36,342 nucleotides of DNA from a virus: the IMG/VR virus record IMGVR_UViG_3300044845_000500, positions 1 to 36,342 of that record. One strand, written 5' to 3'. Below are positions 1-36,342 of this stretch, piece after piece; position 1 is the stretch's first letter; every line of letters begins with the position of its first letter. The translations under genes and the position numbers were made by a program. The notes beneath the pieces were generated by a model that did no database searches, was not told the DNA's origin, and was given only the letters and a program-made list of their open reading frames with translations.

Positions 1-158
1 AGCCGCGCAACGTCGAGTTGGTGAGTGCCTCCCTCAAAGTCGATGAAGAGAGGAGAGGGAAGCTGACTGGCGAGCGTGCTTTTTCCGATGCCCGCCGGGG
101 CGTAGATAACGAGTTTCTGTGGGCGGGCTTTCTTCCCGCGGGATATGTTCAGAGCCAT
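1..158 (-). CDS. Sak4-like (AAA_24) recombination ATPase, N-terminal part, runs off the window
   Basis: The first 52 codons are present; the rest lies beyond base 1. The start is ATG at 158-156. A Walker A motif (APAGIGKST, about residues 20-28) is followed by LFIDFEGGT, which resembles the strand and acidic turn after the P-loop in phage nucleotide-binding proteins of the AAA_24/Sak4 type. Sak4 proteins are RecA-like ATPases that assist single-strand annealing during phage recombination and usually sit beside a RecB/Cas4-like exonuclease and a DUF669 protein. Both of those lie at the other end of this window. No Shine-Dalgarno is seen. Family is inferred from the P-loop region only; another RecA-like phage ATPase is possible. 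Confidence 0.75.
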   Translation of the reverse strand, partial: MALNISRGKKARPQKLVIYAPAGIGKSTLASQLPSPLFIDFEGGTHQLDVAR

Positions 159-239
159 AGGTTTTCGGTGTTGGGGTGTTGGTTTTGGGCACGGTTCCCC
201 CGTGCTGGGTTTGTTTGCGGGGCGAGCGCCCCGAAAGGG

Positions 240-473
240 TCAGGGTTGGTGCAGCTTGAAGAATTCCCCGTCAGGTGGGTAATCCCTCTTCCTCCGCCGA
301 CACATCGAAAGGACGCGAACAGCGGCGACGCGCCGGGCCTCGACGGGCCAGTCTGTATTGTTGAATACAGCCAACTCCTTCGTTGATGCGAATGTGGCTT
401 CGCACAGAGTGCAGATCATAGTCTCCCGCTTCTTCTTGTCGCCGCATGGGCAGTTGGCGTCCTCGTAGCTCAT
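240..473 (-). CDS. small Cys-rich (zinc-ribbon-like) protein
   Basis: A 77-residue protein starting at ATG 473, three bases after the stop of the upstream 47-residue ORF. CPCG near residue 8 and CTLCE near residue 21 make two CxxC/CxC knuckles that could bind one zinc ion. The C-terminal half is basic (RRRKR). No function is recognised. The 80 bases between its stop and the Sak4-like gene contain two short GC-rich hairpins without a T tract. Confidence 0.6.
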   Translation of the reverse strand: MSYEDANCPCGDKKKRETMICTLCEATFASTKELAVFNNTDWPVEARRVAAVRVLSMCRRRKRDYPPDGEFFKLHQP

Positions 474-476
474 GGG

Positions 477-620
477 TCAGAGACGGTTGAGCTTGATGAG
501 GCGGCTGGGGAGCCACTGGTTCCCGCGTCGGCGGGCGGCCTTGGTGACATAGTAGCACCGGGCGCACAGCACGCCGCAGATGATGCCGGCGGTGATGTCG
601 ATCAGTTGGTCAGCACTCAT
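477..620 (-). CDS. 47-residue microprotein, possible membrane segment
   Basis: This small ORF fills the gap between the HTH gene and the zinc-ribbon-like gene. It starts at ATG 620, inside the last codons of the HTH gene, and ends TGA three bases before the next ATG. The N-terminal part (about residues 5-22) is hydrophobic with three cysteines and is followed by a strongly basic stretch (KAARRR). The spacing fits the gene chain around it, which is the main reason to accept it. Function unknown. Confidence 0.5.
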   Translation of the reverse strand: MSADQLIDITAGIICGVLCARCYYVTKAARRRGNQWLPSRLIKLNRL

Positions 621-993
621 CGTATGCGACCCCCCTTTCCCGTGCGCGTGCCCGACAGGTCAGGCAGTGCTTGAAGGCGTGCGTGGAACTGAGGAACGGC
701 CCCCGGGCTCCGCACTCCGCGACCTGCGGGTTGTCGCGCCTCATGATGTGCTTGTGCGGCAGTTCGCCGTTCAAGGTCACTTCGTACCGCCAGACCGGAC
801 CCATGCGGATGATGCCAGGACGGGCGGTTTTAACGTACTTCTCCGCCGCGTCCAAGTCCACCCGCAGCCCCATCCCGGGGACCTTGCGGACGGCTGCGGC
901 GAGTCGCAGGACGTTGTCCTTCCGGTGACGGTGGATGGTGGCGAGGCTGTAGCCGGTGAGGCTGGCAAGCTCGCGGATGGTGCAGAGGTTCAC
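610..993 (-). CDS. helix-turn-helix DNA-binding protein
   Basis: A 127-residue protein starting with GTG at 993; the GTGA overlaps the stop of the upstream ORF, and GGAGGT lies eight bases upstream, a good Shine-Dalgarno for this phage. Residues 5-25 (TIRELASLTGYSLATIHRHR) look like a MerR/excisionase-type helix-turn-helix, followed by an arginine-rich wing and a second helical part. Four cysteines in the C-terminal part (CGARG, HCLTC) could bind metal. Likely a transcription regulator of the early region or a recombination accessory factor; which one cannot be told from sequence. Confidence 0.75.
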   Translation of the reverse strand: MNLCTIRELASLTGYSLATIHRHRKDNVLRLAAAVRKVPGMGLRVDLDAAEKYVKTARPGIIRMGPVWRYEVTLNGELPHKHIMRRDNPQVAECGARGPFLSSTHAFKHCLTCRARARERGVAYDEC

Positions 994-1103
994 CTTGCAC
1001 CTCCTTCCGCCAGCATGCTCCCGTTAGCGTACATGAGGGAGACCACCAGCAGACAACCCCCGGCGAACCCCAGCAAGAACGCCGCAACAATCGCGCACTT
1101 CAT
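990..1103 (-). CDS. 37-residue single-pass membrane microprotein
   Basis: ATG at 1103 overlaps the stop of the upstream coiled-coil gene (ATGA), and its TGA overlaps the GTG start of the HTH gene. Residues 2-24 form one hydrophobic segment (AIVAAFLLGFAGGCLLVVS), followed by a short polar tail. The end of this gene also carries the Shine-Dalgarno of the next gene. Translational coupling at both ends supports it as real; role unknown. Confidence 0.55.
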   Translation of the reverse strand: MKCAIVAAFLLGFAGGCLLVVSLMYANGSMLAEGGAR

Positions 1104-1417
1104 GCCAGCCTCCCTTCCAGTGCGGCCAGTTGCTCTCTCAGCTCCTTCGTCCGCATCCGCTCCATCACCAGTTCCCGCTCCAGTTGGGCCACTCTGCTGT
1201 CTTCGGACTGCCGGACGCGGCCCGCGGCCGTCAGTAACGAGCGAGGCCCGGGGAACGGCGCGTCGGCTTCCACTTCATCGAATGCTGGACGGGGCGGGAG
1301 AGCTTCCCGGATCCGCAGTTCCAGCGTCTGCACCGATTGCGAGCGGGGGACGAGTGGCACCGGGCGCATAACGGCGGGGCGTGCGGTGCCGCGGAGGATG
1401 TTGGCGAGGATGCTCAT
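1100..1417 (-). CDS. small protein with C-terminal coiled coil
   Basis: A 105-residue protein from ATG 1417, which overlaps the TGA of the upstream 57-residue ORF; a longer reading frame extends upstream, but this start fits the ATGA pattern. The last 30 residues (VAQLERELVMERMRTKELRE and onward) form regular heptads, suggesting oligomerisation. The first part is Arg/Pro-rich. Not recognised. Confidence 0.6.
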   Translation of the reverse strand: MSILANILRGTARPAVMRPVPLVPRSQSVQTLELRIREALPPRPAFDEVEADAPFPGPRSLLTAAGRVRQSEDSRVAQLERELVMERMRTKELREQLAALEGRLA

Positions 1418-1587
1418 GCGGCACCCCCTTCCAGCGATTGGAGACAGCGGAGGGTGAGGAGTTCGTCGAGGATCAGCGAGCAGACGACCCAGCCACTCCG
1501 GCGGGACCACCACTTGGCGACGTTGCGGCGAAGTAGGGCGGCGGAGGTGTAACCGCCGGACAGGGTAGAGAGCAGGCGGCGGATCAC
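1414..1587 (-). CDS. 57-residue microprotein, basic, possibly membrane-associated
   Basis: Starts with GTG at 1587, overlapping the TGA of the PEP-CTERM-like gene (GTGA), and stops with TGA overlapping the next ATG. It has a basic first half with several tryptophans (NVAKWWSRRSGW) and a hydrophobic stretch (VVCSLILDELLTL). Both ends are coupled to neighbours and there is no competing longer gene here. Function unknown. Confidence 0.45.
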   Translation of the reverse strand: MIRRLLSTLSGGYTSAALLRRNVAKWWSRRSGWVVCSLILDELLTLRCLQSLEGGAA

Positions 1588-1829
1588 TTGGCCCCTCCCT
1601 TCCGGCGGAGGATGAGGGCGGCCCCGGCGAGAGCCAGCGCCAGCACTGGCGAGGCTTCGGGGACGGACTGCGGGCGGGTCGAGTCTGACCAGTCCGAAGA
1701 CCAGTCTGAGGACTCGCGGGAGTCGCGTGACCAGTCGGTTGATTCGCTGGAGCGGTCCCGTGTGCGTTCGCGGCTGTCACCGGCGAAGGCTGAGGCGGCG
1801 AGGGCGAGGAAGAGGGCGGCGCGGATCAT
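1584..1829 (-). CDS. secreted protein with PEP-CTERM-like sorting signal
   Basis: An 81-residue protein from ATG 1829 (ATGA overlap with the repressor gene). Residues 1-16 are a signal peptide ending AFA. The middle is a low-complexity Ser/Asp/Arg/Trp stretch with imperfect SxDWS units. The C-terminus has VPEAS, a hydrophobic segment of about 14 residues and a basic end (LRRKGG). This three-part tail is the architecture of PEP-CTERM signals, which are processed by exosortase in bacteria such as Verrucomicrobiota. On a phage it could display a short acidic/Trp polypeptide on the host surface, perhaps to exclude other phages; that role is inference. PEA instead of PEP is a tolerated-looking variant. 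Confidence 0.7.
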   Translation of the reverse strand: MIRAALFLALAASAFAGDSRERTRDRSSESTDWSRDSRESSDWSSDWSDSTRPQSVPEASPVLALALAGAALILRRKGGAK

Positions 1830-2047
1830 GCGGCCCTCCCTTTGCGAGGGGTGGAGCGACGGGCGGCCGACTCAGTCGCCGCGGAGGTGCGGCGGGTCGG
1901 GATAAGGCGGGCTGCGACAATCGGCAGGCCAGCATCAACCGCTTCCCGCAGAATGTGGCTGGTCGTCTGGTTGGTTTTCGCCTTGAGGTCGCTGACCGCT
2001 TGGTGAGTTTCGGCGGTCAGCCGTATCGGTATGGGGTAGGTTGCCAT
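1826..2047 (-). CDS. ribbon-helix-helix (CopG/Arc-like) repressor
   Basis: A 73-residue protein from ATG 2047. Residues 5-40 give the ribbon-helix-helix pattern: a short strand (IPIRLTAE), a helix (THQAVSDLKAKT), then a second helix (HILREAVDAGL). The C-terminus is basic. It is the first gene of the early block after the lysis genes, and four TGTAGA repeats lie directly upstream, so it probably represses its own promoter and the genes after it. It could act as the early/late switch; no partner toxin is evident. Confidence 0.75.
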   Translation of the reverse strand: MATYPIPIRLTAETHQAVSDLKAKTNQTTSHILREAVDAGLPIVAARLIPTRRTSAATESAARRSTPRKGRAA

Positions 2048-2054
2048 GCGGCGC

Positions 2055-2108
2055 TTCTACACCATGACTCTACAGCCGCGCAAGTTTTTTCTACAAAAAG
2101 TTTCTACA
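2055..2108 (-). promoter_or_regulatory. four-repeat operator and promoter before the repressor gene
   Basis: On the minus strand TGTAGA occurs four times, at 2102-2108, 2089-2095, 2068-2074 and 2055-2061. The first three copies read from the right are followed by A or G, giving TGTAGAA or TGTAGAG. Start-to-start spacing is 13, 21 and 13 bases, that is two pairs. Ribbon-helix-helix proteins commonly bind such direct repeats as paired dimers. A promoter can be read through it: TTGTAG (2096-2091), 18-base spacer, TAGAGT (2072-2067), preceded by TG. Repeats are seen directly; operator and promoter function are inferred. Confidence 0.6.
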
Positions 2109-2164
2109 AGCCGCAGCCGATGCGCTGGGCCACACGACGACGGCGACGACGGAGCGGCACTATG

Positions 2165-2722
2165 TCACGCCAGAAGGATGTAAGTGATCGTCTCCCGGTT
2201 CCAGCGATTACCGAACACCCGTTGAGCCTCGCCCCGTGCCAAGGTGTAAAACGCATCCCACTGGGTCGGCGGGATGGTCTGGCAGCCGAGGGAGGAAGTG
2301 CCAGTGCGGCCGCCCCTGTGGATGTTGATGCCGAACATGCCGGTATCCGGCCCCGCGCCATCACGCCGCACCGTCACCGGCCCTTTCCGCTGGCAGATTG
2401 CCGGATGGGGGACCGTGCCGCCGTGAGTGTCGAACTGGTAGCAGTCCCACCACCCGGGCTCCAGAACGGCGATACGTGGGCGGCTGACGCTGGGGTCGGT
2501 GTTGCCGTTGAACGCGGCGAAGGTGTGCGGGGAGACGACGAAGAGGGCGTCATCATAGATACCCCTGTCGTTGCGACCGACCGCCCCCATGCTGTCCCGG
2601 TAGTACCCGCGGATACCTGCAATGTAGAACTGCGGGAGGTCGCGCCCCTGGTGCGTCTGGATGATTCGGTTCTCCAGTTCATTCCGCGCGTACTGGGGCC
2701 GGGAGGATGGCGTAATACTCAT
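2165..2722 (-). CDS. L,D-transpeptidase-like murein enzyme (probable endolysin)
   Basis: A 185-residue protein from ATG 2722, overlapping the stop of the upstream Cys-rich ORF. The segment GINIHRGG (His135) followed by TSSLGCQTIP (Cys147) matches the H-x(n)-S-x-G-C active-site layout of the YkuD/L,D-transpeptidase fold, with Gln where classical enzymes have Arg or Val. It lies at the end of the late block after the holin-like, lipoprotein and tail fibre genes, so a role in peptidoglycan breakdown at lysis is likely. There is no signal peptide, so release would need the holin. The classical muramidase and amidase motifs are absent. Confidence 0.7.
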   Translation of the reverse strand: MSITPSSRPQYARNELENRIIQTHQGRDLPQFYIAGIRGYYRDSMGAVGRNDRGIYDDALFVVSPHTFAAFNGNTDPSVSRPRIAVLEPGWWDCYQFDTHGGTVPHPAICQRKGPVTVRRDGAGPDTGMFGINIHRGGRTGTSSLGCQTIPPTQWDAFYTLARGEAQRVFGNRWNRETITYILLA

Positions 2723-2874
2723 GGGGTGTCGGGTGACGGTGGTGGGACGATTTCAATGGTGGTGCCAACGCAATCGGGCTCTTGCGATGGGCACGCTAAT
2801 TCCCAGTGTGCTAGTTTGCTGAGTGCTCGACAGTTGCAGCACTGGCGCGGCGTCGTTGTTGGCGTGAGGCTCAT
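2719..2874 (-). CDS. 51-residue Cys-rich microprotein in the lysis cassette
   Basis: ATG at 2874 overlaps the stop of the lipoprotein gene and TGA overlaps the start of the lysin gene, both by ATGA. It contains CCNC near residue 12 and two more cysteines (ACPSQEPDC), which could bind a metal, and a Pro-rich tail. It sits between two lysis genes; a regulator or accessory of lysis is conceivable but not shown. Confidence 0.55.
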   Translation of the reverse strand: MSLTPTTTPRQCCNCRALSKLAHWELACPSQEPDCVGTTIEIVPPPSPDTP

Positions 2875-3065
2875 TTAGTCGCCTCCGGTTTCACCTTTCG
2901 CCATGGCGCTTGAACAGAGACCACAGCTTTCCCGTCCGCATAGGACACAGTAGCAGGCAGCCCGAAGGCGTCGGTTTGATAGGCGAAAGACAGCCCGTTG
3001 GTTCCCGTTCCCGCGCACGACGGCAGCAAAATGGCTGCGAGGATGGAAAGGAGGAGTGGCTTCAT
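2871..3065 (-). CDS. small lipoprotein, candidate outer-membrane spanin
   Basis: A 64-residue protein from ATG 3065 (overlaps the upstream stop); a longer frame exists but this start gives a clean lipoprotein signal. Residues 1-16 are Lys plus a hydrophobic core ending LLPSC, a lipobox with Cys17 as lipidation site. The mature part is short and polar. Rz1-type o-spanins are small lipoproteins located next to endolysin genes, so this is a candidate, but no matching inner-membrane spanin is clear; the neighbouring 82-residue protein lacks a transmembrane segment. Confidence 0.6.
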   Translation of the reverse strand: MKPLLLSILAAILLPSCAGTGTNGLSFAYQTDAFGLPATVSYADGKAVVSVQAPWRKVKPEATK

Positions 3066-3310
3066 GGCGTGGTGGTCGGCCCGACTGGCGGAATGAGCAT
3101 GGGCTTGAAGTTCTGAAGCACCCACTTGCAGTATTGGCCGTAAAGCGACCCGAGAGCCTCCGCAGCCTCGCCGATGGCTTCGATGGCCTTGGCGATCTTG
3201 TCAGCCTGCTCCAGAGTCAGCGGGGGCGGCGTGATGATGACGGGCGGGCGAACTGGTCCGGGTTCTCCAGTGACTGGTGGTCCTGATTCTTCGGTGGTGG
3301 ATTCGCTCAT
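3062..3310 (-). CDS. small Pro-rich protein of the lysis region
   Basis: An 82-residue protein from ATG 3310. The first third is acidic and Pro-rich (PVRPPVIITPPP), the middle is a helix of about 30 residues (LEQADKIAKAIEAIGEAAEA), the end is Pro-rich again. The leader upstream is A-rich (AATAACAAACC) without Shine-Dalgarno. Not recognised; position between fibre and lipoprotein suggests a virion or lysis accessory. Confidence 0.6.
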   Translation of the reverse strand: MSESTTEESGPPVTGEPGPVRPPVIITPPPLTLEQADKIAKAIEAIGEAAEALGSLYGQYCKWVLQNFKPMLIPPVGPTTTP

Positions 3311-3331
3311 GGTTTGTTATTGGTGATGGTA

Positions 3332-5869
3332 TTAGTTGGCTAGGATTCCCTTGTTTTTGAGCGCAACAATTAGCGTGCCGAGAATGTCGGCAAGTTCTTC
3401 AACTGTTGTTGCGTTGGCGTCGCAAGTGCGGTCGGTGGTGATGTTCGTAAACGTCGTCCACCCCGTCTCCGCGACAGCCACAGTGCCTCCAGCGAAGGCG
3501 AAAGCGCCGTCATCGCGGACGGTGAAGCGAGCGGTGCCGCTGCTGTTCTCAACTAGCAAACCGACGCCTGTCGAGGTTCCCGCACCGCGCACCTGGAGCC
3601 GTGCCGTAGGCTGCGAGCTTGAAGAAAAGACATTAGAGCCAATCCCCGTGTTGCCGTTGTCTGAAGTCCATACGGACACAACCGGAGTGGTGGTGCCGTT
3701 TGGTGTTGTTAGCATTCCAACCCCAGATCCGTAAGCCGACCCGTCTATCCAGTTTTCTGTTGCAAATGCTCTGATTCCTACGCTTACGCGAAGACTGGAG
3801 CTTGATGACGATCCGCCGATGCTCATTCCCCCAAGTCTATCATTCGCCGCCATCGCTGCTCCATCATTGGAAAACACTGCAAAAAACGCACCCCCTAGTG
3901 CCCCGGATGATGCCGTGTTTTCGCCAACGATGGTACTGGCGGTGGTTGTGCTGGCAATTAACGGGGTCAGTCCGTTGGATGTAAAAGAACTCAGGGCCGC
4001 GGACGTGTTCTGTATCCTTGAAAAACCGCCGCTTCTTGATAGCTCAATCCAGTTCACCCCATCAGAGATGAGGGTGATGGAATCCTTCTGCCCCAGTGCG
4101 CTCCAGTCTCGATTCAGGAAGCAAACACCCGATCCAGACGAGTTCGCTTGCCCATTGAGAAGTTGAACAAAGAAAGCCGACTGGACGTTCTCAAGAAAAA
4201 GCAACTGGCCCGTTTTTAGCGGAGCAGTTAAAACGATGCTTCTGTTTGATGCCGTTGCCGAGTCAGAACTAAGTCGGACGTATCCGCTGTGAGTCTGAAC
4301 GACTTGGTTGTCGGCGGTTACTGGGATTGTGGTGGTTGATCCTTTCAGCGCCACCGGCTCCCGTGGTTCAATTCCCGCCGCGAACAAACCAACCCGCGCC
4401 CCGACTTCATTCTGCCCGGCCTGATTGTAATGAACCGTGTCGGCCAGCATTGACCGCGCCGAAAATGTGTCTGTGTCCCGGTATGCGATCAAGGTTTTGT
4501 TGTCCGCCGCTGCGACGTTTTCTTGAGCGCCGCGAACCGCCGCAGACCCCACGTCGCTTGCCGATGTCCTCACTCCAGTCCGCACGAGCCACAGTGGGAG
4601 ATTGGTGTCAATGTTGGTGCGGTAATAAGCCAGCATCGTTGTCAGTGCGGTCTGATACTGCGCTTGTGTGATCGTCCCGGAATTGATGTAAATCGCATCC
4701 TGCTCTCCCTGTAGCCAAATAATGCCAGCCATTACCACCTGATAACCTGCTGCTTCAAACGCGGCCTTAGCGGCGAGATACCGACTGACAACAGTGGCGC
4801 GAAGTGCGCCCGAAACGTCAAAGTTACCGTTGCCTCCGTCTGCCAGTGACGATTGCGCCGCCCCGTCGATCATCACGCCAGCGACAATCCCGACCTGTAG
4901 CCCAGTAACTGAAATGTAGGCGTTAGCGAATGCTGCCGCGCACGAAGTTCCAAGGGTTTGACCACCTGATGTTCCTGTGGTCAGCGTCAACGCCTGCACG
5001 CCGCCAGAGGATGTCCATTGATACGCCCCAGCCATCGGCGTCGGGGCTTGCGCTGCATTTCCTCCGGCTCCGTAACTGTTTGATTGGCCTGACAGGCAAA
5101 AAAGATGGATGATGTTGTTTTTCGTCGCCCCGGCGGCGATGCCAGCCAGCTTCGTCACCTGCGCGGGCAGCATGACGCCAGCGTTTGTTCCGTCTGCTGC
5201 CGGGATGGTGGCATCCGTGCCGGTGTCGCTGTTGATGACAACCTGCGTCGGTGAAACCGTGGCGCTGAGGTTGGTGTCGCCCCCTCCTCCACTGAACAAC
5301 ACCCAGAAACTCTCCCATTCCATCCCCACTCCCGGCTCGTCGTCCACCGTGCTGAGGTTGTCTGCGGTGCAGATGTAGGCGGTGGTGCCTACCGTGACGA
5401 CGGTGCCGGTGACGTAGCTGCGGCCGGCGGCCCATGCCACGCCGCCTTTCTCGATGAGGATGGACGTGGCGGGCGGGTCGGCGGTGAGGCGGCTGACGGC
5501 GTGCCACCCCAACAACAAGTCTGCGGCGGCGAGAGTGTACAGTCGATCAGCATCCCCGACGCCGTACAGCACCAACCAGCAGGCGCGGACGCTGTTCGGT
5601 GTGACGGTCTGGTTGGTCTGCGGGCTGTCGAAAGTGACCTCAAAGCTGGTGGCATCAGCCGCAACGCTGACGGTGGTGGATGCCAGTGGCGCAGTCTCGG
5701 CGGCGACGTTGCGGGACGTGTGGATCTCCGCCGTCACCGTGAGCCCCGATGGAAGGGTTTCCCCGGCCCTCAGCGTACACGCCAGCTTCAGCGGGTTCGC
5801 CTGCGGGTGTTCGATCCGCAGGATGTTCAGCCGTTGGAGGCTGACTTCAATGTTTGCGGTGCGAATCAT
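3332..5869 (-). CDS. tail fibre/tip protein with SGNH (sialate O-acetylesterase-type) domain
   Basis: An 845-residue protein. Residues 1-130 resemble BppU-type baseplate attachment domains. Residues 140-190 have the WAAGRSYVTGTVV...Y pattern of carbohydrate-binding CBM5/12 modules. Residues 253-500 form an SGNH hydrolase of the SASA type: GQSN with Ser263 as likely nucleophile, WLQGEQDA (385-392), and DTVHYN with Asp477 and His480. The remainder is Ser/Thr/Gly-rich fibre sequence. The SASA domain suggests that the phage removes O-acetyl groups from a surface glycan while binding. Its start overlaps the holin-like gene stop (ATGA). Confidence 0.85.
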   Translation of the reverse strand: MIRTANIEVSLQRLNILRIEHPQANPLKLACTLRAGETLPSGLTVTAEIHTSRNVAAETAPLASTTVSVAADATSFEVTFDSPQTNQTVTPNSVRACWLVLYGVGDADRLYTLAAADLLLGWHAVSRLTADPPATSILIEKGGVAWAAGRSYVTGTVVTVGTTAYICTADNLSTVDDEPGVGMEWESFWVLFSGGGGDTNLSATVSPTQVVINSDTGTDATIPAADGTNAGVMLPAQVTKLAGIAAGATKNNIIHLFCLSGQSNSYGAGGNAAQAPTPMAGAYQWTSSGGVQALTLTTGTSGGQTLGTSCAAAFANAYISVTGLQVGIVAGVMIDGAAQSSLADGGNGNFDVSGALRATVVSRYLAAKAAFEAAGYQVVMAGIIWLQGEQDAIYINSGTITQAQYQTALTTMLAYYRTNIDTNLPLWLVRTGVRTSASDVGSAAVRGAQENVAAADNKTLIAYRDTDTFSARSMLADTVHYNQAGQNEVGARVGLFAAGIEPREPVALKGSTTTIPVTADNQVVQTHSGYVRLSSDSATASNRSIVLTAPLKTGQLLFLENVQSAFFVQLLNGQANSSGSGVCFLNRDWSALGQKDSITLISDGVNWIELSRSGGFSRIQNTSAALSSFTSNGLTPLIASTTTASTIVGENTASSGALGGAFFAVFSNDGAAMAANDRLGGMSIGGSSSSSSLRVSVGIRAFATENWIDGSAYGSGVGMLTTPNGTTTPVVSVWTSDNGNTGIGSNVFSSSSQPTARLQVRGAGTSTGVGLLVENSSGTARFTVRDDGAFAFAGGTVAVAETGWTTFTNITTDRTCDANATTVEELADILGTLIVALKNKGILAN

Positions 5870-6354
5870 TCGTTAGTGTCCGTGGTGTTTTTGGTGAGCC
5901 AGCTTTTGAGTGTGGCGGATGCGGCGTGGATGACCAGCCAGCCATTCAAGCCGCACACAAAACCGGCGGCGGCCCACGCCTCCCACGCCCTCGCGATCAC
6001 TGATTCATGGGTGAGTGTACCTAGCTGAACCAGAAACAGGAACCCGATTTTGGGTGCGCAGACTCCAGCGAGTGCGGAGGCGATGAAATTTGTGAGGGCT
6101 GGGCGGAAGTCGCGGCCTTTGTAACGCGCTTCGATGAGTGAGATGAGGGATGCCAGAATGGCACCAAGGACAGCATAAACGTCCGCAGCCCTGGGATGCT
6201 CCACGACGAGGGCCGTGGCCGGGATAGCAAGGGCGGTGGCGATGGCGGGGATGGTGAAAGCGGCAGCGAGTAACGGCATGGGGCGGCGTTTGGTGGCGAT
6301 GTGATGGACCGCGGAGATGGATCCAGCGGAGATGGAAGCGGCGGGGGGTGGCAT
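5866..6354 (-). CDS. multi-pass membrane protein, probable holin
   Basis: A 162-residue protein from ATG 6354, four bases after the upstream stop. Met26 is an alternative start. About four hydrophobic segments are visible: residues 27-49 (LLAAAFTIPAIATALAI), 59-73 (VYAVLGAILASLISL), 88-112, and 124-148. The C-terminus is charged (KNTTDTNE). Size, topology and position between tail genes and the fibre/lysin genes fit a holin, though no family signature is recognised. Confidence 0.6.
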   Translation of the reverse strand: MPPPAASISAGSISAVHHIATKRRPMPLLAAAFTIPAIATALAIPATALVVEHPRAADVYAVLGAILASLISLIEARYKGRDFRPALTNFIASALAGVCAPKIGFLFLVQLGTLTHESVIARAWEAWAAAGFVCGLNGWLVIHAASATLKSWLTKNTTDTNE

Positions 6355-6358
6355 GGGA

Positions 6359-6865
6359 TCAGGACGAGAATCCGGCGGCGGCTCCGATGATGATGACGTC
6401 GATGGCGAGGTTGGCGGAGCCGACGGCTGACTCGATGACCAGGCTGGTTCCGCTCCCGGTGGTTACGCCGATGGCGTTTGTTAGCGCCATGACGTCGCCG
6501 ACGTTCATCGGGTGGAGAGACCCGCCTGAGGCGAACAGGTCGTTGGTGGTCACTTCCGCCGCTCCGGTGGCTGGGATAAGTGGGTCGTATGGTGTCAGCG
6601 TGACGACCAATCCCTTGATCTTGGTGCAGTCGATGGCATCCCCGGCGAGGTCGAGAACAGCCACCCCATTCAACTCCAGAGCGCCGAACGTGTCGATGGT
6701 GTACAGCACGTTCCCAACGGGCAGGAAGCGGAATTTGTGGGCGACGTTCCCGGAGATGCCCGTGCTGGTGGTGGGGATTTCCCGGTAAAGCTGATCCGTC
6801 TCCCCGGTCGGCAGAAAGGCAAAAGCGGCGCCGATTTTAACGTAGGCGTAGGGGACGGTGGACAT
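6359..6865 (-). CDS. virion-associated protein, probable distal tail component
   Basis: A 168-residue protein; ATG at 6865 is preferred over the GTG just upstream at 6868. A GGTGG lies 8-12 bases before the start. Sequence is beta-rich, Gly/Thr/Ala/Val-rich with few charges, typical of tail or decoration proteins. The stretch TPYDPLIPATGAAEVTTND resembles no family I can name. Position after the two tail-tip genes and before the holin-like gene suggests a tail-tip or fibre-attachment role. Confidence 0.55.
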   Translation of the reverse strand: MSTVPYAYVKIGAAFAFLPTGETDQLYREIPTTSTGISGNVAHKFRFLPVGNVLYTIDTFGALELNGVAVLDLAGDAIDCTKIKGLVVTLTPYDPLIPATGAAEVTTNDLFASGGSLHPMNVGDVMALTNAIGVTTGSGTSLVIESAVGSANLAIDVIIIGAAAGFSS

Positions 6866-6888
6866 CACTTTCCACCAGGAGTGTCAAG
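6863..6888 (-). repeat. intergenic repeat family A, copy 1
   Basis: Contains the upstream stop (TTGAC), CCTGGTGG and AAGTGATG leading into the next start. The near-identical arrangement recurs at 19978-20004 and, in a longer version, at 11849-11883 and 17221-17255. It may serve as a shared ribosome-loading or regulatory leader. Confidence 0.5.
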
Positions 6889-7651
6889 CTGGGGAGAAGC
6901 GGTCGATCCATTCGGCCCGCAACGTCCACTTGAGAATGAGCCACTGCCCGAGAATTCGGGTGTTGCTTGATTGGAAGTCGCGGACGAGCCAGCCCCCCTG
7001 TGGCGTGATGCCGTCGAACCAGTTCGCTTGGCTGATTGCCGCAGCGCCGGAGTTGGGGGCGGCGCTGTTGAACTCGTCGGAGAGACCGAGCGGGCGGGTG
7101 AAGCCGACCAACTTCGGCACTGATGGCGGGAGGTTGCGGCTTACGATCATCACGCCTTCAAGGGTCATCGCCCATGCGGGATTGATGATGCGCTGGCGGT
7201 CGCGTGCGAGCGACCCTGTGGCGTTGTATGGGGCGACACCGATCACAGGGTCTCCAGCGGACGTCTCAAGTGGCAGGGAGAGTTCCGTTGTGGTGGAACT
7301 GTTCGTCCAGTTCTTGAGAGCAAGGATGGAGCCTGGTACGTTAACGCGCCCGCCGCCGGCGGCGAGGCTCGATGGCGCTTCCAAGAACCCCTCCCACTCG
7401 ACCCGCGCCCAGATGTAGCCGAACTGGTTCCTCGTTACCCTGACACCCGCGCACAGCATGCGAGCGCCGACGGGCAGCGGTTTGGGGTAGTTCTCCGCCC
7501 CCTTCGGGAACCGTGCGCGGAGGGCGGCTTCAGTCCCCCGCCAGACGATCTCCATCGAGGCGCGGTCAATCTCCTGATCTCCCTGATCGTCGAGGACGTC
7601 GACGAGGGTGGCGAAGTTGTTGAGGGAAATTGTGGTGTGGATCTGGGCCAT
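6884..7651 (-). CDS. tail protein downstream of tape measure (distal tail candidate)
   Basis: A 255-residue protein from ATG 7651, 14 bases after the tape-measure stop. The gene directly after the tape measure in siphoviruses commonly encodes the distal tail (Dit-like) protein; length fits. The sequence is beta-rich (WARVEWEGFL, QWLILKWTLRAEWI). No clear motif, so the assignment is from position. Confidence 0.55.
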   Translation of the reverse strand: MAQIHTTISLNNFATLVDVLDDQGDQEIDRASMEIVWRGTEAALRARFPKGAENYPKPLPVGARMLCAGVRVTRNQFGYIWARVEWEGFLEAPSSLAAGGGRVNVPGSILALKNWTNSSTTTELSLPLETSAGDPVIGVAPYNATGSLARDRQRIINPAWAMTLEGVMIVSRNLPPSVPKLVGFTRPLGLSDEFNSAAPNSGAAAISQANWFDGITPQGGWLVRDFQSSNTRILGQWLILKWTLRAEWIDRFSPA

Positions 7652-7665
7652 GGATCAGGGGGCGT

Positions 7666-9771
7666 TCACGGGTCTGTGTTGACGAAGCGGGAGCCACTTG
7701 TGTTCTTCGGCTTGATTTGGTTCGCGACCGGGCCTGCTCCGGGGAGCTTGTCCTTCAAGACCTCATAGATTCCTCGGAGTAGTTTCCCGGCTTCCTCACC
7801 TCCCGCGGCTTGGAATCCGGAAGCGGGGGCTGGGGCCGCGGCCTTGCTTTGCCTGCCTCCCTTCACCCAGTCGAGGGCGGAGGGGGCGTCATTGGCTGGC
7901 ATCAGCTTTCCGGGGTTCTTGTCTTTTTGGTAGCCGTAAGGCCGCTGCATGTCTGTGGCTGGCGTGCCGCGATTTAACCAGTCGAGGGCCGACGGTGCGT
8001 TCTTCGCGCCGTCAATCCCGCCGAAGCCAATAGCTTCCGATTGTCTCGCCCCGCGGATGGTTCCGGCGCGGTCTGGGTGTTGGATGTCCCATTCCCGCTG
8101 CGCGGCCTTAGCTGCGTCCGCGGGGTTCATGTTGAACTCCTTCTGAAGTTGCGCCGGGCGCGTGTCCATGAACATCTTTTTCTCTAGCCGATCTGCTGCG
8201 CGGCCCTGTCCCCGCTGGCGGAGTTCCTGAATCTTAAGGTTGCCCTCAAACATGTTACGGGCCTGCGCCTGCTCCCGCGTCTTGCGGAGCAGTTCCCCGA
8301 AGTCGCTGGAGACCTTCTTGAACACCTTCCCCACAAGCTGCCCGAACTCCTGCCCCTGCTGGAAGTTCTTGCGGAGCGTTTCGTTGAACTCGCGGGCGGC
8401 TTCGTTGGCGATGCGGATTTCAGCCGCCTTGTCTGACAAGTCGAGGGCCTGACGGTCAACAGCGACGTCGGCCGCCCGTCCGGTGCTGGCACGGGCGCGG
8501 GCGTCGGCGGTGGTGAGGTTGCCCGCGTTTGCCTCGGCGAAGGCGCGGAGCCTCGCCATGGCGGCCTCAGCCTTCGGATCGAAGGCGGTGGCGGCATTGC
8601 CCATGCTGTCCCGAAGGTTCTTTGCGGGGTCGCTGCCTACCATGTTCGCCATCCCCTCTCCGAAGCGGTACACGAAGGACTCCCGACGCTGCCGCATCTT
8701 GTTAGCGGCGGCGTTGTCGATCTCGTTGTTTCCACGGGCGGCGGTTTTCTCCGCCTCCTTCTTCATTGCCTCATACTCCGCCAGCATCGCCAGTGCGGCT
8801 TGTTGCTGGTTGCGGATGTCCGCCAGTTTCTTCCCGTCCACCTCCGCCTGGCGCTGGGCGGCGGCTTCCTCCGCGGCAATGCGTTCACGCTCTGCCTTGC
8901 TGGTCAGTTCGTGTTCCTTCTGCATCCGCTCCGATCCGGTGAGCCGCTCCAGTTGCGCCTGCTGAATGTCGCGCTCCGCGGCTGCCAGCTTCTCTTTTCG
9001 GGACAGTTCCCGCTGATCATACTCCCGCTTCTGATCCATCAGGTCGAACTGGTCATTGATGGCGGCGGCCTGCTTGCGGCCGGCATCCTCGGCATCCGTG
9101 ACGGCCTTCGATTGCCGTGCGGTAAACTGAGCGAGGCGGGCCGCGTTCCCTGCTGCCAACTCCTCCTCCTTGTTCAGCATCGCCATCACCTTCGTCAGCT
9201 GAGTGACGGCGACGGCTGCAATGGAGATTGTCCCCGCCAGACCAGCAGAGCCGCCCATGGCCATGACGAGGGGAGGGATGTTATTGAGGACGCCTTTGAT
9301 TCCGTACTGGGCATCTTCAAGGCCTTGGGAAAACATCAGCATCGCCATGCCCGCGTTGCTTGCGCCGCCCTCCACCGTGTTCCCTTTCCCACCCTTCGCT
9401 CCCTTCCCACTGGTCGGCGCATTGATGACGCGGCTTCCGGCCATGCGCTGAGCGGCAGGATGAGACTGCAGCACCATCTCCAGCTCCTGCTCCTTTTTCC
9501 ACCGCTTCACTTTCTCGGCCGTCGCCGCGGCGTTCTGCGCCTGCCACTTGGCGAACTTCTCACGCTCCCGCGCCACTTGCTTTCGGGCGGCCAGTTGCTC
9601 CCGGATTTCCTCCTTCTTCCTAGCCGCTTCGTTATCCGCGGCGATCCGGTCCTTGTACCTCTTGTTCTGGCTGATCAGGGCCTGATAATGCGTGTTCTGC
9701 GCACGGATCTTCTTCTGCACGTCGCTGTCGTCGAGCTTGAGCCGGGCGGAGAGTGCTGCTTCGCGTGCCAT
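7666..9771 (-). CDS. tail tape measure protein
   Basis: A 701-residue protein from ATG 9771. Long charged coiled coil at residues 15-100 (Lys/Glu/Ala/Arg-rich) and 200-340, a hydrophobic region at about 160-197 (LVMAMGGSAGLAGTISIAAV), then more helix. Two copies of APSALDW(L/V) occur near the C-terminus (about residues 590 and 626). This is the typical build of a siphovirus tape measure, and it follows the frameshifted chaperone gene. At roughly 1.5 angstrom per residue it predicts a tail near 105 nm, an estimate only. Confidence 0.85.
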   Translation of the reverse strand: MAREAALSARLKLDDSDVQKKIRAQNTHYQALISQNKRYKDRIAADNEAARKKEEIREQLAARKQVAREREKFAKWQAQNAAATAEKVKRWKKEQELEMVLQSHPAAQRMAGSRVINAPTSGKGAKGGKGNTVEGGASNAGMAMLMFSQGLEDAQYGIKGVLNNIPPLVMAMGGSAGLAGTISIAAVAVTQLTKVMAMLNKEEELAAGNAARLAQFTARQSKAVTDAEDAGRKQAAAINDQFDLMDQKREYDQRELSRKEKLAAAERDIQQAQLERLTGSERMQKEHELTSKAERERIAAEEAAAQRQAEVDGKKLADIRNQQQAALAMLAEYEAMKKEAEKTAARGNNEIDNAAANKMRQRRESFVYRFGEGMANMVGSDPAKNLRDSMGNAATAFDPKAEAAMARLRAFAEANAGNLTTADARARASTGRAADVAVDRQALDLSDKAAEIRIANEAAREFNETLRKNFQQGQEFGQLVGKVFKKVSSDFGELLRKTREQAQARNMFEGNLKIQELRQRGQGRAADRLEKKMFMDTRPAQLQKEFNMNPADAAKAAQREWDIQHPDRAGTIRGARQSEAIGFGGIDGAKNAPSALDWLNRGTPATDMQRPYGYQKDKNPGKLMPANDAPSALDWVKGGRQSKAAAPAPASGFQAAGGEEAGKLLRGIYEVLKDKLPGAGPVANQIKPKNTSGSRFVNTDP

Positions 9772-9777
9772 GAGGTG

Positions 9778-10424
9778 TCAGGATTTTAGGGCGGCTGTGA
9801 TGACTGCGTCAGCCTCGGCGAGTCGTCGGGCTTTCGTGTGCGGGGTGATCAAGTCGATTCCGATGTCGCACCATGCGGCATGGAGGGCGGCGTAGGCGTC
9901 GCGGGCGGGGAGTCGGTGCAGGACAAAATCGTGGAGTGCGATGTTTCCACCGGTGACGGCTCTGGCGAAACTGACGGTCCAGTGGGGATACTCTCCTCCG
10001 TTTTTTTTTGCGGCGTCTCAGTGGCGGCCGTCACCATCGTCTCGTGCGCATCATGCCAGATGGCTTGAGCCAGCACGGTCAGCCCGATGTAGTCGGTGTG
10101 TGTCAGGTGCTGGTCCGCCCATTCATCCGCGGCCACCCTGACGGCGGCGTAGAGGTCTGGGGAGGTCTCCGCAAGGTCTGGATCCTCACCCGTCTCTGAC
10201 GGCGCGGGAACGCGCCAGCGGCTGCGCGGGTCGTACTGCGGAGAGCAGAGGTAGAGCAGTAGCCCAGCTTCCTCCGGATCGGACACCCCCGCGCGTTGCG
10301 TCAGGCTGACGTACATGGATTTGCGGGACCACGTCAGCGTGAGCGGGGTGCCGTCGGCAAGGTGGAAGCGGGCGGGCGGCGCTTCGGGCTGCGGTGCGGT
10401 GGGGGATGGTGTGGGCCAGTGCAT
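9778..10424 (-). CDS. tail assembly chaperone, -1 frameshift fusion (G-T type)
   Basis: Reading starts at ATG 10424 as for the zero-frame product. At the run of nine A residues (10009-10001) a -1 slip after Lys141 opens a frame that continues for 74 codons to TGA at 9780-9778, seven bases before the tape-measure start. The fusion would be 215 residues. The shifted part looks like real protein (LHDFVLHRLPARDAYAALH), while the zero-frame tail is low-complexity Pro/Ser/Thr. Phage lambda makes gpG and gpG-T by a -1 slip at the same map position. The slip itself is inferred. Confidence 0.8.
9849..10424 (-). CDS. tail assembly chaperone, zero-frame product (gpG-like)
   Basis: A 191-residue unshifted product. 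Residues 1-138 form the common domain shared with the frameshifted fusion; it includes an acidic part (EEAGLLLYLC, DEWADQHL). From residue 142 the frame runs into a Pro/Ser/Thr-rich tail. It is the more abundant form if the lambda model holds. The true length matters only as a by-product of the frame. Confidence 0.7.
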   Translation of the reverse strand: MHWPTPSPTAPQPEAPPARFHLADGTPLTLTWSRKSMYVSLTQRAGVSDPEEAGLLLYLCSPQYDPRSRWRVPAPSETGEDPDLAETSPDLYAAVRVAADEWADQHLTHTDYIGLTVLAQAIWHDAHETMVTAATETPQKKTEESIPTGPSVSPEPSPVETSHSTILSCTDSPPATPTPPSMPHGATSEST

Positions 10425-10442
10425 GGGGTATGGGGTGATGGG

Positions 10443-11279
10443 TCAGACTCCGGCGAGGTGGTTCCGGAGGTGGTCGCGGAATGAGCCGCCCCGCTTCCCT
10501 GTCAGCAGGGACTCACTGACGACGGCGGAGCGTTGGCGGGCGGTCTTGGCGCGGAACATGTGGGTGGTGTTCCGGCGAGCCTGTTCCATGACGTGACGGT
10601 AGAGGGCGGCGGTGCGGACGGCTTCGAGGGCGTACAAGAAAGGATGTTCTCCCACAGGGTAGCCCGGGAGGGCGTTGGCTGCGTCGAGGTCGTTACTGGC
10701 GGCCTTCACCATGTCCTGAAGGCGAAGGCCGGGCATCGTAATGCTTTCCTCAGTGAGGTGGAGGAAGGGCTGTTGAGCGGTCCCGCTCAACTTCACTGGC
10801 ACACAGCCGCAGGTGATGGCAGCCGCGGCGATGTGGAGCGGCAGCGCCGGGAATGGAGTCTTGGCGGAGAGGGTGGCTGTGATGCAATCCCGTTCGATCT
10901 TCGCCATTCCGGCATGCGACAAAAGCGGAATGAGTATGCAAGCCGGAGTCTCCTGCGGCCTCCATCCGCCGCCGTTGCTGCCCGTCTCGATGAAGGCCCC
11001 GTTGCACTTCCAATCGAACACGGACGGACTCAGTGACTGGATGCGTTCCGCTGTGTCAGCCGCAAACAGAGCGGCGCGAAACGGCGAGTCCGACGGCAGC
11101 GTCCCGATCTTGCGTTGATTCAGCAGCCGGCTTGCCTGCGGAACGTGAGAGCGGACGAACCACGTCGGCGTTTCGTCGCCCGTGGCGTCGGCCCGGTAGT
11201 TTTTCGGTGCAATGTCGGCGTGGAGGACGACGCGGAGGGCCGCGGCGGTTGCTGGGTCGTAGACGTTGAGCTGGTTCAT
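10443..11279 (-). CDS. structural protein of the tail gene cluster, function unknown
   Basis: A 278-residue protein; ATG 11279 (MNQLNVYDPA) is chosen because a terminator-like hairpin covers the region upstream, which a longer frame would translate. Mixed composition, several cysteines, C-terminus strongly basic (RGGSFRDHLRNHL). Not recognised. It lies between the tail-tube-like genes and the chaperone. Confidence 0.6.
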   Translation of the reverse strand: MNQLNVYDPATAAALRVVLHADIAPKNYRADATGDETPTWFVRSHVPQASRLLNQRKIGTLPSDSPFRAALFAADTAERIQSLSPSVFDWKCNGAFIETGSNGGGWRPQETPACILIPLLSHAGMAKIERDCITATLSAKTPFPALPLHIAAAAITCGCVPVKLSGTAQQPFLHLTEESITMPGLRLQDMVKAASNDLDAANALPGYPVGEHPFLYALEAVRTAALYRHVMEQARRNTTHMFRAKTARQRSAVVSESLLTGKRGGSFRDHLRNHLAGV

Positions 11280-11286
11280 GGGTATG

Positions 11287-11328
11287 GAAAAATGAACGGG
11301 CACGCGGCACGGACTGCCAACGTGCCCG
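11287..11328 (-). terminator. terminator-like hairpin between tail genes
   Basis: Arms CGGGCACG (minus strand, 11328-11321) and CGTGCCCG (11304-11297), eight perfect pairs, with a nested GGCA/TGCC, then TTCATTTTT. It follows the short tail protein gene and could reduce readthrough into the downstream gene, giving strong expression of the upstream tail-tube candidate. Confidence 0.55.
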
Positions 11329-11351
11329 CTCACCCATTCCCCGAATTGTTG

Positions 11352-11831
11352 TCACTCGTTCCCGAAGTAGACGTAGGAACCAGTATTGAGATAAGCAGGG
11401 TTCCAGAGATTGGCAGTGAAGCGGAATTGATTCAGGGCACCGGATGGCACATTGAGAGATGGCTCCATGAGTTCCCACCATGAGTCAGCGTCCGGAGTGA
11501 CTCCGCCTTGGTAGTTGCTGGTATAGTTAGCAATCCCTGCCAATGGCAGCCCTTTCCCGGGGTGCGCGTCCGGGATGCTGCCAGCAATGTTGTAGACCTT
11601 CCCGTCGAATTGAAGCCGCACACTAGGGTTCGTGCTGACGGCGATAGCGACGAGCCCTTCGTGATTCTTGTGTTCGGTTCGCTCGCGGGCGGTGGTCTTG
11701 TCAAAACCGTTATCAATCAAAAGCCCGTCTTCATCAGCCTGTGCGCCCACGAACCCATCATGCCCGACCATGCTGTGAACGAGGATTGCGGCGGCTGCGG
11801 CTGAGGAGGTATCAAAAGATGCGGCTGGCAT
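11352..11831 (-). CDS. tail-tube candidate, short paralogue
   Basis: A 159-residue protein from ATG 11831. Its first 20 residues (MPAASFDTSSAAAAAILVHS) nearly match those of the 417-residue neighbour upstream, so the pair shares an N-terminal module. The rest is beta-rich with aromatic residues (YTSNYQGG, SYVYFG). A terminator-like hairpin follows, and a repeat-family leader precedes it, as expected for a highly expressed virion protein such as the tail tube. The function is inferred from context. Confidence 0.6.
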   Translation of the reverse strand: MPAASFDTSSAAAAAILVHSMVGHDGFVGAQADEDGLLIDNGFDKTTARERTEHKNHEGLVAIAVSTNPSVRLQFDGKVYNIAGSIPDAHPGKGLPLAGIANYTSNYQGGVTPDADSWWELMEPSLNVPSGALNQFRFTANLWNPAYLNTGSYVYFGNE

Positions 11832-11848
11832 ATGAGAGTCGGTGGCGG

Positions 11849-11883
11849 GTTGGCTTCACTTCCCACCGGAGGTGTCAAAGCCC
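11849..11883 (-). repeat. intergenic repeat family A, copy 2 (long form)
   Basis: Thirty-five bases that match 17221-17255 at 29 positions. The element includes the stop codon of the upstream gene (GGGCTTTGAC), CCGGTGGGAAGTG and GAAGCCAAC. It lies 18 bases before the next start. Confidence 0.55.
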
Positions 11884-13128
11884 ATTCAGGTCGGCGGTGA
11901 GGATGCCCGTGGCGATGGTGACAGGCTGCCCTGCCCCCGTGGAAATCAGCCGCTCCCGGCGAATGAACCACGTCCCCACCCCTTCGATGCTGGCGACGAG
12001 GACCTGCACCGCCCAGCCCCCAGCCGGTGCGATGTTCGTTCCTGTGAGGGTGGCAGCATTCCCGCAGGTGTCCCCCGTGATGTCCCACGTTGAGCCGTCC
12101 CGTGGCACTGTGAACACGTCCAGCGGTTCGGACCCGATGACCGTTGCCGGGTAGCAGGAAATCGTCACCTCGGCGGCGTCCCCGACAAGGTCAACGGTCG
12201 GATCGGCGAACAGGTAGCGAAGCGCCAGCTCCGCAGGCGTCGTCCCGCCGCTCAATCCATATGGCCACTCCAGCTGGGCGGAGAAATCGCCCGCATCTGC
12301 CCGCAGCGCATGGTTCGCCGCAAGTGTGACCGTTGCCCCCAGTGCAACGTCCAGCGCCACCACCGCGCCACGGAGGAACCTGACGTGGGTAACAGTGCGG
12401 CTGCTGCCCGTGGACGGGAAGGTGATTTCTGCCGAGGTGATAACGGACGTGTCACCACCCGCCACAATCGGCGCGGCTGCCGTCCACGGGTCGCACACGA
12501 TGGCGGAGGAAACCGCCGTGCCACCGCTCGCAGGGTCGCCGTTGTAGAGTGTGGCCGTGAGGTCGCCAGTGATGGCGGCGGCTTGGAAGACGGCTGCAAG
12601 GAGCGCATCAGTGGCACTGGCTGGCAGTTCCGCCACTGCCTGCGTTGCAAGGTATGTGAAACTGCTGGCTGTGCCGCTGGGATAGGCGGCGGTGTCGAGG
12701 TCCGCAAACAGCCGCTCCACCTGAAAGGCGATGTTGGGGAGCTGGCCGGCGCCCGCCGTCTGCTGCGGGGAGACGTAAACCAGCGTCCCGCTGTCCTCGA
12801 ACTGCATCGCCTGCGTCCCGTTCACGAAGTCCAGAGCGCGGGCGGAGAGAGCGCGGCCCGGATGGTAGTCCGCCAGCCCGTCCCACTCCAAGACGTCCGC
12901 TTGGATGCTGTACACCAACCGCTGGTCATAGTGGATGGAGAGGACGAGGTTCCCCGCGCTGTCGGTCTCCTCAATCCGCTGTGAGCTGCCCGACCGCTGG
13001 CACGACTGCACCAACAGCGCATCCTCCGCCTGGAGGGTCTCGAAGACGGCGGGGTCGAGTGCTTCCATCGTGTGAACGATGAGGGCTGCGGCTGCGGCTG
13101 CGGAGGCGTCGAATGAAGCGGCGGGCAT
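11875..13128 (-). CDS. large tail protein, long paralogue of the 159-residue neighbour
   Basis: A 417-residue protein from ATG 13128. The N-terminus (MPAASFDASAAAAAALIVH) matches that of the next gene. The following half is beta-rich and has Ala/Thr repeats (TDALLAAVFQAAA; TLAANHALRADAG) as in virion surface proteins. No sheath or tube family motif is recognised. Candidates are tail tube with an added domain, or a second tail-shaft protein. Confidence 0.6.
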   Translation of the reverse strand: MPAASFDASAAAAAALIVHTMEALDPAVFETLQAEDALLVQSCQRSGSSQRIEETDSAGNLVLSIHYDQRLVYSIQADVLEWDGLADYHPGRALSARALDFVNGTQAMQFEDSGTLVYVSPQQTAGAGQLPNIAFQVERLFADLDTAAYPSGTASSFTYLATQAVAELPASATDALLAAVFQAAAITGDLTATLYNGDPASGGTAVSSAIVCDPWTAAAPIVAGGDTSVITSAEITFPSTGSSRTVTHVRFLRGAVVALDVALGATVTLAANHALRADAGDFSAQLEWPYGLSGGTTPAELALRYLFADPTVDLVGDAAEVTISCYPATVIGSEPLDVFTVPRDGSTWDITGDTCGNAATLTGTNIAPAGGWAVQVLVASIEGVGTWFIRRERLISTGAGQPVTIATGILTADLNGL

Positions 13129-13134
13129 AATGGG

Positions 13135-13692
13135 TCAGTCGGTGAGCTGGAGAGCCATGGCGAGGACTTCGAACGTCAGGACGAACTCCGGGTGTCCGGC
13201 GTCGCTGCGGTCGAGGACGCAATGGACGTTGCGGACGTCAAAAACCCGGAGGCCTGGCGTGTCGTCGGTGGGGTCGAGTGAGAGCCGGTCGTGAATGCTC
13301 CGTTGTTCGGCCGGCACGGGGTCCACCATGTCCTGAGTGAACAGCGCCAACAAACAGAACCGGATCTGGTCGGTCTCCTGCGTGGTGAGGTCGCGGTTCC
13401 AGATGACGGAGATGGATGGCGCCAGCCGCCAGTGATGCTGGTGGGTAGCCAGCAACGGTTCAGAATCCCGCATGAAGTACAGGACGACGCAGGGGGTTTG
13501 CATCTCCGCGATCTCGTCGCCCCGGTACACCCGCGCACCCTGCGGCATGAGCCAATGCCCAGCCGGACACGTTGCACCCGTCCACTCCGTGCCGTCCAGC
13601 GCCGGAGGAAGCCCGACGCGCAACAGCGCCTCCATCTGAGAGAGGATCTGGTCTTCCGGAGGAAACGGGAGGGAGTAGTATGGGGCGGGCAT
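13135..13692 (-). CDS. tail terminator-like protein
   Basis: A 185-residue protein from ATG 13692, six bases after the upstream stop. It sits between the head-tail joining genes and the tail-shaft genes, the usual place of the tail terminator (gpU-like). The sequence has mixed alpha/beta character (CVVLYFMRDSEP, FVLTFEVLAMALQL). Assignment from position and size. Confidence 0.5.
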   Translation of the reverse strand: MPAPYYSLPFPPEDQILSQMEALLRVGLPPALDGTEWTGATCPAGHWLMPQGARVYRGDEIAEMQTPCVVLYFMRDSEPLLATHQHHWRLAPSISVIWNRDLTTQETDQIRFCLLALFTQDMVDPVPAEQRSIHDRLSLDPTDDTPGLRVFDVRNVHCVLDRSDAGHPEFVLTFEVLAMALQLTD

Positions 13693-13698
13693 GATGTG

Positions 13699-14454
13699 TC
13701 AGGCTGCGACTTTGAATCCGGCGGCTTTGGCTCCTCCCCACAACAGCCCGTCCTTCACAACAAAGCCGAGGAAGAGGGCGCTGAGGTCGTTCTGCTTCAC
13801 TTCGAAGGCATTAGGGACGAGGCGAGCAAGGCCGAGCGGAGCGGGGCGGCCCGGGCGTTGTGCTGCCTTCGGCCATGCGCTCACCACAGCCTCCGCGGCG
13901 TTCCCGTTGATCATCTGCGCATAGCTTCCCGGGCTGTTTTTGTACTTGGGGCCCGAGGTGTTGCGGATGGTGCCGGAGCGTTCCTTGGCGAACTCGATCA
14001 AGGCGGGGACGAAGCCGGAAATTTTGTGGTGCTTGGCTGAGTAGCGGCGGGCCTTCACGAAGGTTGCGACGGCCCCGTAAGCTCCGGCGTCGTCACCGAA
14101 AGCTGCCTTCAATCGGGCGTTCTTGTAGTTCATGAAGAACACGATGCGAGCGGCGAGCGTGTCCCGGTAGCGGTTCGCCAGTGACGTCGAACCCCGCTTC
14201 TTCGTCCGCGTCAGGTTCCGCGTCCGCCACCCTACGCGGCTCGCTCGCATCAGTTCGGCGGCGATCTTCGCACCGTTCCCGGGTGCCTTGGCGTCGATTT
14301 CTGCCATGGCGAAGCTCACCCAGTACCGCATGACAGTTTTCACGATCTGGCTCAGAGACTTCCCGCGCACCCGCTGCTGGTGGTCCTGCCAAATCTTAAA
14401 GGCTGGGCCGAGAGTGTCTTCGCCCATCTCAATGACAAAATCAGGGGAGTCCAT
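13699..14454 (-). CDS. head-tail joining or virion morphogenesis protein
   Basis: A 251-residue protein; ATG 14454 is chosen because a 30-base repeat element abuts it exactly, as at 18110. Positive, helix-rich (KIWQDHQQRVRGKSLSQIVKTVM), with several Lys/Arg clusters that could contact DNA or RNA. It falls where gp10/gpZ-like joining proteins occur, but no motif confirms that. Confidence 0.55.
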   Translation of the reverse strand: MDSPDFVIEMGEDTLGPAFKIWQDHQQRVRGKSLSQIVKTVMRYWVSFAMAEIDAKAPGNGAKIAAELMRASRVGWRTRNLTRTKKRGSTSLANRYRDTLAARIVFFMNYKNARLKAAFGDDAGAYGAVATFVKARRYSAKHHKISGFVPALIEFAKERSGTIRNTSGPKYKNSPGSYAQMINGNAAEAVVSAWPKAAQRPGRPAPLGLARLVPNAFEVKQNDLSALFLGFVVKDGLLWGGAKAAGFKVAA

Positions 14455-14484
14455 GTGAAATCTTGTGAAATCCTTGTGGCACTT
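14455..14484 (-). repeat. intergenic repeat family B, copy 1
   Basis: Thirty bases matching 18114-18143 at 28 positions. It contains two copies of CACAAG(G/A)ATTT-like sequence in tandem and ends directly at an ATG. See the matching copy before the S49 protease gene. Confidence 0.6.
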
Positions 14485-14486
14485 GT

Positions 14487-14885
14487 TCAAGCATGCACTT
14501 CGGCCTCAATCCTCCAATGTTCATGGAACGTCGCCTTGTCGGCGGTCGTGATCCTGTACTTGCGCGGCGGGTTGTCAGGGTCTGCCATGTAGCTCCCGGG
14601 GTTCGCCGGATCCCGCACGGCTGGGCCAAACTGAATGATGTCTTCCGGCCGTGGCTCGAACGGCAGCCCCGCGGCTGCAATGTGAAAAGTGCGGGTGTCC
14701 GCTGGCATCGTCAGCAGGCCCATCCCCGGATTCGCCCGCCCGCGGTTCGCCGCCGCCGTGCATGGGAGGACGACGCTGTAGGTTGTGCCGCCGCGGGTCG
14801 TCGGAAAGAACAGATAGGAGCCCTCCCCGAACGTGCGGGAGGTCTGGGTGTTGAGGAATCCGAAGATGCGGTTGGCGATGCTCAT
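14487..14885 (-). CDS. head-tail stopper-like protein
   Basis: A 132-residue protein from ATG 14885, preceded by an A-rich leader (TCTAACAA) and a strong hairpin. It reads as a small beta-rich joining protein (GEGSYLFFPTTRGGTTYSVV). Order after capsid and before the tail terminator fits a head-tail stopper or adaptor. No family motif. Confidence 0.55.
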   Translation of the reverse strand: MSIANRIFGFLNTQTSRTFGEGSYLFFPTTRGGTTYSVVLPCTAAANRGRANPGMGLLTMPADTRTFHIAAAGLPFEPRPEDIIQFGPAVRDPANPGSYMADPDNPPRKYRITTADKATFHEHWRIEAEVHA

Positions 14886-14907
14886 TTGTTAGACTCTGAA
14901 AAGGGAA

Positions 14908-14949
14908 CGCCCCGGCCGGAAGTGACACCGGTTCCGGGGCGCTCTTTTT
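14908..14949 (-). terminator. hairpin terminator after the capsid genes
   Basis: CGCCCCGG (minus strand, 14941-14934) pairs perfectly with CCGGGGCG (14915-14908). On the minus strand it is followed by TTCCCTTTT; on the plus strand by CTCTTTTT. It could act in both directions and would mark the end of a capsid-gene transcript. Confidence 0.6.
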
Positions 14950-14962
14950 GCTGGCGGGCAAA

Positions 14963-15286
14963 TCAGGCAGCCCGCCCCCGCTTCCCGGACACCCCGGAGG
15001 ATGGCTGGACGTCGGGTTGAGCGGGGGGGGCGGTGTCCTCAACAACAGGTTCTTCTTCAGCCGGAGCTACCTCGGCGACAGGCTCAACAGGATGCGGGTC
15101 GCAGTACGGGAGGGGCGTCTTGCGACGCTTCCGGACGGTCGTCGGGTTGCGGATGATCTCGAAGACAACCGCTTGGCTTTCCGCCATGGCCTTATCCGCC
15201 TCAGCCGAGTCCCGCCCCGCGTACACGGGGAAGGGCTTCGACGTGCGGGAGTCTTCAGGGTAGCCGATGACAACAATGAGGCGCAT
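14963..15286 (-). CDS. small acidic-tailed protein after the capsid gene
   Basis: A 107-residue protein from ATG 15286. The N-terminal half looks folded (RLIVVIGYPEDSRTSKPF). The second half is Pro/Glu/Ala-rich (EVAPAEEEPVVEDTAPP) with a basic end (GKRGRAA). Such low-complexity proteins after the major capsid gene can be cement or joining proteins; this is a guess. Confidence 0.55.
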   Translation of the reverse strand: MRLIVVIGYPEDSRTSKPFPVYAGRDSAEADKAMAESQAVVFEIIRNPTTVRKRRKTPLPYCDPHPVEPVAEVAPAEEEPVVEDTAPPAQPDVQPSSGVSGKRGRAA

Positions 15287-15319
15287 GGTGACAGGTGGTG
15301 CGGTTGGCGTGTGTCAGGC

Positions 15320-16525
15320 TTACGAGGAGGAGACGATGTGGCCGCCGTAGTCGGTATAGGAGCCGATGGCGTTGGTGTTCGCTTGGCGGCCGGCGACCTT
15401 GCCCCAGAGAAGCACTGGCATCCACGTTAGATTCCCCGTTCCTGCGTCTTGGAATTTGACTGCGCTCATTGTGATGCCGGACTCTGGATCGGTGACGGTG
15501 TCGAAGGCGATGACGGACGGAATGCCGAGGGATTCAGCCAGAGCCATCTGGCCCGCGTGATCTTCTGGACCGGCGAGGAAGCAGATGCCTGTGGCGTCGG
15601 TGGCGAAGGCCGTGACGTTCTCCGTCGGCGTCAGGACCACCGAGGAGCCATCGACGGTGATGTCGATGCGCGTTCCAGCGATGGCGTTGGCGAGCGTGGT
15701 GGCGAGGTAGCCGCTGTTTGCATCCGTGCGGATGAAGAAATAAGCGGTCCCAGCAGTAACCCCCGTGCCGCCCGTGAGGCTGGTCAGGATGACTCGTTGG
15801 CCGGTGACAAGGCCGTGGGCGGTCTTGGCGTAAACGTCAGTCGAAGCGGTCAGCGTCGCGCCGGTGATGGCGGTGCCGTTGTTGTTCGGCAGCCCCGGGT
15901 ATTCCTGAATCAGACGGAACCCATGGACGCGCTCCCAGCTCCGGTATCCGTCTTCACCCTGGAGCTGCCCCGCGTAGTCCTTCGAACCCAACCGCGCATC
16001 AGCAGCGAGGGCAGCCGCGACGGCAGAGTTGCAGAACATCACGCGGCCTTGCGGATTGGCTCCGACCGTGTTCATCGCCGTAGTAACAAGGGCGAGCATG
16101 TCCACATCAGAGTCAGCCGCCGCAATCACCGTCCGCTGGCTGAAGTATTCAGCGCGGGCGGTGGAAAGGAGGTCGTCGACCATCGTCTTTGCCAGTGAGT
16201 AACCGGCGGCGCGGATCACTTGCTGATATTCGAACTTGTCGTCCTGAATGGCGAGCAGGTTTTCCCAGAAGAGGCGAGTCCCGAACCGCTTGTCCACCGT
16301 GACAGGGATGTCAGAGAGGAGGTTGCGGGCGTTGTTGCCAGTAACGGCGTAAGTGCTAGTCACGGCTTCCGTAGTGGCGACCCCCGCGACGTGTGCGGTG
16401 TACTGCTTGTTGAGCTTCAGGCCGGTCTGGCTGAAGTTGCGGCCGAGCAGATTGACGGCGGGGATGGACTGGCGAAACGCTCGCGTGACATCCAGAAGGA
16501 TTTCAGCAGAAGAGAGAGTTGGCAT
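15320..16525 (-). CDS. major capsid protein with an inserted domain
   Basis: A 401-residue protein from ATG 16525. The first 210 residues (LLGRNFSQTGLK, AVNLLGR, VDKRFGTRLFWENLLAIQDDKFE) and the C-terminus (VTDPESGITMSAVKFQDAGTGN) resemble P22-coat-like HK97-fold capsid proteins. Residues about 217-304 form a separate beta-rich unit (TAHGLVTGQRVILTSLTGG, GYLATTLANAIAG), likely an insertion facing the capsid surface. No Shine-Dalgarno; the leader is A-rich (TCTAACAAG). It stands after protease and scaffold-position genes, as expected. Confidence 0.85.
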   Translation of the reverse strand: MPTLSSAEILLDVTRAFRQSIPAVNLLGRNFSQTGLKLNKQYTAHVAGVATTEAVTSTYAVTGNNARNLLSDIPVTVDKRFGTRLFWENLLAIQDDKFEYQQVIRAAGYSLAKTMVDDLLSTARAEYFSQRTVIAAADSDVDMLALVTTAMNTVGANPQGRVMFCNSAVAAALAADARLGSKDYAGQLQGEDGYRSWERVHGFRLIQEYPGLPNNNGTAITGATLTASTDVYAKTAHGLVTGQRVILTSLTGGTGVTAGTAYFFIRTDANSGYLATTLANAIAGTRIDITVDGSSVVLTPTENVTAFATDATGICFLAGPEDHAGQMALAESLGIPSVIAFDTVTDPESGITMSAVKFQDAGTGNLTWMPVLLWGKVAGRQANTNAIGSYTDYGGHIVSSS

Positions 16526-16570
16526 AATGAAAACTTGTTAGAGTGGCGGTTGGTGCGGTGTTGGTGGCGG

Positions 16571-17200
16571 TCAGTTGGCGGTGCGGAGTTTGCGGGCTTC
16601 GTTAGCAAGGCGGCCGAGTTCCTTTGAATCCTTGGCGTTGGCGATCTGCTCGCGGAGTTCGTCCAGCTTGCTTTCTGGGCCGCTGGATTGCGCGGGAGCG
16701 GTCGGGACGGCTGCGGTAGGAATGCCGATGGTGCGGACGGCGGCGGCAACGCCCGTCCCCACAGCATCCCCGAAGGCGGCTGCTGGGTTGGCGGCGACTG
16801 CGGAGGGGTCGCTGTGCCCGTTATCAACGAGCCACGCTCCGATCTGCTGAAGCATCTCGGTTTGATCCTGCACGGTGGCTTGAAGCTGGGCGATGGTGGC
16901 ATCCCGGGCACTGAGGGATTGCGTCAGGGTCTCAATCTGCGCCTGAAGAGTGGCGGTATTCTCCGCCGCACGCTGACGCCCGGAGGCGAAAGCGGCGACC
17001 CGTTGAAGAATCGACAGGTTCACCGGCTCATCTTCCTTCCGTGCGACCGGAGCGGGAGTCTGCGCACCCGGAGTGGGTTGAGGAGTCGGCGCGGGCGTCT
17101 GTGCGGAGACTCCCGGGGCGGTTGGCGCGGCGGGGTCGGCGTAAACGGGGCCGGACCAGAGGGCCGCGGCAGCGACGAGGGCAAAAAGGCGGAGTTTCAT
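16571..17200 (-). CDS. scaffold-position protein with an N-terminal signal peptide
   Basis: A 209-residue protein from ATG 17200. Residues 1-22 look like a Sec signal peptide (MKLRLFALVAAAALW, then VYA). Residues 26-52 are Pro/Ala/Thr-rich. Residues 75-118 form a coiled coil (TLQAQIETLTQSLSARD), the end is helical (KLDELREQIANAKDSKELGR). Located between the S49 protease and the capsid gene, where a scaffold is expected. A signal peptide is odd for a scaffold; the segment could instead be a cleavable tag or this could be a secreted cargo. Confidence 0.7.
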   Translation of the reverse strand: MKLRLFALVAAAALWSGPVYADPAAPTAPGVSAQTPAPTPQPTPGAQTPAPVARKEDEPVNLSILQRVAAFASGRQRAAENTATLQAQIETLTQSLSARDATIAQLQATVQDQTEMLQQIGAWLVDNGHSDPSAVAANPAAAFGDAVGTGVAAAVRTIGIPTAAVPTAPAQSSGPESKLDELREQIANAKDSKELGRLANEARKLRTAN

Positions 17201-17220
17201 GCGGTGGGCTGTGAGATGGC

Positions 17221-17255
17221 GTTGGCTTCACAACTCACCGGGGACGTCAAAGCCC
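17221..17255 (-). repeat. intergenic repeat family A, copy 3 (long form)
   Basis: Thirty-five bases matching 11849-11883 at 29 positions, including the stop of the S49 gene and GAAGCCAAC before the next start. Confidence 0.55.
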
Positions 17256-18110
17256 GAGGGCCGTGGCAAGGAACTCGGCGAACGTGACGAATGCCGTGCT
17301 GTCAGTGATGCCGGCGGGCGCCAGCCGCGCTTCCCATGCCTGCCCGTGCATAGCGGCTGGGGCGACCCCGCGGCGGGCGCTCATCCAGTTCTTGAACTCG
17401 TCGCTGTAACTCTGCACCATCTCCGTCATGTGAGCGTCATGCGCGGCGGTGATTGGCCCGCGCCCGAGGTCTTTTAACGTGCTGTCTGCCGTGTAGACGC
17501 GGGTGGAGATTCCGAACTTCTCCTTCATCCCGCTGTAATCCGTCAGGGCGGCGATGGTGCCGATGCTCCCGACGTAGGCTCCCGGAGCGGCGTGAAACGC
17601 CTGCGTTGCAGCCGCCAGATACATTCCCGCCGATGCGTTCAGCCGCTGGGCGTAACTCATCACGGAGAGGTCCGGACGTTGTTCCTGCAAGGAAAGCAGC
17701 GCATCCGCTGCACTCCGCAGCCCAAGAACTGAGCCGCCGGGGGTGTCCATCTGGAGAACGAGGCCGGTGATGGTGCTGTCAGCCGCGACCGCAGCGACGG
17801 CGGAGTGGATGCGGTCGAGGTTGTAGAGCCCATAATACTCCTCCTGCACGGCGGATGCGCCGGACACAATCACCCCGCGGACGGGTTGAATGGCGATGGC
17901 AGACGTGGGGCCGCGGACGACGTAGAGCGCGTTCGGGTCGGTGTCACGGTCTCCGTCTCCCATGGCAGCCGCCGGGGCGGCGATGCGCACCCGGCCCGCC
18001 GCGTACTCCTGAAGAAGGGCGGCGGTGTCGAGCGCCACCGGGAATTGCAGGTAAGACGCAAGCCCCGCCGCAGTGATCAGGGAGTCGAGAGAGAGATTTT
18101 GAGGGAGCAT
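17247..18110 (-). CDS. S49 (SppA-like) prohead protease
   Basis: A 287-residue protein from ATG 18110. NASAGMY at 158-164 gives nucleophile Ser160, and Lys213 (STLKD) is a candidate general base. DTPGGSVLGL (122-131) and GSIGTIAAL (181-189) match the S49 oxyanion and substrate loops. It processes scaffold or capsid proteins in the prohead in lambda-like phages (gpC-type). The 30-base repeat family B abuts its start. Position directly after the portal gene supports the role. Confidence 0.88.
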   Translation of the reverse strand: MLPQNLSLDSLITAAGLASYLQFPVALDTAALLQEYAAGRVRIAAPAAAMGDGDRDTDPNALYVVRGPTSAIAIQPVRGVIVSGASAVQEEYYGLYNLDRIHSAVAAVAADSTITGLVLQMDTPGGSVLGLRSAADALLSLQEQRPDLSVMSYAQRLNASAGMYLAAATQAFHAAPGAYVGSIGTIAALTDYSGMKEKFGISTRVYTADSTLKDLGRGPITAAHDAHMTEMVQSYSDEFKNWMSARRGVAPAAMHGQAWEARLAPAGITDSTAFVTFAEFLATALGL

Positions 18111-18113
18111 TGT

Positions 18114-18143
18114 GGGAAATCTTGTGAAATTCTTGTGGCACTT
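18114..18143 (-). repeat. intergenic repeat family B, copy 2
   Basis: Thirty bases matching 14455-14484 at 28 positions; tandem CACAAGNATTT units just before the protease ATG. The intergenic gap also contains the portal stop codon. Confidence 0.6.
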
Positions 18144-18154
18144 CGCGGCACCTA

Positions 18155-19696
18155 TCAGGGCGCGTTCGGATCAGCCGCGGGAGCCGGTTCGGGCGGTGGT
18201 TGATCTTGGAAAAAGAGGTGAGGCGGCACCCCTTGGCGCTCGCACTCCGTCATGGCTTCCCGCAGTTCCGTCACACGCTGGCGCACCTCCTGTTTCCATT
18301 GCTGCCCCTGCTCCCCGTACTCAGTTTTCCAGTTAGTGAGCCCAGACTTCAGGCGGCGGTCCTGCGCGGCGGCATCCCGTCCGGCGTCGATGGTGACGGC
18401 GCGTGGATAGTTGACGGTGTGACGCCACCACTTCGGGTCTTTCGGCCGCGGCACCTGCTTCGTGCGGATTGCCCATTCAACCCGCCGCACATAATCGACG
18501 GTGAGGAACTTAACCTGCTGGTCTAGCCAATACTCCCGCCACTCCTGCGCCTGCTGAAGGACGAAGCGGACGCCCGGACCCGTCAGTTTGTCGAGCATGA
18601 ACAACAACTCGACAGGGACGCCAAGCCCCATGGCGATCTGCTGATAGATGTCCTCCTTGAGTGCCGCCTGCGCCGGAAAGTCGCGTCCGTCGCTGATCGT
18701 CTTGATCTTCGCCCCGGCTGGCATGTTCATCACCTCGCCGTTGTCGAAAACCTGATTGATGTTCCGCGGGATGTTAGACGGCGCGGAAGTGCTGGCGGTC
18801 GTCTGCGTGCCACGGTCTGCCAGATTCTCCCTCACCAGCTTCCCGGACACTGGCGGGAGGTCTCCCGTGCTGACGGCGTTGTCCCGCTCGATGGCGAAGC
18901 CCACGAGGCCGTGAACCTTGAGGATTTTCCGCACATCGTTGTCGATTTCCCGGTAGTCGAGGAGTTGAGGGATGGCGTGGATCAGCGAGGGCGTCCCCCG
19001 CGTGCTGCTGTGAGTCTCAAAGTTTGCGAACAGATGCGCCATCGCAGCCGATACGCTCTGCCCCGGGCCTTCGGTCGTCAGCCAGTCCGCTTCCGTGCGG
19101 ATGTGGTAGGCCTGATGAACGTAGTGCGGCCCGAGCTTCACCCCGTCCGCCCATTCACCAGGCTTCCCGTCTGCGGGATTGGCGATGAGGGCGCTTTCAA
19201 CGGAGATGACGGTTGGCGAGCCGTCCGGTGCGGTCGCGTGGATTGCTAGTAAATCGCCGTCACGGAAGACGGAGAAGAGGGCGTTGGTGAGGAATCCGCT
19301 GGCTGTGAACTTGCCGGAGGCGTCGTAGTTCCCAGGGCGCTTCTCATAAGTCTCCGTCCACCACTCTAACACAGCGTCGTTAAACGCCTCGTCCGCCGTG
19401 GCTGGAATCATCCGCACCGCTCCGACCCATCGTGCAAGGTCGCGGGTTGCCTTCCGTGCTGGCGGGATGTTCCACGCTGCCCACTGGCTGCGCTTGCGGG
19501 CTTCCCTCAGCGTCAGCTCCCGAAGTTGCGTCTTCCCTGTCAGGTTCGGAAAGTAAACGTAGCCGCGGGATGTGCTATGGTCCGCCGCGGCGATACCGGT
19601 GATATACGCGCCGGGAACGGGAGCTGGTGCGGCGTCGGCTTCCGTCGGGACGCTGGCAACTGCCTTTGCGATGCGGTTTCGGGTGCGGTTTTTCAT
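18155..19696 (-). CDS. phage portal protein (lambda family)
   Basis: A 513-residue protein from ATG 19696 (ATGA overlap). Long alpha-rich portal with GLGVPVELLFMLDKLTGPGVRF near the C-terminal third, a common lambda-portal landmark, and WTETYEKRPGNYDASGK near residue 110. The dodecameric portal forms the vertex for DNA entry. C-terminus is Pro-rich (QPPPEPAPAADP). It lies between the gpW-like gene and the protease, the usual order. Confidence 0.88.
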   Translation of the reverse strand: MKNRTRNRIAKAVASVPTEADAAPAPVPGAYITGIAAADHSTSRGYVYFPNLTGKTQLRELTLREARKRSQWAAWNIPPARKATRDLARWVGAVRMIPATADEAFNDAVLEWWTETYEKRPGNYDASGKFTASGFLTNALFSVFRDGDLLAIHATAPDGSPTVISVESALIANPADGKPGEWADGVKLGPHYVHQAYHIRTEADWLTTEGPGQSVSAAMAHLFANFETHSSTRGTPSLIHAIPQLLDYREIDNDVRKILKVHGLVGFAIERDNAVSTGDLPPVSGKLVRENLADRGTQTTASTSAPSNIPRNINQVFDNGEVMNMPAGAKIKTISDGRDFPAQAALKEDIYQQIAMGLGVPVELLFMLDKLTGPGVRFVLQQAQEWREYWLDQQVKFLTVDYVRRVEWAIRTKQVPRPKDPKWWRHTVNYPRAVTIDAGRDAAAQDRRLKSGLTNWKTEYGEQGQQWKQEVRQRVTELREAMTECERQGVPPHLFFQDQPPPEPAPAADPNAP

Positions 19697-19980
19697 TCGA
19701 TGCGGCGGCGGCTGAAATCAACTCCCGCTCCCATTGCGGTCTGTGTCAGGACGGGGTCGTCGCCATCTGCGGAGATGCGCTTGGCGTCGATGGCTGCGGT
19801 GGTTTCCGCGATGATCTGAGTGCAGTTCTCGATGGAGATGGAGAAGCTGGACCCCTCGTAACTGCGGGAGACGGTGCCGCCCTCCAGCTTCACCTGAAGC
19901 GCGGCCTTCCGAAGGTCGCGGAGGTCTTCAATCGTGAATTCTTCCGCGAGGGCGCGGACGGTGGCGGAGTCTGGGAACAT
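19693..19980 (-). CDS. gpW-like head-tail joining protein
   Basis: A 95-residue protein; ATG 19980 is preferred over GTG at 19983. Mixed helix-strand-helix (EDLRDLRKAALQVKLEGGTVS, then IENCTQIIAETTAAIDAKRI) with the Lys/Gly-rich beta hairpin of gpW-type proteins. Position between the methyltransferase and the portal gene is usual for gpW, which binds portal and completes the head. Confidence 0.7.
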   Translation of the reverse strand: MFPDSATVRALAEEFTIEDLRDLRKAALQVKLEGGTVSRSYEGSSFSISIENCTQIIAETTAAIDAKRISADGDDPVLTQTAMGAGVDFSRRRIE

Positions 19981-20004
19981 CACTTTCCACCGGGCGCGTC
20001 AAAG
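19978..20004 (-). repeat. intergenic repeat family A, copy 4 (short form)
   Basis: TTTGAC...CCGGTGGAAAGTGATG, closely like 6863-6888. Contains the stop of the methyltransferase gene and the leader of the gpW-like gene. Confidence 0.5.
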
Positions 20005-20717
20005 TCGAAGCTCTCCTGGGCCGTCTCCCGCTTGATCCGGGCGATGGATGCGGTGAAGTATTCCGGGTCTTTTTCAATGCCAATGAAGCGGCGTCCCATT
20101 TGGGCGCACGCGACGGCGGTTGTCCCGCTGCCCATAAACGGGTCAATCACGATCTCATTCCCCATCGTGTGCCGTTGCAGAACCTTTTTCATCATGTTCA
20201 GGGGTTTCGGGCATGTGTGAATGTCCTTCTCTCCGTCACGCATGAATCCGACGCCACCGCCGCCGGAGATTGACAGCACGTCGCTTTTCGTGATGCCGTT
20301 CACGTTCCCAAACCCAGCCAAATCCGGCCCATAACAGAGAAGCGGCGTCCATTGGTTGTATCCACGCCGCCCAAAAGTCCCGGTCGTGTTCCACGTCACG
20401 CATCCGACCCAATCGGGCTGAGGATACATTCCGATCTGAGTCGGCCCAGGCATCACGACAGCACGCCCAGCCGCGGAAAAAATCAGCGGCATCACATCAG
20501 CCAGCAGCGATGCGAGATTGTCTCGGGTGTCGTTGTAGCTTCGATATGGGTAATTCAGGCCGTATGGCGGATCTGTAACAACAACATCTCCGCGAATCAT
20601 TGGCAGGATTTCACGGCAATCGCCGTTGAATAATGTTATCCCGCAAGGCAGATCGACGCGAAGAAACGGGCTGGAAATCTGCTGGTCTGATTCCTTTTCG
20701 GCGTTCATGCTAGTCAT
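19980..20717 (-). CDS. DNA N6-adenine/N4-cytosine methyltransferase
   Basis: A 245-residue protein; ATG 20717 overlaps the terminase stop. Catalytic DPPY at 49-52 comes before the AdoMet-binding FMGSGTT (194-200), the order of the beta class. GIEKDPEY follows. It methylates adenine or cytosine amino groups in DNA, here probably to protect phage DNA from host restriction or to mark it for packaging, given its position between terminase and portal. The target base and site cannot be read from sequence. Confidence 0.85.
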   Translation of the reverse strand: MTSMNAEKESDQQISSPFLRVDLPCGITLFNGDCREILPMIRGDVVVTDPPYGLNYPYRSYNDTRDNLASLLADVMPLIFSAAGRAVVMPGPTQIGMYPQPDWVGCVTWNTTGTFGRRGYNQWTPLLCYGPDLAGFGNVNGITKSDVLSISGGGGVGFMRDGEKDIHTCPKPLNMMKKVLQRHTMGNEIVIDPFMGSGTTAVACAQMGRRFIGIEKDPEYFTASIARIKRETAQESFDFDAPGGK

Positions 20718-22756
20718 AATTGCGTGTTTTCGTCCGCCTCCACCGCGTCAATCACCACCAAGGCGTACTTGATGAGGTCGGCTTTGTCGTTCGGGAGCCT
20801 CTCGTTCCGCTTCCTCCACCGAAGCTCCCGGATGTTCCCCTTGTCCGGCTTGGTGTGGTAATGCTCCATGTTCCCGATTTCAGTTAGCACCTCTTCGGAC
20901 GTGTCAACGGGCAGGTTGACGGTCGGGCGGGTCGATTTCCCATCTGCCGCCTTGGCGATGCGCTCCAGATGAAGCTCATGCTCCCAGTGGTCCGCCTTGA
21001 TCTGGATGATGCGCAGCGTGCAGGCTGCTCCGTACTTGTCGCGGGCCGGAAATTCCTTCACCCACCGCGCCTTTACCCGCGCCATCCGATCTTTAATCGC
21101 GTCCTTCCCCCGGATGCCCACCCACCGGATGCCGGCGGCTCCCGTGCTGCCTCCCTCCCCTGCCAGAAACTCATGCACAAGGTCGGCCCTGTACCCCGTA
21201 TCCACGCACACCACGGCCACCGTCCACGGGTTGTCCGGGTCGTCGCGGTCGGTGAACTTGCGGTCTTCGACGACGTCGGGCAGGTCTGACAGCTCCGGCA
21301 CTGATCCCCAGTCGAGAATCCACACCGACCCATCCCAGCCCGCCGCCCATATCATCCACTCCACGCTCCCAATCTCGCCGGATGCGTTCCCCTGGCCCCG
21401 CTGCACGTCTGCCGTCATGCCCAGAAACCGGATGTCTGCCGCGTTGAGCGGGATTTTCAGCCGCGGCTTCCCGTCCCACTCCAGCCGACGATACCCCCTC
21501 TTCAACTTCGCCACCGGCGCGACGGCCGCCCGCCGGATCTTGTACCTTGAGAACGGGATGCCGAGGATGTCGGTATAAAACGCCTTCATCGTCCCCTCTC
21601 CACCGCTCTCCGTCGCCTTTATGAACTCGTTAGCGATGGCTCCCCACCTGCGGGAGGCGAACGCCATATTGAGAAACGCGCCACCCTGAAGCGAGCGGTG
21701 CCCGACGTCCGGCGAAAGGTTGGTGGCGACGTACCGACGCCGCGCAATCATCCCGGGCTTCATGTCCTCCGTGATCGGCGGGCACTCGTCGCTGGCTTCG
21801 CATTGGTAGAACGTCTCCGCATCGACCCGCGACTTGTTCCACACCGACTGCACGCCCTTGTCGCTCGTCTCCACGTCCTCCTTGCAGTGACCGAACCGCA
21901 GTTGATCCATCTTCAATTCCTGATAGTGCCCGCAGTGCGGACAAGGCACCTCCACCCGTTCCTGCGTCCCCCGCAGGTATGAAGCATGCACCACCGTCTC
22001 CTTCGTCACCACGGGCAGCAGCTTCCCGGATAACGGGTGTTCCTCGTACTCCAGCGCATTGTCAGGGGTGGAGAACGCCAGCAGCTTCCCTTCGTCGTCC
22101 GCCGTAATCCGCCCCTCAAGTAGCTTGAGGCTGGGCATCTCGTTAATCAGGTCATGCTTTGCCACCTCGTCGGCGATTGTCAGGGACGCGGGCTTGCTGA
22201 TGAACTCACTAGCCGATTGGCCGCCGCCAAGGTAGAGCGTCCCGCCGCGGTTGTACCTCAGCGCCAGCGCCGTCGTCCGCTTCTCATCCTTCGTCGCGGC
22301 CAATTCCGGGTAGGCGTCGAGGATCGGCTCGAGTCGGTCGCGGGCGAAGTCCCGCGCCTGCTGCCTGCAATCAGTGACGAGGATGGCATTGCCTCCCCGG
22401 AAGTTGATCCACCAGGCGAGCGCGTGCATGGCGATGGTGGAGAGGCCGCTTTGCGAGTCCTTGAGAACTGTCGCCACCCGGTTCTTCACCCGGCGCGTGC
22501 TGCCATCGGAGAAGAGGACGTCCGCTTCCGACTCCCGCAGGAACTCGAACACCCAGTCGGCAAGAACGGCGAACTTGCTGAACTCCCACGTCTGCCCCGC
22601 CGCGGCTGCCATCCGGTTGTGATTGGCCGGAACGGGCAGCTTGTGGCCCTCCACCCACTCCCGAATCCCCGGCTCCGGCTCAAACAACGGCATCCCGCGG
22701 ATGATGTCGATCCACTGCCCCACCATCTGAAGGTTCAGGTGTCGCCGGTCACTCAT
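20714..22756 (-). CDS. terminase large subunit (lambda GpA family)
   Basis: A 680-residue protein; ATG 22756 overlaps the small terminase stop. A variant Walker A (KDSQSGLST, 99-107), Walker B SLTIADE (191-197), a CPHC zinc knuckle at 272-275, and a later nuclease region (FLGMTADVQRG, VAVVCVDTGYRAD) match GpA. It translocates DNA into the prohead and cuts it at the packaging site. C-terminus is acidic (VEADENTQL), where GpA-type proteins contact the portal. Confidence 0.92.
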   Translation of the reverse strand: MSDRRHLNLQMVGQWIDIIRGMPLFEPEPGIREWVEGHKLPVPANHNRMAAAAGQTWEFSKFAVLADWVFEFLRESEADVLFSDGSTRRVKNRVATVLKDSQSGLSTIAMHALAWWINFRGGNAILVTDCRQQARDFARDRLEPILDAYPELAATKDEKRTTALALRYNRGGTLYLGGGQSASEFISKPASLTIADEVAKHDLINEMPSLKLLEGRITADDEGKLLAFSTPDNALEYEEHPLSGKLLPVVTKETVVHASYLRGTQERVEVPCPHCGHYQELKMDQLRFGHCKEDVETSDKGVQSVWNKSRVDAETFYQCEASDECPPITEDMKPGMIARRRYVATNLSPDVGHRSLQGGAFLNMAFASRRWGAIANEFIKATESGGEGTMKAFYTDILGIPFSRYKIRRAAVAPVAKLKRGYRRLEWDGKPRLKIPLNAADIRFLGMTADVQRGQGNASGEIGSVEWMIWAAGWDGSVWILDWGSVPELSDLPDVVEDRKFTDRDDPDNPWTVAVVCVDTGYRADLVHEFLAGEGGSTGAAGIRWVGIRGKDAIKDRMARVKARWVKEFPARDKYGAACTLRIIQIKADHWEHELHLERIAKAADGKSTRPTVNLPVDTSEEVLTEIGNMEHYHTKPDKGNIRELRWRKRNERLPNDKADLIKYALVVIDAVEADENTQL

Positions 22757-23544
22757 GCCGCCAGAAGTTGAGCCACGTTCTCCGGCGCTCGCTTCCACGC
22801 CCTGCGCACGGCATCCTTCACTTTCTCCGCGGGGAAGTCGGCGACCAGTTCGCGCACCACGGCCTGCATCAGCGCGGTGAAGAACGCGGGGAGAGCCGTG
22901 TTCACCTCCGATGGGTCGAGAATGTCGCGGGACTTCTCCAGCCGTTGCCGGGTCTGCACCACCAGCTCCGACATTTCCTTCCATCGCTCCCGGTGCATGT
23001 CGAGTTCTGAGTCGGTGGCATTCCGGCCCAGTGCCTCCACGAACCGCCGGTGAAGCCGCGTCTCCTCATCCTCCAAGGCCTGAAGCCGCTGTTTCGGCGT
23101 CATCACCTCCGGCTGCCCCGTCGGGATGCCCGGGAGCGGGAGTTGCGCGGCGGGACGGCTCACGGGGGCGGCGGGCGCCGGCGTCGTCGTGCTGTACCGT
23201 GCCGCCGCCTCACTCAGCACCGATGGGCAGACGTGCGTGATATGCCCCGCCCGCCTCATCTGCCCGTACCACTCGACCATCGCCACCGGATCTCCGAGCG
23301 GGGCCGGACTCCCGACCTCCTTTCCCAGCCGCTGCCACCGCTGGAGCTGCTTGAGGATGCCCGGCGAACGCTCCGCCGCGTAGAGCGGCCAGAACGCGGC
23401 CGACTTCCTTCCGGAGTCTGGCGGGGGTTGGGGATTATCGGGGGCCACACCTCCCACCGCCCATGGCAAACCGAAATGGACAGAAAATGGACAGATGTCC
23501 GGCGCGCATTTTGATTGCGGCCTTCGGGCAACTCGCAACGCCAT
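22753..23544 (-). CDS. terminase small subunit-like protein
   Basis: Up to 263 residues from ATG 23544; the start is uncertain because a tandem 11-base repeat falls inside the first codons and GTG starts at 23457 or 23448 would give 234 or 231 residues. Visible: an HTH-like region around AAERSPGILKQLQRWQRLGKE, a Pro/Ala linker, a coiled coil (TPKQRLQALEDEETRLHRRF) and a helical end (AVVRELVADFPAEKVKD). It overlaps the large subunit by four bases. The small subunit binds the packaging site. Confidence 0.7.
   Translation of the reverse strand: MALRVARRPQSKCAPDICPFSVHFGLPWAVGGVAPDNPQPPPDSGRKSAAFWPLYAAERSPGILKQLQRWQRLGKEVGSPAPLGDPVAMVEWYGQMRRAGHITHVCPSVLSEAAARYSTTTPAPAAPVSRPAAQLPLPGIPTGQPEVMTPKQRLQALEDEETRLHRRFVEALGRNATDSELDMHRERWKEMSELVVQTRQRLEKSRDILDPSEVNTALPAFFTALMQAVVRELVADFPAEKVKDAVRRAWKRAPENVAQLLAA
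23474..23495 (-). repeat. two perfect tandem 11-mers upstream of the terminase genes
   Basis: On the plus strand AAATGGACAGA occurs twice without a gap (23474-23484 and 23485-23495), followed by a short GGACA/TGTCC palindrome. The 11-base period equals about one helical turn, as for a protein-binding site such as an operator or the terminase-binding part of cos. Function unknown. Confidence 0.5.
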
Positions 23545-23590
23545 TTCCTAACAAAAAAGATTCCTTAGCCCTACCGGAACCCCCTGATTT

Positions 23591-24544
23591 TCAACGAGTT
23601 CCACGCCCTAGCAATTTCTGCCTGCTTGCCCTGCCCCCTGCCGCCCGTGCAGGTGCCAGCCCCTCGACCGCCCGCATGCCTGCGGCCTGCGTGATCCGGA
23701 GCTTGCGGACCCTGACGGCCTCCCGGCTCACCCCGAGGATGCGGGCAAGCTCGGCGTTGTCGCGGATGCCCGAGCCAGTGGCTCCCAGTGCGGCACTCAT
23801 CACGGCGGCGAGGCGTGCGGCAAGCTCGCGCACGTCCAGCTCCCGACAGTCGGACTCCCTGCGCTGGATCTCGAGCCTGTCCCCGTTGCGGTGGCGGCGT
23901 CCGAACGCCTCCTCCCTCCGCAGATATGCACGGCACTCCGGAAATGCGCTCAGGATGCCCCCAGACCCGTCGCGGACCAGCACCGCCTGCATCACCCACC
24001 TCACCTCCTCTCCCCCCGCCAGCGTGGCGCTGCCTGCGCCAGACACGGTCTCCCACGTTTCTCCCTCCGCCAGCCTCCACCAGCGGAGGTATCGCCAGCG
24101 CCAGCGAGCCTTGAGCATGCCGCCCCGCAGGTACTCGACGACGCGGAGGGCGTTGGCGCGGTCGATCAGTACGGGGTCGGCTGGGGCGACGCCTGCCCAC
24201 GTCGCTTCGAAGTCATCCCGGCGGTTTGATTGGTCGAACTCCGACACGCAGCGGAAGAGTTCAGCGCCTGCGAACTTCCCCTCGGCCCTGGCCTCGATGG
24301 ACTCGGCGGCCACGCTCACTTCACCCTGGGCTCTGCGGTCGCAGGCTGCGGCTCGTTTGACCGCCAACCGCTGCTTGTCGTACCACTGGGAGACGAGCCG
24401 GGGGAGTTGGCTGACGACCTCGTCGGGAAGGTCTGCCAGTTGTTCCTCCATAGCGGCCCATGAGTCGCCGGCGGCCCGTCTGCCTGCTGCCCATTCGGCG
24501 AGGGCGTTCAGTTGATCCGGCGGGAGCGGGGCAGCTTGGGTCAT
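23591..24544 (-). CDS. HTH-containing protein upstream of terminase
   Basis: A 317-residue protein; ATG 24544 (MTQAAPLPPD) chosen because a longer frame would read through the terminator upstream. The C-terminal segment (NAELARILGVSREAVRVRKL) is a helix-turn-helix like those of sigma and LuxR types. The remaining part has charged helices (LVSQWYDKQRLAVKRAA). It is the first gene after the early terminator, so a late-gene regulator or a packaging initiator is plausible. Confidence 0.6.
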   Translation of the reverse strand: MTQAAPLPPDQLNALAEWAAGRRAAGDSWAAMEEQLADLPDEVVSQLPRLVSQWYDKQRLAVKRAAACDRRAQGEVSVAAESIEARAEGKFAGAELFRCVSEFDQSNRRDDFEATWAGVAPADPVLIDRANALRVVEYLRGGMLKARWRWRYLRWWRLAEGETWETVSGAGSATLAGGEEVRWVMQAVLVRDGSGGILSAFPECRAYLRREEAFGRRHRNGDRLEIQRRESDCRELDVRELAARLAAVMSAALGATGSGIRDNAELARILGVSREAVRVRKLRITQAAGMRAVEGLAPARAAGGRASRQKLLGRGTR

Positions 24545-24620
24545 GGCTGCCCCGTACCCGCAGGGTTCGGGCGTCGTTTTGCAAGCGGGGATTGCGCGGG
24601 AAGACCCCCTTCCCAGGCAC

Positions 24621-24648
24621 AAAAAAACCCGCCCCTTGTGAGGGCGGG
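24621..24648 (-). terminator. intrinsic terminator closing the early block
   Basis: On the minus strand CCCGCCC, a 7-base loop TCACAAG, GGGCGGG, then seven T residues. Seven GC pairs and a perfect T tract. It follows the small gene 24669-24869 and separates early genes from the terminase and structural block. Confidence 0.88.
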
Positions 24649-24668
24649 CGGTTCGGGGTGGGGATGGC

Positions 24669-24869
24669 TCAGCCACGGACCACAGCCAGTCTTCCTTGAG
24701 CGGCGAGGACCGCTTGCCATCCAAGCCCCGTCCACAGTTGCGCTGGCGCTCCGGGATTCGCTTCTTCGCAGATTTCGGAAGCGATGCGGTGGGCGCGGGA
24801 ATAATCGCCGGTTTCCTTGATCGCTTTCACTGCGGCTTTGATGGCGGTTTTGAAGTAGTCGGCTTTCAT
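24669..24869 (-). CDS. small protein, last gene of the early block
   Basis: A 66-residue protein from ATG 24869, with an A-rich leader (CGCATAACAAA). The N-terminal half is helical and basic (KADYFKTAIKAAVKAIKE); the second half has ALWTG-type residues. No motif recognised. A promoter-like sequence lies 28-55 bases upstream and a terminator directly follows, so it could be expressed alone. Confidence 0.6.
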   Translation of the reverse strand: MKADYFKTAIKAAVKAIKETGDYSRAHRIASEICEEANPGAPAQLWTGLGWQAVLAAQGRLAVVRG

Positions 24870-24896
24870 TTTGTTATGCGTTTCGGTTGTGGCTCC

Positions 24897-24924
24897 ATTC
24901 TGCCACATCGCCCGCCGTTGTCAA
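24897..24924 (-). promoter_or_regulatory. promoter before the 66-residue gene
   Basis: TTGACA (24924-24919), a 16-base spacer, CAGAAT (24902-24897). The -35 is consensus. Upstream sequence (GAATCCA next to an A-rich tract) closely resembles that of the promoter at 25795-25822. Confidence 0.5.
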
Positions 24925-24955
24925 CGTACTTTATGGATTCTTTTTCTCCTCCCCG

Positions 24956-25354
24956 TCAGTTCTCCGAACTGCACCCGATCATCAGTCGGCACGGCGGGAG
25001 CGTCAGGCCGTAATGGTCCCGCATGACCGCCAGATACACGGCGTCGATGTCCACCTTGAGCGGGTCGCGCTCCAGCCGCAGTTCCGCTTCTTCGAACGGT
25101 GCGCCGTACCATTTCCAGCCTTCAGTGAAGCCCGTGCCTGCGGCGAGTGAGAACACCGTGTCCTCCGACAGCACCCCGAGCTGTTCCACATGCACTCCGG
25201 CGGGTAGGTTGCATGACTCCATGTCGGCGACGATGCGGTCGAAGATGTCGTCAGGAACGGGGATGACGTTGAGAGCGGGGTCGCCTTCTTCCTCGTCGCT
25301 CTGCCTGACGAGGATGTGACCTGACCAGCCGTAGGCGTGTTTCCAGTTGCTCAT
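24956..25354 (-). CDS. conserved-looking small protein of unknown function
   Basis: A 132-residue protein; ATG 25354 overlaps the upstream stop (ATGA). It opens with MSNWKHAYGWSGHILVR and has an alpha/beta pattern (DIFDRIVADMESC, VDIDAVYLAVMRDHYGL), ending in LMIGCSSEN. No catalytic motif recognised. Confidence 0.6.
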   Translation of the reverse strand: MSNWKHAYGWSGHILVRQSDEEEGDPALNVIPVPDDIFDRIVADMESCNLPAGVHVEQLGVLSEDTVFSLAAGTGFTEGWKWYGAPFEEAELRLERDPLKVDIDAVYLAVMRDHYGLTLPPCRLMIGCSSEN

Positions 25355-25557
25355 GTGATAGGGTCTTGTGGTTCGTTCTTCCTCGGCCTCCCGCCCTTTC
25401 GGGCAGGATGGCACGTTGCGCACACTCGCTCTCCGGATGCCTTCCGAATGCGCTTGGAGCCGTTGCAGGCTGGGCATTGCCAGCGCGGCCGGCCGATGTG
25501 GACGGCTCCCCGTGCGGCGCGTTTACTGGCGGCGTGGATGGCTTGGCGGCTGGGCAT
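25351..25557 (-). CDS. small zinc-ribbon protein
   Basis: A 68-residue protein from ATG 25557. CPACNG and CATCH, sixteen residues apart, form a CxxC-x16-CxxC zinc ribbon. Both ends are basic (KRAARGAV; KGGRPRKN), which suggests nucleic-acid binding. Its start overlaps the previous stop by one base. Confidence 0.65.
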   Translation of the reverse strand: MPSRQAIHAASKRAARGAVHIGRPRWQCPACNGSKRIRKASGERVCATCHPARKGGRPRKNEPQDPIT

Positions 25558-25748
25558 CAGGCGGCGGGTTGTTCGGTGTGCCAGCATGCGCCCTCGTCAT
25601 CGCTGATCGTCCACTCTGCTTTCCGGAAGTCGGGGTGGTCTTCGTTCCGGGTGCGCTCCTGCTTGGCGAAGGCACGGGCTTCGTCGAGGGTGGCGAAGGA
25701 CTGGAGGTCGGTGGAGTTGCCGTGCTGGCTGAGTGAGACTGTGAACAT
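25557..25748 (-). CDS. small protein of the early block
   Basis: A 63-residue protein; ATG 25748 (MFTVSLSQHGN) chosen over a longer frame because promoter-like sequence lies in that extension. Content: DEARAFAKQERTRN helix and an acidic end (SDDEGACWHT). Function not recognised. Confidence 0.55.
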   Translation of the reverse strand: MFTVSLSQHGNSTDLQSFATLDEARAFAKQERTRNEDHPDFRKAEWTISDDEGACWHTEQPAA

Positions 25749-25794
25749 GGGAGTGGTCGGTTGGGGTTGTTCGCTGCCATCTGGCAACACCGCC

Positions 25795-25822
25795 ACCATA
25801 CCGCCTTCCTTGCATCCGTCAA
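25795..25822 (-). promoter_or_regulatory. promoter before the 63-residue gene
   Basis: TTGACG (25822-25817), 16-base spacer, TATGGT (25800-25795). The sequence upstream of the -35 (AAAAAGAATCCA, 25850-25830) is nearly the same as at 24950-24931. This looks like a duplicated promoter. Confidence 0.55.
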
Positions 25823-25866
25823 CGTCTTTTCTGGATTCTTTTTCTTTTCCTTCTGCGGGGTCTTCC

Positions 25867-26289
25867 TCACGCAATGCTGCTCAGTAGCCGCCACCGCTGG
25901 GTTGCCGGATTGTGAAGGTAGTGGTCGGATGGGAGGAGTTCGCCAGTGGTGAGGTAGCCGAGAACGTCGGCGAGTGGCCAGGTGCCGATGATCTCCCCGT
26001 TGCGCCGGATGGTCAGTTCGTCCGGCACGTCGGCGAGTGAGCTGGCTGGATGCGGGGATGAGGCTGGGCGTTTCTGAGCGGCGAGGATGGCGGCGGTCTG
26101 GCGTTCCAGAGCTTCGGCTGCGGCGTGTTCTGCGGCTGCCCTGTTGCCGAGGACGACGGCGATGAGGACGCCGAGCGGGCCGAAGAGGAGGCCTAGGACG
26201 AAGCCGTTCCCGCGTTGGCCGGGGCCTGCGAGCGTGCAGCCGATGAGGGCGCAGAGAATCCAGACGAAGAGGATGGCGATGGGGTCCAT
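25867..26289 (-). CDS. membrane protein with C-terminal GYF-like domain
   Basis: A 140-residue protein; ATG 26289 (MDPIAILFVWIL) is chosen because the longer frame would read through the hairpin array. Two hydrophobic segments (residues 3-20 and 30-48) are followed by a helix with Ala/Glu and a domain around RRNGEIIGTWPLADVLGYL, like the GYF_2 type found in many Verrucomicrobiota membrane proteins. The C-terminal domain probably binds peptides at the membrane. Its partner is unknown. Confidence 0.65.
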   Translation of the reverse strand: MDPIAILFVWILCALIGCTLAGPGQRGNGFVLGLLFGPLGVLIAVVLGNRAAAEHAAAEALERQTAAILAAQKRPASSPHPASSLADVPDELTIRRNGEIIGTWPLADVLGYLTTGELLPSDHYLHNPATQRWRLLSSIA

Positions 26290-26298
26290 GGTGCGGCG

Positions 26299-26327
26299 AT
26301 GGTAGGCGACTGTGCGGCCGGATGCAA
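26299..26327 (-). promoter_or_regulatory. promoter giving a very short leader
   Basis: TTGCAT (26327-26322), 17-base spacer, TACCAT (26304-26299). The -10 ends only ten bases before the ATG at 26289, so the transcript would start close to the codon. Confidence 0.4.
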
Positions 26328-26362
26328 TCCGCCAACTTTTCCCATCCCACCTCGGGACCGCC

Positions 26363-26728
26363 ACTGCGTGCTGCGTGCTCCCCCTAACGGGGAAGCCGCA
26401 CGCAGGCACGCAGTGCGGCGACTGCGTGCGATGCACTGCGTGCGAACGCAGGCACGCAGTGACAGCGTACTGCGTGCGCACGCAGTCTCTGCACGCAGGC
26501 ACGCAGTGCGATCGGCGAACCGTCGGTAGTACCGACACTTCGATTTCGACCGCACGGGAGAAACCCAGCGTGCCAGTGTGCTCCCCCTAAAGGGGAGCCG
26601 CACACTCGCACACTGGGATTTCCCCTCACCGTGCCAGCGTGCGGTGTCAGTGTGCGCACGCTTGGAACACTCGGAAAAAGCGAGCGTTCCCAGTGTGCAA
26701 AAACTCCGCCCGCACACTCGCACACTGG
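26363..26728. repeat. array of inverted repeats in two sequence flavours
   Basis: The only stretch of more than 300 bases without a convincing gene (26290-26733). ACTGCGTGC occurs at 26363, 26421, 26435 and 26469; its complement GCACGCAGT at 26406, 26452, 26478 and 26499. CCAG(T/C)GTGC occurs at 26565, 26573, 26634 and 26690, GCACACTGG at 26608 and 26720. Two 52-base hairpins (26363-26414, 26565-26616) share TCCCCCTAA, GGGG and GCC in the centre but have different arms. A perfect 18-base palindrome lies at 26469-26486. The RepA-like ATPase gene is next to it, so this may be the replication origin, or a structured RNA. Confidence 0.8.
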
Positions 26729-26733
26729 CAATT

Positions 26734-28203
26734 TCAATCCTCACTCTTCACCCCTTTCAGAACATAGACCCTAACCGGAGAACCACCGGAGCGACTGTCT
26801 CGCGGCTGCGGGAGGTACTGAATAGTCTCACCCGTCGCTGCTTCAACCGCCGTTGCGGCCTCGTCGCGCGACACCCCAAACGCCCGCTTCACCTTCGCCA
26901 CCAGTCCGTCAGGGGAGTTCACTCCACCCCTCAACTCACCCCCAGCCTTCCCCAGCACCTCCGCCACCTGCTGCGGCGTCAGCTTCTGACGGGCAGCCTT
27001 CCGCGGCTTCCCGCCGAACGACTCCGTCCACTCGTCGAGGTCGAACTCATCCGGCTCCAGCCTCCGGTAGGTCATCGTCGCGTCATCCAGACGGGCGGCG
27101 AAAGCTCCCCACTGCGGCCCGTTGGAACACTTGCCACAGCCGAAAATCACCACGCCCGGGTAGTCCACGCCCGCCGCCGCCACGTTGATCTGGCTCCGCA
27201 GCCACCCATACAGCACCTTGCTATTCCGGGCGAAGCTGCTCGCGTCATCCCCGAAGACCTTGCCCGCCTCCATACTCCCGGTCCGGCCGTGATGCACCAC
27301 CAACGGGACGCGGCGGGGATTGCCTGCGCGGATCACCTCACCGATGCCCTGACAGGTTTCCGTCATGCCGTCGTCCTTGTTGAGGTCTCCTCTCCCCGCA
27401 TCCCGCAGGGGGTCGATCACGCAGACGAGCGGGTCGAACGCTGCGATGGTGGCGGCGATCCGCTCGCGGTCGGGGTGGTCGGGAGCCATGCAGATCGAGC
27501 CGAAGTCGAGGGCGTCCACGTTGAGAATCCGCAGGCAGGCGTTCACCTCCCGCCGTTCGGCCGCCGTCAATCCCTGACACATCAGAGAGAGGTCGTGCTT
27601 GAGCCGCCGGCCGCTGTTTTCAGTTTGCAAGAACAACCACTTCGCGCCCGGCGCTCGCGTCTCCAGCCCGAGGAACGGGCGGCCGAGGATCGTGAAGAGG
27701 GCAGCTTGCAGGGTGATGCGGCTTTTGCCGACGCCGGGGGAGCCGACCAGCGCCGACCGCTCACCAGCCGACAGGACACCGCCCGCCCAAATCTCATCAG
27801 CCGGGTTCGGCTCATGCGCCATCAGGGCGTCGAGGGTCCAGAGTGGCAGCGTGCCGTCTGCAGGTACTGCAGGTGCTGCAGTCTTCGCCGCGGCTGCTGC
27901 CTTGGCGATCTCCCATGGCTCCCCGGTAGCCTGCCAGTGACAGGTGCAGGACACCGCCCGCTCCTCCACCTTGAGCATCGCAGTGCACCGCGGACAGGGT
28001 AGCACGAGCCGCCCGTGGAGAGGTGAGATTCCGCCGGCCAATCCGACCGACATCCACGACGCATGAAGAACCTGCTGCCACGCCTCCGGCGTGAAGCGGT
28101 GGACCCACTGTTTCGCCGGGGGTGAGGGCTGCGGGAATGGGGTTACAGTCGCCGTGGGCGGCGGTCCTAGGAGGGGTTTCGAGGCGATGAATTTGATGGC
28201 CAT
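26734..28203 (-). CDS. RepA-like RecA-fold ATPase (replication)
   Basis: A 489-residue protein; ATG 28203 chosen within a longer frame. CPRC at 70-73 and CTCH at 86-89 form a zinc site in the N-terminal part; Walker A GSPGVGKS is at 154-161; Walker B is LVCVIDPLRD (259-268). Matches AAA_25/RepA-type hexameric helicase-loader or helicase proteins that go with primase genes. The N-terminal zinc domain resembles primase-type elements. It overlaps the end of the primase-polymerase-like gene by 37 bases and is followed by the hairpin array. Confidence 0.8.
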   Translation of the reverse strand: MAIKFIASKPLLGPPPTATVTPFPQPSPPAKQWVHRFTPEAWQQVLHASWMSVGLAGGISPLHGRLVLPCPRCTAMLKVEERAVSCTCHWQATGEPWEIAKAAAAAKTAAPAVPADGTLPLWTLDALMAHEPNPADEIWAGGVLSAGERSALVGSPGVGKSRITLQAALFTILGRPFLGLETRAPGAKWLFLQTENSGRRLKHDLSLMCQGLTAAERREVNACLRILNVDALDFGSICMAPDHPDRERIAATIAAFDPLVCVIDPLRDAGRGDLNKDDGMTETCQGIGEVIRAGNPRRVPLVVHHGRTGSMEAGKVFGDDASSFARNSKVLYGWLRSQINVAAAGVDYPGVVIFGCGKCSNGPQWGAFAARLDDATMTYRRLEPDEFDLDEWTESFGGKPRKAARQKLTPQQVAEVLGKAGGELRGGVNSPDGLVAKVKRAFGVSRDEAATAVEAATGETIQYLPQPRDSRSGGSPVRVYVLKGVKSED

Positions 28204-29234
28204 GGGGTGGTAGGTTGATGGTGAAAATGAACCTTCTGGTGAGCGCCCTTCGCGCTGACACCAGCAGGGAGGCGGACAAGCTGGCACTTCGGCCAGGTGT
28301 GGAGGTCGCAGCCGCAGTAGAGGCGGGCGAACGCGAAGAGGTCGCGGGCGTCGTCCTCACTGGTGATCGGCCCGTACCAGCCGTGCAGAGACTTGTTCCC
28401 GGAGTGAACGGCGAGCCTCAGCCGCGGCCAACCGGCGCCCGCCGCCATGCTGTCGAGATACCAGTGGAGGGCGGCTTGCTCATCTGCAGTGCCAGTGTCG
28501 AACTCAATCACCAGCCACTGCCGCGGGCCCGTGTTCGCCAAGCAGCGGGAGGTGATGCGCCCGTCGAGCCCCGCCCCCTGCGGGCCGGTCATGGCGGAGG
28601 GGACGACGTAGGTGTAGCCGTGTTCTCTGAATGCCCACTTGTCCCGCCGGCGGGTGAGGGCTGACGACAGGTCCGACTTCGCCAAGCAGATCCACTCCGC
28701 ACCTGGGAAGAGGATGTCGAGCCAGTCGCCCGCGTCCCATGTGGATTCCGGCCAGTTGTCTTCGAGGAAATGCACCTCGCGCCGACTCATGCAGTGCATC
28801 CACAGGTCATCGAGGGTGAACTTCCGCCCTAGCGGCTTTTCATCCTCGCCGTCGTCTATGGCGAACACGCCGGACTCGTTCGCGTCACATAAGGCGATCT
28901 CCCTCAGCGCCTCGCAGGGCAGCGGCCACGGCGTCGCGTCAGGAGCGTGCGGCCGCACCGTCCCCGGCTTCCCTGACGGGAGAGGGCGGCGGGGTTGCTG
29001 CTTGTCGCCGCGCTGCCACTGGACGGCATGGCTGTTGCGGACGGCGTCGCGGATTTCCCTGTCACTGACCGCCCGCCCAACTTTCTCCACCGCAGCTCTC
29101 AGCGTCCGCTTGATGCCGTCGGGCGGCATGTGAGGGTGAAGTTGACGGGCGACACTGAACAGCCAGCCATGGACGCCAGCACCGGCGAGTGGCGGAGTGG
29201 CGAGCTTTTCCTTGAGCCATGCGGGGAGGGTCAT
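28167..29234 (-). CDS. archaeo-eukaryotic primase (prim-pol)-like protein
   Basis: A 355-residue protein; ATG 29234 overlaps the methyltransferase stop. EFDTG at 244-248, SGNKSLHGW at 278-286 and RLPAG at 321-325 match the catalytic Asp, sXH and basic motif of AEP-type primase-polymerases. Only one Asp of the usual DxD pair (Asp246) is obvious. The N-terminal 100 residues are a helical zone of unknown role. Together with the ATPase downstream it forms a self-contained replication initiation module. Confidence 0.75.
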   Translation of the reverse strand: MTLPAWLKEKLATPPLAGAGVHGWLFSVARQLHPHMPPDGIKRTLRAAVEKVGRAVSDREIRDAVRNSHAVQWQRGDKQQPRRPLPSGKPGTVRPHAPDATPWPLPCEALREIALCDANESGVFAIDDGEDEKPLGRKFTLDDLWMHCMSRREVHFLEDNWPESTWDAGDWLDILFPGAEWICLAKSDLSSALTRRRDKWAFREHGYTYVVPSAMTGPQGAGLDGRITSRCLANTGPRQWLVIEFDTGTADEQAALHWYLDSMAAGAGWPRLRLAVHSGNKSLHGWYGPITSEDDARDLFAFARLYCGCDLHTWPKCQLVRLPAGVSAKGAHQKVHFHHQPTTPWPSNSSPRNPS

Positions 29235-30076
29235 GGCGTTAGAGAGTTGAGCATTCGCCATGCGAGCGCCGCCACTGCTGGAACTTGCCCGTTACCGATG
29301 CAGCGCAATCGGTCCACCCTAGCGGCCACCCCATGAGCCACTCGACCCACGTCGGGTTCAGACTCCCACCAGCTTGCGTCCTCAAGTTGTCTCCTCCCGT
29401 CCGCTTGTCGGATCGTCCCGGCCCACCCATTCCGTCTGCCTGCGTCGGTGTCGCCCATGTCCTCATCCGCTTCTCCTCCATTTCCGGCGGCAGATGTTTC
29501 GTCGCCCCGACTGCTCCCGGCAGTGTGAAGTAATGCCTCCCGTTCGCCCGCTGATACCCCGCTCCCACTGCGTCGTTGCGGGTCGGCGTCGGCCATGATC
29601 CAGATGCGTTCTCGCTTGTGCGGTGCGCCGGCGTCGATAGCTCCCAGCACTCCCCATTGCGCATCATACCCCATCGCGGCCAAGTCTCCAAGAACGGTTC
29701 CAAGTCCCCGAGAAGTGAGAACTGGTGAGTTTTCCACGAAGACGAAGCGGGGTCGTACCTCGCCAATGATGCGTGCCATGTGCGACCACATGCCGCTACG
29801 GGCTCCGGTGATGCCTGCGCCTTTTCCTGCGGCGCTGATGTCCTGACAAGGGAAGCCGCCAGACACCACGTCAACACAGCCTCGCCATGGGTGTCCGTCG
29901 AAGGTCTGTACGTCATCCCAGATCGGGAACGGCTCAAGGCATCCGTCGTTTTGCCTGGCGACCAGCACGTCCCTTGCGTGGGCGTCCCACTCGACTGCGC
30001 AGACGGTGCGCCATCCGAGGAGTTTGCCCCCGAGTATGCCTCCTCCAGCGCCCGCGAAAAGTGCCAGCTCATGCAT
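29231..30076 (-). CDS. DNA cytosine-C5 methyltransferase
   Basis: A 281-residue protein; ATG 30076 (MHELALFAGAGGG). Motif I FAGAGGG at 7-13, motif IV GGFPCQ with catalytic Cys77, motif VI ENS (115-117), motif VIII RERIW (155-159) and a C-terminal RCIGNGQVP. Short for the family, with a variable target-recognition region. Likely protects phage DNA from cytosine-specific host restriction. A second long reading frame covers almost all of this gene. Confidence 0.88.
   Translation of the reverse strand: MHELALFAGAGGGILGGKLLGWRTVCAVEWDAHARDVLVARQNDGCLEPFPIWDDVQTFDGHPWRGCVDVVSGGFPCQDISAAGKGAGITGARSGMWSHMARIIGEVRPRFVFVENSPVLTSRGLGTVLGDLAAMGYDAQWGVLGAIDAGAPHKRERIWIMADADPQRRSGSGVSAGEREALLHTAGSSRGDETSAAGNGGEADEDMGDTDAGRRNGWAGTIRQADGRRQLEDASWWESEPDVGRVAHGVAARVDRLRCIGNGQVPAVAALAWRMLNSLTP
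29239..30072 (-). CDS. overprinted reading frame on the C5 methyltransferase gene
   Basis: A 277-residue frame from ATG 30072, four bases after the methyltransferase start. It is not random in look: SSSWKTHQFSLLGDL near residue 110, TWPRWGMMRNGECWEL near 130, WPTPT and WATPT repeats, and LNPTWVEWLMGWPLGWTD near the end. I recall stand-alone phage proteins with the same WPTP and WVEWLMGWP signatures, often annotated as methyltransferase-linked. Either this is a true overlapping gene, or a known by-product frame of such MTases. Function unknown. Confidence 0.5.
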   Translation of the reverse strand: MSWHFSRALEEAYSGANSSDGAPSAQSSGTPTQGTCWSPGKTTDALSRSRSGMTYRPSTDTHGEAVLTWCLAASLVRTSAPQEKAQASPEPVAACGRTWHASLARYDPASSSWKTHQFSLLGDLEPFLETWPRWGMMRNGECWELSTPAHRTSENASGSWPTPTRNDAVGAGYQRANGRHYFTLPGAVGATKHLPPEMEEKRMRTWATPTQADGMGGPGRSDKRTGGDNLRTQAGGSLNPTWVEWLMGWPLGWTDCAASVTGKFQQWRRSHGECSTL

Positions 30077-30254
30077 GTGCCTCCCCCCGCTCAATAAACC
30101 CCAGCCCCAGACAGTGCTCACATCGTGCCAGCACATCCTTGCACCCACCCTCCTGCTCACCGTAGTGACCGACGCCGGAGGTGATCCAGCCGCGGCCGGA
30201 GCAGGTCGGGCACTTGCCGGGGGCGGGCTTCGCCTTCTTCTTCTTCGGCTTCAC
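30069..30254 (-). CDS. small zinc-finger (DnaJ-type) protein
   Basis: A 61-residue protein; CPTCSGRGWI and CEHCLGLGFI are two CxxCxGxG knuckles of the DnaJ central-domain type. The N-terminus is Lys-rich (KPKKKKAK). ATGA overlaps link it to its upstream neighbour and eight bases overlap the methyltransferase. Probably binds zinc and nucleic acid or protein. Confidence 0.7.
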   Translation of the reverse strand: MKPKKKKAKPAPGKCPTCSGRGWITSGVGHYGEQEGGCKDVLARCEHCLGLGFIERGEAHA

Positions 30255-30484
30255 GCGCCCTCCTTTCCAGCCGCAGCATCAGCCGCAGCCTCCGCCCGTA
30301 CGATCCTCTCCCGCAGCCGGTGAACGTCGGCGTTGAGCCAGCCTGACGGGATGCCGAGCGCATCCCATGCGGCTTGGTGGCGCGGGAGGAGGCGTCTGAG
30401 TATCGCATCCCCATCCCTTCGGGTTGCCGTCGCCATCTCCGCACGGGTGCGGAGGATTCCGGTGATCAGGTCGTCGGCGGTCAT
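30251..30484 (-). CDS. small helical protein
   Basis: A 77-residue protein; ATG 30484 overlaps the upstream stop. Helical and Arg-rich (TADDLITGILRTRAEMATATRR; RLRERIVRAEAAADAAAG). No motif recognised. Expressed with its neighbours by translational coupling. Confidence 0.6.
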   Translation of the reverse strand: MTADDLITGILRTRAEMATATRRDGDAILRRLLPRHQAAWDALGIPSGWLNADVHRLRERIVRAEAAADAAAGKEGA

Positions 30485-30747
30485 GGGGTCTCCTCCTCTC
30501 CATGCGGCATCACCCCGCCGCGGTTCATCCTGTCCATCGGCAACTCTTCGCCCCACGCGCCCGCCTCCTCGCACCACCGCTGAATCGCATCATAGCATTC
30601 CGGGTGATACCTGCCGTTGTAAAAATCGCCACTGACAACTCCGCTGGTCGCAACAGACGGGTCTCCTTGGTTGATTGAATACCAGCACCAGTCACATTTC
30701 CGGGCGTGCCGCGTGCGCTTAACGTCGCGTTTGTGGTGAAAGCTCAC
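30481..30747 (-). CDS. small treble-clef-like zinc protein
   Basis: An 88-residue protein: KCDWCWYSI near residue 17 and a HPEC near residue 48 give a CxxC...HxxC layout, with an aromatic core (GDFYNGRYH). The fold could be a treble clef. Basic N-terminus (KRDVKRTRHARK). Confidence 0.65.
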   Translation of the reverse strand: MSFHHKRDVKRTRHARKCDWCWYSINQGDPSVATSGVVSGDFYNGRYHPECYDAIQRWCEEAGAWGEELPMDRMNRGGVMPHGEEETP

Positions 30748-32252
30748 GCCGCCCTCCTTCCGATCCGGCGATTGAACTCACGCCCAGCCTCCGCGCCCGT
30801 CATCGTGTCGCAGTTCGCCACCCCCAGCCGCCGCAACAACGCGACCTGTTTCGGCGACGCCAGCCCCAGCCGCTTGCGCTCAGCCACCCGACGCAACAGG
30901 GCGGCGGCGTAGCCCCTGCACATCGCTTCTCCCTCCGTCCACAAGCCGAACTCCAGCAGGTCGCGCAACTGCCCCTCCGTCGCTGGTTCCGCTTCCGCAT
31001 CCGTCGTCGGCGTCCACTGAGCAAGGTCGCCGTCATGCAAGGCCAATGCCCACGCGACCGGATCGACCAGCCCACGGGGTGCCTTCTTCTTCGCCGCTTC
31101 CGCCAGCTTCCGTTCCAGGCTCTCCGCCATGTTCACCTGAGCTTTCTCCTCCGCCTCCAGCAGGTCTTCCCCGAGGTCGAGTTGAGCCTGTAGGGCGTCC
31201 CGATGCTCCGGCGAGCCCGCGCAGATGTCCGCCGGTTTACACAGTCGGTGGTCGCCGGTGATCCAGAGCGGATCCAAGATCAAGCAGTAGTCCTTCCCCG
31301 GACTCAGCCGCGTCCCGCGTCCTACCATTTGAGAGTAGAGCGCCCCGGATGCCGTCGCCCGCAGCATGACCAAGCAGTCCACCGACGGCTCATCATAACC
31401 TTCCGTCAGCAGCATTGCGTTACAGAGCGCCTTCGGCCCCGGCGTCGAAAACCACGCCAGCAGCTCCGCACGGTCGGGTGAGTCTCCGGCAACGTGTCGG
31501 GCGTCGATACCCCTCGCCTGGAGGGCGGCGGCGAACGACTCCGACGTCTCGCACAAGGGGAGGAAAACCAGTGTCTTGCGGCCCCAGATTTCATCAGCCA
31601 CAGCGTCAGCCACCGCAGCCAGCCGCGGAGAGAGCGCCCCGCCAACGTCGCCGGCCGCAAGGTCGCCCCTCTTCCTGCGCAATGCCGACACGTCCACTTC
31701 CACGGGCAGCTTGAGGGCGCGGATCGGTGAGAGGTAGCCGGAGCGGATCAGGTCGAGCAATGTCACCTCGCAGGCGAGGCGTTCGAAGAACGACCCGAGC
31801 TTCCTGTTGTCCGACCTGCTAGGGGTGGCGGTCACTCCCAGCACTCGCGCCTCGCTGAAGTGATCCAACACGGTCCTCCACTCGCTGGCAAGGCAGTGGT
31901 GCGCCTCGTCGGCAATGACGAGGTCGAACGCCTTCGGGTCGTACTTGCCCAGCCTCGCCTTCATGCTTTGCACCGAAGCGACGACAACGCCGTGCCCGGG
32001 AAGCGCCCGTGATGCGCCCATCTCGACGCTGGCGAAGATGCCCGTTGCGGCGTGCAGCTTCTCCACGGCCTGCTGTATCAGCTCCGCCCGGTGCGCGAGG
32101 ATGAGCGTGCGGCCGGGTTCGACTGCGGCCAAGTGGGAAAAGAGGATGGTTTTCCCGCCCCCCGTCGCCATGACGGCGAGTTGCTTTCGAGCCTCCGCCC
32201 ATCCGGACTGGATGGAGTCGAAGGCGTCCTGTTGATAGGGTCGCAGGTTCAT
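30744..32252 (-). CDS. SF2 DEAH-box helicase
   Basis: A 502-residue protein. ATGGGKT (29-35, motif I), DEAH (115-118, II), TATP (141-144, III), and MVGRGTRLS (309-317, VI) make a full SF2 helicase core. The region after residue 370 is a charged helical extension. It probably remodels DNA or RNA during phage replication or recombination. Both ends overlap neighbours by ATGA. Confidence 0.9.
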   Translation of the reverse strand: MNLRPYQQDAFDSIQSGWAEARKQLAVMATGGGKTILFSHLAAVEPGRTLILAHRAELIQQAVEKLHAATGIFASVEMGASRALPGHGVVVASVQSMKARLGKYDPKAFDLVIADEAHHCLASEWRTVLDHFSEARVLGVTATPSRSDNRKLGSFFERLACEVTLLDLIRSGYLSPIRALKLPVEVDVSALRRKRGDLAAGDVGGALSPRLAAVADAVADEIWGRKTLVFLPLCETSESFAAALQARGIDARHVAGDSPDRAELLAWFSTPGPKALCNAMLLTEGYDEPSVDCLVMLRATASGALYSQMVGRGTRLSPGKDYCLILDPLWITGDHRLCKPADICAGSPEHRDALQAQLDLGEDLLEAEEKAQVNMAESLERKLAEAAKKKAPRGLVDPVAWALALHDGDLAQWTPTTDAEAEPATEGQLRDLLEFGLWTEGEAMCRGYAAALLRRVAERKRLGLASPKQVALLRRLGVANCDTMTGAEAGREFNRRIGRRAA

Positions 32253-32836
32253 GGCTGCCTCCTTTCTTCCAAGGGCTTGCGGCTCACGGCGTCGATCATG
32301 GCGATCAGGTTGGCGGCGGTCTCAATCTGCTGCTTCTCCAGCGCCAGCAGTTCATACCGCCAGACCTCTCCGACCCTCGCACCCCATCTGGCGTACACCA
32401 TCAAGTCTAACGCCTCCTCCAGCGCATGCCTCAGCCTCACCCGGAGCGAGGCGTGATTGTCCTCCAGCGTCGTCCCATACTTCTTCACCCCCAACCGTTG
32501 CCGTGACGCAATCTCAGCACACAGCCGCTCCGCCGTGTCAGGATGAACGGCCTTCCGGATCGTCGCACACACCATTGCCTCCACTCCCGTCGCTGGCGGG
32601 TACGCTTTCGCCCCCTCCTCCGCATGCCGCACCGCCGACTCATGCCGCACCGGGCAGGGCGTGTCAGCGTGACCGGGCTGATTGCAGAAGTCGCAGGGTG
32701 GTTTCAGTTCCGCCGCTTTCTGGTCCCAGCTCTTGCGGAAGATCGGGCCCAGCCGCTCCCACGTCGGGCGGGGCCTGCCGTCGAGGAACGTGGGGTCTTT
32801 CGCCACGTCCACGTTGTACAGTTCTTCGCCGCTCAT
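32249..32836 (-). CDS. MazG-like nucleotide pyrophosphohydrolase with zinc knuckle
   Basis: A 195-residue protein; ATG 32836 overlaps the upstream stop. CDFCNQPGHADTPCP gives a zinc knuckle near residue 48. RQRLGVKKYGTT, followed by HALEEALDLMVYARWG, matches the KYG and EExxD helices of all-alpha (MazG/dATP-type) pyrophosphohydrolases. Likely cleans up or adjusts dNTPs during replication. The zinc part is not usual for MazG. Confidence 0.65.
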   Translation of the reverse strand: MSGEELYNVDVAKDPTFLDGRPRPTWERLGPIFRKSWDQKAAELKPPCDFCNQPGHADTPCPVRHESAVRHAEEGAKAYPPATGVEAMVCATIRKAVHPDTAERLCAEIASRQRLGVKKYGTTLEDNHASLRVRLRHALEEALDLMVYARWGARVGEVWRYELLALEKQQIETAANLIAMIDAVSRKPLEERRQP

Positions 32837-33441
32837 GCCGCCCTCCTCTCTTCTTTCGGCACTGAGATCTTCGCAGCCAGTCCGGCGTCGTTGACGACCT
32901 TGGCGAACCGCTCGACGGGGACAGTAAACAGACTCGCAGGGACGCGGAGCCTCGCAGCCGCAGCCGGGATCCAGTCCCCGCTCACTCCACCACCGCACTC
33001 GATCTTCCAGAGTACGGAGTCGGAGACCGCGCAGCCCTCACCCATGATCTCCAGCGACCACGGCACCTTCTTCCCGCACTTCGACGCCGACAGTCGCAGC
33101 CACTTCAGCCGCTGTTGAGGAGTCACCTGATCCAGCGGATCAGCCACCACCACCCGCCGACCCTTACGGATAGCGGCCTCACAGAAACGGTCGCAGATGC
33201 TCTTCCGCAGCCACGCTCCCCACACCATGCCGGGAGCCGGACGGAACGCCTGTTCGCAGACCCAGCAGACCTTGGTGACTTCCGCTCTCCACTTGTCCGA
33301 CTGCATCCGGCGACCCTTCGCGGAGCATGGCTGAGAGCAGTATTTCCGAGCCTTCCAGACGTGCCCGCGCTCGCCGTTTGACGGCAGGAACGACTTCCCG
33401 CAGGCTTTGCATTCCTTCGCTTTGACGGTGGCGAGGCTCAT
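32833..33441 (-). CDS. double zinc-finger protein
   Basis: A 202-residue protein with two Cys4-type fingers: CKACG...CSQPC (residues 11-39) and CWVCE...CDRFC (59-87), with aromatic residues between. The C-terminal two-thirds are alpha/beta with no recognised domain. Probably a nucleic-acid-binding protein of the replication block. Confidence 0.65.
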   Translation of the reverse strand: MSLATVKAKECKACGKSFLPSNGERGHVWKARKYCSQPCSAKGRRMQSDKWRAEVTKVCWVCEQAFRPAPGMVWGAWLRKSICDRFCEAAIRKGRRVVVADPLDQVTPQQRLKWLRLSASKCGKKVPWSLEIMGEGCAVSDSVLWKIECGGGVSGDWIPAAAARLRVPASLFTVPVERFAKVVNDAGLAAKISVPKEERRAA

Positions 33442-33659
33442 ACGTCCTCCTTCTTTTTAGGGTGGAGGATCAGCAGAAACTGTCCTTCCTGACGGGTGAC
33501 GCAGCCGGGTGCAATCTTCTCCGACGCCTTCGCAAACTCGGCAAAAGCGGTCACGGAAACGGGCAGCCGGATCATGGCGAAGCATTCGTTCGGGATGTTT
33601 CGCATGACTGACATTTCAGCCAGCCGCTCAACGATAGTATCGACAACGTCCGCGCTCAT
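33438..33659 (-). CDS. small protein of the early block
   Basis: A 73-residue protein. Helix-strand look (VDTIVERLAEMSVMRNI; FLLILHPKKK). The C-terminus is basic. ATGA overlaps at both ends. Not recognised. Confidence 0.6.
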   Translation of the reverse strand: MSADVVDTIVERLAEMSVMRNIPNECFAMIRLPVSVTAFAEFAKASEKIAPGCVTRQEGQFLLILHPKKKEDV

Positions 33660-33943
33660 GCGTCCTCCTCTCCGAAAAGGCTGGGGGTGCCGTCGTTGTC
33701 GCGCTCAATCGCATGCACGCCCTTCACGGTCGTTTTCACGCTCCACGACACCGCCGTCTCGACGGTCGATTTATCCAGATCAGCCGTCAGGGCGAGTGAG
33801 AGCTTGAACTTCAGCGGGGCGTCCCCCTCGCGTTCGTCCGCCATCTTCTGAATAGCCATCAGGATTTCGGTTTGCCGCTCCTCCATTGCGCTTCGGAGGT
33901 CTTCGCCCCCGCGTTCTGCCATCTGTTCGAGTATGTTATTCAT
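33656..33943 (-). CDS. small protein of the early block
   Basis: A 95-residue protein. N-terminal helices (EDLRSAMEERQTEILMAIQKM), then KFKLSLALTADLDKSTVETAVSWS and an acidic end (SLFGEEDA). The middle part resembles phage proteins of unknown function annotated beside recombination genes; I cannot name the family. Confidence 0.6.
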   Translation of the reverse strand: MNNILEQMAERGGEDLRSAMEERQTEILMAIQKMADEREGDAPLKFKLSLALTADLDKSTVETAVSWSVKTTVKGVHAIERDNDGTPSLFGEEDA

Positions 33944-34259
33944 GGTTTTCTAGGTATGGTTTGAGGTCGTCAGCGTGCCTAACTACTACCCCGACGCCGC
34001 CCGCACGGTTGACGGCGTCGAGAAACTTTTCCTGCTCAGGACTCAGCCGATCCCGGCCCACCTTGATCTCGACCGCGAGGAAGCGGCCTTTCTTGGCGTG
34101 GAAGCCAATGACGTCAGAGACTCCCCGGAGTCCGACGAACCGCCGGAACTGGCCCTTGTCGCAGACCGCCACGTTGTTCTGCCGCCAGCACACATAGCCC
34201 AGCTTGGTGAATACCTTCACGGCGTAGGCGGCTAACTGGTTCGCGTTGGTGATCTTCAT
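33936..34259 (-). CDS. VRR-NUC nuclease
   Basis: A 107-residue protein: GVSDVIGF (Asp49), then LAVEIKVG (Glu64, Lys66) and SPEQEKFL (Gln76) form the PD-(D/E)XK signature of VRR-NUC domains. Length matches stand-alone phage VRR-NUC proteins. Probably a structure-specific endonuclease acting in recombination or replication. It overlaps the next gene by eight bases. Confidence 0.85.
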   Translation of the reverse strand: MKITNANQLAAYAVKVFTKLGYVCWRQNNVAVCDKGQFRRFVGLRGVSDVIGFHAKKGRFLAVEIKVGRDRLSPEQEKFLDAVNRAGGVGVVVRHADDLKPYLENHE

Positions 34260-34477
34260 GGGTGTCGCGCGTTAGGAAACAGCTTCATCAACGCTTCCGT
34301 GAGGCCCTTTGCATTGCGCTTCATGCGTGGCGTGAGCCAGATTTTCCCATCAACATCCAAGCCGCCCATGGCCCTCCAGTTCTCCTCATACACCGCCTCT
34401 TCATCCGGGTAGTCATCCATCTCAGGATTATAGTGCGCGTGGTTTGGGTGTGATGGGTCTGCGTGTGGTGGCTTCAT
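34256..34477 (-). CDS. small protein, His/Asp-rich N-terminus
   Basis: A 73-residue protein from ATG 34477. The first 25 residues hold several His and Asp (HADPSHPNHAHYN). The rest is helical (LTEALMKLFPNA). The leader is TTTGTTATT, A/T-rich. Not recognised. Confidence 0.55.
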   Translation of the reverse strand: MKPPHADPSHPNHAHYNPEMDDYPDEEAVYEENWRAMGGLDVDGKIWLTPRMKRNAKGLTEALMKLFPNARHP

Positions 34478-34543
34478 AATAACAAAAAGTCTCCCCGTCT
34501 CTCCGAGGTGTCACGCCTGCGGCCCGGCGTTCGGCCTTCCGCA

Positions 34544-34945
34544 TCAGTCGAACTCAGTCTCGCTCTCAGGCGCGAGGTAAGCGTCCACGCGCATCGTCGT
34601 TCCCTTCGCGTCCTTCTCCTGCTTGAGGCGAGCCCTGACCGCGGTCCCGATCAAGTCGTCCGCTTCCAACTCAATCTCGACGCCCTCGCCAGGGTGCTTC
34701 CCGATGGCGGTGAGGAAGGCGTCGATGCGCCACATCACGGCCTCGCTCATGACCAGCCAGTCCTTGAGCTTCGGCCCGTGTTCGCCGTTCTCGCCGACGA
34801 TCTGCCAGTTCAGCTCCAGCATGGGGTTGCCGCTCTTCTGCGACGTCTTTTCGAGCGCGTTGATGCACTCGATCTCATAGATCCCATCAGGGACCAAGAA
34901 CCTGTCTCCGGCGTTTGCTGCGCCCGCTGTGTATTTGAATGCCAT
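34544..34945 (-). CDS. DUF669-like single-strand-binding accessory protein
   Basis: A 133-residue protein from ATG 34945. MAFKYTAGAANAGDRFLVPDGIYEIEC, EINWQIVG-type and DDLIGTAVRARLKQE segments match DUF669-type proteins, beta-rich and often found with Sak4 and Cas4-like genes. They are thought to bind single-stranded DNA. It is followed by a 66-base gap with a weak hairpin. Confidence 0.75.
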   Translation of the reverse strand: MAFKYTAGAANAGDRFLVPDGIYEIECINALEKTSQKSGNPMLELNWQIVGENGEHGPKLKDWLVMSEAVMWRIDAFLTAIGKHPGEGVEIELEADDLIGTAVRARLKQEKDAKGTTMRVDAYLAPESETEFD

Positions 34946-34975
34946 ATTGCTTGTGTGTGTTTGGGTTGTTTTAGG

Positions 34976-36004
34976 TTAGTCGAACAGTGGTTGAGCGGGC
35001 ACTTCGCCCTTTGCTTTGCGGACTTTCTGCGCCGCGATCTCGGCAGGACGCCGGAACTTGAGGTAGGGATTCTTCGGCTTCGTGATCAGCATGCCTTCCG
35101 GCACCGCCACCATTGCCTCAGCGAACGCCGCACGGGCCTTCTCCTCCGTCACATCGCCGAGGAGTGGGATGAGGTGCTTCTGCGGGATGCGAAGGAACGC
35201 TTCCCCGGGAAGGTAAACGCCAGCCTTCGGACGGACGGACGACACGCCATCAGGCAACGCCTCCCCACCATCCAGACACCGAGCCTTGAGCACGTCGCGG
35301 GCAGCGTCCGCCCACTCCTCAACCAGTCCGGCAAAGCCGATGAAGCGAGCGAGCGTCAGGGAATCCATGCTCTCCCACGCCGGAGACTCCCGCGTGATCG
35401 GCAAATGGTTCCCCAGCTCCTCGCGCCGCGCCGGGCAGTCCCAGCGCTTCGCACACCACCCGCAGTATTTGTTGGCGAGCGGCGGGGCGTCGCTGAGCCG
35501 GAGCGCCTGCGCTTCCCTGACAACGTCCTCCGCGGATTCCCGCGTGAACCTGTAGGGGTGGACGTACCTCTGGTCGAGGTAGAGGAGGTATGCGGTCCAC
35601 TCGTCGCGGCACAACTCATCCATCCAGCCGATAGCGTATGCAGCCATCTGGGCTTCGTAGTCCGACACTTGGCCGCTTTTCAGGTCTCCATGCCAGCCAG
35701 CGTCTAGGCACAGCAGGTCACACGTCCCGCCGTTGTCGATGAGGGCGACATGCACCCGCAGCGACTCCTCCTCAGACACCAGCGGCAGCCCGCCGGAGAG
35801 GATGCGAGCGGTGTCCACGGCCCAGTCAAGGGCGGCGCGTTCTTCGCCGCTCAGCTCAACTCCCGGCTCAGCTCCGGCGATGAGGTTCCGGAACGCCGTG
35901 TCGAGACGTGTTCCCCGTTCAGCCGCGGGACCGGCAACAGGGTCGCCCTCCCAGTGCCCGCAGAGCTTGAGTTTCGGCAGTGCCGATGGTCGGACAGGGC
36001 TCAC
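34976..36004 (-). CDS. Cas4/RecB-like PD-(D/E)XK nuclease with Fe-S cysteines
   Basis: A 342-residue protein; the start is GTG at 36004 (GTGA overlap with the upstream gene), better than the longer upstream frame. Asp96, Asp107 and Lys109 (DLLCLDAGWHGDLKSG) form the catalytic core. Cys15 (LKLCGHW) and CGWC/DC at 181, 184 and 190 give the four cysteines of an iron-sulphur cluster, as in Cas4 and AddB-type enzymes. It probably makes 3' single-stranded ends for Sak4-type annealing. Confidence 0.85.
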   Translation of the reverse strand: MSPVRPSALPKLKLCGHWEGDPVAGPAAERGTRLDTAFRNLIAGAEPGVELSGEERAALDWAVDTARILSGGLPLVSEEESLRVHVALIDNGGTCDLLCLDAGWHGDLKSGQVSDYEAQMAAYAIGWMDELCRDEWTAYLLYLDQRYVHPYRFTRESAEDVVREAQALRLSDAPPLANKYCGWCAKRWDCPARREELGNHLPITRESPAWESMDSLTLARFIGFAGLVEEWADAARDVLKARCLDGGEALPDGVSSVRPKAGVYLPGEAFLRIPQKHLIPLLGDVTEEKARAAFAEAMVAVPEGMLITKPKNPYLKFRRPAEIAAQKVRKAKGEVPAQPLFD

Positions 36005-36333
36005 AGCAGACCCCCTTTCACCAACTCCATCCTCGCCCACTGCCACAGGTCGCACGCCCACTCTCCAAGCTGCCAGACTCCGGCCAAGCACAGCACGGAG
36101 AGCAGCAGGAACTGCCACATTGGCCACTCCAAGAACCACGTGGGCTCAGTCCATCCGTCCTCCTCCTCGTCGTCGGGATGGTAGGGTAGCAGGGGAAGGC
36201 CGCGCTGAATCTTTGCCTCGTCAGCCAGTTGCTCGGCCCGCTGCTTTTTGAGCCCTTCGGAGAGCTGCTTGGCGATCTCAGGCCGAACCACTGCGATGCC
36301 CGGGCGTGACTCAAAGTCGAACACCTCATTCAT
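36001..36333 (-). CDS. single-pass membrane protein
   Basis: A 110-residue protein from ATG 36333. An acidic, helical first part (EIAKQLSEGLKKQRAEQLADE) is followed by one hydrophobic segment (WQFLLLSVLCLAGVWQL, about residues 73-89) and a tail. Function unknown. If the genome is circular, the upstream neighbour would be the Sak4-like gene. Confidence 0.6.
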   Translation of the reverse strand: MNEVFDFESRPGIAVVRPEIAKQLSEGLKKQRAEQLADEAKIQRGLPLLPYHPDDEEEDGWTEPTWFLEWPMWQFLLLSVLCLAGVWQLGEWACDLWQWARMELVKGGLL

Positions 36334-36342
36334 CCGGCGTGC

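Follow-up and report, generated by a model that had tools for sequence, protein, structure and literature searches.

Plasmid pRN1 includes a 100-bp stem-loop located downstream of orf904, which codes for a primpol-helicase; this stem-loop is needed for replication and is movable, and a similar one has been reported at the 3' side of a replication gene of phage BIP-1 (PMC4234260). In the Streptococcus thermophilus phage Sfi21 a 302-bp noncoding element of the replication module, known as the PER element, works as an origin (PMC6356513). The oriV of RSF1010 has a different organization, in which RepC acts on iterons, RepA is the helicase, and the primase RepB' acts on the ssiA and ssiB hairpins (PMC4234260).

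The DNA analyzed here, referred to as the window, comprises an entire IMG/VR virus record of 36,342 nucleotides. It includes a 366-base noncoding array of short repeats and hairpins that occupies most of one intergenic region, 5 nt away from the stop codon (26734) of a gene of the AAA_25 family on one side and about 73 nt away from the next start on the other. The position of this array, its iterons, and the recurrence of one of its elements behind other helicase genes lead us to consider it, with a probability of roughly 80%, as the DNA replication origin of the phage, of the noncoding iteron/hairpin type that lies directly downstream of a helicase/primase gene. The features of the region are as follows.

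25867 to 26289, minus strand: gene for a small membrane protein on the far side of the array, with an 85%-identical ortholog in the relative G004
26363 to 26728, no strand assigned: whole iteron/hairpin array, proposed replication origin (repeats, folding, window ranking)
26363 to 26507, no strand assigned: block A, in which CTGCGTGC occurs 11 times without a mismatch, in both orientations (word count)
26362 to 26415, plus strand: hairpin H1, with arms made of block-A words (folding, arm alignment)
26379 to 26393, plus strand: conserved tip TCCCCCTAACGGGGA of H1 (motif scans)
26469 to 26486, no strand assigned: perfect 18-base palindrome ACTGCGTGCGCACGCAGT, consisting of two head-to-head words
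26565 to 26728, no strand assigned: block B, built mostly of CAGTGTGC; CAGYGTGC occurs 7 times without a mismatch, in both orientations, and diverged copies are also present
26564 to 26617, plus strand: hairpin H2, with arms made of block-B words (folding, arm alignment)
26582 to 26596, plus strand: conserved tip TCCCCCTAAAGGGGA of H2 (motif scans)
26664 to 26690, minus strand: small hairpin GGAACGCTCG-CTTTTTC-CGAGTGTTCC
26734 to 28203, minus strand: AAA_25 gene, of the RepA-like hexameric helicase family (PF13481, E 8.7e-21; phrog_3123/906)
28167 to 29261, minus strand: possible primase-polymerase gene, with AEP-like motifs recognized only by eye

The array resembles the pRN1 element in that both are large, structured noncoding stretches located immediately past a replication helicase/primase gene, and in pRN1 and its relatives, as here, sequence changes leave the structure intact. 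On the other hand, pRN1 is described with one stem-loop and a single protein that combines an SF3 helicase with a primpol, while the present locus has an AAA_25 protein, two hairpins with the tip, and many inverted iterons. The likeness to Sfi21 consists in a noncoding origin region within a phage replication module. It is by analogy with pRN1 and Sfi21 that the array is taken as an origin. RSF1010, which shares a RepA-type helicase, iterons, and primed hairpins, offers a biochemical model, and a RepA-like annotation is carried by some of the AAA_25 phage proteins. RSF1010 differs in that its iterons and its priming hairpins are separate, whereas in the array the iterons themselves form the hairpin arms; furthermore, no RepC-like initiator was matched among the proteins scanned, a subset of the ORFs of the record, and the primase-like neighbor lacks database support.

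The original prediction had placed the array beside a RepA-like ATPase gene and a primase-polymerase-like gene. The match to PF13481 bears out the first of these neighbors, the likely start of which is an ATG near 28203 (the longest ORF reaches 28287). The second could be confirmed neither by the family searches, which returned no match, nor by its poor structure model. The models predicted for the AAA_25 and the primase-like proteins had pLDDT values of 44 and 39 respectively and were unusable; the sole moderately confident part of the former is a small C-terminal helical segment which, as a guess, is possibly a DNA-binding domain. A C5 DNA methylase, a RadD-like helicase, and a VRR-NUC nuclease are encoded near the AAA_25 gene (29231-34259, minus strand), and the annotation of Alteromonas phage XX1924 shows a comparable kit of helicase, VRR-NUC, and methylase. 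On the other side, the membrane-protein gene has a weak match to DUF3792/TIGR04086; an ORF at 25523-26350 was discarded as the neighbor gene for being probably spurious, the likely gene being the one at 25867-26289.

All words of the array fit the degenerate sequence CWGYGTGC, of which 18 exact copies are found in both orientations within the two blocks. The record has 26 copies, so that only 8 are located in the remaining 36 kb, and whole-record shuffles gave 9.2. The two word families noted earlier, ACTGCGTGC and CCAGTGTGC, are each present in both orientations within the array, and the palindrome at 26469-26486 is indeed perfect. Direct 7-mer pairs numbered 146 against 10.2 +/- 4.2 in dinucleotide shuffles, and inverted pairs 142 against 11.2 +/- 4.6, more than 10-fold above the shuffles in both cases. 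Folding of both strands, which had been proposed as a check, was strong (z of -13.0 for the plus and -12.3 for the minus strand), with no shuffle equally good. Among 707 windows of 300 nt covering the whole record the array was the top site for inverted repeats, with an inverted 7-mer score of 107 compared to 16 for the next best site, and a phase-shifted slice of it ranked fifth among 10,273 windows of 240 nt taken from the record and from other phage loci, a comparison set that is enriched in hairpins through the choice of loci. The repeats and hairpins of the array are therefore far beyond chance. A change in GC skew, also suggested as a check, was looked for at the array and none was found; such a switch is a supporting sign of an origin and not a defining feature.

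The two hairpins, described before as sharing a core and differing in arms that pair with themselves, were recovered as such. Both carry the tip TCCCCCTAANGGGGA plus (A)GCC, with the tips spaced 203 nt apart. H1 has the plan word-word-tip-(A)GCC-word'-word' in block-A words and H2 the identical plan in block-B words. In a hand alignment of the arms, 4 of the 17 pairs had changed on both sides with the pairing intact, and one further pair had changed on one side, being A.C on the plus and G.U on the minus strand; the cores are distinguished by a single loop base and a 1-nt indel. The original prediction had read this preserved pairing as selection on structure. The pairing stands, while the inference is only half right: the arms co-vary because the word of each block changed throughout and the arms are inverted copies of the block iteron. 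Template-switch repair could be an alternative source of co-varying paired arms. Because inverted word copies or template switching yield the same pattern, covariation alone is weak evidence here, and function is better indicated by the conserved tip. Private iterons serving as arms around a shared tip account for arms that change yet still pair, with no need for an RNA function.

Given its short length, the tip TCCCCCTAANGGGGA can turn up by chance in a large collection, and at least 119 loci matched it. A tip set of 120 loci, 119 among the matches listed plus the window, was chosen for the 14-base tip only, and a control set was selected in the same manner with one permuted (reversed) loop. 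A search for AAA_25 was first run on 100 records behind tip, control, and relative loci, and a profile of our own, built from the AAA_25 domains, was then scanned over all tip and control loci. Among the matches listed, an AAA_25 ORF was present in 44 of the 120 tip loci, with the tip located 33-348 nt downstream of the AAA_25 stop codon in about 33 of those 44. When independent clusters were counted, again among the matches listed, the tip was found 1-400 nt downstream of an AAA_25 gene in 10 of 68, whereas the permuted loop had this position in 1 of 70 (Fisher p 0.004; 0.007 with the window left out). For a base picked at random from a tip-type locus, the chance of falling in that downstream zone is about 5%. 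The tip occurs in either orientation behind other AAA_25 genes. The ten AAA_25 helicases share about 25-30% mutual identity where alignable, and the genes are fused to different primase domains, including Prim-Pol, Toprim_3, PriCT_2, and a DnaG zinc ribbon; most of the PHROGs families matched are annotated as DNA primase or primase/helicase, the others as unknown. In seven of the ten tip families the hairpin arms reuse the short repeats of their own region above nearly all shuffles, while in the other three (L020, L033, and L067) this reuse was not above chance. Arm repeats found again in the same noncoding region include CCTCAGT/ACTGAGG (L045), CGTGTTCC (L056), and AGTGGACA (L083). The control loop yielded one family directly behind an AAA_25 gene. 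This family, to which L154 belongs, is of the PrimPol-AAA_25 type and has another palindrome, TGTCCCCGAATCGGGGACA, 10 nt past the stop codon in L154, L228, L243, and L249.

Long stems were found at 18% of the tips and 7.5% of the control loops, a modest excess, and we take the real signal of the tip to be its position relative to AAA_25. The idea that the tip matches form a single family of homologous elements was rejected, their arms and neighbors being unrelated. A tentative proposal, to which we give slightly less than even odds, is that the 13-base tip CCCCCTAANGGGG is a cis signal, e.g. a helicase-loading or priming site, shared by many unrelated AAA_25 phage replicons and carried on arms of private iterons that let the recognition words diverge while the tip stays fixed. 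An open-literature text search for the motif strings returned no report of the tip, and while this type of origin is already known, the CCCCCTAANGGGG tip recurring on private-iteron arms across unrelated helicase families appears, as far as the literature was searched, to be unreported.

The array combines a noncoding location after an AAA_25/RepA-like gene, direct and inverted repeats above chance, and an extended hairpin, and the earlier suggestion of a replication origin is well supported by this position, the iteron content, and the recurrence behind unrelated AAA_25 primase/helicase genes. At such an origin the AAA_25 helicase, or a partner, would recognize the CWGYGTGC words as iterons and assemble there. 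Words that face each other would extrude as hairpins upon melting or supercoiling, exposing the invariant CTAAN tip on single-stranded DNA, and the adjacent primase-like protein may then start a primer at the exposed CTAAN loop. The iteron words, being phage-specific, would drift together with the protein that recognizes them, and the arms would change with the words, while the tip would be held constant by its role in a shared step, either helicase loading or priming. It is rare for the origin of an uncultivated phage to be located, and a signature that requires only sequence, consisting of an AAA_25 gene followed by inverted short repeats and, in a subset, by a hairpin with the CCCCCTAANGGGG tip, points to such origins. 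Should the tip prove to be an initiation signal common to unrelated helicase-primases, it would provide a testable handle on the choice of priming site by RepA-like replisomes.

An improbable alternative is that the array is a transcription terminator or a protector of the mRNA 3' end, in which hairpins of the minus-strand RNA end or stabilize the AAA_25 transcript. Both neighbor genes are on the minus strand, the array lies directly past a stop codon, and two stem mismatches, A.C on the plus strand, pair as G.U on the minus strand only. In addition, the terminase relative G004, which shares the membrane-protein gene, has an ordinary U-tract hairpin in the same slot, followed by regulator-like genes. 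However, no U-tract follows the hairpins of the array, and the phage seems to use ordinary terminators elsewhere, as a canonical U-tract terminator-like hairpin is found at 24649-24627 (minus strand). A terminator requires no conserved tip and no dozen or more short inverted words, and the occurrence of the tip in both orientations behind other AAA_25 genes does not fit one.

As a check of the origin reading that is independent of the tip, 16 named phages were picked by similarity of the helicase protein alone. In nearly all of them a conspicuous noncoding gap with private short repeats (GGACA, GGTTCA, GGTACA, GGGAACG, GCAACCAAC, and others) follows the repA/primase gene. The 400 nt after this gene had the top inverted-repeat score of the locus in 15 of the 16, and when three of the genomes were checked in full, the region downstream of repA ranked first in all three (72 v 15, 54 v 14, and 30 v 15). 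The exact tip was absent from all 16, the nearest sequence being that of Dulem virus 35 (CCCCCTACGGGG), and for this reason the tip is not required for this type of origin; judging from these sequences, the layout is general, with the tip marking only a subset. Cultured phages that have this layout include Rhizobium phage RHph_Y3_1, Alteromonas phage XX1924, and Paenibacillus phage Vegas. In Edwardsiella phage eiAU (L303), about 900 nt of unannotated DNA with many GCAACCAAC repeats follow the helicase/primase gene (2785-3681), a region that is likely the origin of this cultured phage. It is common for an iteron array to bind the initiator as a means of control, and the present array adjoins an initiator-like gene, so that its repeats could instead control the copy number or the expression of the AAA_25 operon, or else form a partition site. 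We consider this about as improbable as a terminator: the array is located downstream of the gene and not at a promoter, as are the repeat regions of the 16 named phages, and no ParA/ParB-like gene was recognized among the proteins tested.

Even less probable is that the array consists of REP/BIME-like repeats, mobile, acquired from the host, and with no role in replication, as had also been suggested. Its palindromic units are intergenic, alternate in orientation, and belong to two word families, as would be expected of such repeats. Nevertheless, they form a single cluster in a fixed place behind a replication gene, with no dispersed copies in the record; no further copy of the extended motif was found in viral contigs or GTDB species genomes, and matches of the array DNA in phages and plasmids were at chance level, none of the distant ones being better than an E value of about 1. 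The further suggestion of a structured RNA draws weak support from the two pairs that are G.U on the minus and A.C on the plus strand, but no Rfam family reached its gathering score, the weak matches being mostly to miRNA models, to which any long hairpin conforms. Readings as an attC-like site or a CRISPR-repeat decoy were dropped by eye for lack of fit.

Relatives of the proteins were looked for as well. An exact-peptide search of viral contigs with the AAA_25 and primase-like proteins returned no relatives, and alignment of the terminase to GTDB species genomes gave no match. Fourteen loci related by their terminases (66-97% identity) have neither the tip nor any such array. Lack of conservation in related phages had been named beforehand as something that would refute the reading, and it was found in these terminase relatives, yet the AAA_25 protein was also not found in the 14 records, and the AAA_25 family profile gave no hit in the nine of them on which it was run. 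As the array is absent from these relatives and its slot is different in G004, it does not travel with the structural genes, and the replication genes of G004 look different from those of this phage. In G004 (L136), the regions 1344-2603 and 11017-12360 were read from their sequences as coding for an integrase and a sliding-clamp-like protein, which suggests that replication modules are swapped between phages that have the same structural genes.
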